Below, piece after piece: positions 1 to 64,000 of a DNA stretch of 64,000 nucleotides (the stretch's first letter is position 1; each line of letters opens with the position of its first letter). The translations under genes and the position numbers were made by a program. Source of the DNA: Candidatus Melainabacteria bacterium (GTDB taxonomy: Bacteria; Cyanobacteriota; Vampirovibrionia; 2-02-FULL-35-15); NCBI GenBank assembly GCA_016201905.1, contig JACQBQ010000036.1, forward strand, positions 1 to 64,000, given 5' to 3'. Under the pieces are notes generated by a model. That model did not search any database and was not told the DNA's origin. It saw nothing but the letters and a program-made list of their open reading frames with translations.

Positions 1-377
1 AGAACATATGGCTAATCGTTATGTCAGGTGTTACAAATCTATTTACACTAAACTTGAAATGAGAGCTGCTCATCTAGCTCATACATTCTCAAAATGGGTT
101 AAGCTGCTTTTGAATATAATTTTTCACAAGTCGTTAGAATATCTCCTGAGTCTAGCCCAAAGACTGTCTGTAATAACTGGCTTATTAATAACTCTCATAT
201 ATAATACCTAAGCAGTTTCTAATAAATCTGCATATAGTATTTTTAACAAACTGTCTCTTTAACAATCAAGTCTTAAAGATTAAATTATTCTAAAGCTGAC
301 TCTTAACTTTATAGTGCACTTCTAAAAACACCTTCAACGAACTCTTTTGTTAATTGACTATAATTTAATCTTTGCAT

Positions 378-392
378 GTAACCGTAGGTATC
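378..392 (+). promoter_or_regulatory. palindromic operator-like site GTAACCGTAGGTATC, followed by N22-TATACT-N6-ATG
   Basis: read directly; similar palindromes upstream of the two paralogous modules. Confidence 0.55.
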
Positions 393-426
393 ATGTTTTT
401 GAAATGCTTTAAGTTATACTCTCAGC

Positions 427-666
427 ATGAATACTGAGATTCAGAAGTATAGAGCACAATTTTTTCAGATTAGTGGATTTTGTTTAATGACACCATTTGG
501 CAAGACTGTGCTAAGTTTTCTTGACTATGATTTTAGCAAGATAGGGACAAAGCTTTTGTTATACGTAGTTGTGGCACTGGTTCTTGCTTATCTAGGCATA
601 ATATGTATACTTAAAGGTGAAGAACACCTTGAGGGAAGAAGAAAAGAAAAATGGACCTACAAATAG
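427..666 (+). CDS. small two-TM membrane protein, module copy A
   Basis: ORF with two hydrophobic segments; shares MxTExQKY...GFxxxxP with ORFs at 26295-26498(-) and 60483-60695(-). Confidence 0.75.
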   Translation: MNTEIQKYRAQFFQISGFCLMTPFGKTVLSFLDYDFSKIGTKLLLYVVVALVLAYLGIICILKGEEHLEGRRKEKWTYK

Positions 667-776
667 TAATATTCTTAGTTTCAATTTTAGTATTCCTATC
701 TGGTCTTATGGTTATATACTTTAGGTTTGAAAAGCATAGACTTGAAGAAGAAAAAGAACATAAAAAGCTATCATAA
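651..776 (+). CDS. single-TM micropeptide (41 aa: MDLQIVIFLVSILVFLSGLMVIYFRFEKHRLEEEKEHKKLS), module copy A
   Basis: hand translation; overlaps upstream ORF by 16 nt; GAGGGAAG RBS-like sequence upstream; same architecture in copies B and C. Confidence 0.65.
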   Translation: MDLQIVIFLVSILVFLSGLMVIYFRFEKHRLEEEKEHKKLS

Positions 777-2000
777 TGCAGTCCTGTAAACGCTTTCAAC
801 AAGCTCTTTTGTAATGGGCTGTAGAGGATTGGTCAAAGCAGCAATATCCTTTATAGCATTTTGTGCCATAACCTCAATGTCACTTACTTTCACCCCACAT
901 TCTGAAAGTCTTGGTGGTATACCAATGTCTTTGTTTAATTTTTCAATTTCTAAAATAAACTTATCTGCGATTTCATTGTCAGAAGAATTATTTTGTGGAC
1001 TAATGCCAAAAGCAGTTGCCATAATAGCGTATTTTGGTGCAACAACTTTTTTGTTTATTTTTAAAACATGGGGCAGCATAATGGCATTTGCAAGTCCGTG
1101 AGGAAGATTACACTGACTGGAAAGTTGATGAGAACAAGCATGTACAAGTCCAACCGATTTTTGGTTAAAAGCCATGCCAGCTATAGCGCTGGCAAGTGCC
1201 ATGTTTACTCTGGCTATAACATCTTTGCCGTCAGAATATGACTTTTTTAAATTTTGATAAATAATAGATATTGCCTGAAGTGAAAACATATCTGCTACAG
1301 GGTTTACTCTAAGAGAAACAAATGCTTCTATTGCATGAGTCAGTGCATCCATACCACAGTAGGCTGTGAGCTTAGGTGGGCAGGACATAGTAAGCTGTGG
1401 ATCGATAAGTGCAATGGTTGAAATTAGAGGATAGCCTAAAATTGTTACTTTGTTTTTTTCACTTGTTACCATTGCTACGATTGAAACTTCTGAACCAGTT
1501 CCACTTGTAGTAGGAATACTTATCTGATGTGGTAGCTGTTCATGAACAGCCATAATAGTAGATTTAGTAGCATCATAGTCAGATGGTTTCCCGCCTTGCC
1601 TAGCTATAAGCCTGATAACTTTTGCAGCATCCATAACGCTGCCCCCGCCAATTGCAATTACAATGTCAGAACCTGAGCTTTTAAACTTTTCAGCTGCTTT
1701 TATAACTGTTTCTTCTTTTGGATTTGGCTCAACCTCATTAAAAATAGAGGACTGAATCCCACTTTTTTCTAAATATCTCTGGACTTTATCTGGGAATCCA
1801 AGTTTTTCAATTTCAGCATCAGTTACGATAAATGCATTTTTTGCTTTTAAAAAAAGTGATAAAAATCCAATTCTGTTTAAGCATCCATATCCAAAAACGA
1901 TTTGTGGTGCAAAACTAAAACTAATAACACCAGTATCTAAAATCTGCCCTTTAATTGTTGGATCAATTAAAGGAAGGTTTAGTTCTTCTGTAGTAACCAC
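771..2000 (-). CDS. iron-containing alcohol dehydrogenase
   Basis: GGGSVMDAAK nucleotide motif and HACSHQL...LPHG metal-binding histidines. Confidence 0.9.
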   Translation of the reverse strand: MVTTEELNLPLIDPTIKGQILDTGVISFSFAPQIVFGYGCLNRIGFLSLFLKAKNAFIVTDAEIEKLGFPDKVQRYLEKSGIQSSIFNEVEPNPKEETVIKAAEKFKSSGSDIVIAIGGGSVMDAAKVIRLIARQGGKPSDYDATKSTIMAVHEQLPHQISIPTTSGTGSEVSIVAMVTSEKNKVTILGYPLISTIALIDPQLTMSCPPKLTAYCGMDALTHAIEAFVSLRVNPVADMFSLQAISIIYQNLKKSYSDGKDVIARVNMALASAIAGMAFNQKSVGLVHACSHQLSSQCNLPHGLANAIMLPHVLKINKKVVAPKYAIMATAFGISPQNNSSDNEIADKFILEIEKLNKDIGIPPRLSECGVKVSDIEVMAQNAIKDIAALTNPLQPITKELVESVYRTAL

Positions 2001-2006
2001 AGTTAA

Positions 2007-2471
2007 TTATTTTAGCAGAATGTTAGGCTTATCATGAGCTGGTAAATCTACTGCTAGTGTATGCTTAGCAAAAGGAAACCCACCCCAAGGTCCTTGAAAT
2101 AAACGTGCCAATGCAACACCAGTCTTATCTGATGAATCTATAAGAAAAAGAAGTCTTGGATCTATTTTGTGTTCTGCTGGCACACCCTCTACACTAGCAT
2201 TTCGAAGTTCTGTTTCAATTGCATAACGATATTGATCTTCAATATCTCCAACCAATGGCCTAAGTTTTTCCATTAATTGCCTAGTACTATCATTTTCGTT
2301 AACTCTATAATTGTTGGTAGGAATTACTAAAAATTGTTTTGTTCTAGCCTTTTCATTCGCTATAATTTTTTCTGCAACAGAAATTCCTCTTGGTAACTTA
2401 GATTCAGCAGCAATAATACAAATTCTATTTACTGTATTAAGATTAATCATATTTTTTCCCCTTTCATACAA
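2007..2471 (-). CDS. hypothetical protein
   Basis: ORF with coding-like composition; possible start at internal Met. Confidence 0.5.
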   Translation of the reverse strand: MYERGKNMINLNTVNRICIIAAESKLPRGISVAEKIIANEKARTKQFLVIPTNNYRVNENDSTRQLMEKLRPLVGDIEDQYRYAIETELRNASVEGVPAEHKIDPRLLFLIDSSDKTGVALARLFQGPWGGFPFAKHTLAVDLPAHDKPNILLK

Positions 2472-2660
2472 AGTTCTTCATTTGTCTGATTTTAAGATAC
2501 AAGATTTTAGATTGATTTGCAAGTTTAAGAAGGTTACTTTTGCTCTGAATTAGTGCTTGTTTGTAAAATGGTATCTCCTCTTAACCTTGCTTAATTTAAG
2601 CCTGTGTATAATGTATATAAAGTTGTACAACATTGTATACTTGTACTACTAAGGAGAAGT

Positions 2661-2975
2661 ATGGAAAAGAGAGAACTAAATATGTCTGAAGTTCGCGAGA
2701 AGCTGGCCGATATTATTGAAGATGTCAAGATGAAAAATGAGAGTATAATTATTGAAAAATATAATAAGCCACAAGCAGCAATAGTACCTTACTCTGAATA
2801 TGAAGCCTTTGAAGAGTGGGAAATAACAAAAGAATCTGAGCTCATGAAAAATCTGATAAAAAAGGATACAGGTATTCGTTATAATTGGGAAGATGTAAAG
2901 AAGGAACTGTTTGAAGATGTACCAGCTAAACCTTTTAGAAGAACCAAGAAAATTTCTAAAAAAACTAAAAGATAG
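2661..2975 (+). CDS. type II toxin-antitoxin antitoxin, Phd/YefM-like
   Basis: MSEVREKLADIIEDV...PQAAIVPYSEYEAFEEWE; AAGGAG RBS before ATG 2661. Confidence 0.75.
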   Translation: MEKRELNMSEVREKLADIIEDVKMKNESIIIEKYNKPQAAIVPYSEYEAFEEWEITKESELMKNLIKKDTGIRYNWEDVKKELFEDVPAKPFRRTKKISKKTKR

Positions 2976-3171
2976 AAAGTTACTTTTAAACCTGTGCCAT
3001 AAGATAGAAGAACTTAAATATAATCCATTTCCTGCTAACAGTAAAAAATTGAAAGAAAATCTTGGCTATAGAATTAGAATCGGGGATTATAGAATTTTAT
3101 ACACTGTAGACAAAATTGTCCAAGTTATTGAAATATATAAAATTGGACATAGAAAAGATGTTTATAGGTAA
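2911..3171 (+). CDS. RelE/ParE-family toxin
   Basis: NPFPANSKKLKENLGYRIRIGDYRILYTVD...IYKIGHRKDVYR signature. Confidence 0.85.
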   Translation: MKMYQLNLLEEPRKFLKKLKDRKLLLNLCHKIEELKYNPFPANSKKLKENLGYRIRIGDYRILYTVDKIVQVIEIYKIGHRKDVYR

Positions 3172-3177
3172 AGAAAA

Positions 3178-3208
3178 AAAGAGGACAGATTAATAATTTG
3201 TCCTCTTT
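3178..3208. terminator. bidirectional intrinsic terminator between toxin gene and groEL
   Basis: AAAGAGGACA-N11-TGTCCTCTTT stem; A7 run on the left acts as a T tract for the minus strand. Confidence 0.75.
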
Positions 3209-3232
3209 ACTTTTTGCTTTAACTATTAACTT

Positions 3233-5213
<1,981 letters not shown>

Positions 5214-5228
5214 TCTCCTTTTTTATTC

Positions 5229-5308
5229 CGGAAAAATCTCGCTTTGGACAAGATTTTTCCTTTTTCTTTTCGACGCTCAAGATATTGCTCCTCGCAACAT
5301 CTTTCGCT
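5229..5308 (-). repeat. ~80-nt structured leader/repeat upstream of groES (copy 1)
   Basis: near-identical arrangement at 55688-55768; contains GGAAAAATCT...AGATTTTTCC stem. Confidence 0.7.
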
Positions 5309-5523
5309 TTTTCTATCATCTGGCCGATTTTGATTGGTCTTCCCTCTAACCAACCTAATTTTTTAAATCAAGATAGGTGAAAGATTCTCTAATAACCAGT
5401 AGTAAAATTATTTACTATTTTTCTGGAAAGTAAAAAATTTTAGGAAAGTTTTAATTTTTGTCCGAAATGATTTACAGATTGAAGATAAATCTTAGATTGG
5501 TATTGCAGATTGTGGTTAACAAT

Positions 5524-7341
5524 TTACCTCTTGTAAATACTTTCCAGGTTGTAGATGGTGCCTCCATAGATCGTTGGTCTTACATTTCCAAGATTGTTTT
5601 GAATGGCAAATATGCGAAGAGAAGAAACAAGATAGATAAACGGGAGTTCATCATAGACGATTTCTTGGAATCTATCATATAAATTTTTTCTGCTTTGAAA
5701 GTCAATGTATCTTGTAGCTTCATTAAATATGTGATCTATTTCAACTTCCCAGTCTCTTGGCTTATGAGGCTTTTGATCAAACATGTGTAGCCTGCCATTT
5801 AACTTCCAGACATTTGCTCCCTCGTTGGGTTCAAAAAACCCACCAGTAAATCCTAGAATAATTGCTTCCCAATCACCAGTATCTGACTTTCCTACTAAAG
5901 TGTTAAAGTCAATAGGTCTTAAGTTTGCTTTTATACCAAGTTTTTTTAAATCATCTTGAAGAATTACTGCTGTGGATTGTCTAGAGTCAGCAACTGTTAA
6001 AATGGTAAACTCAATTTTATTTCCATTTTCATCAATTAGTTCTTTGTCTTTATTCCAACTAAAACCACCTTTTTTAAGTAATTCTTTTGAAAAATTTAAA
6101 TCTTGCGGATAACCATTTGCAATTTTTTTATTCAGGTAAATTGATGGAAGTGATTCGGGAGTAAATAAAGGTTTACCAACACCAGCTAAAACATTGTCTA
6201 CAATTCCTGCTCTATCTATTGCATGTGAAATTGCCTTTCTGAAATATAAATTATTAAACCAGTTGCAGGATCCTTTGCATATGCCATTTTCAGGCTTGTG
6301 CAGATTAAATACCAAGTAACCAGTGCCTGAATTAGGACCTAAATTTACCACCTTAAATTTTTTTGTTTTTTCTTCTAAACTTTTTATAAGTGCAACATCT
6401 TCTCCTGGTATTGAAACCGTATCAATTTCACCAGCTAAAAACTTAAACAACTCAAGGCTTGGATCTTGAACAATTGAATAAACAATTTTATCTAAATAAG
6501 GCAATCGCTTGTTTTCAGTATTAGTTACAAAATAATCAGGATTTCTTATAAACTCAATTCTTTCACCCTGAACATATCTGCTTAGCTTGAATGGACCACT
6601 TGTCACAAAGTTTTCTGGTTTTGTATCTGCACCCCAGAAAGCAAGGAAAATCTTTTTTGTATCTTTTTTATGATTAATAATTAGAGGTTCAAAAATATGT
6701 TTAGGTGCAGGTGGATAACTAAGCTGCCTTAAAAATGGTGCAAAAGTTATATGAGTCATGAACTCAACTGTGTAATCATCTATTTTTTTAACAGTCGGGT
6801 ATTTGCCGTCGATAAGACATAAAGAATTAAATCCTCCTCCCTCTAATCCACTAAAAACAATATTATTCCATGTGAAAACTACATCATCACTTGTAATCGG
6901 AACACCGTCTGACCACTTAACACCTTTTCTAAGTTTTACAATGATTGTCTTTCCACTATCTTTTATTTCATAGCTTTTTGCTAAATGTGGGACCATCTCT
7001 CCAGTATCTGGATCATCAGTAAATAAACTATCAAACATTAAACTGCTAAGTGTTGAACTGCCAGCATCTGTAGAAGCCCAGATATTAAATGTCTTAGGTC
7101 CAGAGCCGACTATTGAAAGATTTAAAGTCCCTCCAAATTTTCCAAGTGGGACTTGAACTTGCTTATAGTCTATTCCATTTAAGCTTATTATTTTTGCTTG
7201 TTGCCATTGAGGTTCTGGGGTCTTGAAGTTACTGTAGACAGCAGTGCAAGTATATAAAAGTAGAAATGAAAAGAATAAGACATATACATGGAAATGCCGT
7301 CGGCAAATCTCCAGAATACCTTTTAAATATTTTTCTGACAC
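5524..7341 (-). CDS. ABC transporter substrate-binding protein, family 5 (peptide/nickel type)
   Basis: SBP_bac_5-like: LAKSYEIKDSGKTIIVKLRKGVKWSDGVPITSDDVVFTW. Confidence 0.9.
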   Translation of the reverse strand: MSEKYLKGILEICRRHFHVYVLFFSFLLLYTCTAVYSNFKTPEPQWQQAKIISLNGIDYKQVQVPLGKFGGTLNLSIVGSGPKTFNIWASTDAGSSTLSSLMFDSLFTDDPDTGEMVPHLAKSYEIKDSGKTIIVKLRKGVKWSDGVPITSDDVVFTWNNIVFSGLEGGGFNSLCLIDGKYPTVKKIDDYTVEFMTHITFAPFLRQLSYPPAPKHIFEPLIINHKKDTKKIFLAFWGADTKPENFVTSGPFKLSRYVQGERIEFIRNPDYFVTNTENKRLPYLDKIVYSIVQDPSLELFKFLAGEIDTVSIPGEDVALIKSLEEKTKKFKVVNLGPNSGTGYLVFNLHKPENGICKGSCNWFNNLYFRKAISHAIDRAGIVDNVLAGVGKPLFTPESLPSIYLNKKIANGYPQDLNFSKELLKKGGFSWNKDKELIDENGNKIEFTILTVADSRQSTAVILQDDLKKLGIKANLRPIDFNTLVGKSDTGDWEAIILGFTGGFFEPNEGANVWKLNGRLHMFDQKPHKPRDWEVEIDHIFNEATRYIDFQSRKNLYDRFQEIVYDELPFIYLVSSLRIFAIQNNLGNVRPTIYGGTIYNLESIYKR

Positions 7342-7343
7342 AT

Positions 7344-8144
7344 TTATGGGATTGCTATTTTTTGTCCAACAAGTAGTGTGCCAACTCGCTTCATGTTATT
7401 GGCCTTCATAATTTTATTTATATTTTCAGGTGAAGGATTTGAATAGTATTTATTTGCAATTGTCCATAAGGAATCACCACTTCCAATGATGTGATACTTT
7501 ACTGGCAGAGGATTATTTATTATTACAACTTCTTTTTTAACTTTTGGACTAAACCAGCTTGAGAACTTAAATTTGTTTGAAGATGTATTTTTTACAGTGA
7601 CTACGGATTCTTGTTTTGTACTTACTGCTTCAGTTGTTGAATCTTGATTTTCTACTTGAGTAGCACCTTCATTTTGTCCTAATTTTTTTGCTACTTCTTT
7701 ATCTACTGTTTTGTCAGTGACAATTGCTGCTGATTTTTGAAATACAATTTGTGTATCACCTTTTGTTCTTATTTCATGAACCTTTAGCTGAAAGTAGATT
7801 AGCCATACTACTGATGTCAGCATTACCCCAGCAAGAAACCAGGTTAAATTATTAAACAAATTGTTTTTTTGCTTTGGAATGTTTAAGTACTCCTCTTTAT
7901 TTTGCGGCCAAAAGTTTTCTACTAAAACAGTATCTACTTTTTCTTCAGTAATTGTAGGTGGTTCATCAGAGTAAATTGTGTCTAGTAACTCAAACTCCTG
8001 CCTGGTATAAAGATTGTTTTTAGGATAAAAGTAGCTGCTTACTGGCTTTTCTTCAGTTGATTTTGTACCATTTGCTAAACCTTTAAGGTGCTTTTGCCTA
8101 ACTTTGTTGAGTTGTGTTGTTTCTGCCATTCTAAACTCTCCCAA
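7344..8144 (-). CDS. membrane-anchored LysM-domain protein
   Basis: single TM; C-terminal YHIIGSGDSLWTIANKYY...GTLLVGQKIAIP. Confidence 0.8.
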   Translation of the reverse strand: MGEFRMAETTQLNKVRQKHLKGLANGTKSTEEKPVSSYFYPKNNLYTRQEFELLDTIYSDEPPTITEEKVDTVLVENFWPQNKEEYLNIPKQKNNLFNNLTWFLAGVMLTSVVWLIYFQLKVHEIRTKGDTQIVFQKSAAIVTDKTVDKEVAKKLGQNEGATQVENQDSTTEAVSTKQESVVTVKNTSSNKFKFSSWFSPKVKKEVVIINNPLPVKYHIIGSGDSLWTIANKYYSNPSPENINKIMKANNMKRVGTLLVGQKIAIP

Positions 8145-8462
8145 ACTTTTATATTTTATACTGCTGCTTCTTGGCTACAAAAACGAAGGAAATTAAATAT
8201 ACAAATTAGGCTATATAACCTACAAAGGAAAATTAAAACACTAATTGGACTTTGTTTATGCGAAAGACAATATTTTCTTTAGCTTTGTTCATTATTTGTT
8301 ATACAAATTACATATTGAAACAGACTAATTTTTCTGATTTGAGGTACTTCACAGTGTTTCAGTAAGCTTTTGGTGTTTTACTACCTTTAATCTATTAGTA
8401 AGGGCTTTAACGTCTTTATCTAAGTAAGGCTTTTCATAAATTTAGATTACAAATTAAAAAAT

Positions 8463-8654
8463 TTGAAATTAAAAAAACAAAAATTAAAAGCTAAACATGA
8501 AAATCCACGAAAAGACTCATTTTCTAATCCTGGAAAGAAAGAGCTTGCTCAGCTAAAAGCTGCTTATAAAAAAGGCCATTTGAAGTTCAATTCAAAAAAA
8601 ATTGCAGAAGCCATTTGGAAAGATAAGAATATAAAAAAAGGATTAACAAAATAA
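8463..8654 (+). CDS. small basic protein, weakly FlgM-like C-terminal motif
   Basis: AQLKAAYKKGHLKFNSKKIAEAIWKD; TTG start. Confidence 0.35.
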   Translation: MKLKKQKLKAKHENPRKDSFSNPGKKELAQLKAAYKKGHLKFNSKKIAEAIWKDKNIKKGLTK

Positions 8655-8669
8655 TTTTTTTTACCTTTG

Positions 8670-10049
8670 TTACTTACCAATACAAAACTTTGCAAATATA
8701 TTTATAATTACATCCTCATTTATTTTTCTGCCTGAAACTTCATCAAGTTTTGAAATTGCTTTTTTTAGCTCATCAGCAATTAAATCCTCAGACCCATCAT
8801 TTTTATTTGCTAATTCAATTACAAAATCCATTATTGAAGAACACTGGAGCAATAGTTCTTTTTGACGTTGGTTTATATAACAAGTGGAGTTTTGTCCATC
8901 ATGGCTTGTCAGATTTTTTAAATACTTCATTTTTTCAAGCAATAATTTTTTTAACTTATCAAGATTTGTACCGTACTTAGCTGATATAGCAATATCAATG
9001 TTCTGTAAATGCTGTTCATTTATATCTATCAAATCAATTTTGTTTCCTGCAACAATTTTAGGCTTACCATTTAAAATTTCAAAAATCCGTTTTGTATCAT
9101 TATCATTTTTTCTTGTAAGATCTAAAACCAATAAAACAATATCGGAGTTTTCAAGTGCCCATTTACTTCTATCAATACCAAGCCTTTCTGGACTACTTAA
9201 TGATTCTGCTTCTCTAATTCCAGCAGTATCAACAAGAACAAATGGATATCCATCGATAATAATTTTTTCTTCTATGGTGTCTCTTGTGGTGCCGGCTTCA
9301 CTTGTAACAATTGCTCTTTCATTTTCTACAAGCTGATTTAGCAAACTGGATTTTCCTACATTTGGTGCACCAATAATTGAAACCTTAATTCCACTTCGTA
9401 ATATCTGCCCGCTTTCTGAATCCTGAACTAATTGGTTTAATTCAAGATTTATATCGTTTAGCTGTGAAATAATTTTATCTTTTTGAATGGCTGGAACATC
9501 CATAGGAAATTCAATTGCACTCTCAATAGTGGTAATTAAATTGAACAATCTATCCCTGAAACTATTTACCTTCTCTTTTAATGATCCACTTAAAATATCA
9601 GAAGCAGCATAAACTGCTCTTGTAGTGTCTGCATTTATTATTTCGTTTATTGCTTCTGCTTCAGTTAAATCAATGCGGCCGTTAATAAATGCACGAAAAG
9701 TGAACTCACCACCAGAAGCTCTTCTTGCACCGTTTTTTAAACATAGATCTAAAATCATTGAAGAGACCTTGCTGCCACCGTGGCAAAATATTTCAATTAC
9801 ATCTTCTCTTGTAAAACTGTTTGGAGACTTATAAGGAAGAATCACTACCTCATCTAGTGTCTTTTCATTGTCTTTAATATAGCCATGTAAAGCATGCATA
9901 TGTTGTAGGCAAGATTGTGCAGCGTCTTTTGCAAAGAAAAACTTTTTTATAATTTTCCAGCTATCAGGCCCTGAAATACGGATAGCTGCTATAGAACCAA
10001 CTCCTGGCGAGGTACAGATAGCACAAATTGTGTCAGAGAGATTAAACAT
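8670..10049 (-). CDS. mnmE: tRNA uridine-5-carboxymethylaminomethyl modification GTPase MnmE
   Basis: GAPNVGKSSLLN, DTAGIRE, C-terminal FCIGK. Confidence 0.97.
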   Translation of the reverse strand: MFNLSDTICAICTSPGVGSIAAIRISGPDSWKIIKKFFFAKDAAQSCLQHMHALHGYIKDNEKTLDEVVILPYKSPNSFTREDVIEIFCHGGSKVSSMILDLCLKNGARRASGGEFTFRAFINGRIDLTEAEAINEIINADTTRAVYAASDILSGSLKEKVNSFRDRLFNLITTIESAIEFPMDVPAIQKDKIISQLNDINLELNQLVQDSESGQILRSGIKVSIIGAPNVGKSSLLNQLVENERAIVTSEAGTTRDTIEEKIIIDGYPFVLVDTAGIREAESLSSPERLGIDRSKWALENSDIVLLVLDLTRKNDNDTKRIFEILNGKPKIVAGNKIDLIDINEQHLQNIDIAISAKYGTNLDKLKKLLLEKMKYLKNLTSHDGQNSTCYINQRQKELLLQCSSIMDFVIELANKNDGSEDLIADELKKAISKLDEVSGRKINEDVIINIFAKFCIGK

Positions 10050-10074
10050 TGCAGAGATCGATTATATAACATTG

Positions 10075-10102
10075 ATAAAGGCAATTCACGAATTGCCTTT
10101 AC
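10075..10102. repeat. 28-nt palindrome (REP-like family) between mnmE and GGDEF gene
   Basis: TAAAGGCAATTC-AC-GAATTGCCTTTA. Confidence 0.65.
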
Positions 10103-12738
10103 TCCTTTTCTCTGCTTATGGGTTTTTGATCAATAGATCCTAGATTATCTAATATTCTTGAAGATGTAACTCTGTTTCTTCCTTCTTTTTTTGAAATGTA
10201 CATGGTGTCATCAGCTAGTTTCATAATAGCTTCTTTATTTCGTTCTTCATGCGGAGTGCCTGATACACCAATGCTAGCATTTAGTGGACCCCATTGTGGA
10301 TGAATAGTTCTATTCAGGGTATCTAAAATTCTTTTTGCAATTATTTCAGCTGCTTCAAGTTTTGTTTCTGGTAGTAGAGCTGAAAACTCATCTCCACCAT
10401 ATCTTGCAACAATATCCATTTGCCTTAAACACTGGGTTAGTTTTCCTGCTACAAGTGTAATTGCCTCATCGCCTGCTTTATGACCATATTTGTCATTTAT
10501 TGATTTTAAGTGATCAAGGTCAATCATTATCACTGACAAGTCAGAGCCTGTTCTTTTTGCACGTTCCGTTTCATGATGAAGAGCAGTAAGAAAGTAGGCG
10601 TGATTAAAAAGCCCGGTTAAGCTGTCTCGCTGAGCCTGATACTGTACTTTTGTAAATAGATCTGCATTTAAAACTGCAACTGATGCTTCTGATGCAACCC
10701 TTTTTGCAAACTCAATTTCGTTTTGGGTAAATCTTCTATTTCTGTCACATTGATGAATGCAGAGAGAACCAATTACCTGACCAGCTGCAACTAATGGAAC
10801 TCCAAGGAAACTTTTTATTTTAATGGTTTCTAGAATTATCCCAAGAAGATTTTTTGAGTTTTTATATCTTCCTGGCACATCAGTAATATGAAGAGTTGAA
10901 TTTGCACGATCTACATCAGGAAGTTTGTTTAATGATTCAAGCCACTCCTGCTCAAACTCTAAAATCAAGTCTGCTGCCTTATCTATGTTTTGTTCTTTGT
11001 TTAAATATTCCTGCTCTGTAGCAAGTACAGTAAGAGGATTTATGCTTCTCAATCTTCTAATAAAACATCTGCTCACTCCTAAAGTTTCTCCCAGGTCATG
11101 TGCAGCTCTTGCCATAACTGTAGATAAATCCAAGCTGTCACGTATAGCTGTGCTTACCTGGTGAAGGAGATTCATTTGTCTTTCTGTCTGTTGTACATGC
11201 TGATAGAGTTCAGCCTGTGATAATGCCATTTCTACCTGGTCAGTAATTGCTTCAAGAAGCTGTACTTCAGAGCTTGTCCAAAGTCTTTGCTGTTCAAAGT
11301 GTGCTAACACTAAAATACCAATTGTCTTATTGCCTTTATTTAGTGAGCAAGCAAGATATGATTTACAATCAGTTTTATTGATTAGTTCCTGATGTTTACC
11401 AAAATTATGGGATAACAAATCTGGAATTGCAATGCTTTGTGCTATAGGATCTGGTAGTAGAGGACTATCAACTGTATTAATCGGCAGTAGTGCCACTTTG
11501 TTTTTATATTCTTCATTTGTAGCCCAGATTGATTTTTCTGTAAAACCTGATTCAGCTTCTTTCTGTAAAAATGCACCACAGGCATTTACACCAAAAACTT
11601 GTCCAACTTCTCTTGCGGTTTTTTCAAGTACTCCTTCTACTTCCAGGGTGTCACGAATCATTGTCGTAATTGAGTTTAATAAAAACTCTCTTTGAGCTGT
11701 TGAAAGACTTTCTTCATAAAGATTTGCCTGATTTAAAATAACAGCAAGCTGACCAGCTATGTCCTGGGCAATTCTTAAATCTTCATTGCTTACTGAAGAA
11801 AAAGGAGAAGAGCTTACTAATATGATTGAACCGAGAAGTTCGTTTCTAATAAGCACTGGTAAAATGCAAAATACTGAGGGCTGTTTTGAGCCGAGAAACA
11901 CCCGACTTATTTTTCTAATGTTTTTGTTTCTGTAGGTAAGGTATTGGTTTTTATATAAAAGCTTTACAATTGGATTTTTGCTGCTTGCTTTATGAGTAAA
12001 TCCTTTTAGTGAGTGATTTTTTTCAAGAACAATTTCTTGGGCAATTTCAAGTCTTCTTTCCTGGGATGCCCATTTTACAAAATAAATATCCTCCAATTTT
12101 AAAAAGTTGTACAGCTCTCTAAGAACTATTTCAATGGCTTTTTCTGGTTTTAATATACCGCGCAGAGAATTTGAGAGCTTGGATAAAAGTTTTAAACGGT
12201 AATCCTTGGTTAATACCTGATTTCCCAAGTCTGCTTCTTCCATTATTTTTGAAATGTAATTTAAAACAAATAATAAAATCTTTTTTTCTTCGTCCAGATT
12301 TATGAGTTTTGGATTTGTGATCAAGACAATTCCATATAGTTGTTTTGTATTTGAGGATAAAATTGGATAAACGTAAGTGTTTAAATCTGCCTCAGAAAGT
12401 TTTTTTACATTTAACTCTGAAAGAGGGATGAGACTGTTGTGATATTTTGTTTGGCTTGCATCGATTTGTTCAGCAATGGTTTCAAGCATTGCTCCAAGTA
12501 AGGCATGCTGCTTTGCACCTGATTTTGAATTGACCAGGTTTATTTCCTGATTGACAAAGTTTGCATAAACTGCAATTGTTTCAATTTCTAAAAGAGACTG
12601 AACAAAATTAATTAGAGTAACAATTTGTTCTTTTGCATCGAGCGAGCTCCCCTGAAGTTCAAGAATTTTATTTAATAAAATAGATTTAAAATCTTTGTTT
12701 GATTTATTGCTTTCTGGTTTTGAATGTTCTTTTTCCAT
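10099..12738 (-). CDS. multi-GAF diguanylate cyclase
   Basis: GAF-like repeats, ARYGGDEFSALLP active site, RQMD candidate I-site five residues upstream. Confidence 0.9.
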   Translation of the reverse strand: MEKEHSKPESNKSNKDFKSILLNKILELQGSSLDAKEQIVTLINFVQSLLEIETIAVYANFVNQEINLVNSKSGAKQHALLGAMLETIAEQIDASQTKYHNSLIPLSELNVKKLSEADLNTYVYPILSSNTKQLYGIVLITNPKLINLDEEKKILLFVLNYISKIMEEADLGNQVLTKDYRLKLLSKLSNSLRGILKPEKAIEIVLRELYNFLKLEDIYFVKWASQERRLEIAQEIVLEKNHSLKGFTHKASSKNPIVKLLYKNQYLTYRNKNIRKISRVFLGSKQPSVFCILPVLIRNELLGSIILVSSSPFSSVSNEDLRIAQDIAGQLAVILNQANLYEESLSTAQREFLLNSITTMIRDTLEVEGVLEKTAREVGQVFGVNACGAFLQKEAESGFTEKSIWATNEEYKNKVALLPINTVDSPLLPDPIAQSIAIPDLLSHNFGKHQELINKTDCKSYLACSLNKGNKTIGILVLAHFEQQRLWTSSEVQLLEAITDQVEMALSQAELYQHVQQTERQMNLLHQVSTAIRDSLDLSTVMARAAHDLGETLGVSRCFIRRLRSINPLTVLATEQEYLNKEQNIDKAADLILEFEQEWLESLNKLPDVDRANSTLHITDVPGRYKNSKNLLGIILETIKIKSFLGVPLVAAGQVIGSLCIHQCDRNRRFTQNEIEFAKRVASEASVAVLNADLFTKVQYQAQRDSLTGLFNHAYFLTALHHETERAKRTGSDLSVIMIDLDHLKSINDKYGHKAGDEAITLVAGKLTQCLRQMDIVARYGGDEFSALLPETKLEAAEIIAKRILDTLNRTIHPQWGPLNASIGVSGTPHEERNKEAIMKLADDTMYISKKEGRNRVTSSRILDNLGSIDQKPISREKE

Positions 12739-12875
12739 ACTTCTAAAATCTTGATTCTCTAAAATATTTCATGCCACAGTTAGGGTTTGATTAATCACTT
12801 TATGCTACTAACACGTTATACTATGTTTTTGTGCTTTGGATAGGGTCTTAAAGATAGTTAACATACTGGGAACTT

Positions 12876-14255
12876 ATGAAAGACAAGCTTTTAGAAATAA
12901 TAAAAAAACATAAAAACAAGGTTGATTTTTTAGAAGTAAGAATAGAAAACAGTGATACTACTCAGATAAAGTTTTTTGGCTTAACATTGGATAACTTAAA
13001 TGTTTCAAAATCAAATGGCGGTTATGTCAGAGCTTGCTATAAAGGTGCCTGGGTTTTTTGTTCATTTAATGATATTGAAAATATTGAAAAATATACTCAT
13101 GAAGCAATTCAACAGTCTCTCTTACTTGGTGGTGCTGGTAATGAAAAAACAAACTTAGCACTGGTTAAGCCAGTTAATGCTATCTGTCCGATAAATCTTT
13201 CAGGAAAAGATCCAAGAAAAATTCCTCTAAACAAAAAAGTAGAACTTTTTGCTCATTACAATGATTTATTAAATTCTTATTCTGATAAGGTGACTGCTTC
13301 AACTGCAAGATACTTTGAGAAAACACAGAATGTAATCCTTGCAAATTCAGAAAGCACATGTATTGAACATGGATGGCTGGATATGGAAGCAAGATTTTCA
13401 GCAACCAGTCAGAAAAATGGAGCTGTTCAGGTGGCTCAAGAATCACTAGGCTCTCGAAAAGGTTTTGAAGAGATTGAAAATTTGGATAAGAGAGTTAAAG
13501 CTACAGCAAAAAGATCAGTTGATCAACTTAACTTGAAATCACCAAAAGCCGGTACCTATACAGTAGTAATAGATCCAATACTTACAGGACTCTTTGTCCA
13601 TGAGGCATTTGGACATCTATCTGAAGGTGACTTTATCTTTGATAATGTTAAGATGCAGGAGTTTATGGTTTTTGGAAAAAAGTTTGGCGGGAAGTTCTTA
13701 AATATACTAGATGGAGCAAAGATACCTAATCACAGGGGCTCTTTTTTATTTGATGATGAAGGAACACCAACTCAGGATACTTATCTGATTAAAGAAGGGA
13801 TTTTAGTTGGTAGATTACACAGTCGTGAGACAGCAGGAAAATTAAATGAAAAACCTACAGGAAATGCACGCTGTCTAGATTATAGATTTCCACCGATAGT
13901 TAGAATGACCAATACCTGGATTGAAGCACAAAATAATTCTCCAGGTGATCTTATTTCAGATATAAAACTTGGCATCTGGGCTGGAAACTGGCTTGGCGGG
14001 CAGACCAATGGTGAAATGTTTACCTTTGCAAGTGGTGAAGCAAGAATGATTAGAAATGGAAAACTTGAAGAGTGGGTAAAAGATGTAAATCTGACTGGAA
14101 ATGTTTTTCAGACTTTAAAAGATATTGATGGAATTGCAAACGATATGTACTGGGATGAATCAGGCGGATGTGGAAAGAGTGGTCAAAGCAGCTTGCCAGT
14201 AGGAGTTGGTGGACCTTCTATTAGAATTAAAAATGTTGTAGTGCCGGGTGAATAA
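12876..14255 (+). CDS. TldD/PmbA family metalloprotease
   Basis: HEAFGHLSEGD motif; C-terminal GGCGKSGQSSLPVGVGGPSIRI. Confidence 0.9.
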   Translation: MKDKLLEIIKKHKNKVDFLEVRIENSDTTQIKFFGLTLDNLNVSKSNGGYVRACYKGAWVFCSFNDIENIEKYTHEAIQQSLLLGGAGNEKTNLALVKPVNAICPINLSGKDPRKIPLNKKVELFAHYNDLLNSYSDKVTASTARYFEKTQNVILANSESTCIEHGWLDMEARFSATSQKNGAVQVAQESLGSRKGFEEIENLDKRVKATAKRSVDQLNLKSPKAGTYTVVIDPILTGLFVHEAFGHLSEGDFIFDNVKMQEFMVFGKKFGGKFLNILDGAKIPNHRGSFLFDDEGTPTQDTYLIKEGILVGRLHSRETAGKLNEKPTGNARCLDYRFPPIVRMTNTWIEAQNNSPGDLISDIKLGIWAGNWLGGQTNGEMFTFASGEARMIRNGKLEEWVKDVNLTGNVFQTLKDIDGIANDMYWDESGGCGKSGQSSLPVGVGGPSIRIKNVVVPGE

Positions 14256-14335
14256 CTGTGTTAAATCAAACAAAAAAATCTTTGAAACACAGATAAAAAT
14301 TCAAAAAGTATAAATTTAAATTTCATGTTTTATCC

Positions 14336-15346
14336 TCATTTTGAAATTTGTGCTTTTAGTTCTTTTGCTCCATTTCCTATAAGCTGAATGTCCTTAGCAA
14401 ATCTGCCGGCAAATTGACCAACACCAGTAATAAGTTTTCTTCCAAACGGAAGCTTTAAGAGCCTGCCTAAAATTGGAATTCCATGTAAAAACTCTGCTCC
14501 ATAATCAATAATTGTTCCTAGCATAGCTACTCCATCAAAAACCCATGACGGTGTGCTTCCACCAATTGATATAAGTGTTCCTACCCATCCAACAGCAGTT
14601 TCTTCATTTTCAGTTAAATTTGAACATGCAGAAATAGGATCTTTATGCCCGCTTACTTTTGCTTTAATATATTTTTCTAAGTTACCTTTAAAATTTTCAT
14701 CTGCAAAGCTTCGTAAATAACCATTTACAGCTTCCTCGTCAATTTTTATACCTTTCCATTTACAAAAGCCCTTCATAAGCCAGCCTGCTTCAGAGCTCAT
14801 ATTTCTAAATTCACCGGTAACTATACCGCCAATGCCAGTAATTATTTTTTCTACTGGTGCTAATTCTTCAGGCTTTTTCTCACGATTTGCATCTACTCTT
14901 TTCTTTAATTCTGCCTCAACTTTCTTTTCAACTTCTGTATCAAGCTCTTCCTGTGTGTAAACCCGAGCTGAATCATCTAGTGAAACTCTTTTTAATATTT
15001 CCTCTAATCCTCTTTTGTTTTCAGGATCTATTTCCAATCCTTGCTCCAGCATTCTTGTAATTGTATCTAGAAGTTGTTTTTCTACTGGGCTTGCTTGACC
15101 ATTTAATGCACCAACAAATTCTTTAAGTTCAGATAATTGACCTGCACCAAAAAGACTTTGTGAAGCACCGCTATCTGCAACAGTTCGTGCTACTGTTTCA
15201 GTTACTGACGAAGCTTTTGCAACTATTTCTCCAGCCTGTTCTACAGTATTCACAACTGCCGCTGAATTAGAAAGATGCCCGAGCAAACCTTTCGCCAGTT
15301 GAGTTAATCGGGGTACATTGGCCACAACTACTTGTTCAAGAGTCAT
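14336..15346 (-). CDS. hypothetical protein
   Basis: long ORF with its own start; no recognised motif. Confidence 0.6.
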   Translation of the reverse strand: MTLEQVVVANVPRLTQLAKGLLGHLSNSAAVVNTVEQAGEIVAKASSVTETVARTVADSGASQSLFGAGQLSELKEFVGALNGQASPVEKQLLDTITRMLEQGLEIDPENKRGLEEILKRVSLDDSARVYTQEELDTEVEKKVEAELKKRVDANREKKPEELAPVEKIITGIGGIVTGEFRNMSSEAGWLMKGFCKWKGIKIDEEAVNGYLRSFADENFKGNLEKYIKAKVSGHKDPISACSNLTENEETAVGWVGTLISIGGSTPSWVFDGVAMLGTIIDYGAEFLHGIPILGRLLKLPFGRKLITGVGQFAGRFAKDIQLIGNGAKELKAQISK

Positions 15347-15470
15347 TTTTTCCTTCTTTATTTTTCTTAAATAATTTTCTTTATATAATCAGAAAGCCCT
15401 TTTACAAGCTTCTATAACTACAAAGCAACGTTAAGAAAATATTTGATAAAGGGATGGTTAAGAACTTTAG

Positions 15471-18109
<2,639 letters not shown>

Positions 18110-18113
18110 GCTT

Positions 18114-19271
18114 TTATTTAACCATTTTACATATTTCATTGACTTCATCTATGCCTTCTCTAAGCCTTGAAATATCTACAAAAGTAGGAACATGAGAATG
18201 AAAATAATCGCGCTGTCTGTTTCCGTAGTTTATTAGTTTTTCTCTTTGTTCTTGGCTAATTGGGTACTTATCAGGATTTTGTAAAATTAGCCAGATTTTT
18301 TCAAGCCTTGGAGTTTCTTCAGCAGCATATAAATCTCTCTTAAGATGATCAATATCAGGCTTACTAAAAGACCATTTATATAATTTATCTAAAGATTTCG
18401 CTTGTTCATTAATGTAAGTTGCCATTGCTGCTTTTTTACCATTTTCTACTGTTCCAGATATTTCATGTTCACTAAGTACTTTTACAATTCCTTTTGCTGT
18501 GTCAACATATGGTCCACTTAGAGATGGTACTTGAATTTCTTCTTGCATTTTTTTAATTAAATCTTTCAAGCAGTTTAAAAGCACATCTGATGCAGCTTTT
18601 GACTTTTCTCCTATTTTTGCAAGTGCTCCTGTTGTTTCTATTAACACAAGACTTGGTATGTGAATATCTACAATGCTAGCTTTAGACCTTTGATCTAATT
18701 CTTTTTCGAAAATATTTTTTAACACAGGGATAAACTCTTCATTTTTTGAACTTCCAGCAACTTTAACAGCAGAAAGAAAACCACAAATACCATGATCAAA
18801 AGAATATGGGTCTTTTTCTAAAACACTCTTAATAATTTGAATTACTTCTTTTGGTAAGTTTTCACCATACTCACTAAGCTTATCTAGAACAATTTCACGC
18901 ACTTCTTCATTTTCTTCATATGTAGGACTATTAATTATATTTGCAAGTTCAAGTGGTCCAAGGTTTTCTAAATCCAAACCATATTTTCTTTTAAGTTCAT
19001 CTTCTCTAGAACATACTTGTTCTAATTCATTAATGCTTTGATGAAGCAAGCTAGGACGATTTCTAAAAATATGAAACTTTAATTCTGAAGTTGGATCATC
19101 AGGAAATTCTACAAAGAACTCATCTTTTTTATCTTTTGTAGGGTCACAAATTATGCCTTTTCCATACTTAGGATGTTTAACAACATCATATCTTCTTAAT
19201 TTGCTAGGATCAATTTGGTTTTTAAAAAATCTTGTGGGCAAATATCCTAACAATTTAGTAGCTAGACTCAT
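18114..19271 (-). CDS. hypothetical protein with HEAT-like helices and a VKHPKYGKGII segment
   Basis: sequence pattern only. Confidence 0.5.
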   Translation of the reverse strand: MSLATKLLGYLPTRFFKNQIDPSKLRRYDVVKHPKYGKGIICDPTKDKKDEFFVEFPDDPTSELKFHIFRNRPSLLHQSINELEQVCSREDELKRKYGLDLENLGPLELANIINSPTYEENEEVREIVLDKLSEYGENLPKEVIQIIKSVLEKDPYSFDHGICGFLSAVKVAGSSKNEEFIPVLKNIFEKELDQRSKASIVDIHIPSLVLIETTGALAKIGEKSKAASDVLLNCLKDLIKKMQEEIQVPSLSGPYVDTAKGIVKVLSEHEISGTVENGKKAAMATYINEQAKSLDKLYKWSFSKPDIDHLKRDLYAAEETPRLEKIWLILQNPDKYPISQEQREKLINYGNRQRDYFHSHVPTFVDISRLREGIDEVNEICKMVK

Positions 19272-19434
19272 AAATATCTCCTTAGTAAGTACTTCTGTTA
19301 AGAGTAGCTCTGGCTAGGAGTAAAATCAATATCACAATACAAGTAAACTATTAAATTATCCTTATGAATTCCTAAATTAAAAGAAGCTTGGTAAATGATT
19401 TATCTAATCAACCTTAAAGAAAATAACTAAACAT

Positions 19435-20379
19435 ATGAGACCAGTTGCTGCTATAACATATTCTTTTTTAAACCGATATGGTCTATGGACAATGGCCGAA
19501 TTCGTACGAACAGTAAATGAGCAAGGTGGTCAGTCAAAAAATGGTAAGGAGCATAATTATTTCAATACTTTAAGAGGTCTAGCTCAATGGATTATAAGCC
19601 CTATTACAAGGGAGGAAATTAATAGAGCTGTTAGAAATAGTGTTATTTATCGAGATGGAGATCGTCTTGATCCTTTTACAAGGAGGGTATCCAAAAGATT
19701 TGGGATACAAGCTCAAAGAATTAAAACACTGATATCAAGGAGTCCGTTATCAGAGCAGGAATTAAAAATTTTTGATGCTGCTTCTAATCATGGGCATATT
19801 ACAGAGGAGCTGGAGCAAAAGATTAAAAGATATACAGGGATGGATATATTTAATGAAGTGATTCAGTCTGCATGGAAAGAGGCGGTAGAAAGGTTTCAAA
19901 AAATTGGCTGCAATGATTACAATTTTGTTCATGGGAATATTTTGCTTGGAAGCTCTTATAAAGGATTACCACGGGATAACAATCTAGTAATTTGCACAGG
20001 TGTAATGGGACACTTTAGAACATATCAAATAGTTCAATTATTAGATAACTTAGCTTCAACGCTTGATAATTCAGACAACTCAAGAATAATAATTAGCTTT
20101 CCTGTTATTTCTCAGGATTATGATAGCTCTGGACTTATAGTAAGTACGGATGAATTTGGAAATATTTTGCCAAAACCTAGAAGGGAAGAAGATGGAATAA
20201 AATATGTTCTTGAAAGAAGCAGGATGACAAATTTTGAATTTAGAAGATATGAAAAGAATGATATCTTAAAATTAATTCAACAAAATAAAAGACTTGAAAT
20301 AGCAGATACTATTGAGCCTTCAGAAGAACTTTGTAATATTTATTTGTGCTTGAAAAGAAAACCTACAAACAAAATTTAA
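19435..20379 (+). CDS. methyltransferase-like protein, paralog of downstream gene
   Basis: KIKRYTGMD...NLVICTGVMGHFRTYQIVQLL aligns with the next ORF. Confidence 0.55.
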   Translation: MRPVAAITYSFLNRYGLWTMAEFVRTVNEQGGQSKNGKEHNYFNTLRGLAQWIISPITREEINRAVRNSVIYRDGDRLDPFTRRVSKRFGIQAQRIKTLISRSPLSEQELKIFDAASNHGHITEELEQKIKRYTGMDIFNEVIQSAWKEAVERFQKIGCNDYNFVHGNILLGSSYKGLPRDNNLVICTGVMGHFRTYQIVQLLDNLASTLDNSDNSRIIISFPVISQDYDSSGLIVSTDEFGNILPKPRREEDGIKYVLERSRMTNFEFRRYEKNDILKLIQQNKRLEIADTIEPSEELCNIYLCLKRKPTNKI

Positions 20380-20383
20380 GCTT

Positions 20384-21178
20384 ATGGATGTAAAAAGTAT
20401 CTCACGATTGTGTTCAGAATATAGATATAGTAAGAATTATAAACATTGGGCTAATTGTGCTGGATGGAATGCGCCAAGAGTAATTTCAAAACTAATTTTA
20501 AATGGAGACTTGCAAAATGAACCCCTAAATATTTTAGAAATAGCATGCCACAATGGTAATTTGCTTGATGCAATGTATCGTATTCCAGACTTAAAAAATA
20601 AAATAAAAAGATATACTGGGCTTGATGTCTCAAGAGATGCATTAAATAAAGCAAGAAATAAATACCCTAACCACACGTTTATAGAAACCAATGTATTAGT
20701 TGAAGAACTGTCTAGTAATGAAAAAGTTTTAAACGATAATAATTTAATAGTATGCTCGGGATTGTTTGACTATCTTGGACCAGTGGATATAAAACGAGTA
20801 TTAAAACTAATTGAAACTAAGCTTTTAAAAGATAAACTTGCTAGAGTTTATCTTAATTACCCAACTACACTTCCTATATATAGCATTGCAGTAAATAACC
20901 CATTGAAAGCAGCAGAGTCATTTTATAAAGAATATGATGAATACTATGGTGGAGCACCTTTTGAAGAAGATAACGTGCAATGCATTGTTAGCACAAAGAA
21001 CCCAGTATGTTTTTATAGATATGCTCTTAGTGAGTTCTCAAAGTTGCTTGATTCTATAAACTTTGAAATAGTTACCAGTAATTCACAAAGCTCTTTGCCT
21101 AAACGACCTAATGACAATGTCATCGCTGGAATGCGAGCATATAATCATATTTGCTTGAAGAAAAAAGAATGTTTATAA
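20384..21178 (+). CDS. SAM-dependent methyltransferase-like protein
   Basis: LNILEIACHNGNLLDAM motif I-like; YTGLDVSRDALNKARNKYP. Confidence 0.7.
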   Translation: MDVKSISRLCSEYRYSKNYKHWANCAGWNAPRVISKLILNGDLQNEPLNILEIACHNGNLLDAMYRIPDLKNKIKRYTGLDVSRDALNKARNKYPNHTFIETNVLVEELSSNEKVLNDNNLIVCSGLFDYLGPVDIKRVLKLIETKLLKDKLARVYLNYPTTLPIYSIAVNNPLKAAESFYKEYDEYYGGAPFEEDNVQCIVSTKNPVCFYRYALSEFSKLLDSINFEIVTSNSQSSLPKRPNDNVIAGMRAYNHICLKKKECL

Positions 21179-22258
21179 TCCATTAATTACTATTTTACGT
21201 TTGTTTAATTCAGAAATAAAAATCTCAGAAGGTACACATCTTTCTTGTGGGTGGACACCTTTTATTTTTATTTGTCCTTTTGCCTGCATTTGAGAAATAA
21301 TAGCTGCTGGAAATGCCGTCATTCTCATCATCGATGTAAATGGTGGTTTTGCTTTATCGATAATTATTAGCTCATGTTTTTTAGAGCCACCTTCGAAAAT
21401 TATTTTTACCAAAGTCACATCTTCTTTTCCAAGCGGTATAGTCTTTTCCAAATATTCTGCAGTTGATTTTCTCTTTTCACCAGAAAATCCCCCTGATTCA
21501 TACATTTCTCTCATTAGCTTACAGTGACCCGAATATCGAATGGTTTTGTAGTCTAGATTTTTCAAGCGGTTTTTATAGGTTTCAATCAATGTTGAAACGC
21601 CGCCAGATGTTGTAAATGCCTCAAGTTTCCCAAGTTCTGGAAATTCAATCTCTTCAATTTCTACAAGCGGCTCAATAATTTCTATTTTCCCGTTTCTTAA
21701 AACACGAACTGGTTCAACATATTCATTTATAAGTCCTTCAATAGAAAATAATCTTTCATATTTAAATATTCCTTTTGGGTTTTGAGGCAGACCACCAACC
21801 CGGATTTTTACTGTATCTACCCAGCTAAACTTTTCAAGTCCCCACTTAACGAGTACTGATACCATGCCTGGTGCTAAGCCACAATCTGGAATTACAGAAA
21901 CTCCTATAGCTTCAGCTTCTTTATTCATTTTTAGCTGTGCATCCACGACATCATTATTTCCACCTAAGTCACAAAGATGTGTTTTTGTTTTAATTGCTGC
22001 TCTTGTAAAATCTTCGTTAAATTTATAATGTACTGCAGCTATAGCAGCATCAACATCTTTAAAAATTTCTTCTACTTGTATAAGATCTTTAACATCAGCA
22101 ATTTTTGTGCACAGTTTATTATTGTTTTGTAGAGACATTGCTTGCAGTGCCTCTGTGTTACTATCCACCAATATTACTTGTGTCGTGTCGTCTTGTTGTA
22201 ATAAATTATAGGCAACAGCCTTGCCCATTAATCCTGCACCTAGAACACAGTATTTCAT
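21173..22258 (-). CDS. saccharopine dehydrogenase-like oxidoreductase
   Basis: GAGLMGKAVAYNLL Rossmann; VIPDCGLAPGMVSVL. Confidence 0.88.
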   Translation of the reverse strand: MKYCVLGAGLMGKAVAYNLLQQDDTTQVILVDSNTEALQAMSLQNNNKLCTKIADVKDLIQVEEIFKDVDAAIAAVHYKFNEDFTRAAIKTKTHLCDLGGNNDVVDAQLKMNKEAEAIGVSVIPDCGLAPGMVSVLVKWGLEKFSWVDTVKIRVGGLPQNPKGIFKYERLFSIEGLINEYVEPVRVLRNGKIEIIEPLVEIEEIEFPELGKLEAFTTSGGVSTLIETYKNRLKNLDYKTIRYSGHCKLMREMYESGGFSGEKRKSTAEYLEKTIPLGKEDVTLVKIIFEGGSKKHELIIIDKAKPPFTSMMRMTAFPAAIISQMQAKGQIKIKGVHPQERCVPSEIFISELNKRKIVINGL

Positions 22259-22301
22259 AATACAAATCGTATCATTGACTTTTCACACCTTGACAATTAA
22301 T

Positions 22302-22700
22302 TTACGATACTACTTCAGATGTTTGTGGTACAGCAGCTGCATTATTATCTTTTTTACTTCCAAGCAGTCTAATATTATCGGCTATTACCATTGGTTTTAT
22401 ATTTGTCTCGCCAGTTTCTTTGCTTATCCAGCTATCCCATCTGATTTTACCTTCAACACCAATTAAAGAACCTTTTTTTACATACTCACCAGCAATTTCC
22501 GCTGGCTTTCCCCAAATCTCAATATCAAACCAGTCTGTTTGTGCATCTTTCATGGGACGGTTAACAGCCAGTGAGAAAGAAGTTACAACTTTTCCTGACT
22601 CAAAATATCTCATTTCAGGATCTCTTCCAGCACGTCCTACTAAAACCACATGATTTATATCTGCTGTTGGCCTACTATAAGTATTGTTTTGATTTTCCAT
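22302..22700 (-). CDS. ssb: single-stranded DNA-binding protein
   Basis: NHVVLVGRAGRDPEMRYFESGKVVTSFSLAVNR. Confidence 0.93.
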   Translation of the reverse strand: MENQNNTYSRPTADINHVVLVGRAGRDPEMRYFESGKVVTSFSLAVNRPMKDAQTDWFDIEIWGKPAEIAGEYVKKGSLIGVEGKIRWDSWISKETGETNIKPMVIADNIRLLGSKKDNNAAAVPQTSEVVS

Positions 22701-22722
22701 TTTTATTTCCTTTTTTTATATA

Positions 22723-22807
22723 GCGCAAAACAAGTTTGCGCTTCTTTCGGTCAGTTCCTTTCACAGGATCGGATTTGTCGAATAAATCGAACAAATCCTA
22801 TAATAGT
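22723..22807 (-). repeat. structured leader element upstream of ssb
   Basis: 28-nt imperfect palindrome + 25-nt linker + 7-bp stem with CTTGT loop; parallels dusB leader. Confidence 0.6.
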
Positions 22808-22820
22808 CAATACACAAGAT

Positions 22821-24623
22821 TTATTTTATCACTTTACGATTAAAAATTGACCAGGCTACTATTCCAATAGAGCCAATTAAAGAACAACTTAACATAGCAA
22901 ATCCTAAAATGTTTATTATATAATCTTCACTTTGAACTAAAAAACTGCCCAGAAATACTAAAAAAAGTAAAAATATTATTCTGTATGCAAGCTTTAATTT
23001 TGAATTGGCTTCTTTAAGGTCTTCTTTTAAATACTTAATTTCACTATCATTGTCTTTATCCTTTTCTTTTGGCTCTGCATTGACTGATTTACTGTTTCCA
23101 TTTTCAATGTTAGATGCATATTTTGGGAGCTCTTTTATCACGTCAAAGTATACTTTTGCTTTTTCAATTAATTTACTCTGCTTTGGAAAAATTGATTTTA
23201 GAAGAAGCCATTTTGATTCGGGAAGTTTCCCTTTTATCCAGTGCTGTAGATATGGTTTAGCGGTACTGATTAAACTAAAATCCGGATCAAGTGTTCGGCA
23301 AACTCCTTCCAGTGTTCCTGTCATTCTTAGAGTATAAGTAAACTTGCTTGGAAGTTTCATTGGTTTTTCTTCAAAGAGTTTATTTAAATCATCCTGAATG
23401 CCATCTAAGTTAATCGATTCAAGCTTGGCGCCATCATAATATTTATATGCAGCTTCTTCAATTACTCTTTTAAGCGGGCTTATATCAGCTTCTGACTTTA
23501 TAAGATCCAGGTTTTTCAGTGTGTTTATTAATGTATCTGTATCACCTCCAACAACACTAACCAAAACACTTCCAAGCTCTCGCCTGACATTTTCATTTAT
23601 TCTTCCTACCATTCCAAAGTCATAAAAAACAATTGTTCCATCATCTTCTACAACGATATTCCCCGGATGTGGATCAGCATGATAGAAACCATCTTCAAAA
23701 AATTGTTTAAAATAAGCATTGACTAAAACCTGTGCAAGTTCTTTTGTGTCATGATTTTTTTCTTTTAGAGCATCAAGATCTGTAATCTTTATTCCCGGTA
23801 CAAACTCAATAGTTAAAAGCTTTCTTGTGGTGTACTGCCAGTATATTTTTGGAATATGGATTCTTTCTTCAGATTTTAGATTTTTTCTGAATCGATCTGC
23901 GTTTTTACCTTCCTGGATAAAATCAATTTCTTCAAATAATGTTTTCCCGATTTCATCAATTATTTCTACCCACTCTCTACCTTTTCCAAGCTCTGTGTAC
24001 CTTTCAAGAAAAGTTGCCCAGCATCGTAAAATAGCTAAGTCCTGATAAAAAAGAAGATTTAAATTTGGTCTTTGAATTTTTACTGCTACTTGAATACCGC
24101 TTAAAAGCTCAGCTCTGTGAACCTGTCCAATGCTTGCAGATGCTATGGGTTCAGGATTAAAGGATTTAAAAATCCTATCAAGCGGCTTTCTAAGCTCTTG
24201 TTCTATAAGTAGCTTGACTTCATCAAATGGTATTGGTGGTAAAGAATCCTGAAGCTCTGATAAAGCTTCTATGTATTCTTTTGGAAGTAGATCGGTACGA
24301 CTTGACAAAAACTGTCCTATTTTTATAAAAGTAGAATCAAGCTCTATAAAAGCATCTTTAACATATTCTGAAATTAAAGCATCTTTTTTTCTAATCCTGT
24401 TTATAAGTCTGTAGATAACTTTGCTTATTTGCTTAAATCTTTTATCTCTTAAACAGAAATAACCAAGCAGTATAGATTCATGTAAAAATGAAATAAAATT
24501 CCTTTTAAAATCTTTTTCTCTAACAGGAAGATTAAATCTTTCCTGAACAAAATTCGGGTCATAGTAGAGATGCGCTGTCGGCACGTCTCTACTCACATCA
24601 ATTTTTTCTAATGTTTCTATCAA
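22821..24623 (-). CDS. ABC1/UbiB-family atypical kinase
   Basis: AELLSGIQVAVKIQRPN, FYHADPHPGNIVVEDDGTIVFYDFGMVG. Confidence 0.93.
   Translation of the reverse strand: MIETLEKIDVSRDVPTAHLYYDPNFVQERFNLPVREKDFKRNFISFLHESILLGYFCLRDKRFKQISKVIYRLINRIRKKDALISEYVKDAFIELDSTFIKIGQFLSSRTDLLPKEYIEALSELQDSLPPIPFDEVKLLIEQELRKPLDRIFKSFNPEPIASASIGQVHRAELLSGIQVAVKIQRPNLNLLFYQDLAILRCWATFLERYTELGKGREWVEIIDEIGKTLFEEIDFIQEGKNADRFRKNLKSEERIHIPKIYWQYTTRKLLTIEFVPGIKITDLDALKEKNHDTKELAQVLVNAYFKQFFEDGFYHADPHPGNIVVEDDGTIVFYDFGMVGRINENVRRELGSVLVSVVGGDTDTLINTLKNLDLIKSEADISPLKRVIEEAAYKYYDGAKLESINLDGIQDDLNKLFEEKPMKLPSKFTYTLRMTGTLEGVCRTLDPDFSLISTAKPYLQHWIKGKLPESKWLLLKSIFPKQSKLIEKAKVYFDVIKELPKYASNIENGNSKSVNAEPKEKDKDNDSEIKYLKEDLKEANSKLKLAYRIIFLLFLVFLGSFLVQSEDYIINILGFAMLSCSLIGSIGIVAWSIFNRKVIK
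24564..24592. repeat. REP-like palindrome (imperfect) in 5' part of ABC1 kinase gene
   Basis: GTAGAGATGCG...CACGTCTCTAC. Confidence 0.55.
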
Positions 24624-24627
24624 TTTT

Positions 24628-25017
24628 TTATCGTTTTTGTAATTTCATTTGTGCTTTAAGATCAGCCAGCTCAGCACGTAAGCCAGCAATCTCTGCTCTA
24701 ATATCATTTAGTTCCATTGAATCTAAAAGAGCGTTGTTTGTTAATTCAATTAATTTTTCTTTTACAAAACCTTTGAGCTGCAGTTCATTTATCTTTGCTC
24801 TGTGGCTGATTTCACTTATTAGTTCATTTAGTTCTTCTTTTGCTTTATCTTTTATTTTACATTGAGGACTTTCTGCACCGTTTGAGCTATTTTGTGCTTT
24901 GTCGCGAAAAGCCTGGACTTGAATGGCCAAGTCACATGCCTTTGATTCTAACTTTTCTTTTAAAATATCAAGAGTAGCTTTTGCTGTTAGTACAAATTTA
25001 GTAATATCATTTAACAT
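24628..25017 (-). CDS. coiled-coil hypothetical protein
   Basis: MLNDITKFVLTAKATLDILKEKLE start preferred over the 25140 start, which lies in a repeat; C-terminal heptad-like region. Confidence 0.6.
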   Translation of the reverse strand: MLNDITKFVLTAKATLDILKEKLESKACDLAIQVQAFRDKAQNSSNGAESPQCKIKDKAKEELNELISEISHRAKINELQLKGFVKEKLIELTNNALLDSMELNDIRAEIAGLRAELADLKAQMKLQKR

Positions 25018-25069
25018 AGGTTTTAAGATTATCTCACAAATTGACCTGGGTCTGTAAAAAAACGAGGAT

Positions 25070-25149
25070 GTCATTCCCGGCTTGACCGGGAATCCAGTAA
25101 AATAAACGCTAACTTTAATTTTCTGGATTCCCATTTTCATGGGAATGAC
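25070..25149. repeat. MITE-like inverted repeat GTCATTCCCGG...CCGGGAATCCAG / CTGGATTCCCA...TGGGAATGAC
   Basis: terminal inverted repeats read directly. Confidence 0.8.
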
Positions 25150-26152
25150 AACTTTCCTAAAAACAATGACAAAAAATACAAGAAATATAAATTTAACCTG
25201 GGTTTATCCACCAAACAACTGGGTTTCGAATTATCAAGAGACATTTATCTACGGGTGGTCAAATCCAAAAGCTAAATTGTTTGTTTCCGTAGAGACGTCA
25301 CATGCAACGTCTCTACAGCGACCGATAAAAATCTTTTCTAATGGTAATTTTGCACAAAAAATAAAATTGCCATATAAGAAGAGTACTATTAGGTTGATTC
25401 AGAATCTAAATGGGAAGAAAAAGATATTTTCTAGAAATATCATTGTGGTGAAGAGAAAAACAAAGCAATCTAAACAAGTTATGTCATTGCGAGGAGCGCA
25501 GCGACCCGCTTCGCCCGCAAAGCGAGGCGAGCGAAGCAATCTCACCAACTTTTTCACATCAGGGAGATTGCTTCGGTCTAAAGCCCTCGCAATGACGTTA
25601 AGAAACAGTTTTCGCAATGACGTTTCTATAGTTATCGATCCTGGTCACGGTGGAAAAGAACACGGCACTCACTCACCAAAAGGTATTCCTGAAAAAGTTT
25701 TTAATTTGCAGATTTCTAAACTGCTTTATAAAAAGTTAAAAAAGAAATTTAAACAAGTTTATCTAACGAGAACAAAAGACAAATTTGTTTCTTTAAAAGA
25801 AAGGGTTAATTTTGCAAAAAAGAAAAAATGTAATCTTTTAATTTCAATCCACCATAATGCACTTCCTGACAATGAAAATCCTCTAAAACACAGAGGCATT
25901 GGTATTTATTACACGCATGCTTTTGTAAAATCGCTTGCAAAGAAACTTTTAGATGGCATTTCGAAGTCGTCAGGCTTAAAAAAATATGGAATATTTAAAA
26001 GAAACTTTGCAGTAACAAGACCAGATTTTTATCTGGGAGTTTTAATAGAATGTGGATTTTTAATACATCCGCAAGAAGCTGAAATTATTACAAAAAGACA
26101 AACTCAGGAGAAGATTGTAAATGGGATTAGTTCTGCTTTAAATAATCTATAG
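25139..26152 (+). CDS. N-acetylmuramoyl-L-alanine amidase (Amidase_3-like) carrying in-frame repeat insertions
   Basis: VSIVIDPGHGGKEHGTHSPKGIPEK, LISIHHNALPD, GVLIECGFLIHPQEAEII; true start uncertain. Confidence 0.85.
   Translation: MGMTTFLKTMTKNTRNINLTWVYPPNNWVSNYQETFIYGWSNPKAKLFVSVETSHATSLQRPIKIFSNGNFAQKIKLPYKKSTIRLIQNLNGKKKIFSRNIIVVKRKTKQSKQVMSLRGAQRPASPAKRGERSNLTNFFTSGRLLRSKALAMTLRNSFRNDVSIVIDPGHGGKEHGTHSPKGIPEKVFNLQISKLLYKKLKKKFKQVYLTRTKDKFVSLKERVNFAKKKKCNLLISIHHNALPDNENPLKHRGIGIYYTHAFVKSLAKKLLDGISKSSGLKKYGIFKRNFAVTRPDFYLGVLIECGFLIHPQEAEIITKRQTQEKIVNGISSALNNL
25289..25316. repeat. 28-nt REP-like palindrome inside amidase ORF
   Basis: GTAGAGACGTCACATGCAACGTCTCTAC. Confidence 0.75.
25483..25597. 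repeat. MITE-like repeat GTCATTGCGAG...GAAGCAATCTC...GAGATTGCTTC...CTCGCAATGAC inside amidase ORF
   Basis: outer and inner inverted repeats read directly. Confidence 0.85.
25506..25532. repeat. 27-nt nested palindromic mini-element CCGCTTCGCCCGCAAAGCGAGGCGAGC
   Basis: same element nested in a different repeat at 40735-40762. Confidence 0.7.
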
Positions 26153-26165
26153 ATAATGTATTTCC

Positions 26166-26291
26166 TTAACCTTTATTGTGCTTGTCTTTTTTGTTTTCTT
26201 TATATTGGTCATATAAAAAGATTCCTGCCAATGCTATTGCACCAAAAATAAGAATGCAGAAAGCTAATTCTCCTGATGGTTGAATATGCAT
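26166..26291 (-). CDS. single-TM micropeptide (41 aa: MHIQPSGELAFCILIFGAIALAGIFLYDQYKENKKDKHNKG), module copy B
   Basis: hand translation; starts 3 nt after the stop of the upstream paralog; AGGAG RBS. Confidence 0.65.
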   Translation of the reverse strand: MHIQPSGELAFCILIFGAIALAGIFLYDQYKENKKDKHNKG

Positions 26292-26294
26292 TTT

Positions 26295-26498
26295 TTACCT
26301 CTCCTTTAAAACAAAGTAACCATTTGCCAGAAATATAAAACCCAATAAAAATATTATCACAGCAGCATTAAAATTACCCACAAACAAGTCTTTTTTGAAA
26401 ACAACCCACTGAAAAACCAATGACGCTAGTGGTGTTGACAATGCAAAGCCACTAGTCCTTAATGAAACAGAAATATATTTTTGTTTCTCACTTACCAC
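26295..26498 (-). CDS. small two-TM membrane protein, module copy B
   Basis: (V)SEKQKY...SGFALSTPL...YFVLKER; GTG start. Confidence 0.75.
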   Translation of the reverse strand: MVSEKQKYISVSLRTSGFALSTPLASLVFQWVVFKKDLFVGNFNAAVIIFLLGFIFLANGYFVLKER

Positions 26499-26575
26499 AT
26501 AAGAAAATATAACAAAAATAAAACCCTTTGATAATCAGGTAATTTCTCTGATTCAATTAAGAACAAAAAATAAAT

Positions 26576-26590
26576 GTAACCTATGGTATC
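26576..26590 (-). promoter_or_regulatory. operator-like palindrome GATACCATAGGTTAC (gene sense), N64-TATATT-N7-GTG
   Basis: read directly. Confidence 0.45.
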
Positions 26591-26609
26591 AAAAATATAA
26601 CGATTTTTT

Positions 26610-27254
26610 TTATCTCTTCACGCTAGCTAGCCACTTTAAAGAAAAATGTATAAGTGACTCAGCATCTTCATGGTTTCCATTAGATTTTGCCTGGGAAAAT
26701 GCTTGATTTATTTCATTACCTGAATAGCCCAGTGCTTGTAAAACTGATCGTGCTTCATTTAGAAATGAACTTGAGGATTGATTTTCTGTGTCTTTGCCTT
26801 TAAGCTTTTCTGAATATGCTATCGGCAGATGCTTCCAGTTTTTAATTTTTTCTTTTAACTCTAAAATTATTCTGCTTGCAGTTCTTTCTCCAATACCTTG
26901 TGCTTTTCTTAAATTTGAAATATCTTCATTTAAAATTGAATAAGTTATTTCACTTACCGTAAGATTGTTTAAAAGATTTAGAGCAGTTTTTGGCCCTATG
27001 CCTGATACACTAAATAATAAGTTGAAAAGCTCCCTTTCAAGTAATGTAGGAAAGCCTATTAAAGTCATTTGATCTTCTTTATGGATTAATGTTGTATAGA
27101 CTGTAGTAGTTTCACCATTCTTACCAAAGAGATCTAAAGCAGATAAGCTGGTGTTTATCTCATAGCCGATTCCATTTACCTCAAGTATAAGTTTCTCGGC
27201 TCCCAGTGGCTCTGTAATTTTTTCTTTGATTATCCCTCTTAAAAATTGATACAT
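26610..27254 (-). CDS. ruvA: Holliday junction helicase subunit RuvA
   Basis: MYQFLRGIIKEK...VSGIGPKTALNLL...AQGIGERTASRIILELKEK. Confidence 0.95.
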   Translation of the reverse strand: MYQFLRGIIKEKITEPLGAEKLILEVNGIGYEINTSLSALDLFGKNGETTTVYTTLIHKEDQMTLIGFPTLLERELFNLLFSVSGIGPKTALNLLNNLTVSEITYSILNEDISNLRKAQGIGERTASRIILELKEKIKNWKHLPIAYSEKLKGKDTENQSSSSFLNEARSVLQALGYSGNEINQAFSQAKSNGNHEDAESLIHFSLKWLASVKR

Positions 27255-27273
27255 TTTTTATAAGTTCAGACAA

Positions 27274-27289
27274 GCCTGCCGCGGCAGGC
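27274..27289. repeat. 16-bp perfect palindrome GCCTGCCGCGGCAGGC
   Basis: read directly. Confidence 0.7.
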
Positions 27290-27463
27290 AAGCTAAAGCT
27301 TCCTTGACTATATAAATACTGCAGTTTGTGAATTCATAGTAACTTTATTTAACATGATTGGTATAATTAAAGTTGCATTAGTTAGAAGTTTAACAGGTGG
27401 GCCAGTTTTATTTAACAGCTCATAACAAAACAAAAATATAACGAAAGGAAAGTTTAATATAAA

Positions 27464-27787
27464 ATGTCAAACGTAGGTGAGGTAACAGACGCAACTTTTG
27501 AGGAAGAAGTTCTCAAGGCAAAGTTGCCGGTTTTAGTAGATTTTTGGGCACCATGGTGTGGTCCTTGTAGAGCTGTAGCTCCTGTAGTGGATGAAATTGC
27601 CAGTGAATATAATGGAAAATTAAAGGTTCTAAAGTTAAACACTGATGAAAATCCAAAAACTGCTCAGTCATATAGAATAAGCGGTATTCCAAGCTTAATG
27701 GTTTTTAAAAATGGTCAGCCCGTGGAACAAGTTGTAGGAGCAGTACCAAAATCAACCCTTTCTTCTGCTGTACAAAAACATATTTAA
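27464..27787 (+). CDS. trxA: thioredoxin
   Basis: [21 protein letters not shown]. Confidence 0.97.
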
Positions 27788-27873
27788 AATAACGATTTTA
27801 TATAAATGAACAAAATACAGTCTATAACTTCTTTTATCAAAGTGAAGAGGCTTAGTTGTGGAATTAAATAAAA

Positions 27874-28869
27874 ATGACTGGTAAAGAAAAAGAAGTAGAT
27901 CACAGATCAAAAATAAAACAACAAATAAAAAATCTTCTAAGATTAGTTATAAGTATAGTAGCTTTTATATGCTTGATTAAGTTTGGAAAAGTCGATGTAA
28001 AAGTAGCAGTTAAATATCTTACTCAAGTTAATCCTCTATATTTTGCATTGGCTTATATAAGTTACTTCATAACGACGTTAGTAGCTGGGGTAAGATTTTA
28101 TTTTTCATCACATGTTTTAGGATTTCGAAAAAATTACTTCCAGCTTGTGCAGTTAAATTTTGTTGGTGCTTTTTTTAATAACTTTTTGCCCACAACAATT
28201 GGTGGTGATGCACTGAGGGGTTATTACTTAAAAAGAGGTTCTCACATTCCGCTTTCCAGAGCAGTTGCATGCATTGTTTATGAGCGTTACACAGGTATGA
28301 TTGTTTTATTTTGGGCAACCTCAGCTGCTTTTATAATGCAGGATTTAGGTTTTATAAGTAAATCTCTCTGGAATGTCCCTCACCAGCTTGCAATTTTTTG
28401 TCATATTGGTTCAGTAATAACTATTTTTTTGGTACCGTTTTTACCTCAATTAAACAATCTTTTTTTTGGAAAGACAAACTGGGTTTATAAAACAATTATT
28501 GAGCCTATCCTTGTTTATTGGCATGATTTAAAACTCACAGTAAGGATAGTAGTTCTTTCTGTTTTGCTGCAAATATTTGTAATTCTGTGTCATTTTTTTA
28601 TTGCTAAATCATTGAACATGAATATACCGCTTAGCTACTATCTTGTTTTTTACCCATTGACTACTCTTGCCGGGTTTATGATCCCAAGCTTAAACGGGCT
28701 TGGGATAAGGGAAGGAACATATATTTATTTTTTAAAGAAGGTAAACATTACAAGTGATCAAGGATTAGCTTTTAGTATTTGCTGGTTAATAATTTTACTG
28801 ATTACAAGCATTATTGGTGGGATAATCTATATGGTTGGTGATTTTAGAAAGCATAAGCCTCTAACGTAG
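27874..28869 (+). CDS. LPG synthase TM-region/UPF0104-like membrane protein
   Basis: NNFLPTTIGGDALRGYYLKRGS...YERYTG; multiple TMs. Confidence 0.85.
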   Translation: MTGKEKEVDHRSKIKQQIKNLLRLVISIVAFICLIKFGKVDVKVAVKYLTQVNPLYFALAYISYFITTLVAGVRFYFSSHVLGFRKNYFQLVQLNFVGAFFNNFLPTTIGGDALRGYYLKRGSHIPLSRAVACIVYERYTGMIVLFWATSAAFIMQDLGFISKSLWNVPHQLAIFCHIGSVITIFLVPFLPQLNNLFFGKTNWVYKTIIEPILVYWHDLKLTVRIVVLSVLLQIFVILCHFFIAKSLNMNIPLSYYLVFYPLTTLAGFMIPSLNGLGIREGTYIYFLKKVNITSDQGLAFSICWLIILLITSIIGGIIYMVGDFRKHKPLT

Positions 28870-30621
28870 AGTTGCATTTATAATATCTTTTTTAATTGAA
28901 ACACTAGCAATTTCACCATTTTCCACACTGATAACTTTATCAACGTTGTCTATTGTGGACTGCCTGTGAGCAATTATAATTACTGTTCTATTTTTTACAA
29001 GTTCATTGATTGCTTCCTGAATATATTTTTCAGATTCATTATCCAGATGGCTTGTAGGCTCATCTAAAATTAATACTGGTGCATCTTTTAAAAATGCTCT
29101 AGCTAGTGCAACTCTTTGCCTTTGTCCACCAGAAAGTCTTGTCCCATTTTCACCTACAATGGTTTCAAATCCTTCATAAAACTTTTCTGTAAACTCAACT
29201 ACATGTGCTTTTCTTGCGGCTTCAATCATTTCTTCATGAGATGCATCTGGCTTGCCAAATAAAATATTTTCTTTAATTGAACAGTTAAAAAGTACTTGCT
29301 CCTGTGTAACAAGAGATATTTGTGATCTTAAAGAATGAATATCAATAGTTTTAATATCAATGCCATCAATTTCAACACTTCCAGATTGAGGATCATAAAA
29401 TCTTGGAATTAAACTCACCAGTGTGGTTTTCCCTACCCCAGATAGACCAATTAAAGCAACTTTTTCACCTGGGCTAATCTCAAGGTTTATATTTTTTAAG
29501 ATTTCTCTGTTTTCAGAATAATTAAAACAAACATTGTTAAAAACAATTTGACCTTTTAATCTCTTTACGTGTGCAGGCGATTTTGCTTCAGGAAGTGAAG
29601 GGTTTTGATCTAATATTTCAAATACTCTTTCGCTTGCTCCTAAAGCCTGCTGCAGTGTAGACCATACCCTGCTGATTCTTTTAATAGGCTCATAGAGAAG
29701 AACCGTTGTTAAAAAATATGATGAGAAATCACCTAGTGTAATCTGTGTGCTTGCTACACTTTTCATCCCATACCAGAATACAAAAGCAACACCGCAGGCA
29801 CCGACAAGTCCAGTTATTGGTGAAATCATGGCTTCAATCATTACTGTATTTCTAAGAGTTGAAAAAAGTTTTGAGTTTTTTAATTGGAAGTTTTTGTCTC
29901 TCACTTGTTCCAGATTATAAGCCTGGACTAGTTTCAAATTTTGGAGACTCTCTTGTACATATCCTGAAATTTCTCCAATACTTTCTTGTCCTTTTCTGCT
30001 AAGCTTTCTTAGTTTTTTAGCTAGGTTTACAACAGGAGTTACAAACATTGGGATTACAATGATAGTGACAAGTGTCAAGGACCAGTTTATAGATAAAAGC
30101 CAGCTAAATAAAAATACTGTTTTGGATGAATCATTAAAAATAGTGGTAATAGTTTCTGCTACCCAGGACTGAACAGCAATTAAATCATTTGTAACCCTTG
30201 AAACATAAGTGCCGCTCATTTCTTTTGTAACCTGCGATAGAGAAAGCTTTTGAAGATGTTCGTGTAATTTGTTTCTAATGTCTCTGACAGTTGCAATGCC
30301 TACAAATCTAATACAAAACTGGTGTAAAAACCTGAAGATGCCATCCAGAAAGTAAGCAACAACAATTAAAACAGGAATAAAACCAAGAAGTTCATTTACA
30401 TGGATACTCATGCTTGGAGAACCAACAAGTACTTTTAATTGTTTTGGTAAGAGAAAAATCCTGCCATGCTGATTTGGCATGTTTAAACCATCTACTGCAA
30501 TTTTTACAAGCCATGCAGGAAGTAAAGAAATAAACCCTGAAAAAATCATTGAGAAGAAAGCTATTGTAAATAAAGCCCAATATTTTTTGCCGTATGATAA
30601 TAGCCTTGTCAATGTGTTCAT
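28861..30621 (-). CDS. ABC transporter, fused permease-ATPase (MsbA-like)
   Basis: Walker A GLSGVGKTT, LSGGQRQRVALARAF, Walker B VLILDEPTSHLD. Confidence 0.93.
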   Translation of the reverse strand: MNTLTRLLSYGKKYWALFTIAFFSMIFSGFISLLPAWLVKIAVDGLNMPNQHGRIFLLPKQLKVLVGSPSMSIHVNELLGFIPVLIVVAYFLDGIFRFLHQFCIRFVGIATVRDIRNKLHEHLQKLSLSQVTKEMSGTYVSRVTNDLIAVQSWVAETITTIFNDSSKTVFLFSWLLSINWSLTLVTIIVIPMFVTPVVNLAKKLRKLSRKGQESIGEISGYVQESLQNLKLVQAYNLEQVRDKNFQLKNSKLFSTLRNTVMIEAMISPITGLVGACGVAFVFWYGMKSVASTQITLGDFSSYFLTTVLLYEPIKRISRVWSTLQQALGASERVFEILDQNPSLPEAKSPAHVKRLKGQIVFNNVCFNYSENREILKNINLEISPGEKVALIGLSGVGKTTLVSLIPRFYDPQSGSVEIDGIDIKTIDIHSLRSQISLVTQEQVLFNCSIKENILFGKPDASHEEMIEAARKAHVVEFTEKFYEGFETIVGENGTRLSGGQRQRVALARAFLKDAPVLILDEPTSHLDNESEKYIQEAINELVKNRTVIIIAHRQSTIDNVDKVISVENGEIASVSIKKDIINATLR

Positions 30622-30708
30622 AAGATTTAAATTATAACGTTATTGTGTTATTTTTTTTATAAATACCTGTATTGAATCCTTAAAAACGGTTAGTATTTTA
30701 ATGACATT

Positions 30709-31329
30709 ATGCAAGAAACTAATTTACCTCCGCCTCCAAAATCAGCAAAGGCTCAGAGAACCCGCTTAAAAATCTTGGAAGCAGCAAGAGCAATCTTTGC
30801 AGAGCGAGGGTTTGCAAAAGCAACGGCAGAAGAAATTTCTACAAGGGCCGGTGTTGGTTATGGAACGTTTTATTTATACTTTACTGATAAAAGACAAGCA
30901 CTGCATACAATTCTTTCTGAAGTTGATGACAAGCTTTACCAGGTAGGTCAAACTGAATCTGAAAAACAAAGATTGGGTCTTGGCGCGCTTGCTCCTATTA
31001 AAGCTACCATAAGTGGTTTCTTCGACAGCTTTAAAGAAAACGCTGACGTTTTAAAAATTTGCCATGAGCTTTCTGCAACCGATCCTGATTTTAAAGCTCA
31101 GCACGATAAGGTCAGAGCAAGGCTTGTAACCAGAATAAAAGATCATATTTTAAAAGGACTGGAACTAGGAAACACAAGAAATGTAGATCCTGAAATTGCA
31201 TCGGTGGCTATAGCTGGTCTTATAGAAACTATTTCCAATGAATGGTTTTTTAACAATCGTCCATGGGACAGAGAAAAGGTAATAAATACTGTTGCAAAGC
31301 TTTACTATAGTGCTGTAATAAAGCGCTGA
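30709..31329 (+). CDS. TetR-family transcriptional regulator
   Basis: ILEAARAIFAERGFAKATAEEISTRAGVGYGTFYLYF. Confidence 0.93.
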   Translation: MQETNLPPPPKSAKAQRTRLKILEAARAIFAERGFAKATAEEISTRAGVGYGTFYLYFTDKRQALHTILSEVDDKLYQVGQTESEKQRLGLGALAPIKATISGFFDSFKENADVLKICHELSATDPDFKAQHDKVRARLVTRIKDHILKGLELGNTRNVDPEIASVAIAGLIETISNEWFFNNRPWDREKVINTVAKLYYSAVIKR

Positions 31330-32160
31330 TCACATAGCAAGCGTATTATATCCACAGTCTACATAAATAAGCTCGCCCGTTATTGCACGGGATAAATCAC
31401 TGAATAGAAACACACAGGTATCAGCTACTTCTTCTGCTGAAACATTTTTCTTAAGCGGAGCTACAGTTCTGAAATGCTCAAGCATCTTAGAAAAGTCATC
31501 AATGCCGCTAGCAGATAGGGTTTTAATAGGCCCTGGTGAAACTACATTTACTCGTATATTTTTTGGACCTAGATCATAAGCTAAGTATCTGGCTGAGCTT
31601 TCAAGTGCTGCTTTTGCTACGCCCATAACGTTATAATTTTTTACTACTCTTTCACTTCCCAGATAACTTAGTGCTACTATACTTCCACCTTTTTCTTCCA
31701 TGGCTGGCTTAAATGCTTTTGAAAGGGCTATTAGTGAATAACTGCTTACATCCTGTGCTAGATGATATCCGTCACGAGATGTGTTTACAAACTCTCCTCC
31801 AAGCTCTTCGCGTTTTGCAAACGCAACTGCATGTAAAAAGAAATCAATATTTCCAAATTGTTTTTTAATCGACTCACCAGCAGAAACAAGCTCTTCATCT
31901 TTTGTAACGTCCAAATTTATAGAGTAAGGATCTTTTAAGTTTGCTTCTTTAAAAAGTTTTTCAAGGTTTCTTAAAACTCTTTCTCCTTGATAAGTAAATC
32001 CGATTTCTGCCCCTTCTCTAATACATGCTTGAGCAACTGCCCAGGCTATGCTCCATTTATTTGCTACACCTACAATAATTCCTTTTTTACCTTTTAAAAG
32101 CATATTTGAAACTTCCTTCTTTACTGGTTTTTCTATTGTTTGCATTTCTGACATGGACAA
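31330..32160 (-). CDS. fabI: enoyl-ACP reductase (NADH)
   Basis: GIIVGVANKWSIAWAVAQ...YNVMGVAKAALESSARYLA. Confidence 0.95.
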   Translation of the reverse strand: MSMSEMQTIEKPVKKEVSNMLLKGKKGIIVGVANKWSIAWAVAQACIREGAEIGFTYQGERVLRNLEKLFKEANLKDPYSINLDVTKDEELVSAGESIKKQFGNIDFFLHAVAFAKREELGGEFVNTSRDGYHLAQDVSSYSLIALSKAFKPAMEEKGGSIVALSYLGSERVVKNYNVMGVAKAALESSARYLAYDLGPKNIRVNVVSPGPIKTLSASGIDDFSKMLEHFRTVAPLKKNVSAEEVADTCVFLFSDLSRAITGELIYVDCGYNTLAM

Positions 32161-32199
32161 TATAATACCAAATTATGGGAACCAAAATCGTGTAAAGAT

Positions 32200-32227
32200 G
32201 TAAGGGCATTCTACGGAATGCCCTTAA
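32200..32227. repeat. 28-nt REP-like palindrome with C(TACG)G loop between fabI and lptB
   Basis: GTAAGGGCATTC-TACG-GAATGCCCTTAA. Confidence 0.7.
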
Positions 32228-32269
32228 ACCGTGTGATAGATTAATATTGTTTTAATTGAGAAATAAAAA

Positions 32270-32995
32270 ATGACATTAAAAGCTACTAACCTAACAAAAT
32301 CTTTTGGCGGCAAAACTGTTGTCAATAATATTTCATTTGAAGTAAAGCCAGGTGAAATAGTTGGCTTATTAGGTCCAAACGGTGCTGGCAAGACCACTTC
32401 ATTTGATATGGTCGTAGGCTTAATTAAACCTGAAGCAGGGCAGATCACCCTCTTTGAAAAAGATCTTACTAAATTACCAGTTCATAAAAGAGCCAGATCT
32501 GGAATTGGTTATCTTACACAAGAGCCATCTGTTTTTAGGAGACTATCAGTAGCTGATAATCTCAGGTTAATCTGGGATGTTTTAGAAAACATTAGCAAAG
32601 AAGAACAAAAAGAACTCCTTGAAAAATTGCTTAGAGAGTTTGATCTTCTAGATTTAAAAGATCACGTTGCCATCAGTCTAAGTGGTGGTGAAAGACGGCG
32701 TGTTGAAATAGCTAGAGTCCTTGCTTCTGATCCTAAGTTTGTGCTTCTGGATGAGCCTTTTACAGGTATTGATCCAATTGCAATTCAAGACATTCAGAAA
32801 TTAATTGCAAATTTAAAAACTAAAAGGCATATAGGCATACTTTTAACCGATCATAATCCAAGAGCAACGCTTGCAATAACTGACAGAGCATATATCATCC
32901 AGGATGGAAAAATTTTAATAGCTGGTACTGCCAAAGAAATTGCAAAGGATCCAATAGCATTGAAATACTATCTTGGTGAGGATTTTAAATTATGA
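32270..32995 (+). CDS. lptB: LPS export ABC transporter ATPase LptB
   Basis: LLGPNGAGKTTSFDMVVGL; GIGYLTQEPSVFRRLSVADNL. Confidence 0.93.
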   Translation: MTLKATNLTKSFGGKTVVNNISFEVKPGEIVGLLGPNGAGKTTSFDMVVGLIKPEAGQITLFEKDLTKLPVHKRARSGIGYLTQEPSVFRRLSVADNLRLIWDVLENISKEEQKELLEKLLREFDLLDLKDHVAISLSGGERRRVEIARVLASDPKFVLLDEPFTGIDPIAIQDIQKLIANLKTKRHIGILLTDHNPRATLAITDRAYIIQDGKILIAGTAKEIAKDPIALKYYLGEDFKL

Positions 32996-34140
32996 TTAAA
33001 TCCATACAAAAAATATTTTTTTCAAAAGTTAATATCCTTGATAAATACATTATCAATGAGTTTTGGATCCCTTTTGTTTCCGGCTCTGCGATAATCACTG
33101 GAATCTGGCTAAGCGCAGATCAATTGCGCCAGGTTTTTAAATTAATTACAATGTCAGATGCTCCAATAAGCCTGGCTATTACTATTTTAGGTCTGCATAT
33201 GCCCGGCATTATAGTTATTACGATTCCTATTGGTGTTTTGTGGTCTACATTCCTTGTATTTAGCAGGCTTAATAATGATTCTGAAATTATTGCAATGAGG
33301 ACAAGCGGCATTAGCTTAATAAAAGTTTTAAAGCCTGTTTTTCTATTTGGGTTACTTGCAGCATTTTTATCGTTTGCAATAAATGAAATAATCGTTCCTT
33401 TTTCAAATCCATTGGCACGGAAATTGGAAATATATTCTATATATAAGAATCCATTTCCGAACAGTCAGAAAAACTTTACTTATCTGGAAAAAACATCCAA
33501 AAAACAATTAAGAAGGATTTTCTATGCAGGTTATTATAATGCCGATAAAGATATTTTAAAAAATATTGTGGTTTTAGATTTTACACGTACTGGCTTGACA
33601 CAAATTTACAGTGCAAAAACTGCCAGATGGAGACCTGAAAAAGGCGGCTGGGAACTATACAATGGCACGAATCATTTTATTTCAAATGATGAAAACCTAA
33701 GCAGGGTTTCAAGCTTCGATGTCTTTTTTATACCTAGTGGATCTACCCCTGCAAAATTAATCAGAGAATTACATAAGCCAAAAGAGATGAACCTTTTTAG
33801 ATTATGGAATTTTTTACAACTTCAAAAAGACTCTACGATAAACACCGATGATTATAATGAAGCAATTGTCACCTTTCATGGCAAGTTTGCTCAGCCTATT
33901 GCATGTCTTTTAATAGCTTTAATTGGTGCACCACTTGGCATACTTCCGAGAAGATCAAGCTCAAGCTGGAATTATATAATTCTCGCGCTAATTATTTTTC
34001 AATTTTATATAAGCCAGTCAGTGTGCAATTCTCTGGCTGAGACGAACAAGATTATGCCATTTTTTGCAGCATGGTTCCCTAACCTTGTTTTAGCTGCAAT
34101 TGCTGTGTTTATTATCAGGCAAAAGGCAAAATTGGTATAA
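32992..34140 (+). CDS. LptF/LptG-family permease
   Basis: YjgP/YjgQ-like, ILDKYIINEFWIPF; ATGA-type overlap with lptB. Confidence 0.9.
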   Translation: MIKSIQKIFFSKVNILDKYIINEFWIPFVSGSAIITGIWLSADQLRQVFKLITMSDAPISLAITILGLHMPGIIVITIPIGVLWSTFLVFSRLNNDSEIIAMRTSGISLIKVLKPVFLFGLLAAFLSFAINEIIVPFSNPLARKLEIYSIYKNPFPNSQKNFTYLEKTSKKQLRRIFYAGYYNADKDILKNIVVLDFTRTGLTQIYSAKTARWRPEKGGWELYNGTNHFISNDENLSRVSSFDVFFIPSGSTPAKLIRELHKPKEMNLFRLWNFLQLQKDSTINTDDYNEAIVTFHGKFAQPIACLLIALIGAPLGILPRRSSSSWNYIILALIIFQFYISQSVCNSLAETNKIMPFFAAWFPNLVLAAIAVFIIRQKAKLV

Positions 34141-34153
34141 AAAATTAGGTAAT

Positions 34154-34168
34154 GTAACCATAGGTTAC
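34154..34168 (+). promoter_or_regulatory. operator-like palindrome GTAACCATAGGTTAC upstream of RAYT
   Basis: same consensus as upstream of small-membrane modules; function uncertain here. Confidence 0.35.
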
Positions 34169-34204
34169 AGAAAATTTCATTTCATTTGGTTAACATATAA
34201 TCAA

Positions 34205-34747
34205 ATGAAATCCAGATACAATTCAAACATTCACCATCGTCGTTCAATAAGATTGAAGGAATATGATTATTCACAAGATGGTTATTATTTTGTGACCATT
34301 TGTACAAAAAATCGTGAATGTTTTTTTGGTGATGTTATTGATGGGAAAATGGAATTGTCCCCAATGGGTGGGATTGCCAATGAATGTTGGAATGATATTC
34401 CGAAACATTTTAGTAACGTTTTGTTGGATGTATTTGCCATAATGCCGAACCATTTGCATGGGATTATTGTTATTGACAATGTAGGGACATACCATGGTAT
34501 GTCCCTACGGCAATTTGCAAAACCGATTTCGAAATCATTATCAATGATAATCAATCAATTCAAATCATCCGTTAAACGTCAATGTAATAAAAATGGTTTT
34601 GAATATTTTGGGTGGCAACGCAATTATTATGAAAATGTAATCCGCAATGAAATTGCATTGGATAATATACGCGAATACATCATTAATAATCTAATCCAAT
34701 GGAAATTTGATAGAAATAACCCCAAAAACCTCTCTACGGTAAAATGA
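34205..34747 (+). mobile_element. REP-associated tyrosine transposase (RAYT, Y1_Tnp)
   Basis: RRSIRLKEYDYSQDGYYFVTICTKNRECFFGD; MPNHLHGIIVI HxH motif; FGWQRNYYENVIRNE. Confidence 0.93.
34481..34508. repeat. 28-nt perfect palindrome inside the RAYT gene
   Basis: GTAGGGACATACCATGGTATGTCCCTAC. Confidence 0.9.
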
Positions 34748-34760
34748 TAATCATAAACAT

Positions 34761-35975
34761 ATGACGACCACAATATTAGAAAAACCAAAAACATTTGAAA
34801 ATTCCTGGCCACCAGAAGCCAGTAAAATTGCTGTTTGTATGAGCGGTGGTGTTGATAGCAGTGTTAGCACATATATCATTCGTAAAAAAGGATATGAAAC
34901 TGTTGGTTTGACAGGATGGCTTATTAAAGGCGCCGGACGTTGCTGTGATAATGGAATGGTAGATGCAGCCAAGGTTTGTGAACAAATTGGTGTTAATCAT
35001 ATTTCAAAAGATTTGAGAATATTTTTTAAACAGGAAATCGTAGATCCATTTATAAATTCCTATAGTATAGGCTCAACACCAATACCGTGCATTACATGCA
35101 ATACAACTATCAAATGGGGCTCGCTTATGAAATATGCATTTGATGAGTTAAATTGTTCGCACATTGCAACAGGTCACTATGCAAAACTTATAAAAGATAA
35201 TGATGTTTTTAAAATTGTCCGTCCAAAAGATTTGAAAAAAGATCAGACATTTATGCTATGGGGATTAACCCAGGAAGTACTCTCTAGAACTGTATTTCCA
35301 CTCGGTGATCTAATCAAGGATGAAGTCAGAAAAATTGCAAAAGAAGGAGATCTTATTGTTGCAGATAAAGAAGAGAGTCAGGATATTTGTTTTGTATCAA
35401 ATAAAGAAGGTACACAAGGGTTTTTAGGAAAATATTTAGAATTAAAAGAGGGCCACATCATTGAGAATAAAACAGGAAAGGTTTTAGGTACTCACGAGGG
35501 CACACATAATTACACTATTGGTCAAAGAAAAGGACTTGGCATAGCTTTTAGCGAGCCGCTTTATGTAGTCAAGTTAGACATTGAACAAAACATTGTCTAT
35601 GCAGGTACAAAAGATGAACTTGAAGGTTTTGAACTTGTTGCAAAAGATGTTAATTGGCTTTTTCCTCAGCACATCAGCACATCGGCACATCAGCACATCA
35701 GCACATCGGCACATCGGCACATCAGCACATCGGCACATCAGCACATCAGCACATCGGCACATCAGCACATCAGCACATCAGTACATAAGCACATCAAAGT
35801 AATGGCAAAAATCCGCTACAACAGCAAAACATATCCAGCAAAAGTTGAAGCACTAGAAGATAATTGTCTAAAAGTCACATTCGATGAACCTCAGTCAGCC
35901 ATTACTCCGGGTCAAGCCTGTGTTTTTTATGATGAGAGTGATCAAGTTCTTCTAGGTGGTGGGTGGATTACTTAG
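34761..35975 (+). CDS. mnmA: tRNA 2-thiouridylase MnmA
   Basis: VCMSGGVDSSV, PIPCITCNTTIKWG, TIGQRKGLGIA; contains low-complexity HISTSAHQ repeat. Confidence 0.95.
   Translation: MTTTILEKPKTFENSWPPEASKIAVCMSGGVDSSVSTYIIRKKGYETVGLTGWLIKGAGRCCDNGMVDAAKVCEQIGVNHISKDLRIFFKQEIVDPFINSYSIGSTPIPCITCNTTIKWGSLMKYAFDELNCSHIATGHYAKLIKDNDVFKIVRPKDLKKDQTFMLWGLTQEVLSRTVFPLGDLIKDEVRKIAKEGDLIVADKEESQDICFVSNKEGTQGFLGKYLELKEGHIIENKTGKVLGTHEGTHNYTIGQRKGLGIAFSEPLYVVKLDIEQNIVYAGTKDELEGFELVAKDVNWLFPQHISTSAHQHISTSAHRHISTSAHQHISTSAHQHISTSVHKHIKVMAKIRYNSKTYPAKVEALEDNCLKVTFDEPQSAITPGQACVFYDESDQVLLGGGWIT
35669..35796 (+). repeat. 16-copy octanucleotide tandem repeat (GCACATCR) within mnmA
   Basis: counted directly; encodes 8-aa period HISTSAH(Q/R). 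Confidence 0.95.
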
Positions 35976-35994
35976 CACGTCATTGCAAGAAGCG

Positions 35995-36555
35995 TTAGCG
36001 ACGAAGTCTCACAATCTTATTATTTCTTATTTCAATTATCTTAGAAGGCTTTAAAGACATTTCACCTTTTTCTGCTTTTATAAACAGTTTGATTTTTTTC
36101 AATAGTTCTTTTTGAGGTCTTAAATCGCTCTTCCCAGAAAGGTTTGCACTTGTACTTGCTAAAACCTGTGCTGGACATTGCTTTAAGAGTTTTAGAAGAA
36201 ATTTATTTTTTGGTACTCTGACTCCTACTGTTTTAAAATCGTTGTTTAAAAACTTTGGTACATGTTTTGAAGCAGGCAGAATAATCGTTAAAGGACCAGG
36301 CCACTGCTGAACTAGTTTTTGCAGTTGAGACGTTGCATGCAACGTCTCAACACTTACAAATATTTTTAGAGCTTTCCAATTATACCCAAGCAGTATCAAT
36401 GGTTTTTTTCTTGTTCTTTTTTTTAGTTTGTATATTTTTTCTACAGCAGATTTAGAATCATATCTACAGACCAAGCCATATACTGTATCAGTAGGGAGTA
36501 TGATTGGTTCATTTTTTAAGAGCAAGCTTAGTGAGCGTTTAAATGAAACAGGCAT
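35995..36555 (-). CDS. Sua5/YciO/YrdC (TsaC-like) protein
   Basis: PIILPTDTVYGLVCR; GPLTIILPASKHVP; VLASTSANLSGKSD. Confidence 0.9.
   Translation of the reverse strand: MPVSFKRSLSLLLKNEPIILPTDTVYGLVCRYDSKSAVEKIYKLKKRTRKKPLILLGYNWKALKIFVSVETLHATSQLQKLVQQWPGPLTIILPASKHVPKFLNNDFKTVGVRVPKNKFLLKLLKQCPAQVLASTSANLSGKSDLRPQKELLKKIKLFIKAEKGEMSLKPSKIIEIRNNKIVRLRR
36324..36351. repeat. 28-nt perfect palindrome inside Sua5/YrdC-like gene
   Basis: GTTGAGACGTTGCATGCAACGTCTCAAC. Confidence 0.9.
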
Positions 36556-36563
36556 GAAGTCTA

Positions 36564-37184
36564 TTATAAGGTGTCTATAATACCTGCAGCTTTTTTTATT
36601 TCAGCTAATTTTTGTCTAAATACTGAAATATCTTGGCACCGAATATGGTAGTTAGCATCATGAAGATTGACCTTGTCTCCTTTTGGCCTTATGTAATATC
36701 CATCAGTTCCATAAGATACATTTGTATAATTTCCAATAACTTTTAATGCAGCTACTTTTTTGAAAGCATTAATCTCATAAAGTGCTTGGAGTAAGTTAAG
36801 AGCATCCTCTAATGAAAGAGCATTACTGGCTTCTATACGCTTTCTAGTAGGATCATTTGTATCATATTCATTTAACACCTCTTGTAGTGAAATATCTTTC
36901 TGGAAGTCTTTTATATCGTCTAAAGCATTTGCCCTTGCTTGGCCTAATTCGAGCAAAACTCCTGCTTCTCTTATATTTCTCTTTGCTGCAAGCAGTTCAC
37001 GTTCATTTTCTGTAAGCAGGCAACCACTACGATTATATGTAACTTCTTCTGGCTCTACTGTAGCAGGTTCTTCAACCGCTTCTAAAAAAATCTCTTCATC
37101 CTGTGTTGGTTCAGGTGCTTGTTCAGTAGGTCTTTGTGGTGAGAGACTTCTGTCAGAACCAAAAATTCTTGATAAGAAAGTTAT
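36564..37184 (-). CDS. hypothetical protein, probable non-ATG (ATA) start
   Basis: frame stays open upstream of the reported start (36956) to an AAGGAG RBS followed by ATA. Confidence 0.5.
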   Translation of the reverse strand: MTFLSRIFGSDRSLSPQRPTEQAPEPTQDEEIFLEAVEEPATVEPEEVTYNRSGCLLTENERELLAAKRNIREAGVLLELGQARANALDDIKDFQKDISLQEVLNEYDTNDPTRKRIEASNALSLEDALNLLQALYEINAFKKVAALKVIGNYTNVSYGTDGYYIRPKGDKVNLHDANYHIRCQDISVFRQKLAEIKKAAGIIDTL

Positions 37185-37300
37185 ATTTTTCTCCTTTAAT
37201 ATAATTTTGTATGTTTTGAATTTATCAAGATATAACTTCTGAAGTCAAGCATTGAAGCCAATTATAAGAAAGATTTAATAGTTAGATTATAAAGAAAAAA

Positions 37301-39685
37301 TTAATTTGGGCTTTCTTGTATCAGCTCAGCTAAATATTTTGCTGCTCTTAACTGATCAAATGGCTTTTTATCATTTACTACCATTAAATTAAGTCCATGA
37401 ATAATAACCGGTTTTACAAAGTTTTTGTAAAAAGCCTCCCTCTTACTAGGATCAAAATATAAATCTAAATCCGGTCTATCAATGACAAAAGAGCCAAGCA
37501 CAAGGCTTTGAGCATCTTGTCTTTTTGCAACTCTTTGACGCGGACCTGAAAATACCTCTGGTTCTAAAGTAATCGGTATAAATTCTTCTTGCCCGGTATT
37601 CTGATTTAAAACTCTGGCACCTTTTTCTATTACCAGTTTTCCGGTTCTGGCAAATTCTTTTAAAGCCTCACCTTTAATTACTGCATTACTTGACTGAAAT
37701 ATATCTTCTGAGCTATACCAAGTGTCAACTGCCATTGCAGATGGATTTCCATTTTCCTCACATTCAACTAAAGATATTACATTTCCATCTTTATCATAAT
37801 CAATTAAAAATGTAAGAGTATGGCTATCTATGTGTTCTTCAGAATCCTTTTCAGAAAGAAGTGCTCTGCCTTTTGTTCCATCTTCTGACTCTCTAACAAC
37901 CTGATAAGGTCCGTTGTTTTTTATTTTTGAAAATATTTTTGTATCCATTAAAACAAACTTTTTTCTATTCTTATCAAGTTTTTGTATGTTTGCTTCAAAA
38001 TCAGACTCTCTGTTATTTCTTATATCATCCAATAATTGTAAAATCACCTCTTCTCTGTCAGCTCTTATTTTGCCGTTTCCAAGATATTGGAAGGTAGCGT
38101 TTGTGTGTCTACAGTCTCCTGGTAGATTAGGAGTAATCATCATGCTGGTAGCACCCATTTGAGATAAATCATAACTAACTAAATCTTTCATAGCAATCCA
38201 AAAAGCTTCAAGTTCAATATGCCTTGGTTCTGTCATATTCTCAATATCTCTAATACCATCCTTCCTAAGACTAAATAAATCTTCTACATATCTATGTGTT
38301 GTTTTTATAAAATCTGGAAGAGGAGTCTCAGTAAGCTTACCTTCGGTTAATTTATCCAGCACATCTTTTCTAATTTCATGATCAATTGGTTTGACATTAA
38401 AATCTACAACTAAACCACCATGCTTTGCATTAAATGGTGTAGTATTTCCTGTTCTTGTTCTTCCAATAACATATGTATTTTGTTCAATGGCATCAGTAAC
38501 TGATTTATATTTCCAGCCTTCTTTTCTAACTTCATCAGGTGCTTGCTGAATTAAAGATGGATTTTCAAGCTTCTGAATAATGTCATTTAAGTCTACACCT
38601 GTAAGAAGATTTTTATCTCGCACAAACTTAAGATGCTTAATTAAAGAATCTACATCACTTTTTTCTTGACCAGCTATTAAACTTCCTAAAGAAGAAAGCA
38701 ATTTGTTAGCCTGCTTTTGTTTTCCTAGTACAATAGCCATTTCAAGCTGGGTAGCAATAGGCCAAAAAGATTTTTGGGTATCAGCATGCATAGTAGCTTG
38801 TTGAACCACCTTTGCATACTGCTTAGCTTTTTTAATATCACTCTTATAAATAAAAGTCCTAACAACATTTACTCCTGGATAATAACTAAGTGATCTTTCA
38901 AAAGCTGTAAGGTAAGCTTTATTAGCTTCTTCAAGAGCTTCAGTATTGCCTGTATTTAAAAAAGTTTCTTTTCTTGCTGTTCCAATAACAGTAAGAAACT
39001 CAGCCTGTAATTGTACATCTTGACTCGATATTTTTTTACCACTTAAATCTTTGCTTACATATGGAAGGGCAACTTCTATTGCTTCTTGAGGTGAACCTAT
39101 TCTATTTAAAGCAAGAGCATAGTTAGCTTTCATAAAATCAGATGTAGGAAGGCTATTATATTCAAGTCTTTTGTAAAACCTTATGACATCAGGCATTGAA
39201 AGCTGTCTGTAAACACTTATTAATGAGTTTATTTTTTGAAGAGTTAGCTTTGAGCTGTTATTGGGATCTAAGGTTTCATTTTCTAATAATCTTAATTTAT
39301 CTAAAACCTGATCTTTATTACTTTGTCTTAAAATATTATAAAGCCTCTTAAAAAACTTACCATGCTCTTCAGCTGTAGGTTTAGCTTTTTCTTTTAGCTC
39401 ATTAACATCTATAGGTTCTTTAAGATCAAAAATATTACCAAATGGATTTTGATTTAGTAAAGGAAATAATTTCTCCCTTTGTACCTCTTCTCTAACAGTT
39501 GTTGTAGCTAAGCTTTGATCAGTGATAAGAGAAGAAGCTGTGATGACTCCATGGTTTTCAACTGGGCCAGTTTTAGTACTACTTTCACTTACAATGTCTT
39601 GGTCAGTAGTCTTAGCTTTAGAACTGCTAGCTTGACTGGCTGAAGCTGCTCTTTGAATGTCTGCATTATTTGATATTGGTTTCAT
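37301..39685 (-). CDS. large hypothetical protein with a TPR/MAP3K-TRAFs-binding (DUF4071)-like region
   Basis: ALALNRIGSPQEAIEVALPYV...AYLTAFERSLSYYPGVNVVRTFI pattern; similarity recalled, not searched. Confidence 0.4.
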   Translation of the reverse strand: MKPISNNADIQRAASASQASSSKAKTTDQDIVSESSTKTGPVENHGVITASSLITDQSLATTTVREEVQREKLFPLLNQNPFGNIFDLKEPIDVNELKEKAKPTAEEHGKFFKRLYNILRQSNKDQVLDKLRLLENETLDPNNSSKLTLQKINSLISVYRQLSMPDVIRFYKRLEYNSLPTSDFMKANYALALNRIGSPQEAIEVALPYVSKDLSGKKISSQDVQLQAEFLTVIGTARKETFLNTGNTEALEEANKAYLTAFERSLSYYPGVNVVRTFIYKSDIKKAKQYAKVVQQATMHADTQKSFWPIATQLEMAIVLGKQKQANKLLSSLGSLIAGQEKSDVDSLIKHLKFVRDKNLLTGVDLNDIIQKLENPSLIQQAPDEVRKEGWKYKSVTDAIEQNTYVIGRTRTGNTTPFNAKHGGLVVDFNVKPIDHEIRKDVLDKLTEGKLTETPLPDFIKTTHRYVEDLFSLRKDGIRDIENMTEPRHIELEAFWIAMKDLVSYDLSQMGATSMMITPNLPGDCRHTNATFQYLGNGKIRADREEVILQLLDDIRNNRESDFEANIQKLDKNRKKFVLMDTKIFSKIKNNGPYQVVRESEDGTKGRALLSEKDSEEHIDSHTLTFLIDYDKDGNVISLVECEENGNPSAMAVDTWYSSEDIFQSSNAVIKGEALKEFARTGKLVIEKGARVLNQNTGQEEFIPITLEPEVFSGPRQRVAKRQDAQSLVLGSFVIDRPDLDLYFDPSKREAFYKNFVKPVIIHGLNLMVVNDKKPFDQLRAAKYLAELIQESPN

Positions 39686-39847
39686 TTATTTATCCATAAG
39701 GGTAAAAGGTTTGCCTTAGATGTTAATTTATACCTTTAAATGAGCAATCCTTACTAAAATTCAGGGTTTTTTAAGATTATTTTAAAAATATAGATTAATT
39801 TTTTTTAATATATAGAAAATACAATCACTTGTTTTAATCTTGGTTAA

Positions 39848-40141
39848 TTAATTTAAGGTTGCTCGAAAGCTTAAAGTATCATTAATTAAATAAGATTTTT
39901 CAGCAGCTTCTTTCTTTGCCCAGTAAATTGTTTGATGGGATTTTTCTAATCTATTTAACTCATCTTGAGAAGTTGCTCTTTTTAATTTTTTTTCACTCTT
40001 TGAACAAATCCTAGTGAGCTCTTCAGCAGTTTTTCTTGCTTCAAATTGTTCTTGTAGTAATTTTGCAGTTTTCTTTTCTGGGAAATAATCTTGCAAGTAG
40101 CCTACATTAAATATTAGTCTTCTGTTTAATACTAGGTGCAT
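39848..40141 (-). CDS. hypothetical protein, coiled-coil
   Basis: ORF only. Confidence 0.4.
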   Translation of the reverse strand: MHLVLNRRLIFNVGYLQDYFPEKKTAKLLQEQFEARKTAEELTRICSKSEKKLKRATSQDELNRLEKSHQTIYWAKKEAAEKSYLINDTLSFRATLN

Positions 40142-40243
40142 TTTCTAACTCCTATTGTGATGATTTATATGGTATTGTACATTAAGATTAAAATCCAAAC
40201 ATTAAAAAACTTTAATCTTCAGTCATTTAACTGTTTAAAACGT

Positions 40244-40684
40244 ATGATTATACTGCTTCAAAGAGTAAAACATGCAAAGGTAATTGCTGAAAGCCAGACC
40301 ATAGGTGAGATTGGCAGTGGTCTTCTTTTGTACATTGGCTTTGAAGATAGTGACAATCTTGAAAAAATCCAATGGTCGATAAATAAAATAATCAATCTAA
40401 GAATATTTCCAGATAAAGATGACAAAATGAATCTTTCACTGCTTGATATAAATGGTTCACTCATGGTGATTTCCAATTTTACTTTACCAGCAGACTTAAA
40501 TGAATCAGGCAGGCGTCCTTCATTTACAAAATCAGCAAAGCCGGAAGTTGCAGAAAGTCTTTATAATCAATTTATAGATGAATGCAAAAAACAAAATATA
40601 AAAATTGCAGTTGGTAAGTTTGGAGCTATGATGGATATAGAATCAATTTGTGATGGGCCTGTTAATTTGATACTTAAAAGGTAG
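40244..40684 (+). CDS. dtd: D-aminoacyl-tRNA deacylase
   Basis: MIILLQRVKHAKV...LPADLNESGRRPSFTKSAKPEVAESLYNQF. Confidence 0.93.
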   Translation: MIILLQRVKHAKVIAESQTIGEIGSGLLLYIGFEDSDNLEKIQWSINKIINLRIFPDKDDKMNLSLLDINGSLMVISNFTLPADLNESGRRPSFTKSAKPEVAESLYNQFIDECKKQNIKIAVGKFGAMMDIESICDGPVNLILKR

Positions 40685-40710
40685 TGGTAACTCTCTTGCG
40701 CTCTGCCACT

Positions 40711-40817
40711 TATAGGATTTGTCCGGTTTATCCGGCCCGCTTCGCCCGCGAAGCGAGGCGAGCAAATCCGATCAAACAAGATAGAATTAAAGATAGAAGC
40801 CTCAGCTTGTCTGAGGC
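40711..40817 (+). repeat. structured leader element upstream of dusB (ssb-type), interrupted by 27-nt nested palindrome
   Basis: TATAGGATTTGTCCGGTTTATCCGG..CAAATCCGATC + 25 nt + GCCTCAG-CTTGT-CTGAGGC. Confidence 0.6.
40735..40762. repeat. nested palindromic mini-element (second copy)
   Basis: GCCCGCTTCGCCCGCGAAGCGAGGCGAG. Confidence 0.7.
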
Positions 40818-40826
40818 ATATAAAAA

Positions 40827-41867
40827 ATGAAAAAAATTAAAATTGGTAAATTAGAAATTGATAGCTATGTTTACATCCCTCCAATGGCAGGTGTAACAGA
40901 TCTTGCTTTTAGAAAGATGGTTAGATTTTTTGATAAAGAAACTTTAATAGCAACAGAAATGGTTAGCTCAAAAGCTCTCATGTATAATCCAAATCAAAGT
41001 CTAATGAAGCTTAGTCCTGATGAACATCCTGTAGGCATACAGCTTTTTGGACATGAGTCTGAAGTAATGGCAAAAGCGGCTGTTCTTGCTGAGGTGCAAG
41101 GAGCAGATTTTTTAGATATAAACATGGGTTGCCCTGCTCCAAAAATAACAAAAGGAAAAGATGGAGCAGCTCTAATGAAAGAACCTGATTTAGCGATTGA
41201 AATTACAAAAGCAGTAATTAGCTCTGTAAAAATCCCAGTTACAGTAAAAATGCGCCTTGGTTGGGATGAATGTGAGAAAAATGCTCCTAATCTTGCCAGT
41301 AGATTAGAACAAGTAGGAGTTTGTGCTTTTACAATTCACGGTAGAACACGTGAACAGGGTTATACAGGTGCTGCAGATTGGAATGCAATTTCACAGGTTA
41401 AAAAATCAGTTTCAGTTCCGGTTTTTGGAAATGGTGATGTTAGATCACCTCATGATGCTTTAAAACTTTTGGAAGTTACTGGATGTGATGGAGTAGCAAT
41501 TGCAAGAGCTACAATGGGAGCACCATGGTTATCTATGCAGATAAATCAATTTTTAAAAACAGGTTCTTTTTTACCTGAGCCAGAAAATATTGAAAAATTA
41601 GCTCTTGCTTTAAAACACCTTGATGAGTTAATTAAAATAAAAGGTGAGACTGTAGGAGTTCGTGAAGGCAGACGGCATCTTATTAACTATACTAAGGGTA
41701 TGCCAGAGTCGGCTCAAATCAGAGCACAGATTGGTCAGGTAAATTCCAGGTATGAAGCTAAAGAATTATTATCTAGGTTAAAGGAAGAATTATTAAATAG
41801 GATGGAAAAAAATAACTTTGTTAAGGAAGCCGAAACTTCTAAATTCAAGTTAATTTCAGTAAAATAA
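40827..41867 (+). CDS. dusB: tRNA-dihydrouridine synthase
   Basis: YIPPMAGVTDLAFRKM; NMGCPAPKITKGKDGAALM; FTIHGRTREQGYTG. Confidence 0.95.
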   Translation: MKKIKIGKLEIDSYVYIPPMAGVTDLAFRKMVRFFDKETLIATEMVSSKALMYNPNQSLMKLSPDEHPVGIQLFGHESEVMAKAAVLAEVQGADFLDINMGCPAPKITKGKDGAALMKEPDLAIEITKAVISSVKIPVTVKMRLGWDECEKNAPNLASRLEQVGVCAFTIHGRTREQGYTGAADWNAISQVKKSVSVPVFGNGDVRSPHDALKLLEVTGCDGVAIARATMGAPWLSMQINQFLKTGSFLPEPENIEKLALALKHLDELIKIKGETVGVREGRRHLINYTKGMPESAQIRAQIGQVNSRYEAKELLSRLKEELLNRMEKNNFVKEAETSKFKLISVK

Positions 41868-41940
41868 CATAAGAAGCAGGTTTTGTATTGATTTTCCTAT
41901 TCACTGTCAGTAGAATTAAAATAATTATTTTGAAAGATTT

Positions 41941-42498
41941 ATGAATAGTCAGAAAAATTATTTTGCAATATTCGTTCTAGGTACAGATGGTACAGGAATT
42001 GTTGCTGACATAAGTAAGGCCCTGTTTGAGCTGGGTGCAAATATCAACGATTCATCACATACGATAATTGGGAATCAATTTGCAATGCTACTTTTAATAT
42101 CAACAGGACCAGGTTATACCTTAGAAAAAATCCAGAATGTGTTTCAAGATATTTGTAAAAAGCGAAATCTAACAATTCATGTGCATGAACTTAAGGATGA
42201 AGATATTTATAGAAAGTCGCATGAAATGGGCCAGCTATGCGTGATTCATTTATATGGTGCAGATAAACCAGGAATTGTTTATCAGGTTACAAACTTGCTT
42301 GCTAAAAACAATGTAAACATTACAGATTTAAGTACAAGAAGATTTGGTAATGAAACAAATCCTATTTATATTATGTATCTTGAAGCTGAAGTGCCAACAG
42401 CAGTAGATACCAGAAAACTTGGAAGTGATTTAAATAAGATTGCCGCTGATTTAAATGTAGAAATTAAATATGAACTTGAGGAAGTGGCAAGCTTATAA
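41941..42498 (+). CDS. tandem ACT-domain regulatory protein (GcvR-like)
   Basis: two ACT repeats: GTDGTGIVADISKALFELGANI / GADKPGIVYQVTNLLAKNNVNI. Confidence 0.85.
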   Translation: MNSQKNYFAIFVLGTDGTGIVADISKALFELGANINDSSHTIIGNQFAMLLLISTGPGYTLEKIQNVFQDICKKRNLTIHVHELKDEDIYRKSHEMGQLCVIHLYGADKPGIVYQVTNLLAKNNVNITDLSTRRFGNETNPIYIMYLEAEVPTAVDTRKLGSDLNKIAADLNVEIKYELEEVASL

Positions 42499-42558
42499 GG
42501 ATAATTAAATTATGCAGAGACGGTATTTATGCCGCCCCTCTTATGTCATATTTGTAAG

Positions 42559-43059
42559 ATGTCGGTTTTAAAAATATTTAAATTCCCAGATCCAATCCTA
42601 AAAAAGGTTTGTAGTAAAGTAACCAAGTTTGACTTGAAGTTAGAGGGATTTGTAAATGACTTAACGGAAACACTACAAAGTTATAAATTCTGTGTAGGTA
42701 TTGCTGCTCCACAGGCCGGGAGCTTGCAAAGAGTAATTATTGTAGATGTATCCAGGGCAAGAAAACCACAGCCAAATAATGGTTTACTGATTTTAATAAA
42801 TCCTGTTATTTTAGAATCTTCTAATTTTAAAATTGTACGGGAAGGATGTTTAAGTATTCCAGACTTTACTGCAAATGTAAAAAGAGCAATGGAAATTACA
42901 ATTGCATATCAGAATATAAAAGGTGAAACAAAGACCTTATCTACTAAAGATTTTGAAGCACATGCTATTCAACATGAAGCAGATCACCTGGATGGAATAC
43001 TTTTTTTAGATAAGATTACTTCACCTGCAGCAGATTTGTTTAGAAGAGTGAAATATTAA
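42559..43059 (+). CDS. def: peptide deformylase
   Basis: GIAAPQAG, EGCLSIP, HAIQHEADHLDGILF. Confidence 0.95.
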   Translation: MSVLKIFKFPDPILKKVCSKVTKFDLKLEGFVNDLTETLQSYKFCVGIAAPQAGSLQRVIIVDVSRARKPQPNNGLLILINPVILESSNFKIVREGCLSIPDFTANVKRAMEITIAYQNIKGETKTLSTKDFEAHAIQHEADHLDGILFLDKITSPAADLFRRVKY

Positions 43060-44369
43060 ACAAACTTTACGTTAATTTTCTTTTCCATATCTTGGACTTC
43101 TTCTAATGTAGCTAATTCTGTACCTGGTTTTGTGGCTGTTGCAGCTCCACCTGCAACAAATGCACTAAGTATGTGTTTAAAATGTTTGTCACTTAATTTT
43201 TTAAGAGAGAATTGTTCTTTTTTACTTCTATCTATCATTGAAGCGATTCCTGTATTTCCTGCTCCAACTGTGCATGCTACTTTTATTTCAGGCACAGTTG
43301 CATAAGCTGCTCTATTTTTATCTATAATTAGTGCACCATCTTTATCTAGAGAAACCAAAACTACTTTTAAGTTATATTTTTCAACTAGCTCTTGAGCTAA
43401 ATGAATTATTAAATCCTTATCCTGCCTTAATTTGTCTTTGTCAACGTTTACTATCTCAGCAAACTCAGCAAGATTTGGTTTAATCATGTTTGGTCCAGCT
43501 TTAAGGACAGAATCAAGTAAATCCTTTCCAACAACATGAAGTTTAGTATCGTAGATTACAAACATATGAGACTTCTCTTGTGATTTAGTTATTATTTCTG
43601 ACATGTAGCTTCTACTTGCACCTATAAATGGATTATTTGCTACAGCTAATGTTTCTCCTTTATTGTTTTGGCAGCTTTCTAATAACCGGGTAGTCACTTT
43701 ATCTATTTCGCTAGGACTTAAACATGGGGATAAAGAAGGAATCCAAAATTCTTTTCCATCAACAAAAGTACAAAAATAAAAACGAATATCATCATTTATT
43801 TCATATAAATTATTTATATTAATGCTTTCATTTTCTAGAAGCTTAGTGAAGGCAGCACTTCGAGGACCATATCCTTTTAGCCCTACTAACTCAAATGGTG
43901 TACCAAAATTATTTAATGCTCTTGCAACATTTATAGAAGAACCGCCAGGATTTACGCAAGCTGAATGAGCTATGAGACCTTGCTCAGTATCTTTCAGATC
44001 AAGTGTTATATCAAGTCCTTCTCTTGTACTAAAAATGACTGGCTTTTTACGTACATGTATCTTTTCTGGAAGGGCTTTTGTTTCAGGGTTCTGAGACAGT
44101 ATTTCAACTACTTCTTTAAGTGGGTTCCATAAATCTGAACAAAAAATTGCTTGATTACCAAGCCCAGTAGTCCAAAACTTAGACTGGACTTTTTCAAGTT
44201 TTTCTACTGAAAGTTTTGGATCATCATGAGCTTCTAAGAAATTATTTATTGCACCTGTTAATTGATTCGTTATCTTTTGAAAGTCCATTTGACTGGTAGG
44301 TCCACCAGTCCCTTTGCTTTTGCAAGAGGCATGTAATGCCAAAGAAGGGTTTGACCTTGTAATTTCCAT
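43056..44369 (-). CDS. PfkB-family carbohydrate kinase-like protein with GAGN in place of GAGD
   Basis: NPGGSSINVARALNNFG; CTVGAGNTGIASM. Confidence 0.8.
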   Translation of the reverse strand: MEITRSNPSLALHASCKSKGTGGPTSQMDFQKITNQLTGAINNFLEAHDDPKLSVEKLEKVQSKFWTTGLGNQAIFCSDLWNPLKEVVEILSQNPETKALPEKIHVRKKPVIFSTREGLDITLDLKDTEQGLIAHSACVNPGGSSINVARALNNFGTPFELVGLKGYGPRSAAFTKLLENESININNLYEINDDIRFYFCTFVDGKEFWIPSLSPCLSPSEIDKVTTRLLESCQNNKGETLAVANNPFIGASRSYMSEIITKSQEKSHMFVIYDTKLHVVGKDLLDSVLKAGPNMIKPNLAEFAEIVNVDKDKLRQDKDLIIHLAQELVEKYNLKVVLVSLDKDGALIIDKNRAAYATVPEIKVACTVGAGNTGIASMIDRSKKEQFSLKKLSDKHFKHILSAFVAGGAATATKPGTELATLEEVQDMEKKINVKFV

Positions 44370-44486
44370 GTAAAAAATCTCTCTTAATTTTTTATGATAA
44401 CAGTAAGAATGTAAGAAAAAATAACTTTATAGGTTAATTTAAGGTATTGGATTTATTTAAAAAATCTTACAAAGAGATAGAAGCAA

Positions 44487-45878
44487 CTAACTTAACTTTT
44501 GTACAATTGGATTTAGTTTAAAAGCATTTCTTAGATCGCCAATTCGTTTTTTGTCAGCAATTTGATTCCCTGGCAAGCTAGCAGTAGCAGATGCAGCATA
44601 TATAAATGCTTCATTTATTTTTTCAAGATCAGCTTCATTTAGCGCACTTCTTAAATCAATATTTGCTTCTCTTATTTTTGCAACAACACTTGCCAAACCT
44701 GAGTCACCAGCACCTGATGAACAGCCATTACTACTAATACTTTCAATGGATGGGGCATTTATATAAACCATGCCTTTTCTGCTTATTGCAATTGCCCCAT
44801 ATTTTCCAAAAGAAATTATTAAATTTAAATCCGGATTTGACTGGTGTATTAATTGGGAGGCAAAATCTATAACTTCCTTAAAGTCCTGCTTTCCTATTCT
44901 TTCAGTCAGTTCTTTTTCTTTTTGTCTTTCATTTTCATCTGAATCATAAATTATTCCTGGCTCTACATATCTTAAAAACTTAACAAACTCATTTATATTT
45001 GGTTTGAGGAAATTAATTTTTCCATGGGTAAATAACTGTTTAAACATACCCCTTGCATCATCATATTGCTTTGGATTTAAGAGCACAGGATTTTCGCTTT
45101 CTGTTGCAATATCCACAACCTTTGCAAAGTAGCCTTCACTAGCACCAGCTGGCTGCATACTTGGCAGAACCAGTGCTTCTTTAGGATTTAATTTACATGC
45201 TTCTTTTATTTTTTCAGTAAGCCGGTCAATTGTTTCTTTATCAAAAGGTTGCCTTGTTTGAACTATCCAATACTCTTCTTTTTCAATTTTTTTAGTTTCA
45301 CTATTTTCATAAGAGAACAAATAACACGGATGGATATAACTATCTCTTGCATTTACTCTAAACAATTTTGAAGTATCAATCCCTGCTGACATTAAAAGAT
45401 TTTCTTGAAGAAGAGCAATAGGTCCGTTCCCATGAATTGAAATAAGATTTGATGGTAAGTCTAACAATCTAAGTGCTTCTGCTATGTTTGAACTTACTCC
45501 ACCCTTATCAATATTTAGTGCTTGCACAAACAGCTCATGTTTATTTGAATGAATCTCAATTATAAAATCAACGCCTTCTTTAGTTCCAAGTAAAACAGGT
45601 GCTTTATCAAAATTTGTAATTGGAGCTAGCTTTGAAACATTTGCCTGAACTTGGCTTGCATGGACACCAAACATCTTCCATTTAACATCTGCAAAATGAA
45701 TAGCTTGATCTTTAGGAGATAAACCTTCAAATCTCTTTTCTAGTTGTTGAATTACATTGTGATCAATGCTTATTTCACCATCTATACAATTAAATTTCTT
45801 TATATTTGCTCTTAGTTCTCTGCCTAAATCTCTAGATTGAGCATCATTAAATGTAATTCTCATAATAGTTTCCTTCAA
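44487..45878 (-). CDS. PfkB-family carbohydrate kinase-like protein
   Basis: DKGGVSSNIAEALRLLDLP; SSGAGDSGLASV. Confidence 0.8.
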   Translation of the reverse strand: MKETIMRITFNDAQSRDLGRELRANIKKFNCIDGEISIDHNVIQQLEKRFEGLSPKDQAIHFADVKWKMFGVHASQVQANVSKLAPITNFDKAPVLLGTKEGVDFIIEIHSNKHELFVQALNIDKGGVSSNIAEALRLLDLPSNLISIHGNGPIALLQENLLMSAGIDTSKLFRVNARDSYIHPCYLFSYENSETKKIEKEEYWIVQTRQPFDKETIDRLTEKIKEACKLNPKEALVLPSMQPAGASEGYFAKVVDIATESENPVLLNPKQYDDARGMFKQLFTHGKINFLKPNINEFVKFLRYVEPGIIYDSDENERQKEKELTERIGKQDFKEVIDFASQLIHQSNPDLNLIISFGKYGAIAISRKGMVYINAPSIESISSNGCSSGAGDSGLASVVAKIREANIDLRSALNEADLEKINEAFIYAASATASLPGNQIADKKRIGDLRNAFKLNPIVQKLS

Positions 45879-45963
45879 TAATTTATTAGAAATATTACCA
45901 AAGCTAAAAGCATATTGCTAGGTGCAAATACAGTATTAAAACAGTATAATTTATTAATAACTC

Positions 45964-47355
45964 ATGAAACACGTTTATATTGAAACTTTTGGATGTCAAA
46001 TGAATAAAGCAGATTCAGAGCATATGCTTGGGCTTTTAGATGAGATAAATTATAGGTTTACAGAAGATATAGATAAAGCAGATCTTGTACTTTTTAATAC
46101 CTGTACTATTCGTGAATCTGCTAATCATAAATTTTATAGTCAGCTTGGATGTGCAGGAAGTAAAAAAAAACAAAGAAGCAAAGACGGAGTTACTCCGCCT
46201 CTACTAATTGGTGTCAGTGGTTGTGTTGCACAGGATAAAAAAAACTGGCTCCAGAATAATTTCCCATATGTAGATATTGTATTGGGCACAAACAATATTC
46301 ACATGCTGCCTGAGTTTGTTAAAAAAGCAGAGCGTGGTGAGAGAGTTTGCGAAATTGAAGATGAATTGCCACTTGAGCTTCCAGAGCTTCCGGTTATTCG
46401 TCAGACAAAAATTACTGCCTGGGTAAATGTAATTCTTGGATGTAATTTTAATTGCACATACTGTATAGTGCCACATGTACGTGGGCGGGAAAGAAGCAGG
46501 AGTCCAGAAGACATTTTAAGAGAAGTTAAAACGCTTGCCTTAGAAGGTTTTAAGGAAGTAACGTTACTTGGACAGAATGTTACAGCGTATGGATATGATT
46601 TGGATTCAAATTATTCAAAAGAAAAAGCAACGTTTGGTTTTATTCCTATTAACCCACAGTATTCTCTTGGAAAACTAATCAGATACATCCATGATGTAGA
46701 AGGTATTGAAAGAATAAGATTTCTTACTGGTCATCCTTTTCATGTCACAGATGAACTAATCGATACAGTTAGTGAACTACCCAAAGCATGTGAATATTTT
46801 CACATTCCAATGCAGTCAGGTGATAATGCCATTTTAAAATCCATGGCAAGAGTTTACTCAGTAGAGAAATACAAACAAATGGTTGAAAAGATCAGAACTA
46901 AAATGCCAAACGCTGCAATTACAAGTGATTTTATCGTTGGTTTTCCGGGTGAGACAGAAAAACAGTTTTTAAATACTGTAAAAATTGTTCAGGAAATCGA
47001 GTTTGATGCCTGCAATACAGCAGCTTACTCTCCAAGGCCAAATACTCCAAGTGCTTCATGGGAAAAGCAAGTACCAGAAGAAGAAAAAAATAGCCGCATT
47101 AGGTACTTAAATAGTGTTGTGAATGAAGTACTGGAAAAGAAAAATAAAAAGTATTTAAATACTGTTCAAGAGATCTTGGTGGAAGGAAGAAGTACAAGGG
47201 ATGAAAGTAAATCAATGGGGAGAATGAGAACTAACACAATTGTCAATTTTGATATAGTGACTTATCACGGCAAGCCATTACCAATTGGTAACTTGGTAAG
47301 TGTGAAAATTACAAAAATACGTCCGTGGGCACTTTATGGGGAAATTAAGAATTGA
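45964..47355 (+). CDS. miaB: tRNA-2-methylthio-N6-dimethylallyladenosine synthase
   Basis: YIETFGCQMNKADSE; GCNFNCTYCIVPHVRGRERSRS; C-terminal TRAM-like. Confidence 0.96.
   Translation: MKHVYIETFGCQMNKADSEHMLGLLDEINYRFTEDIDKADLVLFNTCTIRESANHKFYSQLGCAGSKKKQRSKDGVTPPLLIGVSGCVAQDKKNWLQNNFPYVDIVLGTNNIHMLPEFVKKAERGERVCEIEDELPLELPELPVIRQTKITAWVNVILGCNFNCTYCIVPHVRGRERSRSPEDILREVKTLALEGFKEVTLLGQNVTAYGYDLDSNYSKEKATFGFIPINPQYSLGKLIRYIHDVEGIERIRFLTGHPFHVTDELIDTVSELPKACEYFHIPMQSGDNAILKSMARVYSVEKYKQMVEKIRTKMPNAAITSDFIVGFPGETEKQFLNTVKIVQEIEFDACNTAAYSPRPNTPSASWEKQVPEEEKNSRIRYLNSVVNEVLEKKNKKYLNTVQEILVEGRSTRDESKSMGRMRTNTIVNFDIVTYHGKPLPIGNLVSVKITKIRPWALYGEIKN
46178..46204. repeat. REP-like 27-nt palindrome in miaB
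   Basis: GCAAAGACGGAGTTACTCCGCCTCTAC. Confidence 0.55.
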
Positions 47356-48575
47356 GAATTAAAGAAAAAAATACTTTAGAAGAAGGTGAGAAATATCTTG
47401 CTGAACATTTTAGATCTCTTGAAAAGATTGAAGAAACTAATTTCAACAAAGTTTTAAAAGCATTTACTGAACAAAAAGTAGGGGAAGAGCATTTCAGTTG
47501 GGTAACTGGTTATGGACATGATGATTTAGGAAGACAAAAGCTTGATCTGCTTTTTGCCCAGATATTTAATACTGAAAGTGCTATTGTAAGACCTCATTTT
47601 GTTTCAGGTACACACACTATATCCTGCTGTCTGTTTGGATGCTTGAGACCTGATGATGAACTCGTTTCAGTTTGTGGAGAGCCATATGATACTCTTCATG
47701 AAGTCATTGGAATAAAAAATAAGTATAAAGGCTCACTAAAAGATTTTGGTGTTCATTACAAAGAAATCCCGTTAAAAGATAATTTTGAAGTTGATCTTGA
47801 CTCAATACCAGAATATGTTTCTTTAAAAACAAAAATGGTCTTTATTCAGAGGTCAAAAGGCTATCACTGGAGAAAATCCCTGACTATAAACGATATTGAA
47901 CAAATAGTTTCAATCGTAAAAAAAATAAATAAAAATATTATTTGTTTTGTTGATAACTGCTTTGGAGAATTTACTGAAGAGCTTGAACCAACTGACGTGG
48001 GTGCTGATATAATATGTGGCTCGCTTATAAAAAACATTGGTGGAGGAATTGTCCCTGCTGGTGGTTATATAGCTGGGAAAAAGGAATTTGTCTGGCTATC
48101 AGCAGAAAAGCTTACTGCACCTGGAATCGGCACAAAAGGTGGAAGTATGTTTGATTTAAACAGGATTATTTTTCAAGGATTATTTTTTGCACCACATATT
48201 GTTTCTCAGGTTTTAAAAAGTGTCTCGCTTGTAAGTTACTTTTTTAAACAAAATGGATTTGAAGTGAATCCGGGTCCACAAGATGTAAAAACAGATATTG
48301 TTGTAGCTATAAAATTAAAAAATAGAATACTCCTAGAAAATATTTGTAAGATTGTACAGAGTAATAGTCCTGTAAACAGTCATCTTACTCCGGTCCCATG
48401 TAAACTGCCTGGTTATGAGGATGAAGTAATAATGGCAGGTGGTACTTTTATTGAAGGCTCTACCATTGAACTTTCTTGTGATGCACCTATTCGCGAGCCT
48501 TATATATTGTACTGGCAGGGTGGATTAAACTTTTTACATACTAAAGCAGTTCTCTCGAAAATATCTTTTTTGTGA
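47352..48575 (+). CDS. methionine gamma-lyase family (aluminum-resistance-like) PLP protein
   Basis: RPHFVSGTHTISCCLFG; CGSLIKNIGGGIVPAGGYIAG. Confidence 0.9.
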   Translation: MRIKEKNTLEEGEKYLAEHFRSLEKIEETNFNKVLKAFTEQKVGEEHFSWVTGYGHDDLGRQKLDLLFAQIFNTESAIVRPHFVSGTHTISCCLFGCLRPDDELVSVCGEPYDTLHEVIGIKNKYKGSLKDFGVHYKEIPLKDNFEVDLDSIPEYVSLKTKMVFIQRSKGYHWRKSLTINDIEQIVSIVKKINKNIICFVDNCFGEFTEELEPTDVGADIICGSLIKNIGGGIVPAGGYIAGKKEFVWLSAEKLTAPGIGTKGGSMFDLNRIIFQGLFFAPHIVSQVLKSVSLVSYFFKQNGFEVNPGPQDVKTDIVVAIKLKNRILLENICKIVQSNSPVNSHLTPVPCKLPGYEDEVIMAGGTFIEGSTIELSCDAPIREPYILYWQGGLNFLHTKAVLSKISFL

Positions 48576-48581
48576 TATTTG

Positions 48582-49601
48582 TTAGTGACTTTTCTTCTTT
48601 TTGTCTTCTTCTTGTTGTTCTGCTTTAGCAACGTCTATCTCAGTAAGTTCACTTTTAATTCTATTAATTCTTGTTTCAGTTGTAGGATCAATATTTCCAT
48701 AGCTTGGAGCAAGATCAACCACTTGTTCTTTCAGTCCATAGTTATAGTTTATTGCTTCCAAATCTTTTTCTACATAATTTTCACATGTTAGATATATAAG
48801 CTGCGAAGCATCTTCAATACCACTTGTTATGATTGTACTTGGTGCAAGATCATGCTGATCAGTAACAGCTCCAATAGCTGATATGTCTGCTTCCTCAGCG
48901 GCTTTAATTACTCCGATTCCGCTTGTGTCAGCAAGATGAGTTATTATATCTACTCCTGTATTTGCTTGAGAAATAGCAGCTTCTCTGCCTTTTGCAATAT
49001 CATTCCATGAATTAATATAAGATACGACTAAATCAGCTTTAGGATTAATTGCTCTAAGTCCTTTTCGAATTCCAATAATTGCCCTTTCAATAGAAGGCAT
49101 TTTTTTACCAACAACAATTCCAACTTTATTTGTAGAAGTATTTAAACCTGCAACTACTCCGACTAAATATCCATATTGTTCATCTTTAAAATTAACAGAA
49201 CATAAATTAGGATGCTGGCTGACTTCGCCACCCACCACACAAAAAAATGTTTTAGGGAATTTCTCTGCAATTTTTTGCAAAATAAAACCATATTCATAGC
49301 CATGTGCAAGTATTAGATCAAACTTTCTTTCTGCAAGTTCAGAAAATACAGCACTGGCATCTGATAGATTTACCTTTTCGACTACAGCTATCTTTGAGTT
49401 GTAATCTGTTTGAAATCTTTTTAATCCACTATATGCGGCTGCATTCCATGAAGAATCATTTACTGGTCCTGGAAGAACTAAAGCAATCTTTAAAGTTTTT
49501 GTATTAAAAAATTGAAATCTTTTTTTCTGTTTCCCGCATGACGGAGAAGAAATAGCTACTAAAACCAGAAGAAAAAAAATAAATAATTTCTTCAATAACA
49601 T
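48582..49601 (-). CDS. BMP/PnrA-like substrate-binding lipoprotein
   Basis: SPSCGK lipobox-like; LVLPGPVNDSSWNAAAYSGLKR; VVGGEVSQHPNLCSVNFKDEQYGYLVGVVAG. Confidence 0.88.
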   Translation of the reverse strand: MLLKKLFIFFLLVLVAISSPSCGKQKKRFQFFNTKTLKIALVLPGPVNDSSWNAAAYSGLKRFQTDYNSKIAVVEKVNLSDASAVFSELAERKFDLILAHGYEYGFILQKIAEKFPKTFFCVVGGEVSQHPNLCSVNFKDEQYGYLVGVVAGLNTSTNKVGIVVGKKMPSIERAIIGIRKGLRAINPKADLVVSYINSWNDIAKGREAAISQANTGVDIITHLADTSGIGVIKAAEEADISAIGAVTDQHDLAPSTIITSGIEDASQLIYLTCENYVEKDLEAINYNYGLKEQVVDLAPSYGNIDPTTETRINRIKSELTEIDVAKAEQQEEDKKKKSH

Positions 49602-49624
49602 TTTGTTTTTTTATTTAAACCTTG

Positions 49625-50407
49625 CTAACTTACTTTTGGTAATTTGTAACCAATACCTCTGACGGTTTGAATCAGTGTTGGTTCATCAGGGTTATCTTCA
49701 AGTTTACTTCTTAACCTGCTAACATGTGTTCTTACTATATATACATCAGACTGGGTTCTAACTGGAAATCCCCATGCTTCTTCAAGTAAATGCTCATGGG
49801 TCATGGGTTCTCCTGCATATTTGACCAGGGTTTCTAGTAAAGCGAATTCTTTTTCTGTTAAATGTACCCTTTGTCCTTTTCTAAAGACCTGACGTTTTGC
49901 AACATCAATCTTTACATCCTCTATTAAAATTACTTGGCCTACATGTGTACTTTGGTTTTGTGTTTGTTCTTCAAGTGAGTGAACTCTTCCAATCCTCTTA
50001 AGTAATCCTTTGATTCTTATTTCAAGTTCTAGTGGGCTGAAAGGTTTTTTGACAAAATCATCTGCTCCTAGTTCAAGGCCTTTTATAATACTTTGTTCAT
50101 CGTTTGCAGCTGAAAGAATAATTAATGGCACAAAAGATTTTTTTCTGATTTGTTCTGTTAATTCAAACCCGCACATTTCGGGCAACATTAAATCTATGAT
50201 TACAAGGTCTGGCAAAGATTGATTAAATGCTTCCAGAGCTTCTACACCATTTGCAGCAGTTAAAATCTGATAACCATTCTGCTGTAATCTAAAAGCAACG
50301 ATTCTTCTGATAGAAGCTTCATCGTCAACTACTAAAATCTTCCATGGAATTTCATCTGCTTGTTTTGAATCCAGACCATTAAATGATGCTTGAGTAGCGG
50401 TTATCAT
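49625..50407 (-). CDS. OmpR-family response regulator
   Basis: LVVDDEASIRRIV...VIIDLMLPEM...winged helix RTHVSRLRSKLEDNP...VRGIGYKL. Confidence 0.95.
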   Translation of the reverse strand: MITATQASFNGLDSKQADEIPWKILVVDDEASIRRIVAFRLQQNGYQILTAANGVEALEAFNQSLPDLVIIDLMLPEMCGFELTEQIRKKSFVPLIILSAANDEQSIIKGLELGADDFVKKPFSPLELEIRIKGLLKRIGRVHSLEEQTQNQSTHVGQVILIEDVKIDVAKRQVFRKGQRVHLTEKEFALLETLVKYAGEPMTHEHLLEEAWGFPVRTQSDVYIVRTHVSRLRSKLEDNPDEPTLIQTVRGIGYKLPKVS

Positions 50408-50433
50408 TTTTTTTCCTTTCTTCTGAAATATTT

Positions 50434-51891
50434 TTAATATGCTTTTGCAAAAATAACTTGTTGTTTTGCTTTTTGATTACATGAGATACAATAACCTTCT
50501 TCTTGGTTTTGGTCAACTGGCAATTTAAATGGAATACACCTGATGGTTGCTTTGGTTTTTTGTTTTAACTTCTCTTCACATTGGGTTTTCTCACACCAAA
50601 AACAAATTAAATACCCTCCACTATTGATTTTTTCAGCAAATTCTTTTTCATTTTTTACTGTAAATGTGTTTTTAATTAGAAAATCATTTGCTTGTCTAAA
50701 CAGGTTTTCCTGAATCTCAGTTGACAACTTTAATAGATACTGCCTTAAGTCTTGTTGTGGTACGTTTTTTAGTTTTTCCTTTGTATCCCTTCTTACAATT
50801 TCAACAACATTGCTTGAAATGTCTTTTGGCCCTAAATTTATGCGAATTGGAACTCCTTTTATTTCCCAGTGGTTAAATTTCCATCCTGGGCTGTATTGAT
50901 CTCTGTCATCTGTTTTTATTCTGAAATCATTTTTTAATGTTTCCTCCAGCTCTTTACATTTCTTCAAAACCATTTCTTTTTCTGCTTGTTCTTTATATAT
51001 TGGTACAACAATAATTTGAATTGGGGCAATCTTTGGTGGAAGCCTGAGTCCTTTTTCATCTGAGTGGGTCATTATTATTGCACCGATTAAACGGGTAGAA
51101 ACACCCCAGCTGGTCTGATGCACATGCTGTAGCTGTCCATTTTGATCCTGAAATTTTGTATCAAATGCACGCGCAAAATTTTGTCCCAGGTAATGAGAAG
51201 TACCCATTTGTAAAGATTTACCGTCTTTCATTAACCCTTCTATACAATAAGTAGTAACTGCGCCTGCAAATCTCTGGGTTTCAGTTTTTATGCCATCTAT
51301 AATTGGAATGGCAAGATATTCTTCGCTTAAAGTTTTGTAAACCCCAAGCATTTTTTTAGTCTCAACTTCAGCCTCTTCACGTGTAGCATGAGCTGTGTGT
51401 CCTTCCTGCCAAAGAAACTCTGTTGTTCTAAGAAAAAGTCTTGTTCTCATTTCCCAACGGACAATATTTGCCCATTGATTAATTAAAACTGGCAAATCAC
51501 GATATGACTGAATCCATTTACTAAACATGTAGTTAATTATGGTTTCAGAAGTGGGTCTGACTACAAGTTTTTCTTCTAACTCTTTTCCGCCAGCGTATGA
51601 AACAACAGCACATTCAGGTGCAAATCCTTCTACATGTTTAGCTTCTTTTTGTAAAAAACTTTCAGGAATAAACAATGGAAAGTAAGCGTTTTGATGTCCT
51701 GTTTCCTTTATCATTTTGTCTAAGCTAGATTGGATTTGTTCCCAGATAGCATAGCCATAAGGTCTTATAACCATACAGCCTTTTACAGGAGAATAATCAG
51801 CAAGCTCTGCTTCAAGTGCAATTTTAGCCAGTAAGCTTTCACCTTGATCTAAATCTTTTTCTTGAGTTTCAGCACCAGACATATGAAACAT
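50434..51891 (-). CDS. proS: prolyl-tRNA synthetase (archaeal/eukaryotic-type, short)
   Basis: GCMVIRPYGYAIWEQIQ; VRPTSETIINYMF; TEFLWQEGHTAHAT; start at 51891 avoids overlap with upstream gene. Confidence 0.95.
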   Translation of the reverse strand: MFHMSGAETQEKDLDQGESLLAKIALEAELADYSPVKGCMVIRPYGYAIWEQIQSSLDKMIKETGHQNAYFPLFIPESFLQKEAKHVEGFAPECAVVSYAGGKELEEKLVVRPTSETIINYMFSKWIQSYRDLPVLINQWANIVRWEMRTRLFLRTTEFLWQEGHTAHATREEAEVETKKMLGVYKTLSEEYLAIPIIDGIKTETQRFAGAVTTYCIEGLMKDGKSLQMGTSHYLGQNFARAFDTKFQDQNGQLQHVHQTSWGVSTRLIGAIIMTHSDEKGLRLPPKIAPIQIIVVPIYKEQAEKEMVLKKCKELEETLKNDFRIKTDDRDQYSPGWKFNHWEIKGVPIRINLGPKDISSNVVEIVRRDTKEKLKNVPQQDLRQYLLKLSTEIQENLFRQANDFLIKNTFTVKNEKEFAEKINSGGYLICFWCEKTQCEEKLKQKTKATIRCIPFKLPVDQNQEEGYCISCNQKAKQQVIFAKAY

Positions 51892-51892
51892 C

Positions 51893-52675
51893 TTAACAAA
51901 CTTCTTTAATAAAACCAAGGGTTTTTGCTAACTCAATTAATTTTTCAATAGCTCGTACTCTATACTTGCGAAGAGCTTCAAGAGTCATATCGAACATTCC
52001 TGCAATTTCTTCATTAGATTTAATCTCGCAAGATTTATTTGAACCTAAATCAACACCGTAGGTTAGTTCTATTATTGTTCTTCTTTTAGAATCAAGGACA
52101 TATTTTATATTATGATTTTCTAGTAACTTTTTAAACTCTTCGTAGTCATCAGAGCGATTACATCTATTTAAATCTTCAGCATGTGGATCTTCTCTATCTA
52201 ATTCATGAACACTTTTACCTGTGACGAATAGCTTACGCACACGTGATTCCCCTCTATGATAGTCTGTCATTGCATTTCTTATGGAAATTATTATGTAACC
52301 ATATGGATTATCATGAATTGCAGGATTATATTTTAATATTGCATTTGACAACCCGCTTTCCGCTGCTCTTATGACTTCTTCTTGTTCTAAAGGCCGTCTA
52401 GGACATTGGATACATGCACTTCCAATAATAAAATTCTTAAAACATTCCAACAATTTATTTAAAGCATCATCATCTCGATTTTTAGCCCTAATCAATAATG
52501 ACCCTATATCTAACCCTGCTTCATCTTTAAGTTCTCCGGGTATATCAATTTTAAATGGATCTTTTTTTGGCAGCTCTTCTTCATATGATGGGGTACTACT
52601 AGTCAAAGGTAATTCAATCCTAGATGATGTTATATTGGGAGTTACTAAATTAATTCTAGTAGAAGTTATAGTCAC
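51893..52675 (-). CDS. sigma-70-family-like factor
   Basis: region-2-like and region-4-like SNEEIAGMFDMTLEALRKYRVRAIEKL. Confidence 0.7.
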   Translation of the reverse strand: MTITSTRINLVTPNITSSRIELPLTSSTPSYEEELPKKDPFKIDIPGELKDEAGLDIGSLLIRAKNRDDDALNKLLECFKNFIIGSACIQCPRRPLEQEEVIRAAESGLSNAILKYNPAIHDNPYGYIIISIRNAMTDYHRGESRVRKLFVTGKSVHELDREDPHAEDLNRCNRSDDYEEFKKLLENHNIKYVLDSKRRTIIELTYGVDLGSNKSCEIKSNEEIAGMFDMTLEALRKYRVRAIEKLIELAKTLGFIKEVC

Positions 52676-52693
52676 AAATTATTCCTTAAAATA

Positions 52694-54478
52694 TCATTGA
52701 TCTATATATTTTCTGTCAAACCTGGCAGTAAGATTATTCAAGTAGGGATTAACTCTTAGGGCGCGTTCGAAAAGTAAAAATCTTGGATCTCCAATTTTAC
52801 TTAGCATTTGAGATGAAGGTATACAATAATCACTACTAACAAACACTTGTGCAAGAGGAGTGTTTATGTTTTCTTCTTTAGACTTACCAGTAACAAAATC
52901 CAGGAATTCTGAATATAGTTCAAAATCTTTGCGTGCTAAAAAACCCTTTGCTAAATCAGCTCTATAAGGATTTTCCAAAGTAGCTTGAGCGATCTTTTGT
53001 TTAAACTGAGAAGGTAGATTTTTAAATATACCTTCTGAATATTTCCCACCGTTTTTTAGAGCAAATTTAAATTCTTCTTCTAATTGTTCTTGATTTAAAC
53101 TCTTAAAATAATACGGATTATTTGTTACTCTAAGTAAAAATTCAGATTCTTGATCTTTTAGTGCAAGTTCTTTTATAAATTCCCTCATAAATACTTGTGC
53201 TATATAATCAGGATTTTCGACATGTCCATAAGCTAGAGGAGTTTCATAATTTTTTCTTATAAACCTTTCTGATTCATATGTATGTATTCCTTTTATCCAC
53301 TCAGCACTTTTTGCCAGGTAATATGCACCATTTGATTTATAAAATTTCTCATTATGCCAGGCTGCATATTTCATTTGAGCAGTAATTTTTAGTGTTTTAT
53401 TTGATGCAAGGCCTTCACTAAACAAGTCTTTATGATGGAACATGTGTATTATATCTTTCCTGGATCCTTCATCATCAGGTGAGATTCTTAGAGCACCTGA
53501 ATTGTCGATTAGGATTTCTACTTCTTGACCACCTAAATCATCAAGCGGAATACCTTTAATATATGAGTAAGGGCTTTTTAGTCCAAAATGTTCATTTGCA
53601 GCTACAGCCTTTGCAAGTTTTGTGTCTCTTAGCTCGCCCCTAACTTTATTTTTGATTTCATCTGTAAGTTGCTCAACACTAAGCCTTCTTCCTATTTCAT
53701 AAGCAACTTCTGTATTTGCATTTTCTTTTTTTAAAGCCCAATTTATATACTCAACAATTTTTATGTCCTCACGTCTGAATGTGCCTATTGCAAAAGCACT
53801 ATCTGGATGCCCTAAAGAAAATTTTATCTCTAACTCAGGATTCTTTTTATCAATTGCTACCCTGTAAGCAAAAATTGTATTAGGAAAATCTTGAGCTCTT
53901 ATTATGTCAATTGGTCTAATTTCATAAGTTTGCTCGAAAACATCAGGGAATTTTTTATTGTAAATTGGCTTAGATAAATCTGACTGAGCTAACCAATCAA
54001 GATTTGGTTCTAATTTTTTTAGATTTTCATTTTGTTTTAAACCGAGATAAAAATATTCTTTTCTTCCAGCTTTTATGGCATCCAAATCTTCTTTTGTTGT
54101 TTTATCAGCAGGAAGTCTTTTTGCAGCTGCCATTGGGATAGGAGTTTTTTCATTATGCTTACTAAAAGGAAGCCTTTTTGCAACTGCCATTGCAGCCAGT
54201 GTATTTTTATTATCTCTTGCAAGTTTTATAAGATCTTCAGTTAATGGGCAAGCCGGATTACTAAAAGTTTCATATGCAAATATGCTATTAAGATCTTCTT
54301 TTGCAGCTTTTATGTCCTCAGTTTTGATAAATATGTTTTCTTCTTTTTTTGGTAGAGTCGTTTTTTTGACTGCAGGAGTTGAATCTTTTTGTTCTCTAGC
54401 TTTAAAAGCATGACCGTTAGCTGCTACCGTACCTAACGCGAGCCCTAACCCAGCAATTGCTTTGTATATAATTCTCAT
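52694..54478 (-). CDS. hypothetical exported protein
   Basis: N-terminal signal-like MRIIYKAIAGLGLALGTVAANGHA. Confidence 0.6.
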   Translation of the reverse strand: MRIIYKAIAGLGLALGTVAANGHAFKAREQKDSTPAVKKTTLPKKEENIFIKTEDIKAAKEDLNSIFAYETFSNPACPLTEDLIKLARDNKNTLAAMAVAKRLPFSKHNEKTPIPMAAAKRLPADKTTKEDLDAIKAGRKEYFYLGLKQNENLKKLEPNLDWLAQSDLSKPIYNKKFPDVFEQTYEIRPIDIIRAQDFPNTIFAYRVAIDKKNPELEIKFSLGHPDSAFAIGTFRREDIKIVEYINWALKKENANTEVAYEIGRRLSVEQLTDEIKNKVRGELRDTKLAKAVAANEHFGLKSPYSYIKGIPLDDLGGQEVEILIDNSGALRISPDDEGSRKDIIHMFHHKDLFSEGLASNKTLKITAQMKYAAWHNEKFYKSNGAYYLAKSAEWIKGIHTYESERFIRKNYETPLAYGHVENPDYIAQVFMREFIKELALKDQESEFLLRVTNNPYYFKSLNQEQLEEEFKFALKNGGKYSEGIFKNLPSQFKQKIAQATLENPYRADLAKGFLARKDFELYSEFLDFVTGKSKEENINTPLAQVFVSSDYCIPSSQMLSKIGDPRFLLFERALRVNPYLNNLTARFDRKYIDQ

Positions 54479-54612
54479 GGTTTAATTTTTAAGGTATTAA
54501 GATTGTATAGAATAATTTATAGAATTGAAAGTAATTTGTTACTTAATCTTTTCAATTCAAGTTTTTTCTAGCTAAAAAACTAGATTAATGCGTATTGCCT
54601 TCTTTTAGCTAA

Positions 54613-55677
54613 TTAAATAGCAATCACTGTTTGTTGCGAATTTATTGTAGTTACTGAAGCGCTTGCTGCTATTTTGCTTGCAACATCTTTAAAAGTTTTT
54701 GAAATAGGATGACTTGGACTTACAGCAGTTATTGGTTTTCCAGAATCACCGCCTACTCTTACATCAAGCTCAATTGGAATTCTTCCTAAAAATGGTACGC
54801 CTAATTCTTTTGCTGCTGTCTCACCACCACCATAGCTAAATATTTCTGTTCTTTCATCACATTTTGGACAGATAAAATAACTCATATTTTCAACTACACC
54901 TAAAATTGGTACTCTCATTTGTTTAAACATGTTTACTGATTTCCTGCTGTCTAAAAGTGCTACATCCTGTGGTGTGGTAACTATAGCTCCACCAGCTAGT
55001 GGTACTGCCTGACAAATGGTCAGCTGAGCATCACCAGTTCCTGGTGGAAGATCCACGATTAAGTAATCCAACTCTCCCCAGACCACATCGCGTAAAAATT
55101 GCCTTATTACACCATCTAGCATTGGACCGCGCCATACTACAGGTTTATCTGCTGGTACTAGTACACCCATTGAAATATATTTAATGCCATAGTTTTCTTT
55201 AGGGATAATTTTTGCATTTTCTACTTTTGGTGGTTCTTGATTGCCCATCATAATTGGTACATTTGGTCCTGTAATATCCGCGTCAAGCAGTCCAACTCTG
55301 GCTCCAGTTTGTGAAAGTGCAATTGCAATATTTACAGAGACAGTTGTTTTTCCAACACCACCTTTACCAGAGCTAATTGCAATAATTTGATTTATACCGC
55401 TGAGAGCTTCTTTTCCCTGCATTGCATGTTTCCTAACTTCACTCCCCATATTTATTTTTATATTTTCTGATTTAAAACCAACTTCACTTAATGCTTTTTT
55501 ACACTCATCTTCAATAACACCTTTTAGAGGGCATGCTGGAGTTGTTAACATAACAGTAAGCGAAAGCTTGTCACCATCTATCTTTATGTCGTGAACCATG
55601 TTTAAAGTTATTAAATCCTTGCCAAGTTCAGGATCGTTTACTTTTGAAAGGGCTTGCTTTACTTTTTCTGTGTTCAT
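54613..55677 (-). CDS. Mrp/ApbC-family Fe-S cluster carrier ATPase
   Basis: ISSGKGGVGKTTVSVNIAIAL; N-terminal MIP18-like domain. Confidence 0.95.
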   Translation of the reverse strand: MNTEKVKQALSKVNDPELGKDLITLNMVHDIKIDGDKLSLTVMLTTPACPLKGVIEDECKKALSEVGFKSENIKINMGSEVRKHAMQGKEALSGINQIIAISSGKGGVGKTTVSVNIAIALSQTGARVGLLDADITGPNVPIMMGNQEPPKVENAKIIPKENYGIKYISMGVLVPADKPVVWRGPMLDGVIRQFLRDVVWGELDYLIVDLPPGTGDAQLTICQAVPLAGGAIVTTPQDVALLDSRKSVNMFKQMRVPILGVVENMSYFICPKCDERTEIFSYGGGETAAKELGVPFLGRIPIELDVRVGGDSGKPITAVSPSHPISKTFKDVASKIAASASVTTINSQQTVIAI

Positions 55678-55687
55678 TTATTTTTAT

Positions 55688-55768
55688 CGGAAAAATCTCG
55701 CTTTGAACAAGATTTTTCCTTTTCCTTCACGACGCTCAGGATATTCCTCAATCGGAACACCCTTCGCT
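55688..55768 (-). repeat. ~80-nt structured leader/repeat upstream of mrp (copy 2)
   Basis: matches 5229-5308. Confidence 0.7.
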
Positions 55769-55831
55769 CAACTTTATATACTGCTAATAATATTATTCTC
55801 AGGGAAAATATTAGCATTAATTCCCTGTTAG

Positions 55832-55871
55832 AAAAAAAGTAAGAGCAGATTTAATAGTCAAATCTGCTCTT
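55832..55871 (-). terminator. intrinsic terminator of 28-aa micropeptide gene
   Basis: perfect AAGAGCAGATTT-N7-AAATCTGCTCTT followed by T run on minus strand. Confidence 0.85.
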
Positions 55872-55899
55872 ACACTAAAAGGTAAACTATGTTAATCAA

Positions 55900-55986
55900 T
55901 TAACCAATAGAACGAAATATACCAATAACAATTGCCATAATTAAAATAAATCCATGTATGCCAAAATTATCTACAAACTTGTTCAT
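55900..55986 (-). CDS. single-TM micropeptide, 28 aa (MNKFVDNFGIHGFILIMAIVIGIFRSIG)
   Basis: GGAAG RBS, hydrophobic core, dedicated terminator. Confidence 0.6.
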   Translation of the reverse strand: MNKFVDNFGIHGFILIMAIVIGIFRSIG

Positions 55987-56137
55987 TATTTCTTCCTTTA
56001 CTCTCACTGGCTTATACCTCATAAAAAGATTTTCTATTTAAAAAATTGATACCTATAAAACATATACCCGCTTTTAACTATTTGTTAACAGTATTTTTTT
56101 TAGACTTAAATATGGATTTATAGTTCCAAATAAAGCT

Positions 56138-57208
56138 TTAGGCTAGGGCTTTAATTAATTGTTCTTTTAATAATACTTCTGCAATCCTGACAGCGTTTAG
56201 CGCTGCACCTATTCTAAGGTTGTCTGCTACTACCCAGAAGTTATAGGTGTTTGGATTGGAATTATCTGGTCTTATACGGCCGACATAAACAGGATCTTTT
56301 CCAGCAGTGTCTATTGCCATTGGATATTTGGAATTATTAGGGTCATCAATTACCTCAATACAGGGCATTGCACGCAATGCTTCTATAATTTGTTCTCTTG
56401 TAACTGATTTTTCTAGTTCCACATTCACACTTTCACTATGACCAATATAAACTGGTACGCGAACGGCAGTACATGTAATTCGTAAGTTTGGTAATCCTAA
56501 AATCTTTCTTGATTCATTAATAACTTTAATTTCTTCTTTTGTATAACCATCACTGGAAAATGCATCTATATGTGGGATTACATTAAATGCAAACTGTCTG
56601 TTTACTTCTTTTGATTTGTAACTGTCTTTGCTCAAATGTTCTTTTGTTTGTTCTGTAAGCTCGTCCATGGCAGCTTTACCGGCACCAGAAACACTTTGGT
56701 AGGTGCTGACAATTACTCTTTTTAATCCTGCAAGCTTATGAAGCGCTTTTAGTGGTGGCATAAGCTGTGCTGTCGTACAGTTTGGATTTGCAATAATGCC
56801 TTTGTGTTTTTTTAAATCATCATTGTTTACATCTACTACTACAAGTGGAACATCTTTATCCATGCGATATGCTGAACTGTTATCGATGACTACTGCTCCT
56901 GCTTTAACTGCATATGGAACAAGTTCTTTACTAATAACCCCACCGGCAGATGCTAAAACCAGATCAATATCTTTAAAACTGTCTTTTTTAGCAGGCTCTA
57001 CAGTATATTCTTTTCCTTTAAATCTAATTTTCTTGCCAGAAGATTTTTCAGAAGCTAATAATTTTAAACTTACAAATGGAAAATTTCTTTCTTCTAGTAT
57101 CTCAAGAAACTTACGGCCTACATTGCCAGTAGCACCAAGGATTGCCAGGTTGATTTTAGGATTTTGTGGAGACATAGGTAGAATTAATAATACCAAATAT
57201 CTAAACAA
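56138..57208 (-). CDS. asd: aspartate-semialdehyde dehydrogenase
   Basis: LGATGNVGRKFLEILEER; NPNCTTAQLM; SVSGAGKAAMDEL. Confidence 0.96.
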   Translation of the reverse strand: MFRYLVLLILPMSPQNPKINLAILGATGNVGRKFLEILEERNFPFVSLKLLASEKSSGKKIRFKGKEYTVEPAKKDSFKDIDLVLASAGGVISKELVPYAVKAGAVVIDNSSAYRMDKDVPLVVVDVNNDDLKKHKGIIANPNCTTAQLMPPLKALHKLAGLKRVIVSTYQSVSGAGKAAMDELTEQTKEHLSKDSYKSKEVNRQFAFNVIPHIDAFSSDGYTKEEIKVINESRKILGLPNLRITCTAVRVPVYIGHSESVNVELEKSVTREQIIEALRAMPCIEVIDDPNNSKYPMAIDTAGKDPVYVGRIRPDNSNPNTYNFWVVADNLRIGAALNAVRIAEVLLKEQLIKALA

Positions 57209-57258
57209 AAATTAAACTAATTGACGTTTCTCTATCTCCAATATATAGTTAATAAGAT

Positions 57259-58179
57259 ATGCAAGCCGCTTTTGGACAAGTTCTTACAGCCATGGTCACA
57301 CCATTTAAATGTAGTGGTGAGGTTACCTCATCACTACCAATTGATTTTGATGCCACTGAAAAATTAATTCACCACTTAATTAAAACTGGAACTGACACAA
57401 TCGTTGTGGCTGGAACTACTGGTGAAAGTCCTACGCTAACTCATGAAGAAGAAAAAGAACTTTGTAAGTTTGCTCAGAAAATTGTAAATAAAAAAGTAAA
57501 AATTATTTTAGGTGCAGGCTCAAACTCTACACAAACAGCAATTGAGGCTACAAAGGAAGCAGAAAAGCTTGGTGTAGATGGAGTACTTTCTGTTGTTCCT
57601 TATTACAATAAACCAAGTCAAGCTGGACTCATTGAGCATTTTAGTCAAATAGCAAAATGTACAAGCTTGCCAATAATTTTATATAACATTCCTGGTCGTA
57701 CTGGAATAAATATGGAACCACAAACAGTGGCTAGCCTTGCAGGCAAGTATAAAAATATTATTGGCTATAAAGATGCTACTGGAAATTTAGAAAATACTTC
57801 TCAGGTAATACAGTTAGCTCCAGAGGGTTTTCTTATGTATAGTGGTGATGACAGTCTGACTTTACCAATGTTATCTATAGGGGCAGTTGGGGTTATTAGC
57901 GTAGCAAGCCATATTGTTGGCAATGAAATTAAGGATATGATAAATTCTTATTTTGCGGGTAAAATAGATCTAGCAAAAGAAATTCATAATAAACTTTTTC
58001 CATTATTCAAAGTATTATTTAAGGCACCAAATCCCACATGTATAAAAGCAGCACTTGAAATAAAAGGAATATGCAAAGCAGATTTAAGATCACCACTTGT
58101 GAAGTTAAATGAGAAAGAATTAAGTGAGCTAAAAGAAATAATAAATGCAACATGCAAAAAAGAGTTAGCTGCTAAGTAA
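57259..58179 (+). CDS. dapA: 4-hydroxy-tetrahydrodipicolinate synthase
   Basis: VAGTTGESPTLTHEEE; YNIPGRTGINM; GYKDATGNLE. Confidence 0.96.
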   Translation: MQAAFGQVLTAMVTPFKCSGEVTSSLPIDFDATEKLIHHLIKTGTDTIVVAGTTGESPTLTHEEEKELCKFAQKIVNKKVKIILGAGSNSTQTAIEATKEAEKLGVDGVLSVVPYYNKPSQAGLIEHFSQIAKCTSLPIILYNIPGRTGINMEPQTVASLAGKYKNIIGYKDATGNLENTSQVIQLAPEGFLMYSGDDSLTLPMLSIGAVGVISVASHIVGNEIKDMINSYFAGKIDLAKEIHNKLFPLFKVLFKAPNPTCIKAALEIKGICKADLRSPLVKLNEKELSELKEIINATCKKELAAK

Positions 58180-58280
58180 AAGGTAAAAAGTTTTAACCGA
58201 GAGCATCATCTTCTAAAAAAGATTATCGGTCAAAGAGTGTAGGGGGGTTACCTTGGTAAATCCTCAAAAAAGGAAAAAAT

Positions 58281-60068
58281 ATGACCGCTGAACAAAATAA
58301 TGGCGAAACAAAAAAAATCCGCAAGATTATAAAACGTGGTGATGATACTGTCGTAGTTACAAGGGGTGAGGGCAGTTTAAATGGTCATGTGCCAGTTATT
58401 CCAGGCGCAAAGGTAAAAGTAATTCCTCTTGGTGGTATGTGTGAAATTGGTAAAAATACATGGGTTCTTGAATATGAAAATGAAATTATTCTTATAGACG
58501 GCGGACTTGCATTTCCATCAGATGCAATGCCAGGTGTTGAAATTGTTTTGCCGGATATTAGTTATCTTGTTCAAAATAAAAATAAAATAAAAGGCTTGGT
58601 AATCACACATGGACATGAAGATCACATTGGTGGAATTATCCCAATGTTTAAACAATTTGATATTCCTGTTATTCATGGTCCGTCACTTGCTGTCGGACTA
58701 TTAGAAGAAAAACTTAAAGAAGCACAAATGCTTGAAAGAGCTACTCTACACAAAGGTAGGCCAAGGCAGACTTTTAAAATTGGTTCACTTGCTTTTACTT
58801 ATGTTAGAAACACACATTCAATTGCAGATAGTTTTTCACTGATTATTCATACGCCTGCCGGAAAGATTGTTCACTCTGGTGATTTTAAGTTTGATTTTAC
58901 ACCAGTAGATGGTGAGTTTTTTGATGTTTATACGCTTAGTAAGGCTGCTGAAGAAGGTGTTCTACTTCTAATTAGCGATAGTACAAATGTAGAGCGTGAT
59001 GGATATACCCCTTCAGAACGCTCTGTTTATGGACGTTTGGAAGAAGAGTTTAATAAAGCTCCCGGAAGAATAGTCATTACTACCTTTGCTTCACAGGTTC
59101 ATAGAATAAGACAGATATTAGACATTTGTGTAAAAACCGGAAAGAAAGTTGCAATAATTGGGCGTTCAATGATGACACTTGCAACGGTTTCAAGAGAACT
59201 TGGGCATATGAAATTTCCCGATGGACTTTTAATAAATCTTGAAGATGTAAATAAACTTCCCGATGAAAAAATTGTAATTTTAACAACAGGATCACAGGGC
59301 GAGCCGCTTTCAGCACTTACAAGGATGGCATTTGATGAGCACAGACAAATCGCCATTCAGCCCAAAGATACGATTATAATTTCAGCTACTCCAATTCCTG
59401 GAAATGAAAGAGCAGTTGCAAATGTAGTTAATGCACTTAGTGCTAAAGGAGCGCATGTTGTTTACGGGCGTGACTCAGGTGTTCATGTTTCAGGGCATGC
59501 ATGTCGTGAGGAACAAAGACTTCTTTTAAACATTGTTAAGCCAAAATATTTTTTACCGGCTCATGGTGAATATAGGATGCTTGTACTGCATGGAAACCTG
59601 GGTGTGGAGTGTGGTGTCGATCCTGAAAATGTTTTTCTTATGGAAAATGGTGATGTACTTGAACTTACAAATATTTCCGCCAAATTAAACGGTCAGGTTA
59701 CAGCAGGGATAATAATGGTGGACAGCACAAGAGTTGGTGATGTAGATGAACACATAATTGAACAAAGACAGAAACTTGCATCTGAGGGACTTTTAAGCGT
59801 AATGATAACTATAAGCAATGGAAAAGTTCTTGTAGAGCCGACTATAGAAGCAAAAGGTTTAGTACTGGCTCAGGAAGATACTACGCATGGACACTTTATA
59901 GAAGATGCAAAGAAAGCCGCATTGAAAACTATTAATGAAGGCCTAGAAAAAAATGGCAAATCTATTGAAAGTTTGCAGGAGAAGGTTAAAGCTGAATTAA
60001 AAAAACTTATACACAAGGAACTAAAACGAGAGCCATTACTACAAATAGTTATATTGGAATCGAAGTAA
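58281..60068 (+). CDS. rnj: ribonuclease J
   Basis: ITHGHEDHIGGIIP; HSGDFKFD; SDSTNVERDGYTPSE; HVSGHA. Confidence 0.96.
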   Translation: MTAEQNNGETKKIRKIIKRGDDTVVVTRGEGSLNGHVPVIPGAKVKVIPLGGMCEIGKNTWVLEYENEIILIDGGLAFPSDAMPGVEIVLPDISYLVQNKNKIKGLVITHGHEDHIGGIIPMFKQFDIPVIHGPSLAVGLLEEKLKEAQMLERATLHKGRPRQTFKIGSLAFTYVRNTHSIADSFSLIIHTPAGKIVHSGDFKFDFTPVDGEFFDVYTLSKAAEEGVLLLISDSTNVERDGYTPSERSVYGRLEEEFNKAPGRIVITTFASQVHRIRQILDICVKTGKKVAIIGRSMMTLATVSRELGHMKFPDGLLINLEDVNKLPDEKIVILTTGSQGEPLSALTRMAFDEHRQIAIQPKDTIIISATPIPGNERAVANVVNALSAKGAHVVYGRDSGVHVSGHACREEQRLLLNIVKPKYFLPAHGEYRMLVLHGNLGVECGVDPENVFLMENGDVLELTNISAKLNGQVTAGIIMVDSTRVGDVDEHIIEQRQKLASEGLLSVMITISNGKVLVEPTIEAKGLVLAQEDTTHGHFIEDAKKAALKTINEGLEKNGKSIESLQEKVKAELKKLIHKELKREPLLQIVILESK

Positions 60069-60136
60069 GAATGTAGCATTTTACGTTCCTACAATATGCC
60101 AAACAAAACATAACCATTATTGGGTATTATAATTTT

Positions 60137-60379
60137 GTGTATATTACCAAATTAAAAACAGCCAATATTCACGAAGTAGATGTAAACGAACTGCCCGATA
60201 AGAAGCTAATTGGCAGACTTCTTTTGGAAGAGACTATAAAATTTCCTGGTGATATTTTAATAATGGATAATAAAAGTTATATTACTGTTGAAAAAGTACA
60301 TCATTATTATTTTGATGGGGCAAAATATCAGTTTGCAAAGACAAGCTTACACGTAAAAGCACTTAAAAATTTTTGCTAG
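60137..60379 (+). CDS. hypothetical small protein
   Basis: ORF only. Confidence 0.45.
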   Translation: MYITKLKTANIHEVDVNELPDKKLIGRLLLEETIKFPGDILIMDNKSYITVEKVHHYYFDGAKYQFAKTSLHVKALKNFC

Positions 60380-60486
60380 CTTTTCTTTTCTTTCTTGTTA
60401 GCATCTTTAACTGCAATATAAGCATATAGAAGAGCTGGAACAGCTAAAAATAAAATAGCTATAAAAAGTTTAAGATCTTCACTCAT
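60376..60486 (-). CDS. single-TM micropeptide (36 aa: MSEDLKLFIAILFLAVPALLYAYIAVKDANKKEKKS), module copy C
   Basis: ATGA overlap with upstream paralog stop; AGGAG RBS. Confidence 0.7.
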   Translation of the reverse strand: MSEDLKLFIAILFLAVPALLYAYIAVKDANKKEKKS

Positions 60487-60695
60487 TTTTTATTTTTCTC
60501 CTTTAAAACAAATCTTCCTGAGTAAAGCAGAATTAAACCAAGTACACATACAATTATACCCATAATCAGACTTGTGCCTGAAATGCTCTTATTAGATACA
60601 ATCTTTTGAAATGCTATTGAACCAAGTGGTGCTAAAAAAGCAAAACCAATGTTTCTGAAAATACTAGAATCATACTTTTGCTCTTCAGTGATCAT
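60483..60695 (-). CDS. small two-TM membrane protein, module copy C
   Basis: MITEEQKY...IGFAFLAPLG...GRFVLKEK; start moved from 60842 to Met at 60695 by homology and promoter position. Confidence 0.75.
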   Translation of the reverse strand: MITEEQKYDSSIFRNIGFAFLAPLGSIAFQKIVSNKSISGTSLIMGIIVCVLGLILLYSGRFVLKEKNKK

Positions 60696-60730
60696 ACTGA
60701 TGAATATAGCAAAAGTTCTCTTAAAGGTCT

Positions 60731-60745
60731 GTAACCAAAGGTTAC
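60731..60745 (-). promoter_or_regulatory. operator-like palindrome GTAACCTTTGGTTAC (sense), N22-TATATT-N7-ATG
   Basis: read directly. Confidence 0.6.
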
Positions 60746-60775
60746 ATCTTGAAAATTTAATAAAGTTTAATTTTT

Positions 60776-60796
60776 TATGTAACCATTGGTTACATA
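60776..60796. promoter_or_regulatory. second operator-like palindrome TATGTAACCATTGGTTACATA
   Basis: same consensus, 48 bp centre-to-centre from the proximal site; overlaps 3' end of ftsY. Confidence 0.5.
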
Positions 60797-61728
60797 AAAA
60801 ATCCTTCCAAATATTCATCCAGATTAAAATCCACAAGGTCATCTATTTTTTCACCAAGTCCTATTAATTTTACGGGCAAAGATAGTTTGTTCATTATGTT
60901 TAAAACTACACCGCCTTTTGCTGAGCTGTCCAGCTTAGCAAGGACTATTCCTGTAAGCCCTATTGCTTTTGAAAAAAGCTCAGCCTGAGTAATTGCATTT
61001 TGACCAATGGTTGCATCTAGAACTATTAATTTTTCATACTGTTGAGGCAATTCATGAATTGCCTTTACAATGACCTGATCTATCTTTTTTAACTCATCCA
61101 TTAAATTAGTCTGTGAATGTAGTCTTCCTGCTGTATCAATTAAAAGCAAGTTATAGTTTTCTTTTTTTGCTTTTTCAATTGCACTGAAAACCACAGCATC
61201 TGGTTTTTTAATTTCAAGTGGTGCAAAGATTTCTACACCTGCTCTTTCTGCCCAGATTAAAAGCTGATCTCCTGCTGCTGCACGAAATGTATCTGCTGCT
61301 ACTATTAAAACCTTTGCACCATTTTCTTTAAATCTTTTAGCTAGTTTACCTATTGATGTGGTTTTTCCTGAGCCATTTACACCTACGACTAAAAAGATAT
61401 TTAATTTGTTGGTGTCATGTTGTATGGAAGGACTGGATGCCCCAGCTCCTACAGTATTTTTTATAACCTCTTTAACCTTATTTTTAAAATCAATTTCTTT
61501 TATTTTCTGATTTTGAATCTGCTTTTTTAAATTTGAAACAATTTCTTCTGATAACTCAGCCCCAATGTCTGCTTTGATAAATCGCTCAAATAAATCATTA
61601 TAGAATTCATCATTAATATTGATAGATTCATTATTTATTTCTGCAGGGTCATAGCATGCTATGACCCTACGAGTTTTAAATAATGCATCTTTTATTTTTG
61701 ATATGTTGTCTTTCAACCAGTTAGACAT
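60790..61728 (-). CDS. ftsY: signal recognition particle receptor FtsY
   Basis: VVGVNGSGKTTSIGKLA; VAADTFRAAAGDQL; LIDTAGRLHSQTNLM; LDSSAKGG. Confidence 0.96.
   Translation of the reverse strand: MSNWLKDNISKIKDALFKTRRVIACYDPAEINNESININDEFYNDLFERFIKADIGAELSEEIVSNLKKQIQNQKIKEIDFKNKVKEVIKNTVGAGASSPSIQHDTNKLNIFLVVGVNGSGKTTSIGKLAKRFKENGAKVLIVAADTFRAAAGDQLLIWAERAGVEIFAPLEIKKPDAVVFSAIEKAKKENYNLLLIDTAGRLHSQTNLMDELKKIDQVIVKAIHELPQQYEKLIVLDATIGQNAITQAELFSKAIGLTGIVLAKLDSSAKGGVVLNIMNKLSLPVKLIGLGEKIDDLVDFNLDEYLEGFFM
61041..61068. repeat. REP-like palindrome in ftsY (copy 1)
   Basis: perfect 20-bp core AGGCAATTCATGAATTGCCT. Confidence 0.6.
61643..61670. repeat. 28-nt REP-like palindrome in ftsY (copy 2)
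   Basis: GCAGGGTCATAGCATGCTATGACCCTAC. Confidence 0.8.
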
Positions 61729-61887
61729 GTTTAATATTATAAGATTAATTTGAAATTACTTGTTGTACTCAATGGTTGAATTGATTAGGTGAGAGGAATT
61801 TAATCTAAGTATCTTGTACGTTAAGAAGGTAATAGTGTATTCTAAAGTTAATTAAAATATCAGTAATATTTTCAGGAGGAAATACAA

Positions 61888-62763
61888 ATGGTTAGTTTAT
61901 TAAATGGAGTACATGAATTAGTCCAAAGAAATAATACTTTAAGTCCACTATTAAATGAAGAGTTTAAAAAGGGAAGAAAACCTTCAGGCATATATTTTAA
62001 AAAAGATGACAAAGCAAGCAGTGGGGGAGCAAGCGGGTCTTTAGATGAAACAGTTAAAGGATTAATTAATGATTTAAAAAATAAAAACTCAAATATTAGA
62101 ATAAATACGCTTCAAGTTCTCGTGAGATTAGGAGAAGAGGCAAATGCTGCAGTACCGGTATTAATTAAAAAATTGAAGAGTGAAAAAGATCTAAGTGTTC
62201 GAAACTATGTGGTATATACAATTGGTTCTATGGGAGAAAAAGCAGTACCAAGATTAATTAAAGTATTGAAGGATGAAGATCCTGGTATTCGAAAAGGTGC
62301 AGCACAAGCTCTTGAAAGAATAGGAGAAAAAGCAAGTGCTGCAGTACCAGCATTAATTGAAACTTTAAAAGATGAAGATAAAGATGTTCGAGCTTATACA
62401 GCAAGTGCTCTTACAAAAATAGGAGAAGCAGCAGTACCAGCATTAATTAATATATTGAATGATGAGAACTTAGATATTCAAAGATGTGCTGTAAATATTC
62501 TCGGAGGAATAGGAGAAAAAGCAGTACCAGGATTAATGAAGTCATTTGAGAATGGAACCTCAAACGTTCAAACTCAATCCGATGCATTATGGACTCTTCA
62601 ACACATAGGAGAAAAAGCAGTACCAGTGCTAATGAAAATAGCATTGAATCACCAAAATCCAACCATTAGAGAAGGTGCGGCAGATGCTATTGGAAAAATA
62701 GGTGAAAAGAACAATTACCATAGAGTAATGGTAGAACTAATTAAGGCTCTAGGGAAAAAATAA
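61888..62763 (+). CDS. HEAT-repeat (PBS-lyase-like) protein
   Basis: repeated AVPxLIxxLKDEDxxIRxxAAxALxxIGEKA units. Confidence 0.88.
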   Translation: MVSLLNGVHELVQRNNTLSPLLNEEFKKGRKPSGIYFKKDDKASSGGASGSLDETVKGLINDLKNKNSNIRINTLQVLVRLGEEANAAVPVLIKKLKSEKDLSVRNYVVYTIGSMGEKAVPRLIKVLKDEDPGIRKGAAQALERIGEKASAAVPALIETLKDEDKDVRAYTASALTKIGEAAVPALINILNDENLDIQRCAVNILGGIGEKAVPGLMKSFENGTSNVQTQSDALWTLQHIGEKAVPVLMKIALNHQNPTIREGAADAIGKIGEKNNYHRVMVELIKALGKK

Positions 62764-62860
62764 ACTCTATTAGGTAATATTACAAACCATTATTAGGATA
62801 ATCAAGGATAGATTCTAACTCTCTACAACTCTTTTTGGATATAATCGATCCTAGTTTTGT

Positions 62861-64000
62861 ATGAAAGATTTTAAAAAAGTCGCATTATTACCTTTGGACA
62901 ATCGCCCAGTATCTTATTTGCTTCCAAAACAAATTGCAGATTTTTCTGGTATAGATTTACTTTTGCCTGAGAGAAAATATTTAGGTGATTTACATCAAAG
63001 CTCTAATTTGATTTATGTTGAAAACTGGTTGAAGAGTTTTACTGATATTGATTTCTTACTAATTTCTCTTGATAACTGGGTTTATGGTGGATTGGTTCAG
63101 AGTAGAAAACATTCATTTGAATTGGAGGAATTAAAATCACGCGTTAACTTGTTAAGAAATCATTTTAGGGAATTGTTACAACAATCCCCTACAGTATATG
63201 GATTCTCTTCCATAATGCGCATACCAAACTACAACAGCTCTGAGGAAGAAAAGGATTACTGGAAAGATTATGGGGAAAAAGTTTTTAAGTGGTCTGAGCT
63301 TATGCATAAGGTAGGAAGGGGTGTTCAAGAAGAAGGAATTTCTCATGAGCATCTCTTAGAAAACTGGTATCAAAGTTCAAAACTAATTCCTCCTCATGTT
63401 CTTGCTGACTACAAAAGCCATAGAGATAAAAATTTAACAATTAATCTTTTATGGCTTGAATTATTGCACGAGCAATGCTTTAAATATCTAATTTTTTCAT
63501 GTGATGATTCAGCTCTATATGGCATGAATGTAATAGAAGCTGAATATATAAATCAAGAAATTAAAAAACATAATTTTATATCCAAAGCAAAAGTTATATC
63601 TGGTACAGATGAAATACCCTTGGTTTTGCTTACTAAAGCTATTTTGGAAAAGTCAGAAAAAAAACCAATGATTTCAATTTACTTTAATAGTGTAGAAGGA
63701 ATGAGTCAGAGAGCCAGATATGAATCAAACTCAATCCATGCTTCCGTTTTGAATCAGATTGAAACTTTAGGTATTGAAATGAAAGATTTTAATGATTCGG
63801 ATATTGTTCTATATATTCATCTTGCAGACTCACCACAAGGTGATCATATTTTTCATAATTTGCCAGGCGATACTAAAAGCAATATTTCTAAATTAGTAAA
63901 ACTTTTGGAAGGAACAAGTAAACCATTTATTTTAGTAGATTTAGCATATGCAAATGGTGCAGATCCACTACTAATAGAAGCTTTACTGAAAGCAAAAATT
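62861..64000 (+). CDS. DUF4127-family protein (truncated by window end)
   Basis: hand translation MKDFKKVALLPLDNRPVSYLLPKQIADFSGIDLLLPERKYLGD; open to end; TATAAT at 62840. Confidence 0.8.
   Translation, partial: MKDFKKVALLPLDNRPVSYLLPKQIADFSGIDLLLPERKYLGDLHQSSNLIYVENWLKSFTDIDFLLISLDNWVYGGLVQSRKHSFELEELKSRVNLLRNHFRELLQQSPTVYGFSSIMRIPNYNSSEEEKDYWKDYGEKVFKWSELMHKVGRGVQEEGISHEHLLENWYQSSKLIPPHVLADYKSHRDKNLTINLLWLELLHEQCFKYLIFSCDDSALYGMNVIEAEYINQEIKKHNFISKAKVISGTDEIPLVLLTKAILEKSEKKPMISIYFNSVEGMSQRARYESNSIHASVLNQIETLGIEMKDFNDSDIVLYIHLADSPQGDHIFHNLPGDTKSNISKLVKLLEGTSKPFILVDLAYANGADPLLIEALLKAKI

Follow-up and report, generated by a model that had tools for sequence, protein, structure and literature searches.

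Two families of non-photosynthetic Cyanobacteria (Ca. Melainabacteria) are hosts to a small gene cassette in which a two-transmembrane (two-TM) hairpin protein is followed by a single-TM micropeptide, and these cassettes suggest a novel family of small membrane proteins with a link to DNA uptake. The cassette is ~430 bp in size and consists of an operator, a promoter, ORF1 (the two-TM protein), and ORF2 (the micropeptide). Since the putative operator of one of these families (f1) is common to the cassettes and to dprA, comM, recJ, and mutL, we place the cassette, from sequence, in a candidate competence regulon, that is, the regulon of the genes that process DNA in natural transformation. Here, "the window" is the whole 64,000-nt stretch that was analyzed; it belongs to an f1 genome of 2.28 Mb in 59 contigs (G000).

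Anatomy of the cassettes

The window holds three copies (A, B, and C), with the following features.

311..350, no strand: 40-nt imperfect direct repeat, 78% identical to 773-812, upstream of copy A
377..393, + strand: copy A putative operator palindrome TGTAACCGTAGGTATCA, 2 mismatches, 33 nt 5' of the start codon
415..420, + strand: copy A -10 box TATACT, 6 nt 5' of the ATG, suggesting a leaderless transcript
427..666, + strand: copy A ORF1, two-TM hairpin protein, 79 aa
651..776, + strand: copy A ORF2, single-TM micropeptide, 41 aa, overlapping ORF1 by 16 nt
771-2000, - strand: iron-type alcohol dehydrogenase (adh) gene, whose 3' end holds repeat 773-812
773..812, no strand: partner of the 311..350 repeat, in the 3' end of the dehydrogenase gene
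26166..26291, - strand: copy B ORF2, single-TM micropeptide, 41 aa, Shine-Dalgarno (SD) sequence AAAGGAG, 3-nt gap to ORF1
26295..26498, - strand: copy B ORF1, two-TM protein, 67 aa, GTG start, coming after ruvA
26506..26511, - strand: copy B -10 box TATATT
26575..26591, - strand: copy B putative operator TGATACCATAGGTTACA, of the far class, 76 nt 5' of the start
60376..60486, - strand: copy C ORF2, single-TM micropeptide, 36 aa, ATGA overlap, SD AAAGGAG
60483..60695, - strand: copy C ORF1, two-TM protein, 70 aa, AF2 helices 4-34 and 40-69
60703..60708, - strand: copy C -10 box TATATT
60730..60746, - strand: copy C proximal putative operator TGTAACCTTTGGTTACA, 34 nt 5' of the start
60778..60794, - strand: copy C distal putative operator TGTAACCAATGGTTACA, in which the TAA is the ftsY stop codon

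The repeats at 311..350 and 773..812 stand on either side of copy A. The mechanical ORF of copy C extends to 60842; its start was set at the conserved position, 60695, because homology puts it there. The coordinates and couplings given in the initial annotation (16-nt overlap, 3-nt gap, and ATGA) all hold, as does its grouping of the three two-TM proteins into one family. These are alignable over their length at 30-42% pairwise identity, with E, QKY, GF, and P invariant, and a search of their own genome with copy C as the query recovered both A (E=4e-4) and B (E=1e-10).

That annotation had counted the module three times, which is right for the window and wrong for the genome, where the search found 17 copies; behind each of them stands a short ORF, the micropeptide, whose single TM helix is joined to a charged tail that is usually rich in Lys. 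The module is also present in all ten further f1 genomes (3-17 copies) and in a second family of the class (1-28 copies per genome). A class-wide sample returned it in 21 of 197 genomes, every one from these two families. The copies of the second family include tandem arrays with many pairs at ~450-bp spacing, in which the tail of the micropeptide hardly changes (e.g., GELDPNKSFLENFFSA) and its TM part varies.

The window also carries repeats of other kinds: a dispersed 72-nt repeat, 86% identical (5219-5290 and 55678-55749); an 8-bp tandem repeat, TCAGCACA/TCGGCACA, of about 16 units (35666-35800) in the frame of ORF 34761-35975; and internal repeats of 90-99 nt, HEAT-like by eye, in ORF 61888-62763.

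The protein pair

Short hydrophobic ORFs are commonly yielded by AT-rich DNA, and the micropeptides could on that ground be chance ORFs or over-annotation. Control gene ends refute this, and we consider its probability negligible. A TM-bearing small ORF at matching spacing lies downstream of 123 of the 129 two-TM ORFs collected (85/88 in f1 and 38/41 others) versus 20 of 281 control ORF ends. An SD-like site is present as well in 62 of the 85 f1 pairs, in 31 others, and in 3 controls. The f1 exceptions comprise one less hydrophobic micropeptide and two cases in which the two-TM ORF is broken or truncated. Among 118 micropeptides that start with ATG, 76 overlap ORF1 and 107 begin ≤16 nt from its stop codon.

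Constraint at the codon level speaks against chance as well. Among gene pairs whose two-TM proteins share at least 50% identity, nonsynonymous changes are fewer than synonymous ones in both ORFs, the mean pN/pS being 0.26/0.63 in ORF1 and 0.38/0.67 in ORF2. The proposal that the micropeptides are real genes is borne out by their conserved pairing, this selection, and the SD sites. The initial annotation had named two outcomes that would undo it: in related genomes, a conserved two-TM ORF whose micropeptide frame is broken or lacks purifying selection, and two-TM proteins that are unrelated by profile search. Both were tested, and neither refuted it.

The divergence of ORF1 is correlated with that of ORF2 (r=0.48; 0 of 1000 permutations as high), and it is this correlation that bears on the complex which the initial annotation had proposed for the pair. 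In addition, the TM part of the micropeptide tracks the second half of ORF1 slightly better than the first (0.38 vs. 0.28), a weak bias, but in the direction that would be expected if those helices touch. The AF2 model of copy C ORF1 is a two-helix hairpin (pLDDT 73), with both ends predicted to be cytoplasmic. Because the C-terminal tail is more basic than the N-terminus in 96% of f1 micropeptides, we infer an N-out/C-in orientation for ORF2.

The initial annotation had recognized no named family, and none was found here: the two-TM protein has no match above the curated cut-off, and sporadic weak ones only, in Pfam, PHROGs, NCBIfam, PADLOC, or PDB sequences, and a Pfam scan returned no relative of the micropeptide. 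The novelty would lie in the protein pair and its link to the regulon; in its biochemistry, the pair may still turn out to act in a known way. The pinholin S21, a hairpin of about 70 aa plus a partner, is similar in plan to this pair, for which no viral relative was found and whose two-TM protein has no PHROG match beyond noise. A phage (holin) origin was rejected, as no homologues were found in viral contigs or PHROGs.

The cassette has two adjacent coupled genes, as toxin-antitoxin systems do. With type I/membrane toxin-antitoxin systems (Hok, Ldr, TisB, and GhoT) it shares tiny TM proteins, many copies, and gain and loss, and it differs from them in that both partners are TM proteins and that the mRNA is predicted to be leaderless and operator-controlled. 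What bears on toxicity and an antidote role is a weak asymmetry of decay: about 7-8 decayed ORF1 genes stand beside an intact ORF2, compared with one altered ORF2; since length alone predicts about 2:1, this asymmetry is not significant, and it was dropped as a proof of toxin and antidote.

The pairs might instead be accessory subunits of neighboring complexes, such as the cbb3 oxidase beside one cassette (C17a), with FixQ/CcoQ-like micropeptides. That cassette precedes genes that look by eye like ccoN/ccoO, and two micropeptides touch Pfam FixQ (best E=0.006), a similarity that we set aside as weak and shared by any TM helix with a charged tail. The neighbors, however, are different at almost every copy, and ruvA, ftsY, and hemB neighbors are unchanged where the cassette is missing. 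We disfavor this explanation and rate it very improbable.

A shared operator and a candidate competence regulon

The palindrome TGTAACCnnnGGTTACA lies upstream of 79 of 81 f1 cassettes, compared with 0.4% of shuffled sequences (≤3 mismatches, within 140 nt upstream). Site and start codon are most often 33-35 nt apart, and the remaining sites are mostly at 36-87 nt. Across 11 genomes the exact motif has 4-30 sites per genome, and the reversed motif has none. We read the palindrome as an operator because it is one-sided and its distance to the start codon recurs; for the same reasons, the alternative that it is the end of a RAYT-mobilized element was rejected.

A TATAAT-like -10 box follows, ~6-12 nt 5' of the ORF1 start codon. 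A box this near to the start implies that the ORF1 mRNA is probably leaderless; the micropeptide has its own SD. With the start codon as +1, the near site is centered at about -42, and several f1 promoters have a second site ~49 bp farther upstream. Class II and tandem CRP-type activation work from sites near -41.5 and from tandem sites, and the f1 site has the layout of CRP/FNR promoters (center near -41.5, with distal or tandem variants). It is because of this geometry that we call the operator a putative activator site. The f1 site, at 17 bp, does not match the even 16-bp palindrome of CRP type. One HTH_Crp_2 protein was found in G000, with the recognition helix RETVNR, which we take to be of CRP type. 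CRP itself was rejected as the regulator, since recognition helix and odd-length palindrome do not fit.

Alongside the cassettes, the site stands 33-37 nt before recJ, dprA, and comM (Pfam-checked) in most genomes examined, with one recJ at 74 nt. At mutL it falls on the start codon, the three spacer bases being the ATG or GTG itself (TGTAACC-ATG/GTG-GGTTACA), in four genomes: G000, G009, G005, and G007 (loci L052, L133, L145, and L157). A second site, full or degraded, is just upstream. Given this position, binding of a factor there should block mutL, and mismatch repair would then be reduced during DNA recombination. By eye, the gene ending just 5' of one dprA operator (L261) resembles the C-terminus of a FliA-type sigma factor.

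The window offers a further apparent member of the regulon, with the same -10 and leaderless layout as the cassettes.

34153..34169, + strand: perfect f1 operator before the transposase gene
34205..34747, + strand: Y1 (IS200-like/RAYT-like) transposase, PF01797 E=7e-6

More Y1-like transposase genes with the site occur in G000 and its relatives, and it is also found 5' of genes for RhuM/Fic, 23S-IVP, and BrnT-like proteins. ORF6N-like genes, one verified by Pfam and the others by eye, are among the commonest non-cassette neighbors of the operator (L060, L064, L135, L137, L139, L146, L147, L162, and L163). In several genomes the operator is also followed by genes for small secreted proteins that have a signal peptide and end in a Lys-rich tail (L058, L138, L140, and L169); these are possibly periplasmic DNA binders. 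At four loci, comEC had no f1 site within 3 mismatches, the gene start in G000 and G009 perhaps being near the locus edge.

Cassettes of the second family have an unrelated motif, GGAAWWWTGACCCCTWAAAA, with 33, 26, and 30 sites in three genomes versus 0-1 in the control. It lies 5' of comM in all three, which makes comM the non-cassette gene common to both operator regimes and means that the link between cassette and comM outlived the change of operator. An operator common to dprA and comM was found in f1; in the second family only comM was found with that family's own operator, which dprA of one genome (G033) lacks. The motif also precedes a repeated gene of G033 (L232, L235, and L238) that resembles an IS transposase, encodes 299 aa, is often at contig ends, and has no Pfam family above the cut-off.

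The candidate regulon resembles known competence regulons (Haemophilus/Vibrio CRE-Sxy and Streptococcus ComX), in which dprA, comM, and further genes of DNA processing are controlled jointly through a single element, palindromic or of box type. It differs in operator sequence (TGTAACCnnnGGTTACA or GGAAWWWTGACCCCTWAAAA), in leaving comEC outside, and in being dominated by small membrane gene pairs.

One could argue that the regulon is a response to DNA damage or general stress, with the cassettes as TisB/SidA-like stress-induced small membrane proteins. RecJ and MutL are general repair proteins, and many stress-induced proteins are tiny membrane proteins. We nevertheless find this reading improbable: no recognizable recA, lexA, uvr, or umu gene was seen behind any f1 site examined, comM stays as the common non-cassette member after the change of operator, and both ComM and DprA are proteins of transformation (PMC11784430). 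The same paper reports that transformation in Vibrio cholerae is limited by RecJ, so the regulation may run in either sense; together with the comEC loci without a site and the G033 dprA without its family's operator, this means that "competence" may be too narrow a term.

Gain, loss, and the possible role of the cassettes

Copy number varies inside one genus (3, 17, and 10), and syntenic loci include both filled and empty sites, as they do for mobile elements. Of 11 genomes, G000 has an intact cassette at the ruvA-amidase junction and G009 a decayed one, and the other nine have none there. After ftsY it is present in G000, G009, G010, and G007, and in G005 it lies farther downstream behind an inserted gene; it was not found there in G001, G002, G003, G004, or G008 (of these, G001 and G004 have an empty site), and in G006 no ftsY gene was found. 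The hemB site is filled in five genomes, with two-TM proteins only 43-56% identical to that of G000, and empty in G005. Types are also swapped between sites: the surE-site cassette of G010 is of the rplT-site type of G000 (72% identical), and the ftsY-site cassette of G007 is of the type at C31 of G000 (C31b; 69%).

A search for a transposase or integrase belonging to the cassettes, constant ends, terminal repeats, or a consistent target-site duplication found none. Duplicated 3' ends of neighboring genes flank copies A and C49 only, as imperfect duplications of adh (78% over 40 nt, copy A) and surE (85% over 53 nt, C49), as if these cassettes had entered with a piece of a related genome. Other flanking repeats were rejected as cassette ends, being dispersed repeats, short matches, or tandem copies instead.

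The reading that we tentatively put first, at somewhat less than an even chance, is that the two proteins make up a cognate complex in the inner membrane, produced in competence and encoded by an accessory, possibly selfish, element. It joins what was read from sequence (anatomy, pairing, operator, shared sites, gain and loss, and swapping) to a predicted leaderless mRNA, activation, and topology. A regulator would turn the cassettes on together with dprA, comM, and recJ, during DNA uptake and recombination. The activator-like operator and leaderless promoter would yield the ORF1 hairpin and, by translational coupling, ORF2, whose one TM helix would have its acidic N-terminus outside and its basic tail inside. 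Both products would insert together in the inner membrane, and the correlated divergence suggests that each pairs with its own partner and not with the ~16 other paralogues. In what is the weakest step, the hairpin may be the partner that acts on the membrane, with the micropeptide as the cognate regulator of the hairpin or as its antidote; effector plus antidote is our leading guess for the mechanism of the pair. The cassettes themselves would be accessory and probably selfish elements, which are gained and lost at intergenic sites and change type, and their carriage by transformation itself is plausible.

Close behind ranks the reading that the cassettes serve the host, which we regard as possible if unlikely. 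Here, the pairs would be a competence factor that protects or re-programs the envelope of cells taking up DNA, with variants in which they delay division, give immunity to lysis by siblings, or control membrane machinery, the copies being diversified by dosage or partner. The regulon shared with dprA, comM, recJ, and mutL, the purifying selection on both ORFs, and the hemB and rplT sites filled across genera favor it. A host function is also in keeping with the operon-like arrangement of several cassettes with host genes and with the conservation of some loci across genera. A precedent is the pneumococcal competence membrane protein ComM, which provides fratricide immunity and delays division (PMC5696345); compared by description, it is likewise membrane-acting and made in competence, but it is a single gene without a micropeptide partner. 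Against a host function are the copy numbers of 3-17 inside one genus, the frequent decay and empty sites, and the tandem arrays with divergent TM parts.

A fuller account of the accessory, possibly selfish cassette, which we hold to be rather unlikely as a whole, is that the cassettes are tied to the DNA-uptake program, are expressed only during uptake and recombination of DNA, spread by that process, are kept by the pairing of effector and antidote, and are re-fitted with a new operator. The new operator of the second family would then date from a switch of competence regulator in the host lineage. The genomes that hold the cassettes also have transposase-like genes with the same switch.

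With these cassettes, an uncultured branch of the Cyanobacteria gains a candidate competence regulon whose DNA motif is readable, and the commonest members of that candidate regulon are a membrane protein pair outside every library tested. The motif makes competence in these organisms checkable from transcriptomes, and the rewired operator of the sister family reveals which parts of the regulon persist. The cassettes also raise the question of what a cell needs, or what harms it, at the membrane during DNA uptake.
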